Positions 1-64,000 of a DNA stretch of 64,000 nucleotides are shown here, in pieces (the first letter of the stretch is position 1; every line of letters begins with the position of its first letter). The notes beneath the pieces were generated by a model. The model saw only the letters and a program-made list of their open reading frames with translations. It was not told the origin of the DNA and made no database searches. The translations under genes and the position numbers were made by a program. Origin of the DNA: Bacillus sp. es.034 (lineage in GTDB: Bacteria; Bacillota; Bacilli; Bacillales; Bacillaceae_B); NCBI RefSeq assembly GCF_002563655.1, contig NZ_PDIY01000001.1, forward strand, positions 3,570,001 to 3,634,000, in the 5' to 3' direction.

Positions 1-434
1 AATACAACGTAACTAAATACCCCGATCAACCCAATGACACCCGCAGTGATGGTTGTCATGAATAACATGATCAGACCGACCGCAATCATGATTAACCCAA
101 GGGACAATGCCTTTGGTCCATTGATCTTGCCTGTTACGGTTGGCCGTTCCTTCGTTCTTTCCATCAGATGATCGATGTCCCGGTCATATACATTGTTAAT
201 GGAGCAGGACCCCGCAATAATCAGGGAAGAACCTATCAACGTAAGAAACATGATATCCAGGGAATTTAGAAAGTGTGTATTCGTAAAATAAAAGGCTAAC
301 CACATACCTGTAAAGGTTGTAATTAAATTGGAATTAACGATCCCAATTTTAATGAGCGCTAAAAAATCCTTCCAAGCAGTTGAAGCTGTCACATCTGCTT
401 TTTCAACGTCTGTCATGATTCGACTGTTAGACAT
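1..434 (-). CDS. ctaB: Protoheme IX farnesyltransferase (heme O synthase), 5' part only
   Basis: Transfers a farnesyl group to protoheme to give heme O, the precursor of heme A for aa3-type oxidases; an integral membrane UbiA-family prenyltransferase. Only the first ~144 codons lie in the window. The translation from ATG at 434 starts MSNSRIMTDVEK and contains the prenyl-diphosphate binding signature NNVYDRDID, then ERTKERPTVTGKI, typical of CtaB/CyoE. An AGAGGAGAG ribosome site precedes the ATG. Divergent from ctaA, as in B. subtilis. It runs off the left edge; cytochrome oxidase structural genes (ctaC onward) probably follow outside the window. Confidence 0.93.
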   Translation of the reverse strand, partial: MSNSRIMTDVEKADVTASTAWKDFLALIKIGIVNSNLITTFTGMWLAFYFTNTHFLNSLDIMFLTLIGSSLIIAGSCSINNVYDRDIDHLMERTKERPTVTGKINGPKALSLGLIMIAVGLIMLFMTTITAGVIGLIGVFSYVV

Positions 435-903
435 TTTTTCTCTCCTCTCTATAAAAGGCAAGAGGTTTGTTGCCACCTCTATACTATATAGGAAATGATT
501 AACTATTTCTATATTCATCTGTAAAATCATCCACAGATAAGAAATAGTATATATGCTATCAATATTATATTAAACCATATATTTTTTCCTTTTTGGGGGA
601 GAATTAGACAATTATGTGAAGAAATTGTGAAGAAAGGAAGACGCAGAAGGTTCTTCATATTTCTACAAACATTTTAATCCCATCATACCATAAAACACAG
701 CTAAGCGCTTACAGATTTTGTTTTTACACAAATTAGTCCTTCCCTACTATTACTATTCTCTATTCTCCCAAGATAAATGCTCATAATTCTGTAACATTTT
801 ATCGGTTGAGTTTTTCATACCTATTATGTAATATCGTAGAGGCATATATATTTTTCTACTATATTTATTTATAGAAAGTGTGTAGAGTCTTTTAATTAAG
901 AAG
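435..903. promoter_or_regulatory. ctaB-ctaA divergent regulatory region
   Basis: This 469-bp non-coding gap separates divergent ctaB and ctaA. It holds a cre-like 14-mer at 700-713 on the minus strand, a direct repeat of TGTGAA at 615-620 and 626-631 (11 bp apart, ResD-like), and a possible sigma-A promoter for ctaA: TTGAGT at 806-811, 17 bp, TAATAT at 829-834. The catabolite repression of the B. subtilis ctaB operon and ResD dependence of ctaA are known; the site assignments here are inference from motif likeness. Confidence 0.5.
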
Positions 904-912
904 GTGAATAGA

Positions 913-1830
913 TTGCAAAAAGGTGTTCACAAAGGATTAAAATGGCTTGCCGTTCTGACTACTCTGGGTATGTTATTCGTCCTGTTGGGTGGAGCCCTGG
1001 TGACGAAGACGGAATCCGGAATGGGCTGCGGGCGCTCTTGGCCCCTTTGTAACGGACAGTTGATTCCAAGTGATATTACATTTGAGCTTGTTATAGAATT
1101 AGCACACCGTGTGGTATCAGGTGGTGTGGGATTATTGGTTCTGGCTTTATCGATCTGGTCATGGAGATCAATCGGTTATAAACGGGAAACGAAATTCCTT
1201 GCAGCCCTTTCTTTCTTCTTTCTTGTGTTGCAGGGACTAATCGGTGCTGCAGCTGTATTATGGGGGCAATCGGATTTTGTCCTGGCCATCCATTTCGGAA
1301 TTTCCCTAATCTCTTTTGCTTCCATATTATTATTGACACTGCTGATTTTTGAGGTTGACCAGAAATTTGATGCGAAATCATTGGTCATAAACAAACGGAT
1401 GAGGTTTCATACCGTCGGGGTAACGATTTATAGTTATCTTGTTGTTTATACCGGCGCTCTCGTAAGGCATACGGAGTCCAGCCTGGTGTGCAAGGATTGG
1501 CCATTATGCGTCAACTCCTCCCCAAGCCTCCCCTCTAACCTGTACGAATGGATTCAGATGGGGCACAGGGCAGCAGCAGGCTTCATTTTCTTTTGGATTG
1601 CCTATATCACTTACATCGCCATGAAAGAGCATAAGCACCAGAAAGTGATCTACTGGGGTTGGATCATCGCCTTCACCCTGGTTTGTCTTCAAGTAATGAG
1701 TGGTGCACTCGTAGTGTTCACAAGACTGAACCTCTCGATTGCCTTAATGCATGCTTTGATCATTTCGTGTCTGTTTGGATTATTGTGTTACTTCAATCTT
1801 CTTGCTTCAAGAAGTAAACGGAAGAAATAG
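913..1830 (+). CDS. ctaA: Heme A synthase
   Basis: Oxidises the C8 methyl group of heme O to a formyl group, giving heme A in the membrane. The protein is about 305 residues with eight predicted membrane helices in two four-helix halves. The N-terminal half shows the [20 protein letters not shown] region and ELAHRV heme-ligand His; the C-terminal half shows the repeat GALVRHTES, a Cys pair around [15 protein letters not shown] and ALMHAL, matching Bacillus-type CtaA. I chose the TTG at 913 because AAGAAGGTG sits 7 bp upstream; an upstream in-frame GTG at 904 lies inside that ribosome site. A bidirectional terminator follows directly. Confidence 0.93.
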
Positions 1831-1831
1831 A

Positions 1832-1869
1832 AAAAAAGGATTCCGGTACATGTACCGGAATCCTTTTTT
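1832..1869. terminator. Bidirectional terminator between ctaA and pycA
   Basis: Perfect palindrome centred at 1850/1851 (arms AAAGGATTCCGGTACA and its complement) flanked by A and T runs, so it can end transcription of both convergent genes. Confidence 0.93.
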
Positions 1870-1871
1870 CA

Positions 1872-4800
1872 TTATGCTTTATTCACTTCAATTAATAAAT
1901 CCCCAGGGCTGATGGCATCACCATTTTGTACATAGATATCTTTAACTGTTCCTGCAAAAGGCGCCTGGACGGTCGTTTCCATCTTCATGGCTTCAGTGAT
2001 CATTAAATGATCTCCCTTTTCAACCGTTTCTCCTTTTTCTGCGATGACCCTTATAACGGTTCCCGGCATGGAAGCCCCGATATGATTTTCATTTTTCACA
2101 TCAGCCTTCATTTTGGCCGCCACAGTGGATTTAATACTTTCGTCCTTAATGACTACTTCACGGGCCTGACCATTAAGTTCGAAGTAAACAATACGGGTAC
2201 CATCTGCCTGGGCCTGTCCAATCGAGACTAGCTTAACAATGAGTGTCTTCCCGGTTTCGATTTCCACTTCTATTTCTTCACCCAGTCTCATCCCAAATAA
2301 GAATGTAGGGGTATCGAGGACCGAGATGTCCCCGAATTGATCCATTGTTCGTGCGTATTCCATGAATACTTTCGGATACAGGGCATATCCAAGGGCATCA
2401 AAACTCGTGACCGGACGCTCGAGGTCTTCAAAGAGTTTTTCTTTCAGAGCTGTGAAGTCCACATCATCCAGTAGTTCTCCAGGTCTAACGGTCAGCGGAT
2501 TACGCCCTTTCAAGATCACGCTCTGCAATTCTTTCGGAAACCCTCCGTGAGGTTGACCCAGTGATCCTTCAAATAATTCAACCACTGAATCTGGAAAATC
2601 GATTTTCTCACCTTTTTCGAGTACGTCTGTTTCTGATAAATCGTTTTGAACCATGAATAAAGCCATGTCTCCGACCACTTTAGAAGAAGGAGTTACTTTG
2701 ACTATGTCCCCGAAGAGGTGGTTGACCCTCGCATACATGTCTTTGACTTCTTCCCAGCGGTGACCGAGCCCGACTGCTTTTGCCTGCTGCTGAAGGTTGC
2801 TGTACTGCCCCCCCGGCATTTCATGTTTGTATACTTCTGAATGCGGTGACATCATCCCACTTTCAAAATCTGTATAATACTTCCGAACGTCTTCCCAATA
2901 GTGAGAAAGGGTTTCCAGGGAATCGATGTTTACATTCGGTTCTCTTCTTGTCCCTTTTAGAGCATAATACAACGTATTGGCACTAGGTTGGGACGTCAGG
3001 CCGGACATGGTGCTAAGGGCCGTATCGACAATGTCGACTCCCGCTTCGACGGCTCTTGCGTATGTGTAGATCCCGTTCCCGCTCGTATCATGTGTATGCA
3101 GATGAATCGGCAGGCTCACTGTATCCTTCAGTTCGGAAATCAACCGGTAGGCTGACTGAGGCTTCAACAGTCCCGCCATATCCTTGATGGCCAGAATGTG
3201 TGCACCACTCGCTTCGAGCTCTTTGGCCATATTCTTATAGTAATCGATATTATATTTTGTCCGTGTCGGGTCATCGATATCACCGGTGTAGCATATGGCC
3301 GCTTCTGCGATTTTCCCGCTTTGCCTCACGGCGTCAATCGCCACTTCCATTCCCTTGACCCAGTTTAAGCTGTCAAAGATCCTGAAGACGTCAATGCCGG
3401 CAAACGCTGATTTCTCGACGAATTCCCTGATTACATTATCCGGATAGTTCTTATACCCTACCGCATTGGATGCTCTAAGGAGCATTTGGAATAATACATT
3501 TGGAATGCGCTCCCTCAAAGTCAATAATCGATTCCATGGGTCTTCCTTAAGAAAGCGGTAAGCCACATCGAATGTCGCTCCACCCCACATTTCATAGGAG
3601 AACATATCAGGCAGCAACTGAGATGTCGGTGCCGCTATCTGTTTCAGATCATTTGTTCTGACACGCGTCGCCAGTAATGATTGATGGGCATCACGGAATG
3701 TTGTATCAGTGAGGAGGACTGAATTCTGTTCTTTGACCCAATTCACCAGGCCGTCAGCCCCATGCTGATCCAGGATTTGTTTCGTTCCGGGTTGAAACTC
3801 TTGCTTTACATCAAGTGTCGGGACCCGCGGTTTCTGGAAGACAGGTTTTTTCTTTTTCTCTACTCCCGGGAATCCATTTACAGTGACGTTCCCAATATAC
3901 GAAAGCATTTTCGTTCCACGGTCTTTCCTTATCGGGAAAATGAATAGTTCAGGAGTCGTGTCGATAAACGAGGTATCATACTGTCCCGTAATGAAGTTTT
4001 CATGCTTTACGACATTTTCCAAAAACGGGATATTCGTCTTGATTCCCCGAATTCTAAATTCTTGAAGATTTCTGACCATTTTGGACGCAGCTTGTTCGAA
4101 TGTAAGTGCCCACGTGGAAAGCTTCACGAGAAGGGAATCGTAATAAGGTGTAATGACCGCACCCTGGAATCCATTCCCGGCATCTAGACGGACCCCGAAG
4201 CCCCCACCTGATCGGTACGCCATGATTTTTCCGGTATCAGGCATAAAGTTGTTCAATGGGTCTTCCGTTGTCACACGGGATTGAATGGCAAATCCATTCG
4301 TCCTGATGTCATCCTGAAGAGGGATACCTAGCTTATCACTATGCAGGGCATAACCTTCCGCGATCATCAATTGTGATTGTACGATATCCACTCCTGTCAC
4401 CATTTCCGTAATGGTGTGTTCCACTTGAACCCGTGGATTTACTTCGATGAAGTAGAATTGATCATTTGCTACAAGGAACTCAACGGTCCCGGCATTCACA
4501 TACTTGACATTATCCATTAACCGGACGGCTGCCGCGCAGATATCTTCCCTCAAGCGATCGCTCAATGATACGGAAGGCGCAATTTCCACTACCTTCTGAT
4601 GGCGTCTTTGAATGGAACAATCACGCTCATACAGGTGGACGATGTTACCGTCATGATCTCCAAGAATCTGGACTTCAATGTGCTTCGGATTTTCAACAAA
4701 TTTCTCCACATAAATTTCATCATTGCCAAAGGCAGCTTTCGCTTCTGATTTAGCCCGCTCATAGGCTTCTTTTAGGCTCTCAAGGTTGCGGACGATGCGC

Positions 4801-5312
4801 ATTCCCCGTCCACCGCCACCCAATGAGGCTTTGATGATGATCGGGAATCCGTTTTCCTTCCCGAAGCTGATGACTTCTTCCAAAGTTTCTACAGGTCCAT
4901 CAGTACCCGGAATGACCGGAATATTCGCAAGCTGCGCCTGATGGCGTGCCTTCACCTTGTCACCAAACATATTCAAGTGCTCAGAATGAGGCCCTACAAA
5001 GGTGATTCCTTCTTCTTCACACCTTCTTGCAAAGTGGATATTTTCAGACAGGAAGCCATATCCAGGGTGGATGGCGTCCACATCTGCATTCTTAGCAATT
5101 CGAATGATCCCTTCTATGTCCAGATAAGCATCAATGGGCTTTTTCCCCTCACCTATCAAATATGCTTCATCTGCTTTATAGCGATGATATGATCCTGAAT
5201 CTTCTTTACTGTAGATGGCTACGGTTCTAATATTAAGTTCCGTACATGCACGGAATACACGGATGGCAATCTCACCGCGGTTTGCTACCAGTACTTTTTT
5301 AATTCGTTTCAA
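1872..5312 (-). CDS. pycA: Pyruvate carboxylase
   Basis: Biotin- and ATP-dependent carboxylation of pyruvate to oxaloacetate, the anaplerotic and gluconeogenic entry step. The 1146-residue length is normal for the single-chain enzyme. Domains in order: biotin carboxylase/ATP-grasp (about 1-450, GGGGRGMR near 165, IEVNPRVQVEHTITE near 290), carboxyltransferase TIM barrel (about 530-800, TDTTFRDAHQS), and C-terminal biotinyl domain with EAMKMET, the biotinylated Lys being near 1110. The start is TTG at 5312 with AAAGGAGAG 8 bp upstream. A terminator separates it from upstream ftsW, so it probably has its own promoter, though none is obvious in the short gap. Confidence 0.97.
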   Translation of the reverse strand: MKRIKKVLVANRGEIAIRVFRACTELNIRTVAIYSKEDSGSYHRYKADEAYLIGEGKKPIDAYLDIEGIIRIAKNADVDAIHPGYGFLSENIHFARRCEEEGITFVGPHSEHLNMFGDKVKARHQAQLANIPVIPGTDGPVETLEEVISFGKENGFPIIIKASLGGGGRGMRIVRNLESLKEAYERAKSEAKAAFGNDEIYVEKFVENPKHIEVQILGDHDGNIVHLYERDCSIQRRHQKVVEIAPSVSLSDRLREDICAAAVRLMDNVKYVNAGTVEFLVANDQFYFIEVNPRVQVEHTITEMVTGVDIVQSQLMIAEGYALHSDKLGIPLQDDIRTNGFAIQSRVTTEDPLNNFMPDTGKIMAYRSGGGFGVRLDAGNGFQGAVITPYYDSLLVKLSTWALTFEQAASKMVRNLQEFRIRGIKTNIPFLENVVKHENFITGQYDTSFIDTTPELFIFPIRKDRGTKMLSYIGNVTVNGFPGVEKKKKPVFQKPRVPTLDVKQEFQPGTKQILDQHGADGLVNWVKEQNSVLLTDTTFRDAHQSLLATRVRTNDLKQIAAPTSQLLPDMFSYEMWGGATFDVAYRFLKEDPWNRLLTLRERIPNVLFQMLLRASNAVGYKNYPDNVIREFVEKSAFAGIDVFRIFDSLNWVKGMEVAIDAVRQSGKIAEAAICYTGDIDDPTRTKYNIDYYKNMAKELEASGAHILAIKDMAGLLKPQSAYRLISELKDTVSLPIHLHTHDTSGNGIYTYARAVEAGVDIVDTALSTMSGLTSQPSANTLYYALKGTRREPNVNIDSLETLSHYWEDVRKYYTDFESGMMSPHSEVYKHEMPGGQYSNLQQQAKAVGLGHRWEEVKDMYARVNHLFGDIVKVTPSSKVVGDMALFMVQNDLSETDVLEKGEKIDFPDSVVELFEGSLGQPHGGFPKELQSVILKGRNPLTVRPGELLDDVDFTALKEKLFEDLERPVTSFDALGYALYPKVFMEYARTMDQFGDISVLDTPTFLFGMRLGEEIEVEIETGKTLIVKLVSIGQAQADGTRIVYFELNGQAREVVIKDESIKSTVAAKMKADVKNENHIGASMPGTVIRVIAEKGETVEKGDHLMITEAMKMETTVQAPFAGTVKDIYVQNGDAISPGDLLIEVNKA

Positions 5313-5367
5313 TACACTCTCTCCTTTTGGCTATTCATGATTGAAATTCTCCATTTTGAAGTCTATG

Positions 5368-5420
5368 AAAAAAGGGCTGACCCCAAAGATAATAAAGAAG
5401 TATCTTAGGGGGCAGACCCT
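5368..5420 (-). terminator. Terminator downstream of ftsW
   Basis: On the minus strand an imperfect hairpin pairs AGGGTCTGCCCCCTAAGATA with TATCTTTGGGGTCAGCCCT and is followed by six T. It lies in the ftsW-pycA gap. The GGTCTGCCCC/GGGGTCAGCCC arms look like a repeated-family sequence (see findings). Confidence 0.8.
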
Positions 5421-5454
5421 AGACTTAGAGTTTTAGATACTCTATCAAAGTGAC

Positions 5455-6672
5455 CTACATTTTAACACCATATATTTTTTTGCTATTATCCTTATTCTCC
5501 GAAGGATAGTCATTTTCCTTCTTTGTTTTATATTTTTCTTCAAATTTTACAAACATCGACACATTTACGAGGACACCCATCGACAAAGATAGCACCAAGA
5601 GGGACGATCCACCGTAACTGATGAACGGGAGTGGGACCCCTGTGATCGGTATTAATCCGGATACACCTCCAAGATTGATGAAAGCCTGGATGCCGATCAT
5701 GCAGGAGATCCCGATTGCAAGCATCGTGCCGAACGGATCCTGACATTTCACGCCTGTATAAATTCCCCTGAGCACAATATAGGAAAGGCCGAGGACAACA
5801 AAGCTTACCCCGAATACGCCTAGCTCTTCAGCAATGATGGCCATGATGAAATCCGTCTGGGGCTCCGGTAAATAACCAAGTTTTTGGACGCTTTGTCCTA
5901 ATCCGAGACCTTTCACTCCCCCGGACCCGATCGCAAGGTAAGAGTTCACCAAATGGTATCCCTCACCCTGTGCATATTTAAACGGGGACAGATAGGCTTC
6001 AATCCTGCTAAGCCTTTCTTTAGTGAAGATGAAGCCCCTTGCCATGTATATGACCGGGGAGAGGACAATCAAAAATCCTACTCCAAGCCCAGCAAGCTTG
6101 AAAAACGTTTTATAACTGATGCCCGAACAGGAAATGACGATGGCACCGATGGCAAAGATGATTGCTGCCGTACCGAAGTCCGGTTCCAGGAATACTAAAA
6201 AGCATATGAAGCCAAGAAACAGTAATGGAGGTGCAAGACCTTTATTGAAGTCATCTATGTATGCCTGCTTCTTGGAGTAAACGGAACCAAGGTAGATGAT
6301 GACGGCAAGTTTCGCAAATTCCGATGGCTGGATGGGCATGAACCCTAGGTTGATCCAACTTTTTGCGTTATTCACCTCATACCCGAAAATATGTACCGCA
6401 AGTAATAAACCGATGATCACAATCATCAGGCCTTTGATGATCTTACTTACTTGAAAGGCTTTATACGGAAACCACGCTGCTGCCGTAAAGGCAATGAAGC
6501 CGATGATGATATTGATCATCTGCCTTTTATAAAAGTGGTCGCTGTCCCAGCCGAACCGTTCCACTGCCATGACCATACTGGCACTATAAATCATGACGAG
6601 GCCAAATAAACAAAGGAATACATATACAGCGATTAACGAATAATCGTAGGATTTTGCTATTTTTTTAATCAT
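5455..6672 (-). CDS. ftsW: Cell division peptidoglycan glycosyltransferase FtsW
   Basis: SEDS-family septal glycan polymerase working with a class B penicillin-binding protein at the divisome. The 405-residue protein has about ten hydrophobic helices and the family signatures KSWINLGFMPIQPSEFAKL (around 105-125), LEPDFGTA, LGLGQSVQKLGYLPEPQTDF and PFISYGGSS near the C-terminus. A short charged cytoplasmic tail follows the last helix. The position between ylaN and pycA matches ylaO/ftsW of B. subtilis. Start ATG at 6672 is preceded by an AAAGGG. RodA and SpoVE are paralogues; the neighbourhood favours FtsW. Confidence 0.93.
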   Translation of the reverse strand: MIKKIAKSYDYSLIAVYVFLCLFGLVMIYSASMVMAVERFGWDSDHFYKRQMINIIIGFIAFTAAAWFPYKAFQVSKIIKGLMIVIIGLLLAVHIFGYEVNNAKSWINLGFMPIQPSEFAKLAVIIYLGSVYSKKQAYIDDFNKGLAPPLLFLGFICFLVFLEPDFGTAAIIFAIGAIVISCSGISYKTFFKLAGLGVGFLIVLSPVIYMARGFIFTKERLSRIEAYLSPFKYAQGEGYHLVNSYLAIGSGGVKGLGLGQSVQKLGYLPEPQTDFIMAIIAEELGVFGVSFVVLGLSYIVLRGIYTGVKCQDPFGTMLAIGISCMIGIQAFINLGGVSGLIPITGVPLPFISYGGSSLLVLSLSMGVLVNVSMFVKFEEKYKTKKENDYPSENKDNSKKIYGVKM

Positions 6673-6730
6673 GACATTTCAACCCTTTTTCTCTTATATC
6701 ATTTTCATCACTTAAATCATCTTTCCTTAA

Positions 6731-6770
6731 CAAAAAAACTCAAACAACAGATCTATGTATTGTTTGAGTT
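6731..6770 (-). terminator. Terminator of ylaN
   Basis: Stem AACTCAAACAA / TTGTTTGAGTT with a 12-nt loop, followed on the minus strand by a run of T. Confidence 0.9.
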
Positions 6771-6782
6771 GTCATGACTATT

Positions 6783-7064
6783 TTACTTTTTTGTAGATGC
6801 TTCATGAAGGGCAGAAAGTTGTCTTTCCAAAGAATCAATCAGATCTTTTCCATCTTGATCATCTACTAGCCCTAAGCGGACCGCAAATTCTATTTCACGA
6901 GATAATCCGAACATTTGGGTATCCAATACTTCCTCATATAGAGGACATTGGGGCATCGTTAAATTATCCATTTGCACTTTAATAAGTTGTAATATCTTTT
7001 CTGCGTCGGCCTTTAATAGTTCATAGGCTTTTTCCCGATGATTGATTGTCATTTCTGACGCCAC
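6783..7064 (-). CDS. ylaN: YlaN family protein (iron-linked Fur partner)
   Basis: Small 93-residue all-helical protein. B. subtilis and Staphylococcus YlaN is reported to be needed under iron limitation and to interact with Fur. The sequence [17 protein letters not shown] and the following helical repeat pattern are typical of the family. The likely start is GTG at 7064 with a GGGGGG stretch a few bases upstream. It lies between glsA and ftsW and ends in its own terminator. A 7-bp inverted repeat (TTTATCG-N7-CGATAAA, 7109-7129) sits upstream of the start. Confidence 0.9.
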
Positions 7065-7258
7065 AGTGATCCCCCCATTCCGAACAAATAACCTTCCTGT
7101 CTTAAAATTTTATCGTTAAACCCGATAAATTGCAAGAAAAATAAGTGTTTTTCCCGGGATTCAATGACAGAATTTCGAACATTTTTCATATGGTAAATAG
7201 GTGTATTTCATCACGTGAGCCGCTCTCTTTTATTGGAGGGATGAACCGTTATTGCAGG

Positions 7259-8182
7259 CTAAAATATGCTCCATGAGTGTGCATCACTGAGCATTTCGAG
7301 AAGCTTCAGCCCCGCAATGCTGTTCCCGACATCATCGAGTGCCGGGCCGAAGATCCCTATTCCGCATTTACCGGGAACCGATCCCATGATGCCGCCGGAT
7401 ACGCCACTTTTAGCAGGGATCCCCACCTTAATGGCAAACTCCCCGGAGGTATTATACATCCCGCATGTCACCATGAAGGTTTTACATACTCTCGCTACAT
7501 CCCTCGTAATCAATTCTCGGCCGCTCTCCGGATCGATCCCGTCATTGGCGAATACCGCTCCCATCTTGGCAAGATCCACGCAGTTCATCTCCACGGCGCA
7601 TTGCTTCGTGTAAAGGACGAGTAGATCTTCGACATTTCCCGTGATCACCCCATGCTGCTTCATGAAGTAGCAAAGGGATCGGTTCAGATTGGCCGTTTGG
7701 AGTTCTGAATAGGCCACATCTTCATTATATGAGACCGTTTCCCCTGTCATATGATTGATGAATTCGATTAAGCGGTGCCATTTCTCCATTCCGGTGTTTC
7801 CCTTGATCATATTCGTTACAGCCAGTGCCCCCGCATTGATCATCGGATTAAGGGGTTTTGACGGCTTGTGTGTTTCAAGCTTCGCTATGGAGTTGAATGG
7901 ATCTCCTGTAGGTTCCATTCCAACCTTTGAAAAAACGTACTCTTCCCCGTAGTCCATTAGTACGAGTGCAAGGGTGATGACCTTTGATATGCTTTGGAGA
8001 GTGAATTTCTTCAAATGATCCCCGGCATAACAGGAGTTATTATCCAATGTGTATATGCTGATTGCCAGATCATGGGGATTTTGATCCTTAAGTGCGGGTA
8101 TGTACTCTGCAACCCTTCCTTCCGATGCAAAGGGTCTCGCCTTTTCAACTAATCCTTCCAACCATTCCTGTGTGTTTATCAT
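7259..8182 (-). CDS. glsA: Glutaminase (serine-dependent, GlsA family)
   Basis: Hydrolyses glutamine to glutamate and ammonia. The fold is beta-lactamase-like with the SxxK motif in LQSISKVI, then [10 protein letters not shown] and a late AKSGVSGG motif equivalent to KTG. I place the start at ATG 8182 (MINTQEWLE) because AAAGGAGCTG lies just upstream; this gives 307 residues, the normal family length, whereas the longer frame from 8257 has no ribosome site. Equivalent to ylaM (glsA2) by position. A cre-like 14-mer lies about 50 bp upstream at 8234-8247. Confidence 0.92.
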
Positions 8183-8321
8183 ATATCCAACAGCTCCTTT
8201 TATCCTACTTATCATTTCCCTATTTTCATTCATTGAAAACGCTGAAAATGCTTTCATCAGAATGTGACAAACCCTCGCTTAACATATATACTGATACTAT
8301 CAGCGAGAGGAGGAATCAGTA

Positions 8322-8819
8322 ATGGAAAGTATCATACCGATAAAAGGGAAAGTGAAATTCCCCATTACATTGGATGCGGGAGTTTGGATATTTGATGATC
8401 GAAAAGTGGATTTAACTACATATTTTGATGATACAACAGAAAAAGTGGATGAGTTAGAGGAATATACAAAAGCGGTTTCCAAGCACTGGTCCAGGGAGAT
8501 CCAGGAAGGTGCAACCTATCCCCCCACTTTGAAAACCGAGAAGAGATATGAGAAAGAAAAGATCCTTAACGGAACATTCGCCATTCCTTTTGCACCATTT
8601 TTAAAAAATGCAGAGCCGCTTCCTGAAGGGGCGTCCATCGTGATCGAAACCGAAAACGGGGATCTCACTCTGGATATCAACGAGGCTGATCAGCTGTTGA
8701 TCGGATTTTCTAAAGAAGGCAAGCCACTCAGGGAAAACGGACCCGTTCACGTTTTTTTTACAGACGGTTCGAACAGGAACAACCCGATTACAGATGTCAG
8801 AGCATTTCGTGTAGAATAA
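8322..8819 (+). CDS. ylaL: YlaL-like conserved protein of unknown function
   Basis: 165-residue soluble protein with no signal peptide and no motif I recognise. It begins MESIIPIKGKVKFP, is acidic, and is mostly beta-strand-like in its second half (IVIETENGDLTLDI). Located between glsA and the phoH-type gene, as is ylaL of B. subtilis; the assignment rests on synteny and size. The start ATG at 8322 has an AGAGGAGG site. It is divergent from glsA and ends at a bidirectional terminator shared with ylaK. Confidence 0.75.
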   Translation: MESIIPIKGKVKFPITLDAGVWIFDDRKVDLTTYFDDTTEKVDELEEYTKAVSKHWSREIQEGATYPPTLKTEKRYEKEKILNGTFAIPFAPFLKNAEPLPEGASIVIETENGDLTLDINEADQLLIGFSKEGKPLRENGPVHVFFTDGSNRNNPITDVRAFRVE

Positions 8820-8831
8820 TTATAAAGATTG

Positions 8832-8866
8832 AAAACCGGTTCAGTAACATCTGAACCGGTTTTTTC
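8832..8866. terminator. Bidirectional terminator ylaL / ylaK
   Basis: Perfect stem AAAACCGGTTCAG / CTGAACCGGTTTT with loop TAACAT and flanking A/T runs. Confidence 0.93.
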
Positions 8867-8895
8867 ATACGTTATCATTGTGTGATTCTAAATGC

Positions 8896-10224
8896 TTACA
8901 ATATATCCGCCGCAAGCTGTGCCAATCCCGACCTTTCACCCTTCATGAGCTTCACATGTCCGGCTAATTTTTGATCTTTGAATTTCTCCACTACATAGGT
9001 CAGTCCATTATTATATTCATCAAGATATGGGTGATCGATTTGAGCCGGATCTCCCATCAACACAATTTTGCTCCGTTCCCCGACACGTGTGAGAATCGTT
9101 TTCACTTCATGCTTCGTCAGGTTCTGAGCTTCATCTATGATGATATATTGATCCGGAATGCTTCTACCCCGTATATACGTCAATGCTTCCACCTCGATGG
9201 ACCCCATCCCGGCAAGGATATCATCCAGTTCACCCGGTTTTTTTGTATTGAACAGGTATTCGAGATTATCATAAATCGGCTGCATCCATGGCCGCAACTT
9301 TTCTTGCTTTTCACCAGGAAGATAGCCTATATCTTTGCCAACCGGAACGATTGGGCGGGCAACGAGTAATTTGTTGAATTTATTGAAGTCTTCCGTTTGC
9401 AATAGACCGGCTGCCAGTGCCAGAAGCGTTTTACCGGTCCCCGCTTTCCCGATCATGGTCACTAACGAAATATCATCACGTAATAATAACTCCGTCGCCA
9501 TCGTTTGTTGGACATTCCTCGCTTTAATCCCCCACATATGTTCTTGATCATAGACCAGTTTCTTCACCTTAAGTCCGGTGGAATCCACCATTCCGAGGGC
9601 CGATGCAGAACTTCCAAGGGCATCTTTCATAATAAGGAATTGATGGGAATAAAATCGTTGTTTCGTTATCTCCGTAAGAGTCAATTCCCCTTTTTCATAA
9701 AATTTATTGAGGAATTCTCTCTCTGTATATAATTCGATGAATCCGGTATAAATATCATTTACTTCAATGACCCTGTCACTCAGGAAATCTTCTGCCTGTA
9801 AACCTAAAGCATCCGCCTTGACCCTGACAAGGGTATCTTTACTGACAAGGATAACCGTTTTCCCATCCTTTTTTGCTTCTTCCTCGAGTGAAAGGTTCTT
9901 TGCTACGGCAATGATCCGATTATCGTTTGTTTTCTCAACAAATATATCTTGAAGCTGCTGAAAGGAGCGGTGATTTAGTTCAATCCGTAATGATCCGCCT
10001 GTATATAGGGGGATTTTTTCATGGAGCTTTCCTTCCTGCCGTAAATTATCTATCAGTTTCGATACATGTCTTGCGTTTCTTCCGATTTCATCCATATAAC
10101 GCTTTTTGGAGTCCACTTCTTCTAAAACGACTGCAGGTATAACCACCTCATTATCCTGGAAAGAAAAGATGGCTTGTGGATCTTGTAATAAGACATTGGT
10201 ATCTAATACATAAATTTTATTCAA
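8896..10224 (-). CDS. ylaK: PIN-PhoH protein YlaK (predicted RNase/ATPase)
   Basis: Two-domain protein: N-terminal PIN nuclease domain (MNKIYVLDTNVLLQDP, with conserved acidic residues) and C-terminal PhoH-type P-loop ATPase with Walker A GKAGTGKT and Walker B IIIDEAQN. PhoH2-type fusions are believed to act as RNA helicase/ribonucleases. The start is taken as TTG at 10224, preceded by GCAGGAGGC at 6-bp spacing; this gives 442 residues, the length I recall for B. subtilis YlaK. An upstream in-frame TTG at 10272 lacks a ribosome site. Divergent from ylaJ. Confidence 0.9.
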   Translation of the reverse strand: MNKIYVLDTNVLLQDPQAIFSFQDNEVVIPAVVLEEVDSKKRYMDEIGRNARHVSKLIDNLRQEGKLHEKIPLYTGGSLRIELNHRSFQQLQDIFVEKTNDNRIIAVAKNLSLEEEAKKDGKTVILVSKDTLVRVKADALGLQAEDFLSDRVIEVNDIYTGFIELYTEREFLNKFYEKGELTLTEITKQRFYSHQFLIMKDALGSSASALGMVDSTGLKVKKLVYDQEHMWGIKARNVQQTMATELLLRDDISLVTMIGKAGTGKTLLALAAGLLQTEDFNKFNKLLVARPIVPVGKDIGYLPGEKQEKLRPWMQPIYDNLEYLFNTKKPGELDDILAGMGSIEVEALTYIRGRSIPDQYIIIDEAQNLTKHEVKTILTRVGERSKIVLMGDPAQIDHPYLDEYNNGLTYVVEKFKDQKLAGHVKLMKGERSGLAQLAADIL

Positions 10225-10402
10225 ATCGATGCCTCCTGCTCCTGATTTCTTATTACTATTGTATGTAGCCAATGATGTTCCGGTTATTCCCAGCTACTCA
10301 AATAGGACGGCCCGTTTCTTAAAATATATGAATAAACGTATAAAGATAGAAGAAATTTACACAATAAGAAAAGATATTGATTCTAAATCGGGAGGTATTC
10401 AC

Positions 10403-11005
10403 ATGTTTAAGCTCATCTCTCTCTTAATGGTCACCATCATCCTTGGAGCTTGCGCCAACAAAAATGAGGTCGGGTATAACAATGATGCAAACAGTAAAAA
10501 TAATAAACCAATCACTGTCCAGGATAGCAATATTCAACAGGTCCAACGCAAGACAGGACAACAAATCTCAAAGCATCTGGTTGACCTGACCACCAGCGTG
10601 CCGGATGTGAAAGATGCAACGGCTGTTGTCATCGGTAAATACGCATTTGTAGGGATCGATATCGATTCGGACGTCGAGCGTTCCCAGGTCGGTTCTATTA
10701 AATATTCTGTCGCTGAAGCCCTTCAAAATGATCCATACGGTGCAGAGGCCATGGTCATCGCCGATCCGGATCTTTATGCCCGATTGAAGGAAATCAGTAA
10801 AGATATCCAACGAGGCGAACCGGTTCAGGGCATCATGAATGAACTGTCAGACATATCGGGCAGATTGATGCCTGAAATCCCTAAGTCTTTAAAGCAGACC
10901 AATCCCGAAAATGCCCCGAACGAACCTAAGAAAAAAATGAATAACGCAAAAGAAAAACAGCTTAGAAAAAATCAAGAAGATCAAACATACGATAAAATCG
11001 ATTGA
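10403..11005 (+). CDS. ylaJ: YhcN/YlaJ-family sporulation lipoprotein
   Basis: 200-residue predicted lipoprotein: MFKLISLLMVTIILGAC gives a clear lipobox (LGAC) with Cys about 17. The mature part contains the central region VPDVKDATAVVIGKYAFVGIDID seen in the YhcN/YlaJ family, whose members are in the forespore/inner spore membrane and affect germination; the C-terminal 40 residues are Lys/Asn/Glu-rich and probably disordered. ATG at 10403 has GGGAGG 7 bp upstream. A forespore-type promoter is possible (GTATA at 10338-10342, 17 bp, CACAATAA at 10360-10367), but this is tentative. Confidence 0.85.
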   Translation: MFKLISLLMVTIILGACANKNEVGYNNDANSKNNKPITVQDSNIQQVQRKTGQQISKHLVDLTTSVPDVKDATAVVIGKYAFVGIDIDSDVERSQVGSIKYSVAEALQNDPYGAEAMVIADPDLYARLKEISKDIQRGEPVQGIMNELSDISGRLMPEIPKSLKQTNPENAPNEPKKKMNNAKEKQLRKNQEDQTYDKID

Positions 11006-11030
11006 TTGTAGAGCCTTATCTAAAATTGAG

Positions 11031-11080
11031 AAAAAGCCATGAAAAAGCTTAGGTAGGATGCTAAGCTTTTTTCATGGCTT
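11031..11080. terminator. Bidirectional terminator that includes a coding 3' end
   Basis: Stem AAGCCATGAAAAAGCTTAG (11034-11052) pairs with 11061-11080 over loop GTAGGATG. The right arm encodes the last six codons and stop of the next minus-strand gene. Serves ylaJ and that gene. Confidence 0.8.
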
Positions 11081-11516
11081 CAATTACTTGCCGGTCTAAA
11101 CGGTCTGCAGCTGTTTTATCATATGTCTTCTCATAAACAGGCTCTGTGGAAATTTTCGATCCATAGAACATGACATCTCTCACTTCATTGATGACAAGTT
11201 GAAAAAGGGTAAGCTTCAAAGGCACTCCGGATAGTTTCTCTTGATGTACAAAAGCTTTCCCACCAATGGAATAGGTTGATTCATTTGCGATTAAGTTCAC
11301 TACAACCAGCGGATTCCCCTTAATATTCTCGACGATTCTTGAGCGTTGATCCACGGCAAACAGTAGCGTCTGCTCGTCTTTGGCAAAGACCCACGAAATA
11401 GAACTGACATTGGGGCCATGTGTTTCATGATCAACGGTAGCAAGTGTCACGAATCGCTCTGATTGCAGTTCCTCAAACAATGCAGGAATTAAGCCGGGTT
11501 CTACTTGATTAGCCAT
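11061..11516 (-). CDS. Pyridoxamine 5'-phosphate oxidase-like FMN-binding protein
   Basis: 151-residue protein with the split-barrel flavin fold: FVTLATVDHETHGPNVSSISWVF followed by LLFAVDQRSRIVENIKGNP, a pattern typical of PNPOx-related general stress/flavin reductase-like proteins. Substrate unknown; it is too small and lacks clear PNP-binding residues to be called PdxH. Start ATG at 11516 follows a GGGGGGA site. It is a single-gene unit between ylaJ and ylaI, and its stop codon lies inside the shared terminator hairpin. Confidence 0.75.
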   Translation of the reverse strand: MANQVEPGLIPALFEELQSERFVTLATVDHETHGPNVSSISWVFAKDEQTLLFAVDQRSRIVENIKGNPLVVVNLIANESTYSIGGKAFVHQEKLSGVPLKLTLFQLVINEVRDVMFYGSKISTEPVYEKTYDKTAADRLDRQVIEAMKKA

Positions 11517-11690
11517 ACAATCCCCCCTGGTGACGTTTTTGTCTCTACGTCTTCATGTGATTATCTTGATTCTACTATACCAAACTCGATTGTGAAAGAC
11601 ATAATAGAATGTAAAATAAAGCGTTCGTCCTCACTACATGATATACTAAAATGACCAGAGTTATGATTAGAACAAGTAGAGGTGTACAAA

Positions 11691-11891
11691 ATGAGAGTAA
11701 AATGTGCTTTATGCGAAGTTATTGAAAATATTGACGACTATTCCCTGCAGGCGAAAAAGCTGCGTAACAGACCCATTCACACTTATATGTGCGAGAAATG
11801 CCATGACCGCATTAAAGAGAAGACAGAAGAACGTGTTTCTACGGGGAATTTCCGTTTTTATCGTTCTCCTTTAGTCGAAGATGACTTTTAA
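11691..11891 (+). CDS. ylaI: YlaI family small zinc-ribbon protein
   Basis: 66-residue protein MRVKCALCEVIENIDDYS... with two CxxC pairs (CALC near 5-8 and CEKCHD near 34-37), suggesting a zinc ribbon; family DUF2197. Biochemical role unknown. I prefer ATG at 11691 over the in-frame GTG at 11682 because AGAGGTG is 6 bp upstream of the ATG and contains the GTG. Its last codons overlap the start of the next gene by 11 bp, so the two are probably translated together. Confidence 0.8.
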   Translation: MRVKCALCEVIENIDDYSLQAKKLRNRPIHTYMCEKCHDRIKEKTEERVSTGNFRFYRSPLVEDDF

Positions 11892-12321
11892 ACAAATCGG
11901 TTTCGCTGTCGGAATTGTCTCAGGCACAATATTAGGACTGTTCCTAAAGTGGATACAAGGACTTACCGGTATTAAAGTATATGTATTATTACTGAATGTT
12001 GACTTCATTCCACTGTTTGCATCTAGATTGCCCGAATGGCTGGAGTTCTCTTTCCACTTACTCATTTCCTGCGGGATCGGTTTGGTATTTGTGTTTCTGA
12101 TGGAAAAGCTGAATGTATCAAGCAGGGGAGCCTGGATTCTTTCCCTGCTGCTTACTTTCCCCACTGTCTTTCTATATTTCCCCCTTTCTTATCTGGCCGT
12201 AAAGGATGTACCCGGCTTATTCGATGGTACAGCCATCATCTTTTGGACAATTGGCCATCTACTGTATGGATTAAGCCTGCCCCCACTCTATCAATTTTTC
12301 ACGAAGGCGAATCACAAATAG
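11881..12321 (+). CDS. Uncharacterised four-helix membrane protein
   Basis: 146-residue hydrophobic protein with about four membrane segments (roughly 5-25, 55-75, 88-108, 120-138) and a basic C-terminus. I do not recognise the family. The ATG at 11881 overlaps the ylaI stop by 11 bp in another frame, with only a weak ribosome site (GAAG) inside ylaI, which suggests translational coupling. A strong bidirectional terminator follows at once. Confidence 0.65.
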   Translation: MTFKQIGFAVGIVSGTILGLFLKWIQGLTGIKVYVLLLNVDFIPLFASRLPEWLEFSFHLLISCGIGLVFVFLMEKLNVSSRGAWILSLLLTFPTVFLYFPLSYLAVKDVPGLFDGTAIIFWTIGHLLYGLSLPPLYQFFTKANHK

Positions 12322-12362
12322 AAAAAGCTGTAGTCCTTAGTGTATGGACTACAGCTTTTTTT
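12322..12362. terminator. Bidirectional terminator
   Basis: Stem AAAAGCTGTAGTCC / GGACTACAGCTTTT, loop of about 8 nt, between the membrane protein gene and ylaH. Confidence 0.93.
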
Positions 12363-12364
12363 GC

Positions 12365-12673
12365 TTAAAACGTGCCTTTTTTCTTTTCATTCGTCAGGCG
12401 GATCTTGTAAATCACTAAGATTAAAGCCGCAACGACCAATCCTTCAGCCACCGGAAGGAAAATGCCGAGAAACGTCAGCACCGTACATCCAAGTATGAGA
12501 AAAGTATAAATAAGGATCGATTTCATGACTGGCAGCTTTTTCGCAAAACCGAGTTTATAAACTAAGATTGAGAGCCCAACGATGGTTATATAAAGCAACC
12601 ACATACCCATTTCCGCGTTCTGGTCAACCCGGTAAAGGGATGCGAAAAAGGACAAACGTTCTGTTACATCCAT
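12365..12673 (-). CDS. ylaH: YlaH-like membrane protein
   Basis: 102-residue protein [19 protein letters not shown] with three predicted helices and a short Lys-rich tail, matching the YlaH-like family; function unknown. GGAGTAGGAA precedes the ATG. It lies 23 bp downstream of typA on the same strand and is probably cotranscribed with it. Confidence 0.82.
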
Positions 12674-12696
12674 TTCCTACTCCCCCTTCACTTCGT

Positions 12697-14535
12697 TTAT
12701 TGAGTAACCTTATTTTTCTTTTCTGCTCTTTCACGTTCATTCTTATCGAGAATTTTCTTACGAAGACGGATTGATTCAGGTGTTACTTCACAATATTCAT
12801 CATCATTTAAATATTCCAATGACTCTTCTAATGTCATGATTCTTGCCTTTTTAATCGTAACGGTTTGATCTTTATTTGCAGAACGTACGTTAGTCGCCTG
12901 TTTCAGCTTTGTGATATTAACGGTAATATCATTTTCTCTCGTATGTTCACCAACGATCATTCCGCCATAAATTTCTGTCCCGGACTCAACGAAAATGATT
13001 CCGCGGTCTTCCACCTGCATGATACCGTATTGTGACGCTTTACCTGTCTCCATGGAAACAAGCACACCTTGACGACGTCCGCCTACGCGGCCTTTCTGCA
13101 GTGGTTGGTAGCCTTCGAATGTATGGTTGATGATACCATATCCGCGAGTAAGAGTCATAAACTCCGTAGAATAACCGATTAGTCCACGTGCAGGAACCAT
13201 AAACATTAATCGGACCTGGCCGTTACCGTTGTTCACCATATCCAGCATTTCACCTTTACGCTGACCAAGTGATTCGATTACTCCTCCCATATACTCTTCA
13301 GGGATATCAATTTGAACACGTTCTACAGGCTCGCTCTTCACGCCATCGACTTCTTTGATGATAACCTGTGGTTTCGATACCTGTAATTCGTACCCTTCAC
13401 GACGCATGTTTTCAATCAGGATGGAAAGGTGAAGCTCTCCACGTCCCGAAACCGTCCATGCATCAGGTGAATCGGTTGGTTCAACACGTAAGCTTACATC
13501 TGTTTGAAGCTGAGCCAATAAACGCTCCTCGATTTTTCTTGACGTAACAAATTTACCTTCTCTACCTGCAAATGGACTGTTGTTCACTAGGAACGTCATT
13601 TGAAGGGTCGGCTCGTCAATGCGAAGGACCGGAAGTTGATCCTGATGTTCAACCGGACAAACCGTTTCACCGACGTTGATATCTTCCATTCCGGAAACAG
13701 CGATTAAATCACCCGCTTTTGCCTCTTGGATTTCTTCACGCTTTAATCCGAAGAAACCAAAGATCTTTGTTACACGGAATTGTTTAACAGTCCCGTCAAG
13801 CTTCATCAGTGCTACCTGTTGGCCCACTTTCATCGTTCCTCTGAACACACGACCGATCCCGATACGCCCTACGTAATCATTGTAATCAAGCAGTGCAACC
13901 TGGAATTGAAGTGGATCTTCAGAGTTGTCTACCGGTGCAGGAATGTGCTCAATGATGGAATCATATAAACACTGCATGTTTTCATCCTGTTTTTCCGGAT
14001 CCGGATCTGTACTAGCAGTACCGTTGATTGCAGAAGCATAAACAACCGGGAATTCAAGCTGCTCATCATTTGCATCTAATTCAATGAATAACTCCAATAC
14101 TTCATCGATAACTTCTTCAGGACGAGCTGAAGGTTTGTCGATTTTGTTTACAACAACGATTGGTGTAAGGTTCTGTTCCAGTGCTTTCTTAAGAACGAAG
14201 CGAGTCTGTGGCATACAGCCTTCATACGCATCCACTACCAGTAGAACACCATCTACCATTTTCATGATACGTTCTACTTCTCCACCGAAGTCAGCATGCC
14301 CTGGTGTATCAAGGATATTGATTCGGGAATCTTTATATTGAATCGCCGTATTTTTCGCAAGGATCGTAATACCGCGTTCTCTCTCTAAATCATTTGAATC
14401 CATCGCACGTTCCGAAACAGTTTCGTTTTCGCGGAAGATTCCAGATTGCTTTAAAAGCTCATCTACTAATGTCGTTTTCCCGTGGTCAACGTGAGCAATA
14501 ATAGCAATATTTCTTAGGTCATTTCTTAATTTCAT
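12697..14535 (-). CDS. typA: Ribosome-associated GTPase TypA/BipA
   Basis: 612-residue translational GTPase of the EF-G/LepA superfamily, involved in ribosome assembly and stress or cold adaptation. G motifs are intact: [10 protein letters not shown] (G1, near 14), RGITI (G2), DTPGHADF (G3) and NKIDKP (G4). Domains II, III and V follow, then the BipA-specific C-terminal domain with [13 protein letters not shown]. Length is standard. The start ATG at 14535 has AGGAGTGG upstream. An extended -10 element TGATATAAT (minus strand, 14602-14610) could be its promoter. Confidence 0.96.
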
Positions 14536-14820
14536 ATTTCCACTCCTGAATATTGGATTTCTTTATAGTGTAAAGATAATATTTTTCAGTTCAACTAGAC
14601 CATTATATCACAGCATTGACAAAAGCCCTAATAAATATTTCATCTCCCCTATTCATTCTTGCTAAAAGTTTCCTTAACGACTTGCATGTTCTGCTTCTTT
14701 GTCCCCGAAACCCATTGCGATTTATTGAATACATAGGTAAAATTTAATTAGCGCAGCATAAGAGGCTGGGTCGACAATCAGTAAGGGAACGAATCATCGT
14801 TTATCAATATTGGGGGTTAC
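14536..14820. promoter_or_regulatory. typA-ylaF intergenic region with extended -10 for typA
   Basis: 285 bp between divergent typA and ylaF. Minus strand shows TGATATAAT at 14602-14610 without a strong -35. Apart from this I see no structured element. Confidence 0.4.
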
Positions 14821-15009
14821 ATGATGGCAAATATAAAATGGATCTTTGTACTTTTTTCGATATTAGCGGCTGTTTCACTGATGGGGATAGCCATTTCAAT
14901 TAGTTTACAAAGTATATTGCTTGCAGCTGCAAGTATCGTTTGTTTATTCATTGTGATGGGATTTGGTTTTAAGACCAAGAAAAAATACAGAGAAGAAGGA
15001 AGATTGTAA
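14821..15009 (+). CDS. ylaF: YlaF-like small membrane protein
   Basis: 62 residues, two membrane helices (about 5-25 and 30-50) and a basic tail KTKKKYREEGRL. Synteny next to typA and size match ylaF of B. subtilis; function unknown. Two adjacent ATGs (14821, 14824) follow a GGGGG site; either could initiate. Confidence 0.72.
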   Translation: MMANIKWIFVLFSILAAVSLMGIAISISLQSILLAAASIVCLFIVMGFGFKTKKKYREEGRL

Positions 15010-15016
15010 TACGAAG

Positions 15017-15057
15017 AAAAGGAGTGGTGGCCGTTGAAGGGCCACCACTCCTTTTTC
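15017..15057. terminator. Bidirectional terminator ylaF / suhB
   Basis: Stem AAAAGGAGTGGTGGCC / GGCCACCACTCCTTTT with loop GTTGAAG. Confidence 0.95.
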
Positions 15058-15059
15058 AT

Positions 15060-15857
15060 TTACTCTTTTCTATGAAGATAGTCAGTCAAAATCGTTTCAT
15101 GCAGACCAGGCTTCCCGACGAAGACAGAGCTCTTGTTTAATGGATTCAATGGGTTTCCATCAAGGTCCGTCACCACTCCACCAAGCTCTTCGATCATAAT
15201 CTTTCCGGCTGCGAAATCCCATGGTGCAAGTCGCATCGTTAAATAGGCATCCAGCCTCCCTGAAGCCACGTAAGCAAGTTCCATCGCAGCTGAACCATAG
15301 GACCGGGTCCCTCTCACATCCTGCACGAGTGGAGCCAGAATAGAGGAATCAATACGCTTGTTCTTTGTCACCCATAGTGCATTCAATGCAACAATCGCAT
15401 CTTCCACAGGAACGGGATCAAGCTTCGGAAGCTTCACATCATTCATATAGACACCTTTGCCTTTACTCGCAAAATAAAGCTCGTCATGCACGACATCATA
15501 TATGTATCCTAACTTCCCCTCTTTTCCATCGTATATCCCGATTGAAATGGCAAAGTTTCTCTGCTGATGGACAAAATTCATCGTTCCATCGATTGGGTCG
15601 ATGATCCAGGTTATTCCGGACAACTCTTTGAAATCATCACCATATCCTTCTTCTCCCAAAATTTGATGATCCGGGTAATGGGTTCGTATGTTTTCAGTAA
15701 AATATCGCTCAGTCGCTTCATCCATATCGGTAACCAAGTCATTTCGGTTCGATTTGGTTTTAATGTTCAGTTCGGTTTTAAATGACTGACGAATCCTCTC
15801 ACCGGCTTCATGTATCCATGTTCTAACATTTTGATCTAGTTCGGTCCAATTTGTCAT
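15060..15857 (-). CDS. suhB: Inositol monophosphatase family protein
   Basis: 265-residue Mg-dependent sugar-phosphate phosphatase (yktC equivalent). Conserved metal-site motifs are present: EEGYGDD region (ILGEEGYG), WIIDPIDGTMNFVH (near 85-98) and the C-terminal APWDFAAGKIMIEELGG. The physiological substrate of the Bacillus protein (inositol-1-phosphate or another monophosphate) is not certain. ATG at 15857 with TTGGAGG 10 bp upstream. Convergent with ylaF; next upstream gene on this strand is the small ykzI-like one. Confidence 0.9.
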   Translation of the reverse strand: MTNWTELDQNVRTWIHEAGERIRQSFKTELNIKTKSNRNDLVTDMDEATERYFTENIRTHYPDHQILGEEGYGDDFKELSGITWIIDPIDGTMNFVHQQRNFAISIGIYDGKEGKLGYIYDVVHDELYFASKGKGVYMNDVKLPKLDPVPVEDAIVALNALWVTKNKRIDSSILAPLVQDVRGTRSYGSAAMELAYVASGRLDAYLTMRLAPWDFAAGKIMIEELGGVVTDLDGNPLNPLNKSSVFVGKPGLHETILTDYLHRKE

Positions 15858-15985
15858 GTATTAATAACCTCCAATTAGCGAAAATCAGTGTAGTCATTAC
15901 TAATATGGTCTTTTCAGATAATCTTAACTCCTAGGTTCATTTCATTCAAGAAAATAGGCTTCACCAAGAAGGGTCATTTCCCCAT

Positions 15986-16020
15986 AAAAAAGCGAACTCT
16001 CCAACCACTATGAGCTCGCG
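15986..16020 (-). terminator. Probable terminator of the ykzI-like gene
   Basis: Minus strand stem GCGAGCTC / GAGTTCGC (one G-U pair) followed by six T. Confidence 0.6.
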
Positions 16021-16075
16021 TTCAAAAGTAGATTTTGTTAATCAGCATACTTTAAACCATTGAATGTTATTTGCT

Positions 16076-16270
16076 CTATAAAGCCTTCATTTTCATTAGT
16101 TCTTCCCTGATGCTCATAAGTTTCTGCTTGGACTTGGTCTGGGTTTCTGTATTCTTCGTTTGAATTGCTTCAAACAATACGGCTAATTCATAATCCATTT
16201 CAAGTCTCAATACGTTCATTCTTTGCTGTTGGACATCACGTTTTTTAGAAGTGTTCATTACTTGTTTCAT
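16076..16270 (-). CDS. Small helical protein, YkzI-like by position
   Basis: 64 residues, highly charged and Gln/Lys-rich, predicted largely helical (MDYELAVLFEAIQTKN). No recognisable domain. It lies between suhB/yktC and yktB where B. subtilis has ykzI, which is the only reason for that name. Of two in-frame ATGs (16276, 16270), the second has the better spacing to AAGGGG. Confidence 0.6.
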   Translation of the reverse strand: MKQVMNTSKKRDVQQQRMNVLRLEMDYELAVLFEAIQTKNTETQTKSKQKLMSIREELMKMKAL

Positions 16271-16449
16271 GGCCATACACCCCTTCCGAGTTTTCGATTT
16301 ATCTGATTGTTCTGATAATATTTACTACATGTTATGAAATACCCTCTCATCTTGTAACTAAAATGTGCAGACACCTATAGATAATTCATTTGGCTACAAG
16401 CATGTACCTCATTATGGTAAGATATTGGTGGAAATAAGGAGGTTACAAC

Positions 16450-17070
16450 ATGACATTTAACGGTTTTACTAAAGAAGATTTCAATGTTTTTAATCTTGAT
16501 GGTCTCGACGACCGGATGACGGCCATCGCAGAACAGATCAGGCCTAAGCTTGCCTACCTGGGTGAACATTTTGCACCCACTCTTAGTGCCCTGACCGGTG
16601 ATGAGATGTTTTACCATGTGGCGAAACATGCAAGACGCTCAGTGAATCCTCCAGATGACACGTGGGTTGCTTTTGCAAACAACAAACGTGGGTACAAGAA
16701 ACATCCTCATTTCCAAATCGGTTTATGGGAAACCCATGTATTTATTTGGTTTGCAATGATCTATGAAGCTCCAAATAAAGTTGAATTCGGTAAAAAAGCC
16801 GAAGAAAATGCAGATAAGATAAGGTCATTGATTCCCGGTCACTTTGTTTGGTCCGGAGATCATACTAAACCGGATGCTGCACCTTTCTCCTCCCTGTCAC
16901 AAGATGAATTCATTGCTTTAACTGAAAGAGTTCAAAATGTAAAGAAAGCTGAACTTCTATGCGGACTTCATCTGGATCGTGACTCTGCCATTAAGATGAC
17001 CGGAGATGAATTGATCCAGGAAGTTGAAAGTGCCTTTGAAACACTTTTACCCCTTTATAAAATGAACTAA
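16450..17070 (+). CDS. yktB: YktB family protein (DUF1054)
   Basis: 206-residue soluble protein; [23 protein letters not shown] and the central [16 protein letters not shown] are characteristic of the YktB/DUF1054 family of unknown function. ATG at 16450 has an excellent AGGAGG 7 bp upstream. It is convergent with yktA and ends at a shared terminator. Confidence 0.9.
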
Positions 17071-17097
17071 ACCATATAACTGTAGGGAATAATGCAG

Positions 17098-17133
17098 AAA
17101 GAACGACTGCCCTAAACGGCAGTCGTTCTTTTA
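17098..17133. terminator. Bidirectional terminator yktB / yktA
   Basis: Stem AAGAACGACTGCC / GGCAGTCGTTCTT with loop CTAAAC. Confidence 0.93.
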
Positions 17134-17403
17134 ATTCATCGATATTTTGGCAGCGTCCTGCTGCTCTTTCATTTTTTTCACTACATGATAGGAAGAATAG
17201 CCACTGGATTCTTCAAATTCATTGCAGATCCTTTTCTCTTCTGCTTTGCCAGGAACGATTTCTTTAAATCGCTTATATCGATTCATCAGGTCCTCTCTTG
17301 AAACACCTTTTTCATATGCCTTTTCAATCGCTTCGAAAAAGGCAATGACGTCGATGACTTCCTCCGTTGACCAGTCTATATCGAAGGGGTATTGATATTC
17401 CAT
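17131..17403 (-). CDS. yktA: UPF0223 family protein YktA
   Basis: 90-residue protein [20 protein letters not shown]... matching the UPF0223 family, helical, function unknown. The internal ATG at 17403 is chosen because its N-terminus aligns with YktA as I remember it; an AAAGGAG site lies about 12 bp upstream. It begins 29 bp after the nitronate monooxygenase-like gene and is likely cotranscribed with it. Confidence 0.87.
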
Positions 17404-17432
17404 TTTGTACTGCAACTCCTTTGATGATTGTA

Positions 17433-18389
17433 TTAACTCCACTTTTCACGAATGTTTTCACCTTGTGAAATCATGCGCTCGATGAGATCTTTAACCGACG
17501 GGATGTCATGGATCAACCCCATCACCTGTCCTGCCCATGCAAAGCCTTCGTCTACTTCACCATCGTAGATATATCGTTTATTTGCCTCGCCGCTTATGTA
17601 TGATTTCAATCCTTCATATCCCGGATTCGATGTTTCAGCAGCCAGGATTTGATTTGTCCAGGTATTTGATATCGCTCTGGCCGGGGCCCCTAAAGATCGT
17701 TTAATGACTACTGTACCACTCTCATCCCCTTCAATCAAGGCACGTTTATACACGTCTGAAGCGTGGACGCACTCTTTTGTCGCTATGAATCTTGTCCCCA
17801 TCTCGACTCCTTCTGCGCCGAAGCTGAGGGCTGCCATCAAACCACGGCCGTCCCCAATACCTCCCGAGGCAATGACAGGGATGGATACAGCATCCACCAC
17901 ACGTGGAATCAAGACGAATGTCCCGATGTCATCCTTACCCAAATGTCCTCCCCCTTCTTGTCCAACGACCATGACGGCATCCGCACCGAGCTCCTCAGCC
18001 TTTTGGGCCTGTCTTTTTGATGCGACCAATACAAGCTTCACCATATCCTCACCTTCAATTTGTTGAAACAGGGGAGTCGGATTCCCTCCTGTTACGGAGA
18101 TGACCGGCACCTTTTCTTCAATGGCAATATCTACAAACCCGCTGAATGGGCGTCCATGTTGACCGATGGCAAAGTTCACTCCAAACGGTTGATCTGTTAA
18201 TGACCTTACCTTTTTGATTTCTTTACGAAGCTCTTCGGGGTCATCGAGTGACATGGCGGTGATTTGGCCAAGGCCGCCTGCATTCGACACTGCCGCAGCC
18301 AGTTCTGCATATGCCAGGTGGGCAAGCCCCCCTTGTATGATTGGATATTGAATGTTCAATAATTCTGTAACCCTCGTTTTCCACTTCAT
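17433..18389 (-). CDS. Nitronate monooxygenase / FabK-like flavoprotein
   Basis: 318-residue FMN-dependent TIM-barrel protein. The N-terminus [32 protein letters not shown] and the motifs [19 protein letters not shown] and [11 protein letters not shown] are typical of the 2-nitropropane dioxygenase/enoyl-ACP reductase II superfamily. Which reaction it performs cannot be told; stand-alone Bacillus members are usually called nitronate monooxygenase and there are no fatty-acid genes here to favour FabK. Start ATG at 18389 has GGAGGG 6 bp upstream. It is not in the corresponding B. subtilis gene order as I recall it. Confidence 0.85.
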
Positions 18390-18520
18390 TTGAATCCCTC
18401 CATTCATTCATTTATTCTCGATGGAGGTGGGAAAGTCCTTTTCTTTGGCGTGGTGTATATTCATAAGAATTAAGGTGAGTCTTAGATGAGAGGGCAATGG
18501 GTGTTATAGTGAGTTGTGTA
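18390..18520. other. Non-coding gap before the cloverleaf
   Basis: No gene, terminator or clear promoter seen; together with 18521-18873 this gap separates the monooxygenase gene from speA. Confidence 0.5.
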
Positions 18521-18664
18521 GACTTTTGGCTCATTCGGGTGAAACCGATGTTTCACCCGCCTTTCAGCTTTGCTGAAAGGTCGTCCTGTGTGAGAGTGAC
18601 CGCCAGACCAAGCGAGCTTGGTCTGGCGGTCACTCTCACACAGGACGGAAATGAGCCAAAAATC
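18521..18664. repeat. Perfect DNA cloverleaf (three hairpins closed by an outer stem)
   Basis: Outer 12-bp stem TTTTGGCTCATT (18524-18535) pairs exactly with 18650-18661, extended by GA/TC after one mismatch. Inside are three abutting perfect hairpins: 18536-18559 (10-bp arms CGGGTGAAAC, loop CGAT), 18560-18580 (9-bp arms CCTTTCAGC, loop TTT) and 18582-18647 (32-bp arms, 2-nt centre GA at 18614-18615). Only T18581 and GA 18648-18649 are unpaired between stems. It is not coding and has no T run, so it is not a normal terminator. It might be a mobile palindromic repeat, a structured RNA or a DNA-processing site. No flanking transposase is seen. Confidence 0.9.
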
Positions 18665-18873
18665 AGGCAGTGTCATATCTTTTGTTTGTGCTATGAAAAA
18701 AATACATCTTCATGGGCGTATGTCACTATGCAAAGATTTTCTTAAGTGCTATAATTCTTTTGTTTGTTGAAAATATCGTAAGAAAATGTATGAAATTGTG
18801 GATTGAATCCTATATAATGATATCTTTAGTATGCATATTTTTTTATGAAGAATATAAAGAGGTGTTGAATGAA
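18665..18873 (+). promoter_or_regulatory. speA upstream region
   Basis: About 210 bp between the cloverleaf and speA. TATAAT occurs at 18750-18755 and again near 18816, but neither has a good -35 at 16-18 bp. The frame upstream of speA is open by chance and lacks a ribosome site. Confidence 0.35.
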
Positions 18874-20343
18874 TTGTCTCAAAATGAAACGCCGTTGTTT
18901 ACCGGCTTAATTGAACATAGTAAAAAAAATCCCGTCCAGTTTCATATTCCCGGTCATAAGAAAGGTGCAGGGATGGATCCTGCCTTTAAGGAATTCATAG
19001 GGGATAATGCGCTTTCCATTGATTTGATTAATATCGGTCCTTTAGATGACCTCCATCAACCTAAAGGAATGATCAAGGAAGCGCAGGATTTGGCTGCCGA
19101 GGCATTCGGTGCCGATCATACTTTCTTCTCTGTTCAGGGGACGAGCGGAGCGATCATGACGATGGTCATGAGTGTGTGCGGACCTGGAGACAAGATCATT
19201 GTTCCAAGAAACGTGCATAAATCCGTTATGTCTGCGATTGTTTTCTCAGGAGCCACACCTATCTTTATCCATCCAGATATTGATGAAGATCTTGGGATCT
19301 CACACGGTATCACGACAGACGCCGTTGCAAAGGCTTTGGAACAAAACCCCGATGCCAAAGGTGTACTGGTCATCAATCCGACTTATTTCGGGATTTCCGC
19401 AGACCTAAAGAAAATCGTGGAAATTGCCCACTCGTATCATGTTCCGGTGCTGGTCGATGAAGCTCATGGGGTTCATATACACTTCCATGATGAACTTCCC
19501 CTGTCAGCCATGCAGGCAGGTGCTGATTTAGCGGCTACGAGTGTTCATAAGCTCGGGGGATCCATGACTCAAAGCTCAGTCCTTAATATGAAAGAAGGAC
19601 TTGTCTCTGCTAAGCGTGTGCAGACCATCTTAAGCATGCTTACGACGACTTCCACGTCATACTTACTACTAGCATCTCTTGATGTTGCAAGAAAACGACT
19701 TGCTACGGAAGGACGGGAACTCATCACCAAAACGATCGAACTCTCACAGAGTATGAGAAAGCAAATCAATGAGATTGACGGCTTATACTGTGTAGGGGAA
19801 GAAATTCTTGGAACGAAAGCCACCTATGCGTATGATCCGACTAAGCTGATTATATCCGTGAAGGATCTTGGAATCAGCGGGTTCGATGCGGAAAAGTGGT
19901 TAAGAGAAGCTCATAATATCGAGGTTGAAATGTCCGACCTGTATAATATCCTGTGCATCATCACACCTGGTGATACTGAATATGAAGGAAACCAATTGGT
20001 CACTGCTTTAAAAGAACTGGTTACAAGCCTTAAGAAACAAGGCGAGATGACCCCGGTTAAAGTTATGCTCCCTGATATTCCTGTTCTATCTATTACACCG
20101 AGGGACGCTTTTTATGCTGATACGGAAGTCATTCCGATTGATGATTCCGTGGGGAGGACCATCGCTGAGTTCATCATGGTCTACCCGCCCGGAATTCCCA
20201 TATTCATTCCAGGGGAGATCATCACTCAGGAAAACATCCATTACATCAAAACCAATATAGAAGCAGGCCTTCCAGTACAAGGGCCTGAAGACTATGATTT
20301 ACGACATTTAAGAGTCATCAAAGAGCATCGGGCCATTCGATGA
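18874..20343 (+). CDS. speA: Arginine decarboxylase (PLP-dependent, Orn/Lys/Arg family)
   Basis: Decarboxylates arginine to agmatine, the first step of spermidine synthesis in Bacillus; lysine decarboxylase activity cannot be excluded from sequence. The protein starts MSQNETPLFTGL and is 489 residues. PLP-binding elements are clear: SVQGTSGAI (near 86), NPTYFG (168), VDEAHGVH (194-201) and SVHKLGGS with the Schiff-base Lys at 226. Start TTG at 18874 was chosen by alignment to the SpeA N-terminus and by AGAGGTG 9 bp upstream; the frame stays open to 18712 but without support. Followed by a strong terminator and the convergent SR1-type RNA. Confidence 0.93.
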   Translation: MSQNETPLFTGLIEHSKKNPVQFHIPGHKKGAGMDPAFKEFIGDNALSIDLINIGPLDDLHQPKGMIKEAQDLAAEAFGADHTFFSVQGTSGAIMTMVMSVCGPGDKIIVPRNVHKSVMSAIVFSGATPIFIHPDIDEDLGISHGITTDAVAKALEQNPDAKGVLVINPTYFGISADLKKIVEIAHSYHVPVLVDEAHGVHIHFHDELPLSAMQAGADLAATSVHKLGGSMTQSSVLNMKEGLVSAKRVQTILSMLTTTSTSYLLLASLDVARKRLATEGRELITKTIELSQSMRKQINEIDGLYCVGEEILGTKATYAYDPTKLIISVKDLGISGFDAEKWLREAHNIEVEMSDLYNILCIITPGDTEYEGNQLVTALKELVTSLKKQGEMTPVKVMLPDIPVLSITPRDAFYADTEVIPIDDSVGRTIAEFIMVYPPGIPIFIPGEIITQENIHYIKTNIEAGLPVQGPEDYDLRHLRVIKEHRAIR

Positions 20344-20384
20344 AAAAAAGGATGAAGAAGGAGACCCTTCTTCATCCTTTTTAT
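20344..20384. terminator. Bidirectional terminator speA / SR1 RNA
   Basis: Stem AAAAAGGATGAAGAAGG / CCTTCTTCATCCTTTTT with loop AGAC. Confidence 0.95.
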
Positions 20385-20440
20385 TTTTATTTATAAGAAC
20401 CCCTTTAAGACGCTATTCAACCCGCTCCCCTTAGCAGACA

Positions 20441-20560
20441 TTAATCATCTAATTCTTTATCGTCGTTGCAGTCACAGCAGTTAGAGAATAAAACAGAAAC
20501 CTTCTCATTTTCATAATGCTCAATAGTGCTTAGGCATGATTGACATACAATTGTTCCCAT
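20441..20560 (-). CDS. sr1P: SR1P, GapA-binding small peptide
   Basis: Short frame of exactly 39 codons plus stop, MGTIVCQSCLSTIEHYENEK then a CCDCNDD-containing tail, closely resembling SR1P of B. subtilis (39 residues, starts MGTIVC). SR1P binds glyceraldehyde-3-phosphate dehydrogenase A and stabilises its operon mRNA and promotes GapA-RNase J1 interaction; rnjA is in this same window. Two CxxC pairs may bind metal. The ribosome site AAAGGAGAGG is very strong. Promoter, CcpN-type operators and a cre-like site lie just upstream. Confidence 0.88.
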   Translation of the reverse strand: MGTIVCQSCLSTIEHYENEKVSVLFSNCCDCNDDKELDD

Positions 20561-20586
20561 CTTTTTTCCTCTCCTTTAAATGGTTT

Positions 20587-20600
20587 TGTAAACGCTTTAT
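20587..20600 (-). promoter_or_regulatory. cre-like site in the SR1 leader
   Basis: TGTAAACGCTTTAT (plus strand) matches 12 of 14 positions of the CcpA cre consensus TGWAANCGNTNWCA. CcpA has a minor role at SR1 in B. subtilis. Confidence 0.5.
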
Positions 20601-20613
20601 CTTATCTGCTTCT

Positions 20614-20661
20614 ATAATAATATAACACATTTAAAATATCAAGCCTAAATTGTATAACATA
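20614..20661 (-). promoter_or_regulatory. SR1 promoter with two CcpN-type operators
   Basis: Minus strand: TATGTTATACA (20651-20661) lies upstream of the -35 TTGATA (20637-20642), and TGTGTTATATT (20619-20629) reaches the -10 TATTAT (20614-20619). Both match the CcpN consensus TRTGHYATAYW as I remember it, in the same arrangement as at B. subtilis sr1. Confidence 0.72.
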
Positions 20662-20744
20662 TTTAAGTTTTTATCCTCACAATCAATCATACTTTTAATT
20701 CTAAGAGTGTATGTAAGGGCTTTCTTAAATATGTAGAATTCAAT

Positions 20745-20783
20745 AAAAAAATGCATGAATGAAGTAAATCACCCATGCATCTT
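20745..20783 (-). terminator. Terminator of the polysaccharide deacetylase gene
   Basis: Minus strand ATGCATG ... CATGCAT with a 16-nt loop, followed by seven T. Confidence 0.75.
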
Positions 20784-20789
20784 CTATCA

Positions 20790-21629
20790 TTATTCTATTG
20801 TTTTAATCCTGTGTGGATCCAGTGTTTCATACCCCTTCGCACGAAGGCCATTCACAATGTCCGTCAACGCTTCACTCGTCCATGTACGATCATGCATGAG
20901 GAGATTGGCTCCGTCATTCAAATATGGACTGTTAACCATGATATCCGTAATCGCTGCTTTATTTTGATATTGTTTTTCCCAATCATATCCGTAGGTCCAA
21001 TTCATCAGGGACATCTTTTCTTCCGCTGCAAGCTCGCGACTGTAATCCGTATTTTGACCGAAAGGTGCCCTGAAAAAATGCGGCCTCTCCCCTGTAATGG
21101 ATTCCACAAGGTCACTGACAGAGAGGATTTCCTCTTTCTGCTCTTCTGGAGAAAGATCTCTTAAACTGCTGTGACTATATGTATGATTCCCAATCATAAA
21201 TCCAAGATCATGAATCTTTTTTAACGTTTCTTTTTCCTCAGGCGTATCAAGGAAATGACCGTTCACAAAGAAAATGGCTGGTGCATTCAACTCTTTTAGG
21301 TCTTTAGCCATTTGGAGCGCATGTTGATCGGGTGCATCGTCAATCGTCAATAGGACCACTTTAGGATTGGCTTTATCGATTGGTTCGATGCTCCAATTAG
21401 CCTCATTTATCTTATAATCCTTGGTTTGCACCACTTCTTCTGAAGGTTCTTCCTTCTCTTTTGTTTCACTTTCTGACACTTCAGTGTCTTGGCCTTCACT
21501 TTGCTTCTGATCCACTTCTTTCACTTCAGTCTGGTTGGATTTTTCCGCTTCATGGCTGGATCCCGTTTGTCCACTTCCACAAGCAGTCAGGAGCAGGAGG
21601 GTTAATCCGGATGCTAAAATCTTTTTCAT
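20790..21629 (-). CDS. Polysaccharide deacetylase lipoprotein
   Basis: 279-residue lipoprotein: MKKILASGLTLLLLTAC gives a lipobox with Cys 17, then an acidic Ser/Glu/Lys linker to about residue 85, then a NodB/CE4 domain. CE4 motifs are recognisable: TIDDAP (motif 1, usual TFDDGP), HTYSHSS (H-x3-H zinc site), RAPFGQN, and a late LLMHD. The core Asp-Asp and His pair are intact, so it should be active on an N-acetylated cell-wall glycan. Start ATG at 21629 has AAAGGTG 6 bp upstream (the GTG at 21638 belongs to that site). Not at this locus in B. subtilis as far as I recall. Confidence 0.85.
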   Translation of the reverse strand: MKKILASGLTLLLLTACGSGQTGSSHEAEKSNQTEVKEVDQKQSEGQDTEVSESETKEKEEPSEEVVQTKDYKINEANWSIEPIDKANPKVVLLTIDDAPDQHALQMAKDLKELNAPAIFFVNGHFLDTPEEKETLKKIHDLGFMIGNHTYSHSSLRDLSPEEQKEEILSVSDLVESITGERPHFFRAPFGQNTDYSRELAAEEKMSLMNWTYGYDWEKQYQNKAAITDIMVNSPYLNDGANLLMHDRTWTSEALTDIVNGLRAKGYETLDPHRIKTIE

Positions 21630-21694
21630 GTCTCTCACCTTTCCGTATTCACTTTGAATATTTTAACATATTCTATAGGGAATCTGGGAAGGAA

Positions 21695-21943
21695 TTAAAA
21701 TATTTCCAATATATTTTCGAACGCCATTTTAAAAACAAAAAAGCATGTCAGACTGAATGAGGTGATAAATAGCGTAAGCCTTCTTGATTGAACGATCTTT
21801 CTTGCAGCCATAAAGGCAAGGTAAAAAAACAGGACAAACATAATCCATTTATATTCTATATGATCTTTTTCAGAAATCCATTCAGCTATTGAAAACACGC
21901 TCCATAGAATCATTTGGACTAAAAAAGCGATGTACGATTTCAT
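21695..21943 (-). CDS. Small membrane protein, unknown
   Basis: 82 residues with three hydrophobic segments (about 4-20, 30-47, 57-75). ATG at 21943 preceded by AAAGGATG about 8 bp upstream. No recognised family. It ends 65 bp before the deacetylase gene and may be cotranscribed with it. Confidence 0.55.
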   Translation of the reverse strand: MKSYIAFLVQMILWSVFSIAEWISEKDHIEYKWIMFVLFFYLAFMAARKIVQSRRLTLFITSFSLTCFFVFKMAFENILEIF

Positions 21944-22236
21944 GATAAAACATCCTTTAATAGATTTATTTACATTTACCCGGCCGACTACAATAAAAAC
22001 CCCCGAGTGACTCTTATATATGGTGATTCAATCAAATCATTGGTGTATTAACATAGTATATTCTTTTAAGATGACTTTCATTATGTATGACTTTTCAATT
22101 TTGTAACATTTTTATGACTTGGCGCTTTTTCATTTTCGCCTATGATAAAATGTGACGTAAGATACGTTAAAGAGTAATTCATTTACAAATTTATAACTCC
22201 ACGTTCATAGCATCGTTTAAGAAAAGAGGATGATGT

Positions 22237-22593
22237 ATGAAACATATATTAGCTTTTGCGATACTTACTTCCACTATGCTCATTTTGACTTCGTGTGATG
22301 ACCTCTCATCCAATAAAGTGGTTTTGGCACAAGATCAATTTATTGAAAAACAGGTGATTTTTTTTACGGATGAAAGAAATGTTTCAAGGGAAATACCATA
22401 CTACGATGCCATCATTGAGCTTAAAAAACAGTACCCTGATCACTTTAAGAAACTAAAAGTTGTCAGTTTAAACACGAAGACGACACATGATATCGCCGAT
22501 ACCCCACCCGCTTCTCCAGCCATCGTTGTGGTAGAGGACAATCAGATCATATGTAAAGTGGAGGGGCATAAGTCTAAAGAAAATATAATCTAG
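22237..22593 (+). CDS. slp: Small peptidoglycan-associated lipoprotein Slp-like
   Basis: 118-residue predicted lipoprotein: MKHILAFAILTSTMLILTSC with lipobox LTSC, then a small alpha/beta domain (KQVIFFTDERNV ... PAIVVVEDNQIICKVEG) that resembles a thioredoxin fold without a CxxC. The position just beyond pdhD matches slp of B. subtilis; the name is by synteny and size. ATG at 22237, AGAGGATG upstream. Confidence 0.75.
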   Translation: MKHILAFAILTSTMLILTSCDDLSSNKVVLAQDQFIEKQVIFFTDERNVSREIPYYDAIIELKKQYPDHFKKLKVVSLNTKTTHDIADTPPASPAIVVVEDNQIICKVEGHKSKENII

Positions 22594-22645
22594 CCTGTTT
22601 CCAGAGCCATTCAAACCTGGGGACAATGATGCATGAATAACGATC

Positions 22646-22679
22646 GGGGTCGAAGCCTTGTATGCTTCAACCCCTTTTC
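22646..22679 (+). terminator. Terminator of slp
   Basis: GGGGTCGAAGC / GCTTCAACCCC stem, loop CTTGTAT, then CTTTTC. Confidence 0.8.
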
Positions 22680-22690
22680 TTTTCCATAAT

Positions 22691-22726
22691 AAAAAGGATG
22701 ATCCCATTTATAGGGATCATCCTTTT
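22691..22726. terminator. Bidirectional terminator slp / pdhD
   Basis: Stem AAAAGGATGATCCC / GGGATCATCCTTTT with loop ATTTATA; ends the pdh operon on the minus strand. Confidence 0.93.
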
Positions 22727-22736
22727 GTCATGCCTA

Positions 22737-24146
22737 TTATTTAATAATGTGAATCGGGCTTCCCATTGCAACTTCTGCTGCTTCCATGGAAATTTCACCT
22801 AAAGTCGGGTGAGCATGAATCGTCATGGCAACATCTTCAGCTGTCATTCCGGATTCAATTGCAAGTCCTAATTCAGCGATCATATCAGATGCACCAGAAC
22901 CAACAATTTGAGCACCGATTATTAAACCGTCTTCTTTACGAGTAACAAGCTTCATAAAGCCGTCACTTGCATTAAGAGCTAAAGCACGTCCATTTGCAGC
23001 AAATGGGAATTTAGCAGCCGTTACTTCAATGCCTTCTTCTTTCGCTTCTGCTTCAGAATAACCTACTGTTGCCAGTTCAGGATCTGTGAAGCAGACAGCA
23101 GGGATACCAAGGTAATCGATTTCTGCCGGTTCACCTGAGATGACCTCTGCAGCGATCTTACCTTCATAAGAAGCTTTGTGAGCAAGTGGTGGTCCATCAA
23201 CGATATCACCGATTGCGAAGATATTCGGGATGTTCGTGCGGCATTGTTTATCAATTTTGATAACCCCGCGGTCTGTCATCTCGATCCCAACTTCTTCAAG
23301 ACCGATTTCATCTGTGTTTGGACGACGGCCAACCGTTACTAGAACGTAATCAGCTTCAACCGATTTCTCTTCGCCCTTCACTTCATATTTAACAACGACT
23401 CCGCTGTCACTTTCTTCAACGCCTTTAGCCATAGCTTTCGTTACAACTTCAACGCCTTTTTTCTTAAGTTCTTTTTTCACGACAGATGTCATTTGCTTTT
23501 CGAATCCGCTAAGGATATCGTCGGCACCTTCCAAAATCGTTACTTCTGATCCAAGATTGGCATAAGCAGTACCAAGCTCAGTTCCGATATACCCTCCACC
23601 GATGACAACAAGCTTGCTTGGAATTTCTTCTAAAGCAAGTGCGCCTGTAGAATCAAGCACGCGTTTAGAGAATTTGAAGCTTGGGATTTCAATCGGGCGT
23701 GAACCAGTTGCAAGGATCAAGTTGTTGAACTTGTATGTTTGAGCTGAGTTCTCGTCCATCACACGAAGTGTATTGGAATCTACCAGGTAAGCTTCACCGC
23801 GAACGATTTCAGCTTTATTCCCTTTAAGAAGTCCTTCAACACCGCCGGTTAATTTCTTAACGACTCCAGCTTTCCATTCTTGAACTTTATCGAAATTCAC
23901 TTTTACGTTTTCAGCGACGATCCCCATATCATCAGAGTGCTGAGCCTGATGGAAACGGTGACCTGCTGTGATAAGAGCTTTGGATGGGATACAGCCAACA
24001 TTCAAGCATACTCCACCCATGTTTTCTTTTTCGATGATTGTCACTTTTTGTCCGAGTTGAGCTGCACGGATTGCAGCTACATATCCTCCGGGACCTGAAC
24101 CGACTACGATTGTATCTGTTTCAATTGGGAAATCTCCTACTACCAT
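22737..24146 (-). CDS. pdhD: Dihydrolipoamide dehydrogenase, E3 of pyruvate dehydrogenase
   Basis: 469-residue FAD flavoprotein that reoxidises dihydrolipoyl groups with NAD+. FAD-binding [17 protein letters not shown], redox disulfide [13 protein letters not shown] (near 45-56), NAD-binding [10 protein letters not shown], and C-terminal HAHPTLGEI active-site His-Glu are all present. Last gene of the pdhABCD operon, 4 bp after pdhC; GGAGGCG precedes the ATG. Confidence 0.97.
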
Positions 24147-24150
24147 TGTA

Positions 24151-25488
24151 TTACGCCTCCATTAATAATAATTCTGGATCGTTCAACAAACGCTTGATAT
24201 GGTTAAGTGCATGTTGAGCAGTAGCTCCGTCAATCATGCGGTGATCGAAGCTCAATGATAATGCTAACACAGGTGCCGCTACAATTTCACCATTTTTAAC
24301 CACAGGTTTTTCTGCAATGCGTCCAACACCAAGGATGGCAACCTCTGGATGGTTGATGACCGGAGTGAACCATTGTCCGCCGGCAGAACCGATATTCGTG
24401 ATTGTGCAAGATGCACCTTTCATTTCATCGCCTGAAAGTTTACCATCACGTGCTTTTCCAGCCAGTTCATTGATTTCATTTGAAATGGAGAACATGGACT
24501 TACGGTCCGCATTTTTCACAACCGGTACTAATAGACCTTTATCCGTATCAGCAGCGATTCCGATATTGTAATAATGTTTTTGTACGATTTCGCTTGTTGC
24601 ATCATCAATGGATGTGTTCAGAGCTGGATACTCGCGTAATGCACTTGTCAATGCTTTGACGATGTAAGGTAGGAAAGTCAATTTCACACCTTTTTCAGCT
24701 GCAACTTCTTTGAACTTCTTGCGGTGGGCCCAAAGTTTCGTTACATCGATTTCGTCCATCAACGTTACGTGAGGAGCTGTATGTTTTGAGTTTACCATTG
24801 CTTTCGCAATCGCTTTACGCATTCCACTCATTTTCTCACGAGTTTCAGGGTATTCACCTTCAGGAGCTTTAGGTGCAGAAGGTTTAGATTCTGATGCTTG
24901 GGCATTTTCTTCTGTTTTCGCTTCTTCCTGCGTAGAAGCAGGCTTGCTGTCTCCACTTAGGAATGCATCGATATCTTCCTTCACCACACGTCCATTTTTA
25001 CCTGAACCTGATACTTGACGAATTTCAACACCGTTTTCCCTTGCGTACTTACGTACTGAAGGCATAGCGATCACTCGCTTATTTGGGTCAACTTCTGCAT
25101 CGGATTTCTCTTCAGCAGCTTCTGGAGAAGCTTCTTTCTTTACGTCCTGGCCTTGTTCTGCAGTTGCTTGAACCTGACCTTCCGTTTTCTCTTCGGCTTT
25201 TTCTTCTTTCTTTTCTTCTTCTCCACCTTTGAATTGCAGGTCCTCATAACCAGGTGCATCGAACTTGATAAGAGTATCGCCCACAACTGCTACAGTACCT
25301 TCGTCAACAAGAAGTTCTTCAACCGTTCCTGCTACCGGAGAAGGGATCTCAACAACAGCTTTATCGTTTTGCACTTCACATAGTACATCGTCTTCTTCCA
25401 CTTTATCGCCTGGCTTTACAAACCACTTGACGATTTCACCTTCATGAATACCTTCACCAATGTCTGGTAATTTGAATTCGAATGACAT
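24151..25488 (-). CDS. pdhC: Dihydrolipoamide acetyltransferase, E2 of pyruvate dehydrogenase
   Basis: 445 residues: one lipoyl domain (1-80, lipoylated Lys in [13 protein letters not shown] near 44), an Ala/Glu/Lys-rich linker, a peripheral subunit-binding domain ([13 protein letters not shown], about 145-185), a second linker, and the catalytic core ending in [10 protein letters not shown] with the active-site His. Single-lipoyl architecture is normal for Gram-positive PDH. GGAGGTCG precedes ATG at 25488. The 154-bp gap after pdhB is the largest in the operon. Confidence 0.97.
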
Positions 25489-25576
25489 GGACTCGACCTC
25501 CTGTATTGAATAATGAATATATAGATGAATGTTTGGTTATATCTGTCTCTTTTTCTTATATCTATAATTGGAAAAG

Positions 25577-25597
25577 AGAAGGGTGGCGTCCCCTTCT
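25577..25597 (-). other. Inverted repeat in the pdhB-pdhC gap
   Basis: Minus strand AGAAGGG / CCCTTCT with a 7-nt loop followed by CTTTTCC; a further 6-bp hairpin GGAGCT-AAAA-AGCTCC lies at 25621-25636. Possible attenuator or processing/stability hairpin. Confidence 0.45.
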
Positions 25598-25642
25598 GTT
25601 TTCACTTATCTATCTATGGAGGAGCTTTTTAGCTCCCTGCCA

Positions 25643-26620
25643 TTAGAAATTCAGAACTTTTTTCGCTGTTTCGATGACGTCTTTGTGGTTTGGTAACCAG
25701 ATAGGTTCTGCTTGAGAGAAAGAGAACACTGTATCCGGTGCCGCTACACGAAGAACTGGTGCTTCCAGGCTAAGGATCGCACGGTCATTGATTTCAGCCA
25801 CAACGTTCGCTGCGATTCCCGCTTGCTTTTGAGCTTCTTGAACCACGATGGCACGGTTTGTTTTCTCAACAGATGCCATGATCGTGTCAATGTCCAGTGG
25901 ACTTACAGTACGAAGATCGATCACTTCAACTGAGTGACCTTCTTTTTCAAGCTCATCTGCCGCTTTCAATGATTCGTGTACCATAGCTCCGTAAGAGATG
26001 ATCGTAAGGTCTGTACCTTCACGTTTCACATCTGCTTTACCAAGTTCAATTGTGTATTCCTCTTCAGGAACCTCTTGACGGAATGAACGGTATAATTTCA
26101 TATGTTCTAAGAAAATGACAGGGTCATTATCACGGATAGATGAAATCAATAGTCCTTTAGCGTCGTATGGAGTTGATGGGATGACCACTTTAAGACCTGG
26201 TTGTTGAGCCATCAAACCTTCTAAGCTGTCCGCATGAAGTTCTGGAGTATGTACTCCACCACCAAATGGGGAACGGATTGTGATAGGTGATGTATACGTG
26301 CCACCTGAACGGTAACGCATTCGTGCCATTTGTCCGCTTACTGAATCCATTACTTCATATACGAAACCGAAGAACTGGATTTCCGGTACTGGACGGTACC
26401 CTTCTAATGCTAAACCGATTGCTAAACCACCGATTCCTGATTCTGCTAGTGGAGTATCGAATACACGGTCTTCACCGAATTCTTTCTGAAGCCCTTCCGT
26501 TGCACGGAATACACCACCGTTTAGACCTACGTCTTCACCAAAAACTAAAACGTCTTCGTTGTTGCGTAGTTCTGTGCGCAGTGCATCAGTGATCGCTTGA
26601 ATCATTGTCATTTGCGCCAT
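25643..26620 (-). CDS. pdhB: Pyruvate dehydrogenase E1 beta subunit
   Basis: 325 residues, the transketolase-like beta subunit of the alpha2beta2 E1 component. Typical segments include [24 protein letters not shown], and the C-terminal domain [11 protein letters not shown]. Forms the thiamine-diphosphate active site with PdhA. ATG at 26620, 3 bp after pdhA, with GGAGTCG in the pdhA 3' end. Confidence 0.97.
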
Positions 26621-26623
26621 GGC

Positions 26624-28204
<1,581 letters not shown>

Positions 28205-28864
28205 TTATTCGGACTCTTTCACATCAAGATCTGCCTTTGAGTAAAATTCTTGTTTAAGTTTATTGAATTCCTCTGTTTTTGTATTATAGTCCCCATTGAA
28301 CTTCACTATCTTTTCGTATTGTTCATTAATGGAGGAAATTTGCTTCTCAAGCTCATCCATCGTAAGGTCTTTCTTTTTGAACATATTATAAAGTTCTTTA
28401 TCAAGAGAAAGGGCCTTTAAGTAAGAGGTTGTTAGCTTTTCATGTAGCTGGTAACGTTCTTCCATCGTTTTTTTCAGCTTTTTCGCATCTTTTTTTAGGT
28501 CATCACTTTCTAACTCATCAATATATTCGTCTGCTTTAGCAAACTCTTCCTTTGCTTCCTTCATGGACTCACGTTCTTTTTCGATATTCTCTTTTCTCTT
28601 ATCAATGTTGTCCAGAGCTTCATCGGAAAGCTTTACAATCTGGTCAAACTCTTTCATTCCAAGATCCATGATTTTCGTATAGATTTCTTGTTCTTTTTCT
28701 TCCAACTCTTGAAGAGGCTTCTGAACTTTCACATATTGACTTTCTTTAGCCACGGTTTCTTCAAGAACCTTATACACATTTTCCTCAGGTGTAGAACCAC
28801 CGACACACCCCATTAATACAAAAATAGCGGCTCCTAAAATGAAAGCAAAACGAAATTTCGACAC
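28205..28864 (-). CDS. ykyA: YkyA family coiled-coil lipoprotein
   Basis: 219-residue lipoprotein: FAFILGAAIFVLMGC lipobox (Cys about 20), then an almost wholly helical, Glu/Lys-rich coiled-coil domain. YkyA lies next to pdhA in B. subtilis; its function is unknown (putative cell-wall binding family). GTG start at 28864 with AAGGGGGA about 8 bp upstream. Confidence 0.88.
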   Translation of the reverse strand: MSKFRFAFILGAAIFVLMGCVGGSTPEENVYKVLEETVAKESQYVKVQKPLQELEEKEQEIYTKIMDLGMKEFDQIVKLSDEALDNIDKRKENIEKERESMKEAKEEFAKADEYIDELESDDLKKDAKKLKKTMEERYQLHEKLTTSYLKALSLDKELYNMFKKKDLTMDELEKQISSINEQYEKIVKFNGDYNTKTEEFNKLKQEFYSKADLDVKESE

Positions 28865-29189
28865 AACTAGATCCCCCTTAACTATTTACCACCTTCTACT
28901 ATATCTATGTCTACATCTTTTGACAATAGGGATTTACAACTGTGGAAAAAAATGTCGATTGGACTATTCTCCCTATTAAAATCAATATGTCTATTTGCCA
29001 CCGGGTATTCCTGTTAATATTGAATCTCATTCATTAACTTTTTCAAAGGAAAATGATAAACTATTACCATACATAATAGATTATCTTAATACGTAAAGTA
29101 GAGAAGGGATCAATTTGGATGGCCCTGTCTTTTTTGTGTCCTGACGGGGCCAGCTATTTCTATCTCTATGTATCCTAGGAGGAAAAACA
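28865..29189. promoter_or_regulatory. ykyA-def divergent intergenic region
   Basis: 325 bp. The only structure is a hairpin TGGCCCTGTC (29120-29129) / GACGGGGCCA (29143-29152) in the def leader, with a T run in its loop. No convincing promoter assignment. Confidence 0.4.
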
Positions 29190-29744
29190 ATGATTACGAT
29201 GAATGACATTATCCGCGAGGGCCACCCCACATTAACCATGGTAGCCCGGGAAGTGCCCATCCCCCCATCAGAAGAAGATCAGGAAACGCTGAGAAGCTTA
29301 TTGGAATATGTCATAAACAGCCAAGATCCTGAAACGGCTGCCAAATATGGATTGAGACCCGGCATCGGTCTTGCAGCACCTCAAATCAATGTTTCAAAAC
29401 GGATGCTTGCCGTCAACGTTACAGACAATCAGGGGAAATTATACAGCTACGCATTATTCAATCCGAAAATCATCAGCCATTCCATTGAGAAAGCCTACTT
29501 AACTTCCGGGGAAGGTTGTTTATCCGTGGATCGGAATGTACCGGGCTTCGTCCCCCGATATGCCAGAGTGACGGTAAGAGGCTGGGATGTGGACGGCAAT
29601 GAAGTAAAACTTCGCCTCAAAGGTCTGCCTGCCATTGTATTCCAGCATGAAATCGATCACCTGAATGGCATCATGTTTTATGATCATATCAATCCTTCTA
29701 ATCCGTTTGAGCCGATCCCTGATGCCATTGCCATTGAACGATAA
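29190..29744 (+). CDS. def: Peptide deformylase
   Basis: Removes the N-terminal formyl group from nascent proteins; Fe/Zn metalloenzyme. 184 residues, the type 2 Gram-positive class with an insertion. All three motifs are present: GIGLAAPQI (I), EGCLSV (II, metal Cys) and HEIDHLNG (III, two metal His and catalytic Glu). Matches ykrB (defB) by location beside ykyA and ykrA. AGGAGG precedes ATG at 29190. Confidence 0.97.
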   Translation: MITMNDIIREGHPTLTMVAREVPIPPSEEDQETLRSLLEYVINSQDPETAAKYGLRPGIGLAAPQINVSKRMLAVNVTDNQGKLYSYALFNPKIISHSIEKAYLTSGEGCLSVDRNVPGFVPRYARVTVRGWDVDGNEVKLRLKGLPAIVFQHEIDHLNGIMFYDHINPSNPFEPIPDAIAIER

Positions 29745-29747
29745 ACG

Positions 29748-29789
29748 AAAAAAAGGACTCCGGCAGAATATCTGTGGGAGTCTTTTTTA
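29748..29789. terminator. Terminator def / ykrA
   Basis: AAAAAAGGACTCC / GGAGTCTTTTTT with a one-base bulge and a loop of about 15 nt. Confidence 0.8.
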
Positions 29790-29796
29790 GCATGTC

Positions 29797-30567
29797 TTAG
29801 ATCAATTCAAGTTCCTTTAATCCGTGATAGATTCCATCATCATCCACGTGCTTTGTAATCAAATTTGCGTGTTTTTGGACTTCCTCTACGGCATTGCCCA
29901 TTGCAACACCTGTGCCGACGGATTGGATCATTTCAATATCATTCAGTCCGTCCCCGAAAGCATAGACATCTTCCATGTTAAACCCAAGTTTGGCGATCAT
30001 CTTCTTGATTCCTTCTGCTTTTGAACCGCCTTTCGGAAGAATATCCATCGAGAATTGGTGCCAGCGGATAAACGTGAAGTCGGTGTATTTCTCCCGGTAA
30101 AAATCCTCTTCTTCCTTCGTGCAGAATAGCAGGGATTGATAGATGTCCCTTCCCTTATAAAAATCCGGGGCGTATCCCGGATGAGGAAACTTCAAGCTAT
30201 TCATACTTTTCTCGATAAAGTCATGATGTTTATGGTTCGCTTTCATCGTTTCATGATTCAAATGAACGACAGGGTGTTCCTTAGTATACGTATCCTCTAA
30301 TAATTCCTCCAACGTTTCAACTTGCAGAGGGTTTGTGTATATCACTTCATTTTCAAAAACCACATACTGCCCATTAAAAGATACGAAGGACTCGATTCCC
30401 AATTCCTCTCTTAAATTTTCGTACATAAATGGTGCCCTTCCAGTTGCAATCGCAACATACGTTCCGTTTGCCTGCAGCGTCCTGATGGCTTCTTTTGTGG
30501 CCTGTGGCAGTTTTTTATCGTGATCAAGCAACGTGCCGTCTATATCAAAGAAAACTATTTTAGACAT
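29797..30567 (-). CDS. ykrA: HAD-family phosphatase YkrA (Cof type)
   Basis: 256-residue HAD hydrolase of the IIB (Cof) subclass: motif I FFDIDGTLL (nucleophile Asp 8), motif II ATGR, motif III Lys in PKGGSKAEG, motif IV GDGLNDIEM. Family members dephosphorylate sugar phosphates or FMN-type substrates; the specific one is unknown. ATG at 30567 with AAGGAGAA. Confidence 0.9.
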   Translation of the reverse strand: MSKIVFFDIDGTLLDHDKKLPQATKEAIRTLQANGTYVAIATGRAPFMYENLREELGIESFVSFNGQYVVFENEVIYTNPLQVETLEELLEDTYTKEHPVVHLNHETMKANHKHHDFIEKSMNSLKFPHPGYAPDFYKGRDIYQSLLFCTKEEEDFYREKYTDFTFIRWHQFSMDILPKGGSKAEGIKKMIAKLGFNMEDVYAFGDGLNDIEMIQSVGTGVAMGNAVEEVQKHANLITKHVDDDGIYHGLKELELI

Positions 30568-30762
30568 GTTCGTTCTCCTTTTCTAAATATCTAAATATTC
30601 AATTGTGATTCTATTTTACCCGTTGTATAAGGTAATCCTTTACAAGGAAAATGTCAATGAAGACAGTCGAACAGAACCATTTACCAAACTTAACCATGTA
30701 AGAGATTCCATAAATTCCGTACAATATAAGTAACACAACAGAGACGTCCGTATTATTGTTCC

Positions 30763-30791
30763 TTTACTTCATAGGAAAATCTCGGTAAACT
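30763..30791 (+). promoter_or_regulatory. Possible promoter for the small peptide gene
   Basis: TTTACT (30763-30768), 17 bp, TAAACT (30786-30791), each 4 of 6 from consensus; a start near 30798 would place the ribosome site almost at the 5' end. Confidence 0.35.
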
Positions 30792-30812
30792 ATTAATAAG
30801 GAGTGATCCACC

Positions 30813-30884
30813 ATGTTAAAGAAGCTCAGGAAAAAGCTTTTAAAACAGTGGAAAGAATTGCTTAGAAAAAAAACGATTGCATAA
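30813..30884 (+). CDS. Putative 23-residue cationic amphipathic peptide
   Basis: A 23-codon frame (MLKKLRKKLLKQWKELLRKK plus TIA) that starts at ATG 30813 with AAGGAGTG 8 bp upstream. It has about eleven positive and one negative side chain, and Leu/Trp residues spaced i, i+3, i+4 as in an amphipathic helix. It sits alone between ykrA and rpoY with a possible promoter upstream and a hairpin downstream (about 30972-31026). Could be a membrane-active peptide, a small regulatory or RNA-binding protein, a leader, or chance. I know no named homologue. Confidence 0.5.
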   Translation: MLKKLRKKLLKQWKELLRKKTIA

Positions 30885-31229
30885 TCCCCCTGTTTCTCTG
30901 GAAACGATTTTCGGGAAAACACTATTAGAATGCATGACAATCGGACATACTGACATACAATTGCACAATGAATAAGGGACTGACGCCATTAGTGAGCTTT
31001 TCCTCCATTGGCATTGGTCCCTCTTCTATCTTTGTCATGATTTAGTACAGGATTATTCAAAAGCTTTATTTACACGGGAGAATCCTATATAATTTAATAC
31101 ATACATAACTGAATGATTCGTTCCTATAGAAATGATAGGCTATTATATAAGTTAATGTAAATATAGTTGATAACTTTTTTATCATAGATGAAAGTTAGAT
31201 TTTTTGAAAACGGATAAGGAGAGAGAAAA
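30885..31229 (+). promoter_or_regulatory. rpoY upstream region
   Basis: 345 bp without a larger gene. Contains an imperfect hairpin AGGGACTGACGCCA ... TTGGCATTGGTCCCT (about 30972-31026) that may end the small peptide transcript, a TATAAT at 31089-31094 with a poor -35 TTTATT 17 bp upstream, and a dyad TGATAA-N5-TTATCA at 31168-31184. Confidence 0.4.
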
Positions 31230-31436
31230 ATGATTTTTAAAGTATTTTATCAAGAAAGTAAAGCAGAAGTGCCTGTTCGCGAATGCACTCAATCTCTTTA
31301 CATGGAAGCAGATTCAGAACGTGAAGTACGCCTGAATTTAAAAGACAAACCGTATAACATCGAATTCGTACAAAAGCTTGAGGGCGCTTTTTTAGAGTAT
31401 GAAAAAAACCACCATTCTTTTGAGATGGAGCAATAA
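31230..31436 (+). CDS. rpoY: RNA polymerase epsilon subunit
   Basis: 68-residue protein (YkzG) [21 protein letters not shown]..., the small Firmicutes RNA polymerase subunit structurally like phage Gp2. It is immediately upstream of rnjA, 3 bp apart, the conserved arrangement. AAGGAGAG precedes the ATG at 31230. Confidence 0.93.
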
Positions 31437-31439
31437 TTA

Positions 31440-33107
31440 ATGAAATTTGTAAAGAATGACCAAGCCGCTGTATTTGCCCTTGGCGGTTTAGGTGAAATCG
31501 GTAAAAACACATACGGCGTACAATTCCAAGACGAAATTATCCTGATCGATGCAGGAATCAAATTCCCTGAGGACGAACTGCTCGGTATCGATTACGTGAT
31601 CCCTGATTATACGTATCTCGTGAAGAATGCAGATAAAATCAAGGGACTCTTCGTCACTCACGGACACGAAGACCATATTGGAGGAATCCCATATTTACTT
31701 CGCGAGTTAAACATCCCAATATACGGTGGGAAGCTTGCACTGGCACTAATCAAGAACAAACTTGAAGAACACGGATTATTACGTAATGCGAAATTAAATG
31801 TCATCCAGGAAGATGATGTTGTGAAATTCCGCAAAACCTCTGTAACCTTCTTCAGAACAACGCATAGTATTCCTGATTCATACGGAATCGTTGTCAAAAC
31901 ACCACCTGGAAATGTTGTGCACACAGGTGACTTCAAATTCGATTTCACGCCAGTTGGTGAACCCGCGAACTTAACCAAAATGGCTGAAATTGGAAAAGAA
32001 GGTGTTCTATGTCTACTGTCTGACAGTACAAATGCTGAAGTTCCAAATTTCACGATGTCAGAACGTAAAGTCGGAGAAAGCATCAATGATATTTTCCGTA
32101 AAGTGGACGGAAGAGTCATCTTTGCCACATTCGCTTCGAATATTCACCGTCTTCAACAAGTGGTTGAAGCAGCAGTGTTCCATAACAGAAAGGTTGCCGT
32201 ATTCGGAAGAAGTATGGAAGCAGCCATCACGATTGGACAAGAATTAGGATATATCAACGCTCCTAAGGATACATTCATTGAACATAATCAGATCAATCGC
32301 CTTCCAGCGAACGAAGTGGCTATTCTGTGTACAGGTTCCCAAGGTGAACCGATGGCTGCATTATCAAGGATTGCAAACGGTACCCACCGTCAAATCCAGA
32401 TTCAGCCTGGTGATACTGTTGTATTCTCTTCTTCACCAATACCGGGGAATACAATCAGTGTAAACCGTACGATCAACCTTTTATATCGTGCCGGTGCAGA
32501 AGTCGTTCATGGACCATTAAGTGATATCCATACATCTGGTCATGGTGGACAACAAGAAATGAAGCTGATGCTTCGTTTGATGAATCCAACCTTCTTTATG
32601 CCAATTCACGGAGAATTCCGTATGCAGAAGATGCACGCTCAGCTTGGTGTCGATTGTGGCGTCCAACCGGAAAACTGCTTCATCATGGATAACGGCGAAG
32701 TCCTTGCATTAAGCAATGACTCCGCACAGGTAGCCGGGAAGATCCCTTCTGGAAACGTCTATATCGATGGAAGCGGGATCGGTGACATCGGTAATATCGT
32801 CCTTCGTGACCGCCGTATCCTTTCAGAAGAAGGCCTTGTGATCGTCGTTGTCAGCATCGACATGAAGGATTTCAAGATTGCTTCCGGTCCGGACCTTATT
32901 TCAAGAGGCTTCGTCTACATGCGTGAATCAGGCGACCTTATCAATGAAGCGCAAACGCTCATTTCTAAACACTTGAACAAAGTGCTTGAAAGAAGAACGT
33001 CCCAATGGTCAGAAATCAAGAATGAAATCACAGATACACTTGCTCCATTCTTATATGAAAAAACGAAACGTCGCCCGATGATCCTACCAATCATCATGGA
33101 AGTATAA
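31440..33107 (+). CDS. rnjA: Ribonuclease J1
   Basis: 555-residue 5'-3' exo- and endoribonuclease of the metallo-beta-lactamase/beta-CASP family, the major mRNA turnover enzyme in Bacillus. The zinc motif HGHEDHIGG is at about 74-82, HTGDFKFD and SDSTNAE follow, the beta-CASP region runs about 210-420, and a C-terminal domain after about 450 completes the J1 length. Start ATG at 31440 follows rpoY; the rpoY 3' end supplies GGAG. In B. subtilis RNase J1 is a partner of GapA/SR1P, also encoded here. Confidence 0.96.
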
Positions 33108-33113
33108 TAACGA

Positions 33114-33151
33114 AAGAAGAGGCTGGCCCAAGTGGGTCAGCCTCTTCTTTT
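33114..33151. terminator. Bidirectional terminator rnjA / ktrC
   Basis: Stem AAGAAGAGGCTGGCCC / GGGTCAGCCTCTTCTT with loop AAGT. Confidence 0.93.
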
Positions 33152-33154
33152 GTT

Positions 33155-33811
33155 TCATAATACCTTTTTTTCAAACCGGTTAATATCCGTATCGGCACCA
33201 ATGACAATAAGGATATCCCCAACCCGGATCTGTTCATCGGCCTGTGGGGATACGATGATATCTTTTTCCCGCTTGATCGCCACGATGTTGATTCCGAATT
33301 GAGCACGGATATCTAAATCGATAAGGGAGTTTCCACTCAGACGTTCACTCGCGACAATCTCCACGATCGAGTGTTCATCTGACAATTCCAGATAATCCAG
33401 TACATTATTTGAAATGATATTATGAGCGATCCTTCTTCCCATATCCCTCTCAGGATGAACGACCTGGTTCGCCCCAATTTTACGGAGGACCTTTTCATGA
33501 TAATCATTTTGGGCTTTCACGGTAATCTTCTTGACGCCGATTTCCTTTAACATCAATGTCGTTAGTACACTGGACTGGATATCATCTCCGATCGCGACAA
33601 TGACATGATCGAAATTACGTATCCCCAGGCTCTTCAGTACGGATTCATCGGTTGAATCCGCAACGACGGCATGTGAAGCGATGGAAGAGAATTCATTCAC
33701 TTTGTCCTCGTCATGATCGATGGCCATGACCTCCATGCCTTGATCGGTCAATGACCGTACGATACTGCCGCCAAATCGGCCCAAGCCAATAACTACAAAC
33801 TCTTTTTTCAC
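33155..33811 (-). CDS. ktrC: Potassium channel gating subunit KtrC (RCK)
   Basis: 218-residue cytosolic regulator of Ktr potassium uptake. RCK-N domain with GLGRFGGSIV nucleotide-binding loop at about 9-18 and IDHDEDKV acidic end of beta2; RCK-C domain from about 135. Binds ATP/ADP and, in its C-domain, c-di-AMP in characterised homologues; darB in this window is another c-di-AMP target. Position next to rnjA matches ykqB (ktrC). Its membrane partner KtrD is not here. The minus-strand start at 33811 follows GGGGGGAT. Confidence 0.92.
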   Translation of the reverse strand: MKKEFVVIGLGRFGGSIVRSLTDQGMEVMAIDHDEDKVNEFSSIASHAVVADSTDESVLKSLGIRNFDHVIVAIGDDIQSSVLTTLMLKEIGVKKITVKAQNDYHEKVLRKIGANQVVHPERDMGRRIAHNIISNNVLDYLELSDEHSIVEIVASERLSGNSLIDLDIRAQFGINIVAIKREKDIIVSPQADEQIRVGDILIVIGADTDINRFEKKVL

Positions 33812-33915
33812 ACGTATCCCCCCGCAGTCTCTATAATCTATATTTTAGCATAAAAAAAAGGAGAAAATGACATTTCTCCCTTTCCTTTTTCGTATTTCAT
33901 TAAAGTTCCAACTCA

Positions 33916-34935
33916 TCACTTGTTCCCCTTGACGTAATCCGCATCAAATAAGAAAAGTCTCATCAGGAGATAAAGAGAAGGAATCAGCAATAACAGACCT
34001 GCGATAAAGACTACGACCAGTGCCATCCCCATCGTTGGATTCGTGACACTCGTTTCAATCGTGATAAACGGTTTCAAGATATATGGTAAATGTGACGCCC
34101 CGTAGCCAAAGAACGCAAAGAAGAATTGCAGCATGACCAGGATGAATGCCATACCAAAATTTCTTCTCCTATAGATAAAAATTGAAGCGCCAAGAAAGCA
34201 GACAAGGGATAATCCGAACATCCACCACATCTCAATGGCGCTATTGAAATGCTCGGGATTATGTTCTCTTAAAGATACGAAAACCAGTAAACTCGCTAAA
34301 ATCGTCGGCGGGCTCCAGAATATTGAAAACGTTCTCAGTTCTTCTCTTGAATCCATATCCCCGGCACGATTGGCATAATAGGTCAGGAATGTGGCACTGA
34401 TGAATAAGACCGATACGATGGACAGGACGACCACGCTCCATGAATAAGGACTCGTAAACAATTCCCGGGCAAGGAATACAACCTTATCACCCTGCTCTTC
34501 CAAAAAACCGCCTTCTGAAATGGTCAATGCCGTAGACAGTGAAGCCGGGATCAGTAACCCGGTTGCCCCGTACAAAAACAGGTAAACAATATTGTCCTTG
34601 GAACCATAGTTTCCGAAAGCATAAAAGCTTCCCCTGATGGCAAGCAATATGATCGCAATACTCCCCGGAAGCAATAATGCCGTCCCGTAGTAATAGGCTG
34701 CATCTGGAAAAAAACCGACCAAACCGACAAAAAAGAAGACAAAGAAGACATTCGTTACTTCCCATACAGGAGAAAGATATCGACTGATCAACACATTCAA
34801 CGTATGCTCTTTCCCTTTCATCCTGCCGTAAAAGGCGAAGAAGCCGGCTCCAAAATCAATCGAAGCCACTATCAAATAACCATATAGGAAAATCCACAGG
34901 ACGGTAATCCCCACGATTTCCAAACTCATATTCAT
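33916..34935 (-). CDS. cydB: Cytochrome bd-type quinol oxidase subunit II
   Basis: 339 residues, about eight to nine membrane helices, CydB/YthB family. The N-terminal VLWIFLYGYLIVASIDFGAGFF is typical. Partner of the subunit I gene 53 bp upstream. No cydCD genes follow on this strand. GGGAGGAATG precedes the ATG at 34935. Confidence 0.9.
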   Translation of the reverse strand: MNMSLEIVGITVLWIFLYGYLIVASIDFGAGFFAFYGRMKGKEHTLNVLISRYLSPVWEVTNVFFVFFFVGLVGFFPDAAYYYGTALLLPGSIAIILLAIRGSFYAFGNYGSKDNIVYLFLYGATGLLIPASLSTALTISEGGFLEEQGDKVVFLARELFTSPYSWSVVVLSIVSVLFISATFLTYYANRAGDMDSREELRTFSIFWSPPTILASLLVFVSLREHNPEHFNSAIEMWWMFGLSLVCFLGASIFIYRRRNFGMAFILVMLQFFFAFFGYGASHLPYILKPFITIETSVTNPTMGMALVVVFIAGLLLLIPSLYLLMRLFLFDADYVKGNK

Positions 34936-34988
34936 TCCTCCCCCTTATCAAAATCAGTCGGCCCCTTCTTTTTAAGGGGCCTCACACG

Positions 34989-36326
34989 CTAACTCGCTTT
35001 TTTAGGAAAGCGTTGTTCCAATTCAGCCTCTGCCGGCTTATTCTTAAACATTTTAATCAATACAACGACACACAGGATGCCGAGGAGTATATAGAGAGCC
35101 ACAAAGAGCGCAAACGTCAAGCCGACCCCGTCTGCCTTTGTTGCCGCTTCCGCCACCTTCATATATCCACGCAAAATCCATGGCTGTCTTCCGACCTCAG
35201 CGTAAATCCAGCCAAATTCGATGGCAAGCATGGCAAGCGGTCCACTGGCTACGATCCCCCAAAGCAATCCTTTATTCCATTCATTCCTTTTTTTCCATTT
35301 CCAGAATAAGATAAATGCCCCGGCAATGAAGATACTGTAAAACCCGATGGATACCATCAAATCAAACAAATAATGTACCCATAAAGGCGGCCGTTCGTCT
35401 TCCGGGAATTCATTCAACCCGATGACCTCTGTATCAAACGAACTTCCCGCCAGGAAGCTCAGGAAACCTGGTAAACGTATCTCATTATGAACTTCATTGT
35501 TTTCATCAAGCGTCCCGAAAACGATTAAATCGGCATTCTCTTCCGACTCAAAATGCCACTCTCCCGCCGCAAGTTTCTCAGGCTGATATTCAGCCAGGAA
35601 CTTGGCCGACAAATCCCCTGCGAGAGCAGAGGCGAAAGCGAAAATCAGCGCAGATAACATTGTTAAACGAAGGGCTTTCTTATGATAGTCCCCTCCCTTT
35701 TTACGAAGGATCGCAAATGCTGTGATAGCTGCCAGTATGAGAGCAGATGTTAAGTATGCCGTCGTCAGCACGTGAAACACTTTGGTTGGTGTCGCGGGAT
35801 TCAGCATCGCTGCAATCGGATCGATATTGATCGCTTTTCCATTTTCCAACTCAAATCCCTGTGGCGTATTCATAAACGCGTTCACCGTCGTAATGAATAG
35901 TGCTGAAGCCGAAGAACCGATCATCACCGGTATCGTCAGAAGCCAGTGAATCCATTTATTCTTGAATCGATCCCACGTATAAAGATAAATCCCCAAAAAG
36001 ATGGCCTCAAAGAAAAACGCAAAAGTCTCCATGAATAATGGCAGGGCAATCACCTGTCCGGCGACCTGCATAAATGATGGCCATAACAGGGACAACTGAA
36101 GACCAATAGCAGTACCGGTCACCACTCCGACAGCCACCGTAATCGTAAATCCCCTTGCCCATCTACGTGCCAGCAAAAGGTAATGTGGATCATTTCGTTT
36201 GATCCCCATGAACTCCGCTATGGATATCATAACCGGAACCCCTACCCCAATCGTTGCAAAAATAATATGGAATGCAAGGGTTGTCGACGTGAGCATCCTG
36301 CTTAAAATCACACTATCCAAAACCAT
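34989..36326 (-). CDS. cydA: Cytochrome bd-type quinol oxidase subunit I (short Q-loop, YthA-like)
   Basis: 445 residues with about nine helices. Heme ligand regions include LAFHIIFATIGVGVP near residue 20 and the conserved GRQPW in GWIYAEVGRQPWILRG. The N-terminus is closer to the YthA/cyanide-insensitive type than to classical CydA (which has FHFLFVP-like sequence), and the Q-loop is short. Reduces O2 with menaquinol at the membrane. Upstream lie a Rex-type operator pair and a promoter whose -35 overlaps one of them. The name cydA is used in the broad sense; ythA may be more exact. Confidence 0.88.
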   Translation of the reverse strand: MVLDSVILSRMLTSTTLAFHIIFATIGVGVPVMISIAEFMGIKRNDPHYLLLARRWARGFTITVAVGVVTGTAIGLQLSLLWPSFMQVAGQVIALPLFMETFAFFFEAIFLGIYLYTWDRFKNKWIHWLLTIPVMIGSSASALFITTVNAFMNTPQGFELENGKAINIDPIAAMLNPATPTKVFHVLTTAYLTSALILAAITAFAILRKKGGDYHKKALRLTMLSALIFAFASALAGDLSAKFLAEYQPEKLAAGEWHFESEENADLIVFGTLDENNEVHNEIRLPGFLSFLAGSSFDTEVIGLNEFPEDERPPLWVHYLFDLMVSIGFYSIFIAGAFILFWKWKKRNEWNKGLLWGIVASGPLAMLAIEFGWIYAEVGRQPWILRGYMKVAEAATKADGVGLTFALFVALYILLGILCVVVLIKMFKNKPAEAELEQRFPKKAS

Positions 36327-36396
36327 TCTTTACTCCCCCTACCGAATTACTTTTTATCGTAAACAGCTCTTTCCTACTGTTTATCACTTATTGTTC

Positions 36397-36462
36397 ATTA
36401 TAAAACCTGGTGATGAGTTTGTGAAGTATTGAACAATGAATATTTTGTGACGTTTTTCACAA
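36397..36462 (-). promoter_or_regulatory. cydAB promoter with Rex-type operators
   Basis: Minus-strand promoter TTCACA (36420-36425), 17 bp, TATAAT (36397-36402). An 18-bp dyad TTGTGACGTTTTTCACAA lies at 36445-36462, with a degenerate second copy TTGTGAAGTATTGAACAA at 36419-36436 covering the -35. Both have the Rex spacing TTGTGA-N6-TCACAA. Confidence 0.78.
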
Positions 36463-36505
36463 AGTTCCTCTTGTTTAGTTTCTCCACCCCACCATTTCCT
36501 TCCAT

Positions 36506-36542
36506 AAAAAAAACCCACACACCAGTGCGGGGTCCTCTATAC
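36506..36542 (-). terminator. Terminator of the ABC exporter operon
   Basis: Minus strand ACCCCGCAC / GTGTGGGT followed by eight T. Confidence 0.75.
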
Positions 36543-36548
36543 TGCATA

Positions 36549-38372
36549 TCACATCGCATCCAACATCCTGAACTGTGACTTCACCAGTTCAAAATAGTCT
36601 CCTTCCTGGTCCATCAATTCGGCGTGATTTCCCGACTCTTTGATTCTGCCATTTTCAAGGACAAAAATATTGTCGGACTCACGGATTGTGGAAAGGCGGT
36701 GGGCGATGATGATCGCGGTACGGCCGTTCAGTAATTTCTTCAATGCATTTTGAATCTTGACTTCTGTTTCTGTATCGATGGATGCTGTCGCTTCATCCAG
36801 GATGATGATACGAGGATTTGCCAAAAGGGCTCGTGCGAAGGACAATAGTTGTCTTTCACCTACAGATAACACATTCCCCCGTTCCTCGACTTCCGTTTCG
36901 TAACCGTTGGATAACTTCTCGATAAATTCGTTTGCCCCGATGGCTTCGGCTGCCATCAAGACCTCTTCATCGGATGCACCCGGGCGTCCGAATCTGATAT
37001 TATCCATGATTGTTCCTGAGAAGATGAATGTATCCTGCAGGACGATGCTGATTTGACTGCGTAAGCTTGAAACAGATGCATCCCGCAAATCAACTCCATC
37101 AATTTTCACCACCCCATTTGTCGGGTCGTAAAATCGGCTGATGAGATTCGCGATCGTCGTCTTCCCCGATCCTGTATGTCCGACGAGTGCAACGGTTTGA
37201 CCGGCTTTCATTTCCAGGTTGATGTCCCTGAGTGCTTTACGTTTGTCATCATAAGAGAATTCCACATGTTCGAACTGGATTCTTCCCTTGATATCGGTCA
37301 GATTCAAGGCATTTTTCTTTTCGTTTACAATCGGTTGTTCATCGAGGAATTCAAAGATTCGCTCAGATGAAGCCATCCCGATCAACAGCTGATTATAAAC
37401 CTGACCGAGTCTTGAAATCGGCTCCCAGAACATGCCAAGATAGAATGCGAAGGAGACGAATTCACCAAGCTCCAGTGATCCATTTTGAATGAGGTGGGCC
37501 CCAAACCAAATCAGGACGGCGGTTCCGATGGCATTCGTTAATTCCACCAGTGGACGGAACATGGCATTTTTCTTTGTTGCCGTTCTCCAGCTATCGAAGG
37601 TCTCTGTGTTGACTCCATCGAAGAAGGCCATATTTTCTTTTTCCTGGGTGAAAGATTGTGTCACCCTGATTCCCTGGATGCTTTCATTTAAATGAGAGTT
37701 AAGTTTTGATTGCTTAAGCCTTACCACCTGCCAGGATTTGCGTATTTTTTTGCGCAAGCTTGTAGAGATGAAGAACATGATAGGCAAAATGACCATAACG
37801 GCAAGTGTGAGTTCCGGACTTAACGTAAAGAGTATCACGATGATTCCGATGAGCAGAATGAGATCCATCAACAGATTAATGACACCGTTCGTGAAAAGCT
37901 CCTGCAGGGAGTTGATGTCATTCATGATTCGGACAAGGATCGAGCCTGCTGAACGCTGATCAAAGAAACGATGGGAAAGCCACTGAACATGACTGAATAA
38001 GTGTTTTCTCAGGTCATAGATGACTCCCTGCCCCAATTGATTCATCCATTTGATCCTGAGGACGTTGGCTATATAATTCAAAACATACAGTCCAGCTATG
38101 ATTCCCACAAGGGTAAAGAGAAGATTCTCATCCTTTTGCCTGATCGCTTTATCGAGTGTGTATACACCGATGAGGATCGGGATGATCAGGCGGACAGCCG
38201 TTGTGATCAGAACAGTGATGATCGACAAAGGCAACAGTTTTTTAGAATATGGTTTTAAATATGTCAGTAACCGGTAGAGCTGTTCCCAGTTGAATGGCTT
38301 ATCAATCACTTGATCGGTCGAGTAGTGGAACCTGCTCAGAATGTTTTTATTCACTTTCTTTTTTTCGCTCAA
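36549..38372 (-). CDS. ABC exporter, ATPase-permease half (canonical site)
   Basis: 607-residue type IV exporter half: six helices (about 45-330) then an ATPase domain. Walker A GHTGSGKTT, signature LSVGERQLLSFARA (not the usual LSGGQ), Walker B IIILDEATASID with the catalytic Glu intact, H-loop IIAHRLSTI. It starts 10 bp after the partner gene and so is the second gene of a two-gene operon. YfiC- or BmrD-type multidrug exporters are the likely relatives; substrate unknown. Confidence 0.88.
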   Translation of the reverse strand: MSEKKKVNKNILSRFHYSTDQVIDKPFNWEQLYRLLTYLKPYSKKLLPLSIITVLITTAVRLIIPILIGVYTLDKAIRQKDENLLFTLVGIIAGLYVLNYIANVLRIKWMNQLGQGVIYDLRKHLFSHVQWLSHRFFDQRSAGSILVRIMNDINSLQELFTNGVINLLMDLILLIGIIVILFTLSPELTLAVMVILPIMFFISTSLRKKIRKSWQVVRLKQSKLNSHLNESIQGIRVTQSFTQEKENMAFFDGVNTETFDSWRTATKKNAMFRPLVELTNAIGTAVLIWFGAHLIQNGSLELGEFVSFAFYLGMFWEPISRLGQVYNQLLIGMASSERIFEFLDEQPIVNEKKNALNLTDIKGRIQFEHVEFSYDDKRKALRDINLEMKAGQTVALVGHTGSGKTTIANLISRFYDPTNGVVKIDGVDLRDASVSSLRSQISIVLQDTFIFSGTIMDNIRFGRPGASDEEVLMAAEAIGANEFIEKLSNGYETEVEERGNVLSVGERQLLSFARALLANPRIIILDEATASIDTETEVKIQNALKKLLNGRTAIIIAHRLSTIRESDNIFVLENGRIKESGNHAELMDQEGDYFELVKSQFRMLDAM

Positions 38373-38382
38373 TCTCTTTCAC

Positions 38383-40137
38383 CTACCCTTCCTGAGTTTG
38401 TAATATTTTTTTCTGGTCTTGGTATTGAATATCATAGATTCGCTGATATGGTCCGTTATTTTTCAGTAAGAAATCGTGAACGCCTCGTTCAACGACTTTA
38501 CCGTTTTCAAGGACGAGTATTTCGTCGGCATGCTTAAGCGATGAAATCCGGTGCGCGATGATGAAGGTCGTACGATCGGACATGACTTCTTTCAGCGCTT
38601 TTTGGATTCTGAATTCCGTTTCCATGTCCACGGCGCTAGTAGCATCATCGAGAATGAGGATCGAGGGGTCCGTGCAGATCGCACGTGCTATGGCAATCCG
38701 TTGTTTCTGACCGCCTGAAAGACCCAGTCCCCTTTCTCCCAGTCTGGTGTCATATCCATCAGGCAATTCGGAAATGAAATCATGTGCCTCTGCACGTCTT
38801 GCTGCTTCGATGATTTCTTCCATGGATGCTTCCGGTCGACCATATGAGATATTGGCTTTGATGGTTGAGGAGAATAAGAATGACTCTTGGAGTACGAATC
38901 CAATATTTTGACGGAGTGATTTTAGTGAGTAATCTTTTACATCCCTTCCATCAATGAGGATTTCGCCTTCATCCGGTTCATAGAAACGTGTGATCAACTG
39001 GGTGATACTCGTTTTCCCTGATCCTGTGCCCCCGATCAGACCAATGACCTTGCCGGGTTCTGCCTTGAAGGAAATATCCTCTAATGCTGCTTCGTCATGC
39101 ACCGTGTAATTCAATGATACGTCCTTAAATTCCACTTCGCCTTTCAATCGTTCAACGTGGATGACCCCACTATGATCCTTTATCTTCTCATCCACTTCCA
39201 AAATCTCCAGTAATCTCTCACCGGATGCCTTGGATTGGGAAAAAAGGTTGATGGTAAATCCAAGGTTCATGATCGGCCAGATAATATACCAGACCAGGCT
39301 GTAAAAGGCGACAAGCTCGCCTGGTTGTAGATTTCCATTCATCACGAGATATCCACCGTATGCAAGGAGTGTGACGACACTCACATTCCCTAAGAACTCC
39401 ATGAGTGGAAAGTACTTTGCCCAAATGTCCGATGTGAAAAGGTACTTATCTTTATAATCACCATTGGACCGGTTGAATTTATTGATTTGGAAATCTTCAC
39501 GGGAAAGTGATTTCACCGTATTGATCCCGGAGATATTTTCTTGGACATTCGTGTTCAGCTTTCCGAAGGACTTGCGGATCCCGCGGAAGGCAGGATGGAC
39601 CGCCTTATCGAATTTGTATACAGCAATGCCGAGAAAAGGCAGGGAAACCAGGGTCACGAACGTCAATGATGGTGAATAGTAGAACATCACCCCAAAGCTG
39701 ACCGTCACCAGCAGGAAGAAGCGGAGCAATTCCGAGAAACCAAATGATAAGAAAAAGCGGAAAGCTTCTACATCAGCCGTCAAGCGTGACATTAAATCCC
39801 CTGTCTTGGCGTTATCATAATAACTGAATGGAAGGAATTGAAGCTTTTCATACAATTCGTTCCTTAATCGGTAGACCGATGTTATCCCGAATAGGTCACC
39901 GTTGTACTGTTGGATGTATGTGGCGATCCCTTTCAGAACCATGATACCGATAAATCCGAATGCAAGGTACGGAATCCACTTATATTCCCCTTGGAGAATA
40001 ACATCGTCAATTGTAATTTGTAAGATCATTGGATATACCACTGTAATGCCTGTAACAAAAATCAAGAAAATCATTGAAATGATAAAATGCCTTTTATAAG
40101 GCCAGTAAAAGGCTTTTAATTTTTTAAATGTATCCAT
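38383..40137 (-). CDS. ABC exporter, ATPase-permease half (degenerate site)
   Basis: 584-residue partner half: six helices and an ATPase domain with Walker A GGTGSGKTS, signature LSGGQKQRIAIARA, Walker B ILILDDATSAVD, where the catalytic Glu is replaced by Asp, and IIAHRISSL. This asymmetry with the neighbouring canonical half is the hallmark of heterodimeric exporters such as BmrC/BmrD or TM287/288. ATG at 40137 follows GGAGGGGAGAGG. A sigma-D-like -10 GCCGATAT lies 50-60 bp upstream. Confidence 0.88.
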   Translation of the reverse strand: MDTFKKLKAFYWPYKRHFIISMIFLIFVTGITVVYPMILQITIDDVILQGEYKWIPYLAFGFIGIMVLKGIATYIQQYNGDLFGITSVYRLRNELYEKLQFLPFSYYDNAKTGDLMSRLTADVEAFRFFLSFGFSELLRFFLLVTVSFGVMFYYSPSLTFVTLVSLPFLGIAVYKFDKAVHPAFRGIRKSFGKLNTNVQENISGINTVKSLSREDFQINKFNRSNGDYKDKYLFTSDIWAKYFPLMEFLGNVSVVTLLAYGGYLVMNGNLQPGELVAFYSLVWYIIWPIMNLGFTINLFSQSKASGERLLEILEVDEKIKDHSGVIHVERLKGEVEFKDVSLNYTVHDEAALEDISFKAEPGKVIGLIGGTGSGKTSITQLITRFYEPDEGEILIDGRDVKDYSLKSLRQNIGFVLQESFLFSSTIKANISYGRPEASMEEIIEAARRAEAHDFISELPDGYDTRLGERGLGLSGGQKQRIAIARAICTDPSILILDDATSAVDMETEFRIQKALKEVMSDRTTFIIAHRISSLKHADEILVLENGKVVERGVHDFLLKNNGPYQRIYDIQYQDQKKILQTQEG

Positions 40138-40289
40138 ATTTCCTCTCCCCTCCGTGTTCCATAAAAAAACAACGTACTACTAAATATATCGGCTTTCGAA
40201 ATAATTATCTACCCTTTTTTTAGAATTTTTTCCTTTTTGTGAATTCTCCTTTAATTCTTAATCCATATCCATTGTAAAAATGAAACCAC

Positions 40290-40317
40290 AAAAAAGGATC
40301 GGTCTTTTGACCGATCC
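40290..40317 (-). terminator. Terminator of ykuV
   Basis: Stem GGATCGGTC / GACCGATCC, loop of four A on the minus strand, then six T. Confidence 0.93.
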
Positions 40318-40340
40318 CTCCTCCATATTACGTTTGATCC

Positions 40341-40796
40341 CTATTCGCTTTTTTCCATTTCATCCAGAACACGGTTCACACGCTTTTCAAGCATCTTCAT
40401 ACCGCTCCCTCCTGCCTGGAAGTGACGGAGATTCCCGTCTTTATCAAATACATAATAAGCAGGGACGTATTGATTTTCAAATGCATCTGTCAGCTTATGC
40501 TCACTGTCCACAAAGATCGGTTGAGTGATATCATGCTCCGCAGCCACCTTTTTGATTTCATCCAGATTTAAATCTTCCTCTGAGCGAGGCATATGAACAG
40601 CCATTACGTTCAGTTTATCACTGTACCGGTCACGGAATTCATTGACTTGGGGCATGGCTTCTTTACAGAGATGACAAGAAATCGACCAGAAGTGGATAAG
40701 AGTCGGTTTATCTCCGGTGAGATCCTTCTTTGTCACTTCTCCATTCAACCATTCAGTAGCGCCGGAAAGCTCCGGCATAGGTTCACGCAGTTTCAT
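40341..40796 (-). CDS. ykuV: Thiol-disulfide oxidoreductase YkuV
   Basis: 151-residue TlpA/ResA-like thioredoxin-fold protein without signal peptide. Active site WSISCHLC (CxxC near 40-43), cis-Pro region YVPAYYVF. The N-terminus MKLREPMPEL matches YkuV. It probably reduces protein disulfides in the cytosol. It lies downstream of ykuU but a terminator separates them. Confidence 0.9.
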   Translation of the reverse strand: MKLREPMPELSGATEWLNGEVTKKDLTGDKPTLIHFWSISCHLCKEAMPQVNEFRDRYSDKLNVMAVHMPRSEEDLNLDEIKKVAAEHDITQPIFVDSEHKLTDAFENQYVPAYYVFDKDGNLRHFQAGGSGMKMLEKRVNRVLDEMEKSE

Positions 40797-40845
40797 TACG
40801 GATTGCCTCCTTAAATTTCTGTTTAGACCTTGGTCATTTATGTGT

Positions 40846-40877
40846 AAAAAAAAGACCTAACAAACGGTTAGGCCTTT
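40846..40877 (-). terminator. Terminator of ykuU
   Basis: Minus strand AAGGCCTAAC / GTTAGGTCTT followed by a run of T. Confidence 0.88.
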
Positions 40878-40890
40878 ATTCATTTGAAAA

Positions 40891-41433
40891 TTATAAAGTT
40901 TTTTGACCTGGCTTCCAGTTCGCCGGGCAAAGTCCGCCGGTTTGAAGCGCTTGAAGTACACGCAAGGTTTCTTCAACGTCACGGCCGATATTGTTATGGA
41001 ATACAGCCTGGTACTGAAGCTCCCCTTCAGGGTTGATGATGTAAAGGCCACGAAGAGCCACACCTTCTTCTTCAATCAGAACACCGTATTCACGGGATAC
41101 GGAATGGTTTGTATCTGCCGCAAGTGGATAGTTCAGTTCGCCGATTCCATTTGCATTGCGATCAGTGTTGATCCATGCTAAATGGGTATGGATAGTGTCT
41201 GTAGAGACACCAATGATTTCTGCATCTAAGTCTTCAAACTCATCGTAACGGTCTGACATTGCTGTGATTTCCGTCGGACATACAAATGTGAAGTCCATTG
41301 GATAGAAGAACAATACTGTCCACTTATCGTTTTTCATGTTTTCCTCTAAAGAAACTTTACCGAATTCTTTGTTTGGCATTACAGCGTCCATTTCAAAACG
41401 TGGAGCCTGTTTACCAACCATGCGTTCTGCCAT
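40891..41433 (-). CDS. ykuU: 2-Cys peroxiredoxin YkuU
   Basis: 180-residue AhpC/Prx1-type peroxidase. Peroxidatic Cys in DFTFVCPTEI (near 52), resolving Cys in GGLCPANWKPGQKTL at the C-terminus. ATG at 41433 (MAERMVGK) with GGAGGG 8 bp upstream; the longer open frame to 41502 is unsupported. Upstream a strong promoter and a perfect PerR-type box are present. Confidence 0.93.
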   Translation of the reverse strand: MAERMVGKQAPRFEMDAVMPNKEFGKVSLEENMKNDKWTVLFFYPMDFTFVCPTEITAMSDRYDEFEDLDAEIIGVSTDTIHTHLAWINTDRNANGIGELNYPLAADTNHSVSREYGVLIEEEGVALRGLYIINPEGELQYQAVFHNNIGRDVEETLRVLQALQTGGLCPANWKPGQKTL

Positions 41434-41519
41434 GAATAAATCCCTCCAATGAGTATTTGATGAAATAATGTCTGTGAAAGGATGGTTTATAAGCCTGTCC
41501 ATTTCAACTCACAGATATC

Positions 41520-41548
41520 ATTATATAGGATTGGATTTTTTTAGTCAA
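41520..41548 (-). promoter_or_regulatory. ykuU promoter (sigma-A type)
   Basis: Minus strand TTGACT (41543-41548), 17 bp, TATAAT (41520-41525). Confidence 0.75.
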
Positions 41549-41565
41549 TTATAATTAATGTAATA

Positions 41566-41580
41566 TTATAATAATTATAA
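41566..41580. promoter_or_regulatory. PerR-type box
   Basis: TTATAATAATTATAA is an exact match to the PerR consensus TTATAATNATTATAA, 18 bp upstream of the ykuU -35, between ykuU and the divergent mscS gene. Confidence 0.7.
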
Positions 41581-41789
41581 TTTATTTCCGTCATCCCTTA
41601 GTTGTTTTGCCCAATTCAGAAGTCATTTACTCTATCATGGCATGAATGATCTGAGAAAGGGTACGTTTATGATTTATCCACCAGGGAATAAACCAGTATG
41701 CTTTTTTACGGGGGATCACCTTTGACATAACCTATAGAGTATTGTGTATACTAGTATGGTCATTATTTAATAGGAAAGGATGTTTTGGT

Positions 41790-42656
41790 TTGGATTACAT
41801 ATTTGGTTTAACTGCGTTAAGTGATCGACTATCCAATTTTAATTGGGGCGGTCTATTAGTGACAATTGGAATAGGTGCACTGCAAATTTTGGCGATTTGG
41901 ATCGCTTTTATTATTGTAAAAGGTGCGGCGAACAAAGTGATCGAAAGGATTTTTGACAAATATCGAAAGAGAAATGATGTATCAGATGGTCGCGCACAGA
42001 CACTGCAGGCTCTTTCAAAAAACATTATCGGCTATATCCTGATTTTCGTTTTCTTTGTGACGATCATGCAAATATTCGGTATCCAGGTAACGGCTATCCT
42101 TGCTGGAGCCGGGATTATCGGCTTGGCCGTCGGGTTCGGTGCGCAAGGATTGGTAAGTGACGTCGTTACAGGGTTCTTCATTCTACTTGAGAAGCAAGTT
42201 GACGTAGGTGATTATGTAACGACTGGAAGCTTCTCAGGAATTGTGGAGGAGGTTGGATTACGGACGACACATATTCGCGGATTCGATGGGACTCTTAACT
42301 ACGTACCGAACAGGGAAATCACGAGTGTCAGCAATCACTCACGTGGAAACATGAGGGCACTTGTCGATATCGGTATTTCATATGATGATGACATCGATAA
42401 GGCAATGGTCGTACTTCAACAGGTATGTGATACTATTGCACAAGATGATGATAACATTGTCGATGGTCCGAATGTGCTCGGTGTGCAGACTCTTGGTGCC
42501 TCTGATGTGGTTCTCAGGGTGTTATGCAAAACAAAGAATATGGAGCAATGGGGAGTGGAACGAAAGCTTCGTAAAGCATTAAAAGAAGCCCTCGATCAAA
42601 ATGGAATCGAAATCCCTTATCCTCACCAGGTTTATATCGAGAAAAAAGAAGACTGA
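41790..42656 (+). CDS. ykuT: Small-conductance mechanosensitive channel (MscS family)
   Basis: 288-residue MscS-type channel. Three N-terminal helices (about 15-110), the pore-lining TM3 region ILAGAGIIGLAVGFGAQGLVSD, then the beta domain (DVGDYVTTGSFSGIVEEVGLRTT) and alpha/beta C-terminal domain. Releases solutes on hypo-osmotic shock. TTG at 41790 (MDYIFGLT) follows GGAAAGGATG; the longer frame has no site. Position matches ykuT. Confidence 0.88.
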   Translation: MDYIFGLTALSDRLSNFNWGGLLVTIGIGALQILAIWIAFIIVKGAANKVIERIFDKYRKRNDVSDGRAQTLQALSKNIIGYILIFVFFVTIMQIFGIQVTAILAGAGIIGLAVGFGAQGLVSDVVTGFFILLEKQVDVGDYVTTGSFSGIVEEVGLRTTHIRGFDGTLNYVPNREITSVSNHSRGNMRALVDIGISYDDDIDKAMVVLQQVCDTIAQDDDNIVDGPNVLGVQTLGASDVVLRVLCKTKNMEQWGVERKLRKALKEALDQNGIEIPYPHQVYIEKKED

Positions 42657-42665
42657 TGAAATGGG

Positions 42666-42694
42666 AAAGAGAAGGCGCTGCCTTCTCTTTTTTT
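42666..42694 (+). terminator. Terminator of ykuT
   Basis: AAAGAGAAGGC / GCCTTCTCTTT with loop GCT, then T run. Confidence 0.92.
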
Positions 42695-42758
42695 AATTCC
42701 TTTTCCTTGTTATTTTCTTAATTGTTTCAGTAATTGAAGAAATTTCGCGTCCATCTTC

Positions 42759-43610
42759 TCACCCTTTATTTGTGCTCTTCACCTTCATGCTCGGTCTCAG
42801 CTTCATAATGCTTAAGGACAGGGAAATCACTGCAAGTATAGAATAGATCATCAGGAATGAGATCCACAACGGAAATGTGATCCCGCTGCGTGAATAAATT
42901 TCATCGATCGCCATCGGTTCAAAATGCCCCATGATGACAATCGCAGGATTGAACATGGCGATGAGATAAGGAACCGGAGTGGTCTGATTCTGATATGGGC
43001 CGCTACCGATTGCCATGGAAAGCATAAAGAGAAACAACGTCCCCCCTACCAGAAACAGAACCGTCGCATAGGTCGTGACCATGGACACAATCGTTTTCCT
43101 TATGACCGTTGAATAAAACACGCCGATCGAACCAAATGTAAAGACGAGAAATAAACTGTATCCAAACACAGTGAGTAAATCGGAAGGGGATACGCCTCCG
43201 AATAAGAAAACAAAGCTGTATAAGGGCAGGCTTGATATCACAAGTAATAACAAATAAGAAACGGATGAAACGAGCTTGCTCAGGATGATACTCATGGAGC
43301 TTTGTTCTGTCGTCAACAACATGCTTAACGTCTGTTTCTCTCTTTCACCGCTGATGACGCCTCCCGTTAAGCCAGGGGTGATGAATAATACGAGGGCAAG
43401 CTGCAAGAATGAGAGAATCATAAACATGACCCTGCTCTCTTCCGGACGAAAATAGCCCGTATTGGAAAATCTGGTTTGCATATAAATGAAGCCGATCACC
43501 ACGATCCCTACGGCAATCAAGTAGCATAACATTCCGATGAAGGCTTTAAATGATCGGAAGCGAAGCTTGAATTCTTTATTCAACATGGGATTGATGAGTA
43601 ATTGTTTCAT
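42759..43610 (-). CDS. ABC-2 type permease
   Basis: 283-residue membrane protein with six helices and the ABC-2 pattern SGEREKQTLSMLLTTEQS between helices 2 and 3, typical of NatB/GldF-like permeases. Its ATG overlaps the stop of the ATPase gene (ATGA), showing translational coupling. Third gene of the cassette; substrate unknown. Confidence 0.85.
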   Translation of the reverse strand: MKQLLINPMLNKEFKLRFRSFKAFIGMLCYLIAVGIVVIGFIYMQTRFSNTGYFRPEESRVMFMILSFLQLALVLFITPGLTGGVISGEREKQTLSMLLTTEQSSMSIILSKLVSSVSYLLLLVISSLPLYSFVFLFGGVSPSDLLTVFGYSLFLVFTFGSIGVFYSTVIRKTIVSMVTTYATVLFLVGGTLFLFMLSMAIGSGPYQNQTTPVPYLIAMFNPAIVIMGHFEPMAIDEIYSRSGITFPLWISFLMIYSILAVISLSLSIMKLRPSMKVKSTNKG

Positions 43611-44542
43611 GAAAGGGTCACTCCTTTCGTGATTTCCATAAAGACATCCTCTAGGTTTGTCTCTGTTTCTTTGAAACTCAATATGGGAATGTCATTCAGA
43701 ATGGCTTTTTTGAGTAATTCTGTTTGCCCGGTCTCATCCCCTTTATAGAGGAATTGAAGCGTTCTGTCCCCTTCATTCACTTCGATCTTCGAGACAAAGG
43801 GATCATCTTCAAAAAATGCAACGGCACTTTCTACTAATCCCCTCACCTTTACCACGATCAGCTTATCTGCCTGAAGTTGAAATTGGATATCCGATACAGA
43901 ACCATGGGCCACAAGCCTTCCATTATCGATGACCCCGATCTCATCACATATTTCTGCGAGCTCAGGTAGAATATGGGACGAGATCAAGATCGTTTTACCC
44001 ATTTTCTTCAATTCCTTCAGTATTTCCCTCATTTCGATCCGTGCCCTCGGATCCAGTCCCGAAGCCGGTTCATCCAGTATGAGTACCTCCGGATCATGTA
44101 TGAGGCACCTGGCTAAACATAATCGCTGCTTCATTCCCCTCGACAACAGGTCCACATAGGAATCTTTCTTATGAGTAAGGTTCACCAATTCCAAAAGCTG
44201 AGGAATGAGCTTTTTTCTCTGGTCAGCCGGGATTTTATAGCTTGCACCATAGAAATCAAGATACTCTTCCGCTTTCAATTGATCATACACTCCGAAGAAA
44301 TCGGGCATATAGCCGATTTGTCTGCGGACCAATTTAGGCTCTTCGCTAATATTGAATCCATTCACCGTGGCCGTTCCACTCGTAGGAGCCAATAGAGTCG
44401 CCAGTATGGAAAACGTCGTGGACTTCCCTGCCCCGTTCTGACCGACAAACCCAAATACGGTCCCTTTTCCAATGGATAAATTCAGATCGTCCAGAGCCAG
44501 AAATGACCCATAACGTTTGGATAAGTTGTGAATTTTGATCAT
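43607..44542 (-). CDS. ABC transporter ATPase (NatA/GldA-like)
   Basis: 311-residue nucleotide-binding protein: Walker A GQNGAGKST (near 35), signature LSRGMKQRLCLARC, Walker B VLILDEPASGLD, H-loop SSHI. After about 220 there is an extra C-terminal domain as in ABC-2 exporters. Couples to the downstream permease and to the large upstream protein, with 4-bp start/stop overlaps at both ends. Confidence 0.9.
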   Translation of the reverse strand: MIKIHNLSKRYGSFLALDDLNLSIGKGTVFGFVGQNGAGKSTTFSILATLLAPTSGTATVNGFNISEEPKLVRRQIGYMPDFFGVYDQLKAEEYLDFYGASYKIPADQRKKLIPQLLELVNLTHKKDSYVDLLSRGMKQRLCLARCLIHDPEVLILDEPASGLDPRARIEMREILKELKKMGKTILISSHILPELAEICDEIGVIDNGRLVAHGSVSDIQFQLQADKLIVVKVRGLVESAVAFFEDDPFVSKIEVNEGDRTLQFLYKGDETGQTELLKKAILNDIPILSFKETETNLEDVFMEITKGVTLS

Positions 44543-46938
44543 GGCTGTACCTCCCCTTTCAAAACAATGGCAGGAAGACGAACGAACGGATCCCCTTGAG
44601 AGCGTTTTTCAAACTCAAAAACGATTTCTCCATTGTCATTCATATAATTGTTCACATTCTCTTTAAACTCTATAGCGCCTGCCGATGTCTCTTCAAGAGG
44701 GATCTTTTCGTCCGTACTTGGTTCCATGAGTGAGAACTTAAGGACCCCTCCCGTATGAAGCGTCATATTTAAAGAATGAAGAGTGACCTTAGACAATTCG
44801 ATTTGTTTAGGGATTTGAATGGTCATTTCATACGTTCCATCCTCAAGACCCATTTCATCTGCACCATTATGGGAATAATGCTCGATGATTTGGCCGTTTA
44901 CAGGCTTGACATCAAGATCAAGCTCCTCACTCCGAAGGGTAAAGGCTCCCTTATAAGTACCAAGAGTAGGAAAATGCTGATAAAGCAACGAGAAATTATC
45001 AGATTTCGATTCTTTATTCTTGATGCTCATATCAAAAATCTTGGCTTCCGTATATCCAAAAATGACGGGTGAATTATTTTCATTATCGGAAGAAATCATT
45101 TGGGATGCGAAGTTTTCCAAGCGTTCCTTCTTTTGCTGCTTTATGCTTTGTTGATTCGGAAACGGTGCCGACATATTGGGATTCCCGATCGGCGATGATA
45201 GATAGTCGGTCGAAAGCTTCTTATCGACACTGAGTGTTTCCCCTGCCTTTACTTCACCCACCCGGTAAATCCGCGATCCCGACCATATATAGACATCTGT
45301 GAAATCGTAAGGAAAAGCATTTTGAATCGTACCCGAAATGGTCTTATCCTTCAAATTTAATTCAGGGATGAATTTCCCAAGGTCCTCTTTGTCACTGGTG
45401 CCCAAAACGGTTCTTGTCGACCAGTACTCGACATCCCTGAACGTGATCTTTCTTTGATCTTTGTTAAGTTCTTCAACGGCGAATTTAAACTGATTGCCTC
45501 CACCTGGATTATTTCTCATCCTTGCCGGTGTAAGCTCCAAATGATTTCTGTCTGAAACAAAGTCGTAGTCACCGCCTGTGTTCGAAAGGGCTGTGAATGC
45601 TGAAATTCCATGGGCACTCCTATTATCCTCAACCTTCAAGATGTTCATTTGATTTAAATGAGGCTTTGAGATTCTATCTTTAGCACCTGTTATGAATATT
45701 CCCGATGAGACAAGGATCGATATGACAGGAATGATCCACCATGCCTGTTCACGTTTATCCATTTTCCTTAATAGGAAATAAAGAAGCGGCACGATGATGA
45801 CCAAGTATACGATCAGGATGATGACCAATGTGCTTACTTTAAAATTTGTCGATGGAAAGAGTTCGTTACTATCTGCCACTTCATAATAAATTCTCTCAAG
45901 AAAACTTTGGTCTCCATTGTTCTGACCCAATAAAAAATAGGGTTCCGTTTTAGAAAGCATGTTAGCAAACCACTCATCATACTGTTCCCACCCGTTCAAA
46001 GCAGGATCCCCCAAGGAGAAAGACGTTTGCCATACTTCACCAAGACCCCTTGCACTCTTTGCGACTAAAGGGATTCCCCCTTGTTCCGATACTATTTCTG
46101 CTTCTTGCTTCACTTCACCCTTATAGATGGATAAAGAGCTGAAAGGAGCCTTTATGCCCTTCTTTACATGAAAGGAAGACGTATCGGAAAGAGTCGCTTC
46201 TTCCTGTTGTGTGAGAGGGGCCAGATCGGCTACAGAACCAAGTGAATCTCTCAGATGAGGGGCAGCCCCGATAAATAGTACGCCTCCATTTTCAACCCAG
46301 CTCTCAAGGACCCCCTGTTGTTCCTGACTGAGTTCTGTTACGTTGAATTGGTCTATGACGATATAGTCAAACATCTGCAGACCGCCTTGTTCTTCAGGAA
46401 ACATTTCCTTTGTAAGTGCCAACGCCTCGACCCGGTTCCCTCCCATGGTCGAGCCCTTTATCCCTTTCAAGCGATCAGGATTTTCACTCAATAATCCAAT
46501 GGTTGTATTATTGTTATAAATGAAATTGGGTGTTAAACGTTTATCTCCTTTGAATGTCACTTCTTTCCCATTTTCCCATGATCCATCAAACAAATGAATG
46601 GTCTGGAGATTTGAATTGTGTCTGATCTCATCATTGAATCCCGGAATGGAAAATGTATATGTACGGACTGAGTTGGCAGGAACATCGATGGATAGTGCCC
46701 TCGCTCCCCCTGTTTGATATGATGGCGCATAATCAAACAAAAGATCGCCCTTAAAATCGGAACCTGTATTTTCTACGGTGACTTTAAGAGGAAAGCCCCG
46801 GCCTTCCTTTACTTTTCCGTCGATTCCTTCTTCCACTGAAATTTTTATTTGTCCTTTTGCAAATGTTGTATCCTGTATGAACAGGAACATCAATAAGCCT
46901 AAGAACACAACGAATAATACCTTCCCCCACCTATTCAC
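44539..46938 (-). CDS. Large exported membrane protein of an ABC-2 cassette, unknown
   Basis: About 799 residues. Signal peptide (VLFVVFLGLLMFLFI, about 5-20); Ig-like beta domain to about 120; an alpha/beta domain with FDYIVIDQFN and WVENGGVLFIGAAP that resembles the GATase-like region of GldG/DUF4350 proteins (about 150-330); two close membrane helices at about 360-420 joined by RKMDKREQ; then a roughly 380-residue beta-rich C-terminal domain. GTG at 46938 has AAAGGGG 7 bp upstream; ATG at 46944 is possible but too close to it. It precedes the ABC ATPase, ATGA overlap. I cannot name a function. Confidence 0.75.
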   Translation of the reverse strand: MNRWGKVLFVVFLGLLMFLFIQDTTFAKGQIKISVEEGIDGKVKEGRGFPLKVTVENTGSDFKGDLLFDYAPSYQTGGARALSIDVPANSVRTYTFSIPGFNDEIRHNSNLQTIHLFDGSWENGKEVTFKGDKRLTPNFIYNNNTTIGLLSENPDRLKGIKGSTMGGNRVEALALTKEMFPEEQGGLQMFDYIVIDQFNVTELSQEQQGVLESWVENGGVLFIGAAPHLRDSLGSVADLAPLTQQEEATLSDTSSFHVKKGIKAPFSSLSIYKGEVKQEAEIVSEQGGIPLVAKSARGLGEVWQTSFSLGDPALNGWEQYDEWFANMLSKTEPYFLLGQNNGDQSFLERIYYEVADSNELFPSTNFKVSTLVIILIVYLVIIVPLLYFLLRKMDKREQAWWIIPVISILVSSGIFITGAKDRISKPHLNQMNILKVEDNRSAHGISAFTALSNTGGDYDFVSDRNHLELTPARMRNNPGGGNQFKFAVEELNKDQRKITFRDVEYWSTRTVLGTSDKEDLGKFIPELNLKDKTISGTIQNAFPYDFTDVYIWSGSRIYRVGEVKAGETLSVDKKLSTDYLSSPIGNPNMSAPFPNQQSIKQQKKERLENFASQMISSDNENNSPVIFGYTEAKIFDMSIKNKESKSDNFSLLYQHFPTLGTYKGAFTLRSEELDLDVKPVNGQIIEHYSHNGADEMGLEDGTYEMTIQIPKQIELSKVTLHSLNMTLHTGGVLKFSLMEPSTDEKIPLEETSAGAIEFKENVNNYMNDNGEIVFEFEKRSQGDPFVRLPAIVLKGEVQP

Positions 46939-47118
46939 ATGCATTCCCCTTTCTCTTTCTCTATAGAACATAGACGAAATGTAACAGGAAAAAGTTTCTT
47001 TTTTTGTTTTTTCCTTAATTACCCAACTTCCATAAGTGTAATTTTACACTATTTCCACTGATTCGCAAGAGCATTTTTGAAATTTATGCCAAGTATTTTT
47101 TTAGGTCCGATTGTAAGC

Positions 47119-47158
47119 AAAAAAAATCACGGAACGTATCCTGGATACGTCCCGTGAT
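47119..47158 (-). terminator. Terminator of dapL
   Basis: Minus strand ATCACGGGACGTATCC / GGATACGTTCCGTGAT (one G-U) followed by eight T. Confidence 0.92.
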
Positions 47159-47167
47159 AAAGATGTA

Positions 47168-48286
47168 TTATTTTAATGAACCGATATAATCCGTAAGAAG
47201 TTCGATAGCAAAGTCAATGGCATCTTCGTTCGGGTTTAATTTAGAATGATGAAGTCCGAATGGGGAGTCGACACCGAGCCAGAACATAAAACCGGGTATT
47301 GCCTCAAGCATATACCCAAAGTCTTCCCCAGTCATCGCTTCTTTGCAGATGACAAGATCCCGGTCAGTTTCCCGCAGGAAAGACATAAAATGGTTAGTCC
47401 ATGTGGGATCGTTAAACACCTGCCGGTACATGCTGCCATAACTCACTTCAATTTCACAGTCATAACTGATTCTCATTCCTTCGATCAATGCTTCCAGCCG
47501 CTCTTTCACACTCTGCATCGACTGAGGTGACAGGGTACGGATTGTCCCTTCCAATCGTGCCGTTTCTGCAATGATATTCTGGACCGTACCACTTTCCATT
47601 TTTCCGACTGTGATGACTGCACTGTCTAATGGATCAACATTCCTGGATACGATCGACTGCATTTGAGTGACAAAGGAGGAAGCCGCGACAATCATATCCT
47701 TTGTATGATGGGGGTAGGCAGCATGTCCACCCTTACCTTTAAAGTCTATGAAGAGTTCAGACGTATTCGCAAACAGAAGCCCCTCTTTAACGGCAACCGT
47801 CCCCACTTCATATTCCGGGGCAATGTGCAGGGCAAATATGCAATCCGGCTTCCATTCCTTCATGATTTCACTTTGGAGCATTGGCTCAGCCCCGCCCGGT
47901 CCTTCCTCTGCCGGTTGGAAAATGAAGAGAAGGTCATCTTCGATTGGATGGTGAACAAAATGTGTGAGAATCCCCAACTCGATCGTCATGTGAAAATCAT
48001 GTCCGCAGGCATGCATCCTCCCTTCATGTGAAGAAGGGAATTCAAGCTCCGTTTCTTCCTGGATCGGCAGGCCATCAATGTCCCCGCGGTACCCGATCAT
48101 CCTCGTTGGCCTGGTGCCGTGAACCTTGACAAAAAGGCCCGTTTTCCAAGTCTTGATCTCTAATCGGTCAGCCGGGAGAGTGCTGATATAATTCAGTAAG
48201 TATGCTTGAGTTTTAAACTCTTGAAACCCAAGTTCAGGAATTTGATGAAGATCTCTCCTGATCGACTTAAAGTCTACTGTTGACAT
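47168..48286 (-). CDS. dapL: N-acetyl-diaminopimelate deacetylase
   Basis: 372-residue M20-family metallo-deacetylase of the acetylase branch of lysine/meso-DAP synthesis (ykuR). Metal motifs: [26 protein letters not shown] near 130, and the late [10 protein letters not shown]. Works after DapH and an aminotransferase to give LL-DAP. ATG at 48286 with AAAGGAGGA. dapH lies upstream on the same strand, separated by a terminator-like hairpin, so partial read-through or a separate promoter is likely. Confidence 0.92.
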
Positions 48287-48343
48287 GGGTATCCTCCTTT
48301 AAGGGAAAAATAGAATGATGGAGTGTGAAAACTGGAATCTACA

Positions 48344-48376
48344 AGAAAAGAACAGACGATGGCCGTCCGTTCTTTC
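48344..48376 (-). terminator. Hairpin between dapH and dapL
   Basis: AAAGAACGGACG / CGTCTGTTCTTTT on the minus strand (G-U pair), loop GCCAT. Confidence 0.75.
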
Positions 48377-48400
48377 TTCTATCCTCTATGAATGAATGGA

Positions 48401-49108
48401 TTATAGTTGACGTAATTCTTGTTTGATTTCTGTCTTTGATTTTGTTTTGTCATCGATATCTTTCAATTTCTTCGCAGGGGTACCGGCCACAACCGTGTAT
48501 GGAGCCACATCATCCACGACAATCGCTCCGGCTGCCACAACAGCCCCTTTTCCAACCGTTACACCTTCTAAGACAACGGCATTGGCACCAATGACAACAT
48601 CGTCTTCAATAACCACGGGCTTAGCAGATGGCGGTTCAATGACTCCTGCAAGCACCGCACCTGCCCCGATATGACAATTCTTTCCTACCGTTGCACGTCC
48701 ACCCAGTACAACATTCATATCGATCATCGTTCCTGGCCCTACTACAGAACCTATATTGATCATTGCACCCATCATGATGACCGCATTGTCACCGATTTCG
48801 ACCTGGTCGCGAATAACGGCACCCGGTTCGATACGGGCTTTCACGTCTTTAAGGTCCAAAAGTGGAATCGCAGAATTCCTGCGATCATTTTCCACTACAT
48901 AGTCTTCGATTTTATCTTTATTCTCTTCAAGAATAGCAGAAAGCTCGCTCCACTCTCCGAAAACCACACCTGACGCCCCTTGAAGGAACGTTTGGGCAGA
49001 ACCGAAGTTGATCCCATCCAGATCCCCTTTTACATAAACCTTTACTGGAGTCGATTTAGTACTATTTTGAATAAAAGAAATAATTTCGTTTGCATCCATC
49101 ATGTTCAT
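48401..49108 (-). CDS. dapH: Tetrahydrodipicolinate N-acetyltransferase
   Basis: 235 residues; acetyl-CoA-dependent acylation of tetrahydrodipicolinate in lysine and peptidoglycan precursor synthesis (ykuQ). N-terminal DapH domain ([17 protein letters not shown]), then the left-handed beta helix with hexapeptide repeats ([35 protein letters not shown]). ATG at 49108, GGAGGG upstream. Confidence 0.96.
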
Positions 49109-49203
49109 GAAAATTCCCTCCGTAATTATGTATAAATTCAGAATTCGTTTCTTGAATTACTTTATCAGATTAAAGGGTGGAAGACAACCCATATTGTTGA
49201 ATA

Positions 49204-50082
49204 CTATGAGTTTTCATGGATGAATTCGTTTACAACTTCGAGAAATGCTTCCACCTGTCGTAATTGAAAGGCTGACTCGTAACCAAGTAACCATGTATCA
49301 CGGTGGATGAGTGAATCGTGCTCATCGATGAGGGGGATTTTATAAATATTTTCTTCCATGCCGTCCAACGTAATGGCTGGCAGTATAGCGTAGCCGATCC
49401 CGTTTAAAGTCATCTGCTTACATGTTTCAATTTGGTCCACCACGATTGTCCGCTTAGGGGTGGTCTGGAATTGACGATGCCACCAATCTTGAATTTCCTG
49501 ATAATAATTCGAATCACTTTTAAACTGGATAAAGGGACGATCCGTTTTCATGACTTCATCGATGGACTGGATCTCTCTATCCACCAAGTACAGTGTATCC
49601 TGAAATAAATGGTGTTTCGGCCCTTTCCAATCCGGAGTGCCCCGGATGATCCCGATGTGCACTTCGTCTTCATAAATGGCTTTAAGAATTTCACTGCTCC
49701 ATCCGGTCATCAAAGAAATCTTGGCATGTGGATAGGTCTCCACGAAGCGTTTAAGAACCTTCGGAAGCCAATTTTGCCCTACGATCGAGGCACAGGCGAT
49801 CTTCAACGTTCCGTGCACCTCAGACTCAAGGGCCTGTATCCGCTCCCTCACACTCTCTTCCTTCTGCAACATCTCATCTGCAAGCTTCACGACAAGTTCT
49901 CCGGCCGGAGTCAGTGAAAGGCCTTTTTGGGAACGGATAAATAATTTCGTCCCCCATTCCTTTTCAATCGTCTGGAGTCTCTGGGACAATGCAGGCTGTG
50001 ATACAAATAACCGTTCAGCAGCTTTCCTCATATTCATTTCCTGGGCAAGTACATGGAGCAGCTGATATTCCGAAAATGCCAT
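49204..50082 (-). CDS. ccpC: LysR-type regulator CcpC
   Basis: 292-residue LysR regulator that in B. subtilis represses citZ and citB and senses citrate. N-terminal winged helix MRKAAERLFVSQPALSQRLQ, effector domain with the strongly CcpC-like PFIQFKSDSNYYQEIQDWWH and DQIETCKQM. ATG at 50082 follows GAAGGTGA. A CcpC-type dyad ATAA-N7-TTAT lies directly upstream, consistent with autoregulation. Confidence 0.93.
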   Translation of the reverse strand: MAFSEYQLLHVLAQEMNMRKAAERLFVSQPALSQRLQTIEKEWGTKLFIRSQKGLSLTPAGELVVKLADEMLQKEESVRERIQALESEVHGTLKIACASIVGQNWLPKVLKRFVETYPHAKISLMTGWSSEILKAIYEDEVHIGIIRGTPDWKGPKHHLFQDTLYLVDREIQSIDEVMKTDRPFIQFKSDSNYYQEIQDWWHRQFQTTPKRTIVVDQIETCKQMTLNGIGYAILPAITLDGMEENIYKIPLIDEHDSLIHRDTWLLGYESAFQLRQVEAFLEVVNEFIHENS

Positions 50083-50095
50083 CGTGTTCACCTTC

Positions 50096-50110
50096 ATAAG
50101 TTTTTCTTAT
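50096..50110. promoter_or_regulatory. CcpC-type operator
   Basis: ATAAGTTTTTCTTAT fits the ATAA-N7-TTAT dyad described for CcpC, in the ccpC/TauE divergent gap. Confidence 0.6.
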
Positions 50111-50182
50111 ATTATATCTTAAATTATATAAAATTTCATTATTAGCTGAAGTCGAATACACTGAGGGTAGGAGGTGTGCATA

Positions 50183-50908
50183 ATGGAAGTAATATTATTT
50201 TTCACAGGTTTGATTGTAGCACTTATCGGGACGCTTGCCGGAAGCGGAGGCCTGATCGGTATGCCAGTCATGCTCCTATTGGGGTTACCCATTCATACCG
50301 CGATTGCAACGGCTAAATTTTCGAATATTATCAGTTCATTTTCGAGTTTCATTTACCTGGTGCGGGATCGGAAAATCACATGGAAAGAATCTTTGCCCAT
50401 CCTTCCCATAGCACTCGCCGGGGGGCTGTCGGGGGCCTTTCTGTCGGATAAAATACCCCCTTCCCTCCTTGAATGGATGGCTTTCTTCTTCCTTCTCTTT
50501 GCCCTGGTATTAAGCCTACTGAAGGGATTCAAGCCAAAGGAAAGGACAAAGAAACATTACAGGGTCTACGGGCTTCTGTATGTTATCAGTACGTACGACG
50601 GATTGTTCGGACCAGGGCAAGCTACGATGCTCATGTATACACATTTGTTTCATGGACTGTCTTATATAAAATCAGTGGCCCTTACCCGTTTTCAAACCTT
50701 TGTCAGTTGTTTAGGGGCATTTACAGTCTATTTTCAAAATGGTCACGTCGAATGGGGTGTAGCCGTTCCGTTTGCACTGGGGGCACTGATAGGAGCTCAG
50801 TTGGCAGTAAGGCTGGCATCTAGACTTTCTATGAAACACCTCAGGATACTTCTAAACATTTTGACATTCATTCTGATCCTGCAGCTCGGCAAGAATCTGT
50901 TCTTTTAA
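50183..50908 (+). CDS. TauE/SafE family sulfite/anion exporter-like permease
   Basis: 241-residue protein with seven to eight helices, glycine-rich GTLAGSGGLIGMPVML near the N-terminus and GLFGPGQATM in the middle, as in TauE/SafE. Substrate unknown. ATG at 50183 with TAGGAGGTG 8 bp upstream. Divergent from ccpC and possibly under the same operator. Confidence 0.83.
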   Translation: MEVILFFTGLIVALIGTLAGSGGLIGMPVMLLLGLPIHTAIATAKFSNIISSFSSFIYLVRDRKITWKESLPILPIALAGGLSGAFLSDKIPPSLLEWMAFFFLLFALVLSLLKGFKPKERTKKHYRVYGLLYVISTYDGLFGPGQATMLMYTHLFHGLSYIKSVALTRFQTFVSCLGAFTVYFQNGHVEWGVAVPFALGALIGAQLAVRLASRLSMKHLRILLNILTFILILQLGKNLFF

Positions 50909-51039
50909 GAAGATCCATAGAACGGGTACAAAAAGTGAAGCTATCCGTAACGCTTTTATCCTGCCTAATGAAAGAACAAAGAGGATGACAAGTGTGCCAC
51001 CCTCTACCATTTTCCCTGTATGTAACTGTCTTAAGAGGT

Positions 51040-51480
51040 TCAATCCCTTTTAAACAGCTGTCGTTGAAGTTGCTTTAATACAACTCTTCTTGTCATGATT
51101 CCTTCAAAGTAGCCATCGTCGGACACCACGCATAAGAATGGGTGGTCGACCAATAATTCCAAAGCCTTCTTGAAATCTGCTTGTAAAGAGATTATCGGAA
51201 AATCTGACGTCATGACCTCCTCTACCTTTTTCGCTTCAAGTTTTTCAAACTCAAAACGTTCGAGCCCGAGAATCGAATCGGTAATTAAACTTGAACTGAT
51301 CAACCCCTGAAAACGGAATGTTGGATCAAGGACAGGGATGGCTGAGTAACCGCTCTTTGTGAGTAATAGTAACGCATGTTCCAGGGAGTTCCCCACTTGA
51401 ACATGAGCCACCTTCTCAGAAGGAATAATGAAATCCTTAATATTCGTTTCTAATAACTCCTTGCTACTCAATGAAATCAT
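51040..51480 (-). CDS. darB: CBS-domain protein YkuL (DarB), c-di-AMP receptor
   Basis: 146 residues with two CBS domains (about 15-75 and 80-140; KSGYSAIPVLD, HPFLCVVSDDGYFEGIMTRR). In B. subtilis, c-di-AMP-free DarB activates Rel and pyruvate carboxylase; pycA is in this window. ATG at 51480 with GAGGGG. An 11-bp inverted repeat lies 65-98 bp upstream. Confidence 0.88.
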   Translation of the reverse strand: MISLSSKELLETNIKDFIIPSEKVAHVQVGNSLEHALLLLTKSGYSAIPVLDPTFRFQGLISSSLITDSILGLERFEFEKLEAKKVEEVMTSDFPIISLQADFKKALELLVDHPFLCVVSDDGYFEGIMTRRVVLKQLQRQLFKRD

Positions 51481-51595
51481 GTATAACCCCTCATTTAATC
51501 AATAAGAATTTGCGTGACGCTTATAGACAAACTGACACTTTCCATTTTAACATACTGGAAGGAAAATGTATGTTAAAACGGTCGGTCTAAAGACT

Positions 51596-51624
51596 AAAAA
51601 AGATAACCGTATGGTTACCTTTTG
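51596..51624 (-). terminator. Terminator of ykuJ
   Basis: Minus strand AAAAGGTAACC / GGTTATCTTTT, loop ATAC, then TT. Confidence 0.85.
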
Positions 51625-51629
51625 AGTGT

Positions 51630-51875
51630 TTAATCTTGTTGGGCTTCCTGTAGAAGTTCGAAAATTTCAATGGCTGTAATGTCTATGTTATCAAAAGGAA
51701 AGCTGTTTCCTTTTTCATTCATGACTTCAATTTCGAATGTATCCTGTTTGGGAAGGTACTTAACCTCACAGATTTTCTTACCATTGTATTCAAAGAATCG
51801 TTGTTGAGTTTCCCCTTGTTCACCTTGTTCTTGTAATGATTTTAATCTTTGTATAATTCCAAGAAGCTGAGACAT
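51630..51875 (-). CDS. ykuJ: YkuJ family protein
   Basis: 81-residue small alpha/beta protein MSQLLGIIQRLKSLQEQ ... FPFDNIDITAIEIFELLQ, matching YkuJ; function unknown. ATG at 51875 with AAGGAGAGA. B. subtilis abbA and ykuK, expected between ykuL and ykuJ, are not found here. Confidence 0.88.
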   Translation of the reverse strand: MSQLLGIIQRLKSLQEQGEQGETQQRFFEYNGKKICEVKYLPKQDTFEIEVMNEKGNSFPFDNIDITAIEIFELLQEAQQD

Positions 51876-52030
51876 AATCACTCTCTCCTTTCCTGTTCTA
51901 ATTCTTGGTCATAGCTTTTGCATTGTACCAGATTCTATCCTGTGAAATCTAATGTTTTGTCCTTTTTCTACATAAATTCCTTTATAATAAAAGATGACTA
52001 CTATCTTCTCTCACTGAAAGGATTGATTCG

Positions 52031-52984
52031 ATGAGTATTTACCGTATAGATTCCCGAATATCATTAGTTGACCTAATGGATTTATCCTTAAATGAACGCA
52101 CAGGCAGTTATATCATTAACGAAGAGACGCTGACCATAATTGAAACATCCGCCAGCCCTTCAATCCCTCATCTAAAAAAAGGTCTCTCTAAGTTAAACAT
52201 TAATCTTGAAGATATTCAATACATAATTTTAACCCATATCCATCTTGATCATGCGGGAGGAGCAGGTCTTTTTCTAAAAGAGTGTCCTAACGCGAGGATC
52301 ATCGTCCACCCGAAAGGAAGGCGTCATCTTATTGATCCCACGCGTTTGATTTCGGGAGCGAGAGCGGTTTATGGTGAAAAATTCGATGAACTATTTGACC
52401 CGATTGTACCGATTCCCGAAGAGAGGATCCTCGTGATGGAACATGAAGAAAAACTGAGTCTCAGTGATACGTGTACGCTGACTTTTTATCATACCCCTGG
52501 ACATGCCAATCATCATCTCAGTATCTTTGATTCCGCTTCAAACGGGATGTTCACCGGCGATACATGCGGAATTCAATACACCATAGGATCGAAGCGGTTT
52601 TATTTCCCTTCCACCTCTCCCAATCAATTTGATCCTGAAAAAATGAAGAGCTCCATTCACCTGTATAGAAGTCTTCATCTCGACCGGTTGTATTTTGGCC
52701 ATTACGGGGTAAGCGAGGAAGTATCCTTAGCCCTTTCAGAAGTAGAAAAGTGGCTGGATCTTTTTATGAAAAAGAGTGAGGAACAGTATTCTTCACATGT
52801 TACAATGGAGGAGAATGTAAGGACCATCACTTCAGCACTGATTGACCTGACAGGAAGGGAATTGGTGCAAAAAGGGATCGATCCAAAGAACCCTATTTTC
52901 TCATTGTTGGAGTTGGATATGAACGTTTCTGCAATGGGAATCGTAGATTATTTCATAAAACAAAAAGGAGACCGTTCATCATGA
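52031..52984 (+). CDS. MBL-fold metallohydrolase
   Basis: 317-residue metallo-beta-lactamase-fold protein with the zinc motif HIHLDHAGG (near 73), HTPGHANHH, GDTCG and a C-terminal helical extension from about 235. Resembles glyoxalase II-like or persulfide dioxygenase-like hydrolases, but the substrate cannot be told. ATG at 52031, AAAGGATTG upstream. Overlaps the following glutaredoxin-like gene by 4 bp. Confidence 0.83.
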   Translation: MSIYRIDSRISLVDLMDLSLNERTGSYIINEETLTIIETSASPSIPHLKKGLSKLNINLEDIQYIILTHIHLDHAGGAGLFLKECPNARIIVHPKGRRHLIDPTRLISGARAVYGEKFDELFDPIVPIPEERILVMEHEEKLSLSDTCTLTFYHTPGHANHHLSIFDSASNGMFTGDTCGIQYTIGSKRFYFPSTSPNQFDPEKMKSSIHLYRSLHLDRLYFGHYGVSEEVSLALSEVEKWLDLFMKKSEEQYSSHVTMEENVRTITSALIDLTGRELVQKGIDPKNPIFSLLELDMNVSAMGIVDYFIKQKGDRSS

Positions 52985-53214
52985 AGGAAGTCATAGTATA
53001 TTCACAACCCGAATGCCCACCCTGCGAAGTGGTCAAAATGTTCTTGAAAGAACATCATGTGAACTATAAAGAAATCAACATAAAAAATGACGAGCAAGCA
53101 AGAAATTATCTTATCAATCAATTGAAGTCTTACTCCACTCCCACCGTCACCATTGATTCGGAAGTCATTTCAGGCTTCAACCTGGAAGCCCTGTCTGCTG
53201 CCTTAAACAAATAA
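52981..53214 (+). CDS. Glutaredoxin-like protein
   Basis: 77-residue thioredoxin-fold protein with CPPC active site (residues 12-15) and TPTVTID cis-Pro region. Most like NrdH/YruB-type redoxins, which in Bacillus may serve as bacilliredoxins. Its ATG overlaps the MBL gene stop, suggesting a joint redox/thiol role. Confidence 0.85.
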   Translation: MKEVIVYSQPECPPCEVVKMFLKEHHVNYKEINIKNDEQARNYLINQLKSYSTPTVTIDSEVISGFNLEALSAALNK

Positions 53215-53270
53215 CCAGGCGGCCCCGGGTTGCTCTCATCTTGAAGGCATCCCAGGGCCACCTTAACCTA

Positions 53271-53774
53271 TTAGTGTGATGGTTGAACGGATTCCGGTAA
53301 TTCATATGTGATCGAGGAAACCTTCCATGTTCCTTCTTCTTCACTCAACACCACAGCTTCAATGCCGTTTGTGCTGGAAACAGGCCCCTCCTCCTCTTCT
53401 GTTCTTTCTTCCCAGACATACCATTCCCCATCTATGTATTGTGCTCTCGTGGTATCATCATAATGGAAATATGGTACATAGTGCGAGGCAAAATCAGAGC
53501 CGAAAGTGATGTACCCACCGTCTACCTCATAGACGTTTTCACTCATAAAACTTGATGTAAGACTTTGTGTAAGATACTTAGACAGTTTCTCCTCAATTTG
53601 TTTCTTCGATTGTGGCTTTTCACTTAAGGATACTTGAGTTTGAAAAGCTTCCTTCACAAAGGCTAAGGCATTTTCCTTCGTGAACGTGGATGCCTGTGTT
53701 TGGCTTGCTTGTCCACAAGCTGCTGTTACGAGGACTAAAATGAAAAATAATAGCGATAATTTTTTCTTCTCCAT
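53271..53774 (-). CDS. Uncharacterised lipoprotein
   Basis: 167 residues. LLFFILVLVTAAC lipobox (Cys about 20); mature part has helix-rich then beta-rich halves (YVPYFHYDDTTRAQYIDGEWYVWEE), acidic. Resembles Bacillus lipoproteins annotated only by domain of unknown function. ATG at 53774 with AGGAGTG upstream. Confidence 0.68.
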   Translation of the reverse strand: MEKKKLSLLFFILVLVTAACGQASQTQASTFTKENALAFVKEAFQTQVSLSEKPQSKKQIEEKLSKYLTQSLTSSFMSENVYEVDGGYITFGSDFASHYVPYFHYDDTTRAQYIDGEWYVWEERTEEEEGPVSSTNGIEAVVLSEEEGTWKVSSITYELPESVQPSH

Positions 53775-53944
53775 GTATTTTCACTCCTATTTCTATAGAT
53801 GAGATTATTGTAGCAATGGAAAAATGTCGATAGGATACCATTTCTTCGTTAAATCATAACAATGACTGACAAATTTTTTGGTTTGATTGTAAAATTCCCC
53901 CTGTCAGTGGCGCTCAAACACGATTTTCGGTGGAACATTTAACC

Positions 53945-53980
53945 AAAAAAGGATGCCGCATGATGTTCATGCAGCACCCT
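53945..53980 (-). terminator. Terminator of the 79-residue membrane protein gene
   Basis: GGGTGCTGCATGA / TCATGCGGCATCC with loop ACA, then six T on the minus strand. Confidence 0.88.
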
Positions 53981-53987
53981 TCATTTA

Positions 53988-54227
53988 TTATGATAAATAA
54001 CGTATCGACCAATATATGATGAATAATGTAATCAGGATGGTTCCAATCAGGATGGATAAAAACACGGGATTACGGATGTACGGGTGCTCTTTTACGACGT
54101 CGGGAATGTCCGCGTCAAAGTCACCCTTCAACCGTTTTTCCTGCCCTGCCAATCTAAAGGTATACACAAGTGAATAACCAGCAAGCGCCAAAACAATCAA
54201 CGCAAGCACAATCATAAATATACTCAA
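53988..54227 (-). CDS. Small membrane protein, unknown
   Basis: 79 residues with two helices (about 4-24, 55-75) and a polar linker with DADIPDVVKEHP. TTG start at 54227 with AAGGAGGGG 5-7 bp upstream. No family recognised. Confidence 0.7.
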   Translation of the reverse strand: MSIFMIVLALIVLALAGYSLVYTFRLAGQEKRLKGDFDADIPDVVKEHPYIRNPVFLSILIGTILITLFIIYWSIRYLS

Positions 54228-54300
54228 TACAGCCCCTCCTTACAAAATGTCCTTTCGTATAATTTGTCCCAACAAGAGGGGGCTATTCAAGAAATGCATG

Positions 54301-55524
54301 CTAAAAAAGCAAACCGTCTTCTTCAAATAAAAATTCATACGATAGATCTATGAAGAGATAAAGGCCATTTCCGAACGGGTAGGAATACGTACGGATGGAT
54401 TCCCCAGAATCAATGTCACTGTAAATATCAGAAAGCAAACCTTTTTTGTCGATTCTCATCCGGATGATATTTTCCAGAAAATACGGGCGCCAGCTCCAAT
54501 TTTTCCCTTTGTACCTTGGTTCAATCGTCCAAACTTGATCGGATTTCACTACGTTACTCGTGACTTGAAACCCATTCTCATCGCATATGTAAGCCCGAAA
54601 ACATTTATCCGTAAAATGCCTCGCCACCTCAAAAAGCAGATCATCAAATTCTAACGATTGTTTCTTTAGCGTCATTAGTTTTTGACTGATTTCTTTATGA
54701 AGGACGTCAGCGAATTCATAGCCTGCTTCCAGATGCTTCTTTTCATACCGGATATAGTCCTGGCATTTTTCTTTCAGCTTTTCTTTTAACAGATCCGGTT
54801 CGAAAAAGGAGTCGGAAGGATGCTTCAGATAAAAGCCCTGGTAATACCTGCCCCCATTCAGCCAGGCAAATTGGAGCTGGTAGTTGATTTCGATATTTTC
54901 GAACAACAGGGATGCCCCGATTTTTCTGGCAAGCATTGATAAGCTATATAAAATATCTTTATACACTTTATTCCCGGCATCATTACGAAGTTGATATAAA
55001 TCCACTTTCAGTATATCCGGTGAATACTGTGAAAGCCGGTCCAATTGTCCGCTGTTACCACCGATATTATCGATGGCAATCTTTATTCCATATGTTTTGT
55101 AATAAAGTAGAAGGTGGACCAATTGATCAAAATCCCCTACAAACGTTTTTTCTGACAATTCGATTACTGTCCGGCTTAAGTCCAACCCCTTCTTTTCATA
55201 TTCCAGGAGAAGGTCAAGGAAGGACTCTCCATGATCCAGCATCAGTAACCTGGCATTCCGGTTCAAGAATATGTATCCCTCTTGTTTCTCTGCTAAAAAT
55301 TTCTCCAGTGCAAGACGTGTGACACGTTCATCCACTTCCATTTTATACTCATCAGGTATCTCATCGTCACCAAAGAATGGGCCAAGACTTTCGACCCCAT
55401 CACTCCCCATATTCATTCTTCCAAATACCTCGTACCCGATGATTTTATGTTCATCTGCACTGAAGATCGGTTGAAAGTACGGAATCACTTTTTCTATATT
55501 GGATAGTATCTCTAATGCGTCCAT
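54301..55524 (-). CDS. ykuI: EAL-domain c-di-GMP receptor YkuI
   Basis: 407 residues, the length of YkuI: N-terminal EAL domain (about 1-245) and C-terminal PAS-like/YkuI_C domain. The signature is degenerate (YEVFGRMN replaces EALxR), although ELSEKTF and IAIDNIGG Glu/Asp positions resemble ligand-binding residues. B. subtilis YkuI binds c-di-GMP without hydrolysis. ATG at 55524 follows GGGGGAGTG; the frame to 55605 is unsupported. Confidence 0.9.
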   Translation of the reverse strand: MDALEILSNIEKVIPYFQPIFSADEHKIIGYEVFGRMNMGSDGVESLGPFFGDDEIPDEYKMEVDERVTRLALEKFLAEKQEGYIFLNRNARLLMLDHGESFLDLLLEYEKKGLDLSRTVIELSEKTFVGDFDQLVHLLLYYKTYGIKIAIDNIGGNSGQLDRLSQYSPDILKVDLYQLRNDAGNKVYKDILYSLSMLARKIGASLLFENIEINYQLQFAWLNGGRYYQGFYLKHPSDSFFEPDLLKEKLKEKCQDYIRYEKKHLEAGYEFADVLHKEISQKLMTLKKQSLEFDDLLFEVARHFTDKCFRAYICDENGFQVTSNVVKSDQVWTIEPRYKGKNWSWRPYFLENIIRMRIDKKGLLSDIYSDIDSGESIRTYSYPFGNGLYLFIDLSYEFLFEEDGLLF

Positions 55525-55603
55525 TCGCACTCCCCCGCCATCGCTCATGTTTTTTTGCATAATTATAACACAACTATTCTGATGAATTAATAAAGAAAAA
55601 CCC

Positions 55604-55655
55604 AAAAAGCTTTCCCTTTCCTGACACTACAACAGGAATGGGGAAAGCTTTTTTA
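55604..55655 (-). terminator. Terminator of fadH
   Basis: AAAAAGCTTTCCC..TTCCTG / CAGGAA..GGGAAAGCTTTTT with a 9-nt loop. Confidence 0.9.
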
Positions 55656-55685
55656 GGATAAGTACTCTTTTTCGAACGTGCTAGA

Positions 55686-56453
55686 TCAAAATGGAAACGG
55701 GTTCAGCCATTGACCTCCATCCATCGTGATGCATTCTCCATTAATATAGGCAGCCTTTTCAGAGGCGAGGAAAAAGGCAAGTCCTGCAATTTCTTCCGGT
55801 GTACCCAGACGTTTTAAGGGTACACTGTCAATGGTCCTTTTGGCAGCTTCTTCCGAGATCCAAAGCTTCTCCGCTCCTCCGGTACGTTCGATCGGTCCCG
55901 GTGCAATCGCATTCGTACGGATGCCATACTTATGGCCCCACTCGACGGCCAGGGTTCTTGTCAATGATAAAACCCCGGCTTTTGCCGCTGCCGAATGAGC
56001 GACACCCGCTCCGGCATTCCAAGCATATGTTGCCACCATATTGATGATGGATCCCTTTTGATCATGTTCGATCCAATAGTTTCCAACCGCATGTGAACAT
56101 AAGAATGTTCCATTCAACACGATGTCAATGACGGACTTCCACCCATTTGGAGTGAGCTTTTCTACAGGGCAAATGAAGTTTCCGGCTGCATTATTGATCA
56201 AAACATCGATTTTGCCGAATTTTTCTGCCGTAAATTCGACCATGGCCTTAACATGTTCCTGTTCCCTAACGTCCATTTGAAATACTTCAATTTTCCCTTT
56301 GAGAGAAGAGAACTCCTCCTTCACCGATTGAAGTCTCTCCTCATTCCTCCCCGTGACAACGACACTTGCCCCAGTTTCTACGAAGTGCTTTGCCATATAC
56401 TTCCCCATACCATTCGAACCGCCTGTTACGATGACAACTTGCTCTTTTCCCAT
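55686..56453 (-). CDS. fadH: 2,4-dienoyl-CoA reductase (SDR)
   Basis: 255-residue short-chain dehydrogenase for oxidation of unsaturated fatty acids (ykuF). TGGSNGMG cofactor loop (near 10-17), NNAAGN, and C-terminal EECITMDGGQWLN. The catalytic Tyr/Lys pattern is atypical for classical SDRs (SAAAKAG), as in bacterial DECR-type enzymes. ATG at 56453 with AGGGGGAG. A FadR-type operator lies 20 bp upstream, supporting the assignment. Confidence 0.88.
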   Translation of the reverse strand: MGKEQVVIVTGGSNGMGKYMAKHFVETGASVVVTGRNEERLQSVKEEFSSLKGKIEVFQMDVREQEHVKAMVEFTAEKFGKIDVLINNAAGNFICPVEKLTPNGWKSVIDIVLNGTFLCSHAVGNYWIEHDQKGSIINMVATYAWNAGAGVAHSAAAKAGVLSLTRTLAVEWGHKYGIRTNAIAPGPIERTGGAEKLWISEEAAKRTIDSVPLKRLGTPEEIAGLAFFLASEKAAYINGECITMDGGQWLNPFPF

Positions 56454-56472
56454 ATGTAACTCCCCCTAATAA

Positions 56473-56489
56473 TGAATGAATAATCACTC
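56473..56489 (-). promoter_or_regulatory. FadR-type operator of fadH
   Basis: TGAATGAATAATCACTC matches the B. subtilis FadR consensus TGAATGAMTANTCATTC at 16 of 17 positions, 20-36 bp before the fadH start. Confidence 0.75.
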
Positions 56490-56531
56490 ATATTTTATCA
56501 TATAACCATACTCTACAACCATGTTTAGCGC

Positions 56532-56580
56532 AAAAAAAGACTGATTTTTAAGAAAACATCTTTTCCTTAAAAATCAGTCT
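56532..56580 (-). terminator. Terminator of the 72-residue protein gene
   Basis: Perfect 15-bp stem AGACTGATTTTTAAG / CTTAAAAATCAGTCT, 13-nt loop, then seven T on the minus strand. Confidence 0.93.
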
Positions 56581-56586
56581 GCCGTG

Positions 56587-56805
56587 CTATCCATCCGGAT
56601 TATTCACGATGAGTTCATGTAACTGGGCAAGTGCCTTAATAATTGTTTTATTTCGCTTATATCCTTTTGCTTCAACTGAAACATCATTATATGAAACAAC
56701 TACCTGACCTAAAGATCGAGGAGATTTAAAGCCGTATACATACACTCTTATCGTTCCTCTTTCGGTAGGGAGAAAGAGGACTTCCATACGTTTTGTCTTT
56801 TTCAT
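56587..56805 (-). CDS. Small conserved-looking protein, unknown
   Basis: 72 residues, basic, predicted beta-beta-beta-alpha (GTIRVYVYGFKSP ... KALAQLHELIVN). ATG at 56805 with AAGGAGAGG. Own strong terminator. No recognised family. Confidence 0.65.
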   Translation of the reverse strand: MKKTKRMEVLFLPTERGTIRVYVYGFKSPRSLGQVVVSYNDVSVEAKGYKRNKTIIKALAQLHELIVNNPDG

Positions 56806-56950
56806 AATCCCTCTCCTTCATAAAGCATTAGGAACCGTGATTCAATGGGAAAGGGAGTCTTCCCTTATCCTTCTATGAACCTATTACTCTCCTCACTTTA
56901 AAATAAGTCATAGGAATTACTCTGTCAAACATTTGAGGGTGTACTCTGTA

Positions 56951-59041
56951 TTACATGAGGACGAATTGCTGCTGCTCAATTTCTTTTGGTCCGATCGGTT
57001 TACTAAAAAAGTAACCTTGAGCCTTCTGACAATTTGCCTTCTTCAAAAAGTCGACTTGACCCTCTCGCTCCACTCCCTCTGCTATCACTTCCAGACCCAG
57101 ACTGTGGGCAAGATGGATGATGGTTGTCGTGATGGCTGAGTCCTTATGATTCATCCCGATCTCCTTCACAAACGATTGGTCGATCTTTAATACGTCGATG
57201 GGAAATCGTTTTAAGTAATGTAGGGAAGAGTAACCCGTACCAAAGTCGTCCACAGATATAAACACTCCAAGATCTTTTAGTTTCTTCAGCATTTTCAAGG
57301 TTTGCTGAGTATCCTGCATAGCTCCTTCCGTAATTTCAATTTCTATGCAACAAGCCGGGATACTATACGTTGATAAATAAAAATCGATTGTTTCCACCAA
57401 TTGCTCCTGGAGAAATTGCTTCGGGGAGATGTTGATGGCAACCCGCACGGACCTGTATCCCTTGCTCCTCCACTTTTGCAACTGGATACAAACCTGCTCC
57501 AACACCCATTCACCGATTTGATGAATCAGTCCTGTTTCTTCTGCAAGCGGAATGAACTGGGCAGGTGACACGAACCCAAATTTACGATTATTCCAGCGGA
57601 TCAATGCCTCGAAGCTGTCTATGGCTCCAGTCGATAAATTGACTTGGGGCTGATAATGGACATACAATTCGCCTTTTTCTATCGCTTTTCTCAAATGGGA
57701 CTCCATAATGATATAGTTTGGGAAACTCGATTTCATATGGATTTGGTAAAAACGATAATGCGCCCTTCCTTTTTCTTTCACCTCAAACAGAGCCTGTGCG
57801 GCTTTTTGAATGAGGGAATTGGAATCATAGCCGTCTGCAGGATAACAACTGATACCAATGGAAGGAGATATATAAAATTCCTGATGATCGATTGTAAAAG
57901 GGTCGATAAATAATGCCAGGATTTCTTCTGCTTTTGTCTTTGTCATTTCAAAGCTGCTATTTTTCAAGAGGAAGATAAATTCATCTCCACCCTGCCTGTA
58001 CAGTAAGCAATCCTCATTGGTGAGAGTGATCAGGCGCTCTGTGATCCTTTTTAGAAAACGGTCGCCTCCCTTTAAGCCCAGCGTGTCATTTACAAATTTG
58101 AACCGGTCCAAATCCAGGTATAAAAGGGAAAGTTCTACTCCCCTTTCTTCCATGTTGTGAATGATCAAAGGGATATGATCATCCAGTGCCTTCCTGTTCC
58201 ATATGCCCGTCAGTTGATCATGAAGGGCCATATAATGGATCATCTCACTTTGTTCATAGTGCTTGGTGATATCTTTCACGATGATATAGCACCCGTCACA
58301 CTTTTGATCTACCACGATGGGGACCATTTTCAATTGTGTGATTCTTTCTTCCTCCTTTTCATTCACAAGAAGACAGAAATCAATGGAAGACGGAGCCCCC
58401 GAAAACGCTTGGAAAAGAGCATCACCCAATACCTTGCGATTCTGAGCCTTCATTAGATCAAAAATATTCATGTTGACGAGTGCCTCTTTTGAATACCCTG
58501 AGAGCAGATACCCTGCTCTATTTGAATCCTTAATGACTCCTTCTGAGTCCAAAATAAAAATCGCATCCAGATTATGTTCTATGATGGATTTGTATCGTTC
58601 CTTGGCTTTCTTCAATTTCATCTTTTCTTCAATTGAAGATGTAATATCCCGTGTAATGGACACGACATACTCTGCTTGTCCACTTTCATTCATGATTGGT
58701 GTCAGAATGGACTCATTCACTACATGATTTCCATTCATTGCTTGAAATGTGTCCTGATAGGTGATGCTCTCACCCGTCTCCACCAGTTCGGTATATCTCT
58801 TCTGTAAGTCGAGTGCTATATCCAAAGGCATCACATCCTCCAGTAAGCGCCCCATATCCTGCTGTTGGATGGATGTGTACCTTTTAGCTGACTCATTGAC
58901 ATAGGCGTACCTGAATATGTTTCCTTCTTCTACCTTCATAATGAAGATCATATCGTGGATATAGTCTAAAATTAACTCCTTCAAGACGGTATCGAGGTTC
59001 TTCTTTTCTTGACTGATGATGGTATCGTCTGTCCATTTCAT
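56951..59041 (-). CDS. PAS-PAS-GGDEF-EAL c-di-GMP turnover protein
   Basis: 696 residues: two PAS sensor domains (about 20-130 and 140-260, each followed by a PAC-like region), GGDEF domain (about 270-430; RQGGDEFIFL intact) and EAL domain (about 440-690; SFEALIRW, EITEGAM, VDDFGTGYSSL, IDQSFV intact). Both catalytic signatures are intact, so it may make and/or break c-di-GMP under control of PAS ligands. No membrane helices seen. ATG at 59041 with AAAGGATG. Confidence 0.9.
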   Translation of the reverse strand: MKWTDDTIISQEKKNLDTVLKELILDYIHDMIFIMKVEEGNIFRYAYVNESAKRYTSIQQQDMGRLLEDVMPLDIALDLQKRYTELVETGESITYQDTFQAMNGNHVVNESILTPIMNESGQAEYVVSITRDITSSIEEKMKLKKAKERYKSIIEHNLDAIFILDSEGVIKDSNRAGYLLSGYSKEALVNMNIFDLMKAQNRKVLGDALFQAFSGAPSSIDFCLLVNEKEEERITQLKMVPIVVDQKCDGCYIIVKDITKHYEQSEMIHYMALHDQLTGIWNRKALDDHIPLIIHNMEERGVELSLLYLDLDRFKFVNDTLGLKGGDRFLKRITERLITLTNEDCLLYRQGGDEFIFLLKNSSFEMTKTKAEEILALFIDPFTIDHQEFYISPSIGISCYPADGYDSNSLIQKAAQALFEVKEKGRAHYRFYQIHMKSSFPNYIIMESHLRKAIEKGELYVHYQPQVNLSTGAIDSFEALIRWNNRKFGFVSPAQFIPLAEETGLIHQIGEWVLEQVCIQLQKWRSKGYRSVRVAINISPKQFLQEQLVETIDFYLSTYSIPACCIEIEITEGAMQDTQQTLKMLKKLKDLGVFISVDDFGTGYSSLHYLKRFPIDVLKIDQSFVKEIGMNHKDSAITTTIIHLAHSLGLEVIAEGVEREGQVDFLKKANCQKAQGYFFSKPIGPKEIEQQQFVLM

Positions 59042-59260
59042 GGATTCGTCATCCTTTTATGCTGATGTTTTTATCTGTATCATATATCCGGATTCCATTC
59101 TACTAGTTCAGCCGTGTTTTTCCTACATTCCTGTAGGAATATTCATACTATTTCAGAAAGTGATCGTTGTATCCCCTTCATAAGCCCATTATATCCGGGA
59201 CAGGCGCGCAGGTTGATCATGAACCATAGAATAATTAGAGAGAGGAGGTTTTCTTTAATT

Positions 59261-59551
59261 ATGTATCAATATGCATATTATCCACATCGAAACTATTCGC
59301 CTTACAGAGGGGGCGATCAGCGTTTCTTTCCATTCTTTGGATTACCATTCTTAGCAGGAGGTTTAGCAGGATTGGCCATCAGTCCATTGCTTTTCAACAG
59401 ACCATGCTACGGTCCTGCATGCTACCCGCCTTATCCGCCTTACGGAGGGTATCCTTATCCCGGCGGCTATCCACAACCCTATGGAGTTAACAGTTTTCAA
59501 GCTTCACCGAATAACTTTACTGAGAATATTAATATATACCCCGGACGATAA
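59261..59551 (+). CDS. Gly/Pro/Tyr-rich small protein, possibly spore-coat-like
   Basis: 96 residues: aromatic N-terminus MYQYAYYPHRNYSPYRGGD, a hydrophobic glycine-rich centre (PFLAGGLAGLAIS), and a repeat-like tail of PYPPYGG and PYPGGYPQPYG units with two Cys. Composition recalls spore coat proteins but no function can be assigned. ATG at 59261; AGAGGAGG lies 12 bp upstream, a rather long spacing. Confidence 0.65.
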   Translation: MYQYAYYPHRNYSPYRGGDQRFFPFFGLPFLAGGLAGLAISPLLFNRPCYGPACYPPYPPYGGYPYPGGYPQPYGVNSFQASPNNFTENINIYPGR

Positions 59552-59554
59552 TCA

Positions 59555-59593
59555 AAAGGCTCGCCTAACCCTATATTGTTTAGGTAGAGCCTT
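59555..59593 (+). terminator. Terminator after the Gly/Tyr-rich gene
   Basis: AAAGGCTCGCCTAA / TTAGGTAGAGCCTTT imperfect stem, then CTT. Confidence 0.7.
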
Positions 59594-59725
59594 TCTTGTA
59601 CTGCCTCTCCGTTCTCCCCATCGCTCCTCATTTTATCTTTACCAATAAACTCCCCTCGGTACCCTTTCCAATCATAGGGAAAGGGGGTATAATAGAGAAG
59701 AATACACTAGAAAGGAGCCAATAAC

Positions 59726-60193
59726 TTGAGAAACACTAGTAAATCCACCCCTTCTTCCACATCTGTCATTACCCTCTCTCAAGCTATTTTCACTGTGAAT
59801 CGCCATGCGAAAACAGCAGGTAACCCAAAATACTTATATTCATTAAAAAAACGAGCGTTAATGAAAATGATCAGGGAAGGAAAGGCCAAAAAAGTGGGAC
59901 TTCACTTCTCTAAAAATCCAAAGAACAGTCAGCAACAATCTGATGTCTTGATTGATTGCGGAGAATATACGTTCCATCTCCCTCCTGCAAAGGAAGATTT
60001 CAAAGAGCTTCCACATTTGGGGTCACTCGATCAAAGCCTGCGAAACCCGAAATGTAAAATGGGATTACAACAGGCAAAAGGAATTTTAGAACAGTATACC
60101 GGAATGTCAGATCATACCGATCAGATTCGAAAACCGGGAAAAAATCAATACCAAAAACCTGTATTTAAAAAATTGGGCGACAGCTTCTTTTAA
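59726..60193 (+). CDS. ykyB: YkyB family protein
   Basis: 155 residues; FTVNRHAKTAGNPKYLYSLKKRAL ... GLHFSKNPKNSQQQSDVLID and C-terminal PVFKKLGDSFF match YkyB, a conserved Bacillus protein of unknown function located beside cheV. TTG start at 59726 with AAAGGAGCC 6-8 bp upstream. Convergent with cheV. Confidence 0.9.
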   Translation: MRNTSKSTPSSTSVITLSQAIFTVNRHAKTAGNPKYLYSLKKRALMKMIREGKAKKVGLHFSKNPKNSQQQSDVLIDCGEYTFHLPPAKEDFKELPHLGSLDQSLRNPKCKMGLQQAKGILEQYTGMSDHTDQIRKPGKNQYQKPVFKKLGDSFF

Positions 60194-60231
60194 TACCCAC
60201 TGATTTTAGTACGGTAACGCATATATCCTCT

Positions 60232-60264
60232 AAAGGGTTTTGACCATCGTCAGAACCCTTTTTT
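60232..60264. terminator. Terminator ykyB / cheV
   Basis: AAAGGGTTTTGAC / GTCAGAACCCTTTT with loop CATC, flanking T run on the plus strand. Confidence 0.82.
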
Positions 60265-60271
60265 AGTGGAA

Positions 60272-61192
60272 TTACAAAATGTACTGATCGATCTTTAAAA
60301 CAAGCTCAGCGATTTCCGGTTTGCTGACCTGGTCTTCAGCCCCCACCATCTCGCCTTTATGCTTTAAATCATTAGTGATAAGAGATGAAAATATGATGAC
60401 CGGGAGGGTATTGAGCTTTGGATGATTTTTGATTCTTTTGGTCAAATGATGCCCATCCATCTGTGGCATTTCAATGTCCGTCAGTACAAGTTGTACGCTT
60501 TCTTTCACGTCCTGATTACCATCCACAATGGCTTCTAAATAATGAAAGGCATCGGCTCCGTTTTCAAAGAACTCTACCTCCTCATATCCAGCTTCTCTCA
60601 ATGTGTCGTTCAGCAGCTTCCGAAGTAATGGGGAATCCTCAGCTGCAATAATTCTCTTGTTCCTTCTCTCTCTTGGACCTAGTTTTTTCACTTGATCAAC
60701 GCGGATTCCTGTTTCAGGATTAATCTCGAGCATGATGCTCTCAAAATCCAAAAGAAGAATCATGCTTTCTTCCCGCTTAATGACCCCGATGATCCCTGAA
60801 TGGACTCCTGAATACATTTCTGAAGGTTTCTCGATTTGATTCCAGGAAATGCGATGGATTTGAGTGACGTTATGGACATGAAAGATGACCTTCTGCTGAT
60901 TGAATTCAGCTACAATGTATTTTGATTTCGTTGTTTCTTCTTCTTCCGTTCCAAGTACCCTGGCCATGTCTACGACCGGCAGTACTTCCCCTCTTAATTG
61001 AACAAGTCCCTTCACATGTGGGTGTGCGTGGGGGATCGGTGTCACCGCAGTCGGCTGGATGATTTCTTTCACTTTAATGACATTAATTCCAAATTTATTG
61101 TTTTGAACCTCGAATTCAACGATTTCAAGTTCATTTGTACCGCTTTCGAGAAGTATTCCGTTTGATTGATTCAATGATTTTCGTCCTTCCAT
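60272..61192 (-). CDS. cheV: Chemotaxis coupling/adaptation protein CheV
   Basis: 306 residues: CheW-like domain (about 20-155; FGINVIKVKEIIQP, GLVQLRGEVLPVVD) joined to a receiver domain (about 175-300; phospho-acceptor in VLTDIEMPQMDG). Couples receptors to CheA and adapts by phosphorylation. ATG at 61192 follows GGAGGG. A sigma-D promoter sits upstream, as expected for this motility gene. Confidence 0.94.
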   Translation of the reverse strand: MEGRKSLNQSNGILLESGTNELEIVEFEVQNNKFGINVIKVKEIIQPTAVTPIPHAHPHVKGLVQLRGEVLPVVDMARVLGTEEEETTKSKYIVAEFNQQKVIFHVHNVTQIHRISWNQIEKPSEMYSGVHSGIIGVIKREESMILLLDFESIMLEINPETGIRVDQVKKLGPRERRNKRIIAAEDSPLLRKLLNDTLREAGYEEVEFFENGADAFHYLEAIVDGNQDVKESVQLVLTDIEMPQMDGHHLTKRIKNHPKLNTLPVIIFSSLITNDLKHKGEMVGAEDQVSKPEIAELVLKIDQYIL

Positions 61193-61213
61193 ACATTATT
61201 GCCCTCCCTACTT

Positions 61214-61240
61214 ATATCGAACAAACCAGGAACTTCTTTA
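61214..61240 (-). promoter_or_regulatory. Sigma-D promoter of cheV
   Basis: Minus strand TAAA (61237-61240), exactly 15 bp, TTCGATAT (61214-61221); consensus is TAAA-N15-GCCGATAT. Confidence 0.8.
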
Positions 61241-61308
61241 CACGTGGCAGGAAAAATAACTGATTAGTAATGGATTCCTAATCCATACTAAGAACAGGAG
61301 GTGTTTTT

Positions 61309-61506
61309 ATGACGGATCGTAGGGGTTATGATGGCAGGGGCCTGCCTGATTTTGATGATATTACTGATCATATTCTGCCTGCACAGAATAATTTTCCTTT
61401 GATTGCTCTCGGGAAGAATGCAGATGGCAAGGATGAAGCGGATGAACTTTCGTATATTGAAGGGCAAAAGGGCAGGAATCAGGCAGAGAACGATTCCCGT
61501 GCCTAA
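61309..61506 (+). CDS. Small hydrophilic protein, unknown
   Basis: 65 residues, acidic and Asp/Gly-rich (DGRGLPDFDDITD), probably unstructured. Good AGGAGGTG 6 bp before ATG at 61309 and a terminator just after, so likely expressed. No family recognised. Confidence 0.6.
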   Translation: MTDRRGYDGRGLPDFDDITDHILPAQNNFPLIALGKNADGKDEADELSYIEGQKGRNQAENDSRA

Positions 61507-61523
61507 GTGGATCAGCACAATAG

Positions 61524-61559
61524 AAAAAGCGATTGAATGGGAGTCCATCAATCGCTTTT
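61524..61559. terminator. Bidirectional terminator, end of queCDE
   Basis: AAAAGCGATTGA / TCAATCGCTTTT with an 11-nt loop. Confidence 0.92.
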
Positions 61560-61564
61560 CCTTC

Positions 61565-62287
61565 CTACACCCCTCGCTTGTTCCCCCATACCAATGTATG
61601 GAGCTGCGGGAGCACACGAACGTTATTTAAATCTTTTCTTTCACACACTTTATCTATGAGTGTTTCATAATCCAACAGCAAATCCGTCACCAGCTTGGCC
61701 GTGTCACCTTCTGCAACGGCAGGATTGCCCGTTTGGATATAAAATGGTACACCGGGATAACGCTGATGGATGCGTGTGGCATATTCTAAATCAAGATCAT
61801 CAAATACCACCACTTTTAAACTGAACTGTGAACGATTTTCACTTAATCGATGAACAATTTCATCAAGTTTCTCAAAGTCCGTCACCATACCTGAGCTTGG
61901 CGGCTTCGGAGATATCGTCAAATCACTGATATCATAGAACCAATCCTGCCACCTGCTTCCCTGTGTTTCAAGGGCTGAATCAATACCATTTTCCTTTAGG
62001 ATATCAATAAGTTCCTTCAAGCTGGCAAGTAGAGCAGGATTCCCACCTGAAATTGTTACATGGGAAAATCTATCTCCCCCTATTTCAAGCAATTTATGCC
62101 AAATATCTTCTGCCGTCATGAGCATGATATCCTCTTTGGCGGATCCGTCCCATGTAAAGGCTGAGTCACACCAGGCACAGCTGTAATCACATCCTGCAGT
62201 CCTGACGAACATCGTTTTTTGGCCGATGACCATCCCTTCCCCTTGAATGGTTGGACCGAATACTTCCAGAACGGGAATTTTCTTCAT
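61565..62287 (-). CDS. queE: 7-carboxy-7-deazaguanine synthase (radical SAM)
   Basis: 240 residues. Radical SAM cluster motif in TAGCDYSCAWCDSAF (Cx3Cx2C), preceded by PTIQGEG. Converts 6-carboxytetrahydropterin to CDG in queuosine/preQ1 synthesis. ATG at 62287 overlaps the queD stop by 4 bp (ATGA); the open frame to 62404 lies within queD and is not real. queF does not follow; a terminator does. Confidence 0.94.
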   Translation of the reverse strand: MKKIPVLEVFGPTIQGEGMVIGQKTMFVRTAGCDYSCAWCDSAFTWDGSAKEDIMLMTAEDIWHKLLEIGGDRFSHVTISGGNPALLASLKELIDILKENGIDSALETQGSRWQDWFYDISDLTISPKPPSSGMVTDFEKLDEIVHRLSENRSQFSLKVVVFDDLDLEYATRIHQRYPGVPFYIQTGNPAVAEGDTAKLVTDLLLDYETLIDKVCERKDLNNVRVLPQLHTLVWGNKRGV

Positions 62288-62718
62288 GAGCGTTTCCTCT
62301 TTGGTCTGTATATACAATAGCTGGTAGGGGTTTCCCTTAAGAACACTTGAAGACACTTTGGTCGGTGGGGAAGCGTGTCTAAATGATCCTGGATGATTTC
62401 CCACATGACTTTGGCCACTACTTCCGTCGTTGGGAATTCCGTCCCTCTCTCTGAAGAAAATCGTTCATCCTCATTGATCATCGTATGATCAAATCGTTTA
62501 TGGATCAGTTTTTTTATGTGTTGGAAATTAATGAGGAATCCTGAATCATCGAGTTGATCACCACCAATCGTAATGTTGGCAAAGTACGTATGACCATGAA
62601 CCTCCTGACAGCTTCCTGCCTCCACATGCGGAATGTAATGAGCAGCAGCAAAATGCATATCTTTGTTTAACTCATATTCATAGGGATGATCGGGAACAGG
62701 ATAAATCTGTTGAATCAT
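62284..62718 (-). CDS. queD: 6-carboxytetrahydropterin synthase
   Basis: 144-residue PTPS-like enzyme. Zinc His residues in FAAAHYI and HGHTYFANI, and catalytic Cys in CQEVHGH. Makes 6-carboxytetrahydropterin from dihydroneopterin triphosphate. Start overlaps the queC stop (ATGA). Confidence 0.93.
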
Positions 62719-63380
62719 GATCCCTCTCCTCCTTTTTTACCAATAACATATTCTTCCAATCCTCTTTGTCTCAGTTCACAAGCAGGACATTCCCCACAAC
62801 CGCTCCCTTTCAAACCGTTATAACATGTAAGGGTATTTTCCTGAATATACTGAAACGCCCCTAAATCGTCGGCCATTTCCCACGTTTGGGCTTTATTGAT
62901 CCACATAAGGGGGGTATGAATGACAAACTGCTCATCCATAGAAAGATTCAGGGATACATTCAATGATTTTACAAAGATATCCCTGCAGTCCGGATAACCG
63001 CTGAAATCCGTTTCACAAACACCCGTCACAATATGTTTCGCACCGATTTGCTTGGCTAAAATGCCTGCAAATGATAAGAATAATAAATTCCTTCCAGGAA
63101 CAAAGGTGGATGGTAATTCCCCCTCGTGATGCGTAATTTCTTCATCTGTTCTTGTAAGTGCACTTGGGGCCAGTTGATTTAACAAACTCATATCTAGAAT
63201 ATGGTGAGGTACATCCAAATCCTCAGCAATCACCTTAGCACAGTCAAGTTCTGCAACATGTCTCTGTCCATAGTTGAACGTTACTGCTTCTACTTCATTA
63301 AATGCTTTCTTTGCCCAAAACAAACACGTTGTACTATCTTGACCTCCGCTGAATACGACTAACGCTTTCTCTGTGTTCAT
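62715..63380 (-). CDS. queC: 7-cyano-7-deazaguanine synthase
   Basis: 221-residue ATP-dependent enzyme giving preQ0. PP-loop [14 protein letters not shown] at about 9-22; C-terminal zinc site [16 protein letters not shown]. First gene of the operon; AAAGGAGAA before ATG at 63380. Expression should be controlled by the upstream preQ1-I riboswitch. Confidence 0.95.
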
Positions 63381-63474
63381 AAAAGGTTCTCCTTTCTCTT
63401 CTACAGGCTTCTGCCATGAAAAGAAGAAAGAGATTCTGTCAGACTCTATAATATAGGCTTTCGCTTGCCACTAA

Positions 63475-63544
63475 CAAAAAAATAACGACACCTAAGGATG
63501 CCGTTTTCCTTAGTTTTTTATAGAGGGTTGTGCTAGAACCTCTC
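63475..63544 (-). promoter_or_regulatory. preQ1-I riboswitch and terminator of queCDE
   Basis: Minus strand AGAGGTTCTAGC (63532-63543), then ACCCTCTATAAAAAACTAA carry the preQ1-I hairpin (AGAGG/CCTCT) and A-rich pseudoknot tail. Immediately downstream AACGGCA / TGTCGTT around TCCTTAGG forms a terminator (63484-63505) followed by seven T (63476-63482). The alternative CTAAGGA/TCCTTAG pairing fits a transcriptional switch. Confidence 0.93.
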
Positions 63545-63667
63545 GGGTATCAAAATATAGACCCAATTCTTCTTCTATTGTCCTCAACCAATATAACGTT
63601 TTTTCACAAAAAAATCTACATTTCACTGACAAATTCTTCGAAAATAACTGAAATATCAAGTCCATGA

Positions 63668-64000
63668 CTATTTTAAACGAAGGAACCTTCTCCTCTTCCT
63701 TCTCTTTTTCGAACCGAAACGCAGCCAGCCTATTTTCAAAAAGGCCCCAAACATGATCAGTGCTATGATTCCCATCACTCCCAGGACGATGAAATAACCA
63801 TTGGGCTCATCAAGTTCAGGCATGTTGACAAAGTTCATCCCATATAAACCTGCAATAAAGGTAAGGGGCATGAAAATCGTCGTGATGACCGTCAACGTCA
63901 TCATGATGTTGTTCATTTTATCGGAATTGATCGATAAATAATTATCACGTATATCCGATGAGAATTCACGATAAGATTCAAGCATTTCCACAAGCTTTAT
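63668..64000 (-). CDS. CorA-type divalent metal transporter, C-terminal part
   Basis: The last 110 codons; the gene enters from the right edge and the GTG/ATG near 63991 are internal. Two C-terminal membrane helices flank the CorA signature YGMNF (GMN), preceded by MNNIMMTLTVITTIFMPLTFIAG. Highly basic C-terminal tail (KKRRKRRRF), as in CorA. Magnesium or cobalt transport likely; the exact cation cannot be told from this part. Confidence 0.88.
   Translation of the reverse strand: MKLVEMLESYREFSSDIRDNYLSINSDKMNNIMMTLTVITTIFMPLTFIAGLYGMNFVNMPELDEPNGYFIVLGVMGIIALIMFGAFLKIGWLRFGSKKRRKRRRFLRLK

Follow-up and report, generated by a model that had tools for sequence, protein, structure and literature searches.

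A cloverleaf-forming DNA upstream of speA in Bacillus sp. es.034 is probably an old copy of a MITE-like element whose variable arm may be kept palindromic by template switching

The intergenic DNA ahead of the speA-like gene of Bacillus sp. es.034 holds a three-armed cloverleaf of nearly perfect pairing. It lies in a stretch of 64,000 nucleotides that was analysed as a whole and is termed the window. We consider it probable that this cloverleaf represents an old and now fixed insertion of a non-autonomous, MITE-like mobile DNA, that it is built on a four-way core, and that its long third arm is kept palindromic by template switching. The core would be a four-way junction in which an outer stem meets three arms, two of them short and conserved in sequence, the third long and free in sequence. 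This view draws on the numerous relatives of the element in other genomes, on filled and empty orthologous sites and on the way in which the stems have changed during evolution.

The structure of the window copy, read on the forward strand, agrees base for base with what had been described from the sequence alone. The outer stem is an inverted repeat of GACTTTTGGCTCATT (18521-18535; family consensus GATTTTTGGCTCATT) and AATGAGCCAAAAATC (18650-18664), i.e., 15 nt with one mismatch and 12 contiguous pairs. Arm 1 (18536-18559) is the hairpin CGGGTGAAAC-CGAT-GTTTCACCCG, in which 18536-18545 and 18550-18559 form 10 perfect bp; the family motif is GxGxGAAAC-N4-GTTTCxCxC. Arm 2 (18560-18580), CCTTTCAGC-TTT-GCTGAAAGG, has 9 perfect bp between 18560-18568 and 18572-18580; of all parts of the element it is the best conserved between genera (TTTCAGC/GCTGAAA). 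Arm 3 (18582-18647) is a hypervariable, perfect palindrome of 32 bp (18582-18613 with 18616-18647) and a 2-nt loop; its sequence is locus-specific, its pairing conserved. The three bases said to be unpaired between the stems are indeed T18581 and GA18648-18649. The DNA folding energy of -74.1 kcal/mol is far below that of shuffled sequences (-22.3 +/- 2.9; z = -17.7; 0/200), and the same holds when the cloverleaf is folded as RNA (z = -16.3). A terminator-like T run after the stem is absent, as stated before, and this rules out an intrinsic terminator. Arm 1 also contains GTGAAAC and GTTTCAC, which are parS half-sites in reversed order; this is probably a coincidence.

Mobility is most evident in Pseudalkalibacillus macyae DSM 16346. 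BLAST finds at least 40 copies in this genome; 146 terminal-repeat ends, versus 0 for a control pattern, correspond to about 70 copies. The full element has 195 bp, with GGCTATGTTA terminal repeats around the cloverleaf. The terminal inverted repeats read GGCTATGTTA...TAACATAGCC; the ends are also given as GGCTATGTTA...TGTTGATTT. Sizes range from about 106 to 195 bp. Shorter versions recur, chiefly one of 106 bp which consists of the outer stem and arm 1 only; therefore, arms 2 and 3 are dispensable for transposition. Perfect 8-bp target duplications border 20 of 31 distinct insertions; flanks compared over exactly 8 bp have a mean identity of 0.89, mismatched pairs one of 0.43. The copies are intergenic, between genes of every orientation. 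The family accordingly displays the properties by which a MITE is recognized: it is short, non-coding, multi-copy and intergenic, has terminal inverted repeats and a target duplication of fixed length, and is present or absent at orthologous sites. Clear terminal repeats were not found in copies from the source genus, that of the window included. In another genome (G140; L263, L266-L269) near-identical cloverleaf copies have different terminal repeats (CTATATAAGTTGAA), which suggests that the cloverleaf core can move with ends of different kinds.

The speA locus itself provides the site comparison. The element is flanked by a divergent FabK/nitronate monooxygenase-like gene (17433-18407, reverse strand) and by the speA-like Orn/Lys/Arg decarboxylase gene (18868-20343, forward strand). 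At 13 of 30 speA loci fetched, the element or its remains are found at the same place, and 17 are empty. The window insertion is common to 12 related genomes, some copies having decayed, and is missing from others. When filled and empty sites are compared (L172 versus L173 and L175), the difference consists of the element and a TAAAAxxA duplication at its edges, which was read by eye only. Judged by these comparisons, the window copy was inserted upstream of speA long ago and has become fixed. The -10 region of the speA promoter, AAGTGCTATAAT (18744-18755, forward strand), is located downstream of the element and is present at empty sites, too. A second promoter-like sequence on the right flank, TTTTGTTTGTGCTATGA, is missing there and probably came with the insertion as a part of the inserted DNA; the extended -10-like TTTTGTTTGTGCTATGAAAA (18680-18699, forward strand) on this flank, likewise missing from empty sites, is a weak candidate which emerged from the comparison of filled and empty sites and was missed by a promoter scan. 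At one speA locus the whole element is inverted (L171). Another (L162, genome G031) is rearranged, with a second 3' half of the outer stem after arm 1 and a partial loss of arm 2.

Five copies are present in the source genome, and arm 3 is missing from one of them. The copy between tig and clpX (L005, C1:2248199-2248339) is present in relatives with a different arm 3 (L047, L071, L085, L095); the remaining copies adjoin an ABC-F gene, pxpB and a cation-efflux gene. All five look old, and we infer their mobility from the relatives. By BLAST 27 of 36 congeneric genomes carry the element, and a covariance model built from element copies again returns 27 of 36. Across the order, the model detects the element in 63 of 399 genomes, which represent 16 of 135 genera; at most 8 scored candidates were counted per genome, and copy numbers from this search are lower bounds. 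Among named genomes, a pattern scan gives matches in Rossellomorea, Pseudalkalibacillus/Alkalihalobacillus, Peribacillus and several Bacillus sp.; the plasmid and phage collections searched contain no matching element. The sequence-only reading had held that a single-copy element devoid of covarying homologues would be neither mobile nor RNA. The element is multi-copy and has covarying homologues, and this objection falls. One copy (L034:1234-1412) adjoins a lysine riboswitch.

Certain positions have been kept for a long time. In one genus (g62) a single copy is positioned upstream of sufC in each of 8 genomes with a match (L237-L244), in the same orientation; arm-3 mismatches common to several species are seen in these copies. 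In two genera of another family the cloverleaf is upstream of nuoA and is followed by the nuoA promoter (L246, L247, L250-L253). GTGTCGAC / GTCGACAC border these copies; each genus has its own version of the outer stem, yet the two sides of the stem match. Such persistence near housekeeping genes could reflect retained harmless insertions or a role at the DNA level.

The stems are conserved to very different degrees. Rates are given as mean differences among eight intact speA-locus orthologues, in which the fourfold sites of speA differ by 0.426. The p-distance of the outer stem is 0.018; arm 1 has 0.071 in the stem and 0.39 in the loop, arm 2 0.042 and 0.26, respectively. Arm 3 has 0.29 on each side, which is an upper bound, the distance of one orthologue (L160) being inflated by a one-base register shift. 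Sequence identity amounts to 84% within the element, against 52% and 61% in its flanks. Relative to the fourfold sites of speA, divergence is thus 6 to 24 times lower in the conserved stems, but not in loops and flanks. As we reason, template switching alone cannot slow stem divergence below neutral, and the conserved stems therefore need selection. We infer from the sequences that the outer stem and arms 1 and 2 are under purifying selection on their sequence; they probably serve as a recognition site for a protein.

The same low divergence might be read differently, namely that the outer stem and arms 1 and 2 are a host module, a cruciform or operator for a conserved Bacillales protein near housekeeping promoters, with mobility as an incidental or ancestral trait. 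In line with this proposal, copies upstream of sufC (8 genomes), nuoA (two genera), clpX and speA have been kept over evolutionary spans of at least a genus. The proposal is at odds with the amplification in P. macyae, where copies have target duplications and reside between genes of all orientations, and with a distribution in which most genomes of the order, as well as 9 of 36 congeners, have no copy. We consider it unlikely.

Arm 3 differs between loci and species, and its pairing is maintained via two-sided changes, symmetric indels and loop flips. In the eight orthologues 97.2% is paired with a covariation score of 0.208 (0.074 when shuffled); in 57 copies the values are 97.4% and 0.446 versus 0.102 (0/500 shuffles). 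Changes on both sides affect 17 structure pairs of the orthologues, 14 of these in arm 3, and 30 of 31 arm-3 pairs in the 57 copies. In both sets covariation is strong. Individual events can be discerned: a symmetric one-base deletion on both sides of arm 3 (L159 versus L160), a reversed loop, GAGC/GCTC (L159 versus L161), a flip of all of arm 3 in P. macyae (L109), and inversion of the whole element at the same locus (L018-L020 versus L004, L015, L016, L021, L023 and L024). Long palindromes are expected to suffer deletion, and arm 3 has been lost by deletion at short repeats (L105, L107), also in a copy of the source genome (L004 versus L016). Arm 3 is thus an old structure that diverges at a roughly neutral rate, and yet its two sides pair. 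The earlier choice between recent origin and strong selection on the fold left out a third possibility, homogenization by template switching.

Covariation of this strength, together with the RNA folding energy and an orientation toward nuoA and sufC that is fixed in the distant genera examined, would traditionally argue for a structured RNA, a cis-regulatory leader or a small RNA with a fold preserved by compensatory mutation. The departures from pairing tell otherwise. Functional RNA helices accept G-U far more readily than A-C. In arm 3, G.T and A.C departures number 11 and 8 (1051 pairs, P. macyae left out); in all helices of other genera they number 55 and 49, with a similar balance in most single groups. 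tRNAs from the same loci, a small control of 8 tRNAs, have 10 G.T versus 0 A.C in 172 pairs. These counts include pairs from related copies, which are not independent, and the one-sided arm-3 changes scored pairwise among orthologues (G.T 23, A.C 9) are less symmetric than the others. Since G.T about equals A.C in several independent groups, as opposed to 10:0 in tRNA, the pairing appears to be kept at the level of DNA, not by selection on RNA. Further, transitions account for 103 of 294 two-sided arm-3 changes (35%), near the chance expectation of one-third, i.e., there is no transition excess. The promoters of speA, nuoA and suf are all on the downstream side of the element, which therefore would not be in those mRNAs. 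Both orientations exist at one locus, and Rfam returned no match at gathering score, only sub-threshold matches of microRNA hairpins to arm 3. Despite the strong covariation, the structured RNA considered in the sequence-only reading is disfavoured by these strand-symmetric departures, downstream promoters and dual orientations, and we judge it quite improbable.

Template switching accommodates these features of arm 3. Intra- or inter-strand switching at replication, known as quasipalindrome correction, would copy one half of arm 3 onto the other, flip loops or the whole element and so keep the halves identical. Template switching between the arms of inverted repeats yields homogenization and spacer inversion (PMC8604942; PMC8794818). 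It appears to be the simplest cause of arm-3 pairing, for which selection on an RNA fold would be unnecessary. The narrow length of arm 3 (about 60-64 nt) and its persistence over a whole genus suggest that some structural selection operates as well.

As the staggered 8-bp duplications indicate, the mobilizer was probably a cut-and-paste transposase of the DDE type. Because of this, one part of the earlier mobile-element claim, the REP/REPIN form, finds no support; the other part, a non-autonomous element, stands with the multiple copies, terminal repeats and duplications of P. macyae and with the empty sites. A short, palindromic, intergenic and multi-copy repeat does resemble single-strand hairpin elements of the REP/REPIN or IS200/IS605 type, which a Y1 (HUH) transposase would move, but Y1 transposases are not known to make staggered 8-bp target duplications. 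Size and three-arm core are also unlike REPs of 20-40 bp (PMC3733652), palindromes that go with a GTAG/CGTC tag and a RAYT gene; the CGTC at the foot of arm 3 in the window is not common to other loci. We regard this reading as very improbable. A search with ISL3 and IS1182 family models found no transposase with matching ends: ISL3 is absent from P. macyae and ISL3 loci elsewhere are without MITE ends, and IS1182 is represented only by a remnant in one genome with ends that do not match. The source genome has two near-identical ISL3-family insertion sequences (L157 and L158; C1:431571 and 595051) with ends unlike those of the MITE. Finally, long perfect palindromes are in general rare and error-prone to assemble, yet an assembly artefact, a worry voiced earlier, or a recent chance palindrome is hardly conceivable since many independent assemblies agree on site and structure and have different arm-3 sequences.

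Returning to the preferred reading of a MITE-like element with template switching in arm 3, a wider scheme can be envisaged. A conserved Bacillales protein may recognize the four-way core as extruded hairpins or a cruciform; the core might spread as a mobile element and be co-opted upstream of housekeeping promoters, with the long arm as a sequence-free spacer of fixed length which built-in template switching keeps palindromic. Taken jointly, these propositions are tentative and rather doubtful. Whether a DNA-binding protein acts at the conserved stems upstream of the suf, nuo, clpX and speA promoters is a question that can be put to the test. Beyond this, the family shows the evolution of a perfect palindrome in bacteria many times over, in natural copies that include orthologues whose divergence is known. 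With these it can be measured how often, and by which rules, template switching corrects an arm, loops flip and palindromes are lost. They also contain a warning: strong covariation is usually taken as proof of a functional RNA, but it can come from DNA copying alone, and the ratio of G.T to A.C departures separates RNA selection from DNA copying.

In the searchable literature, which excludes most subscription journals, no published description of the element was found, and a search of papers for sequence strings returned nothing. Its closest likeness is to bacterial MITEs such as QMITE2, Chunjie, ERIC and RUP (review PMC10969869). It shares with them shortness, lack of coding capacity, intergenic location, multiple copies, terminal inverted repeats, target duplications, stem-loop folding and size variants by internal deletion. 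It differs from them in a four-way-junction core common to several genera, in one arm of free sequence that is kept palindromic, and in having no known parent IS. The Bacillus cereus group has the repeats bcr1-bcr18 (PMC3446304), which are likewise MITE-like, intergenic, of similar size and from Bacillaceae. Bcr1 is given as 167 bp in PMC2267715, and the title of Okstad 2004, cited therein, calls it specific to the B. cereus group. By description, the 8-bp duplications, cloverleaf core and wide host range set our element apart from bcr1. Efa-1, Sta-1 and Bhal-1 (74 bp) are families of repeated stem-loops in Firmicutes, in some of which two hairpins stand side by side; as characterized in PMC2267715, they are not known to form a three-armed cloverleaf or to have a variable arm. 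Symmetric two-sided changes and inversion of the loop (spacer) in hairpins are familiar from quasipalindrome correction and template-switch mutation (PMC8794818; PMC8604942). The published cases are scattered events in rRNA, microRNA or yeast genes, whereas here a whole dispersed family appears to be concerned, flips of entire elements included. New are the conserved four-way core, the palindromic arm of free sequence and the width of distribution.
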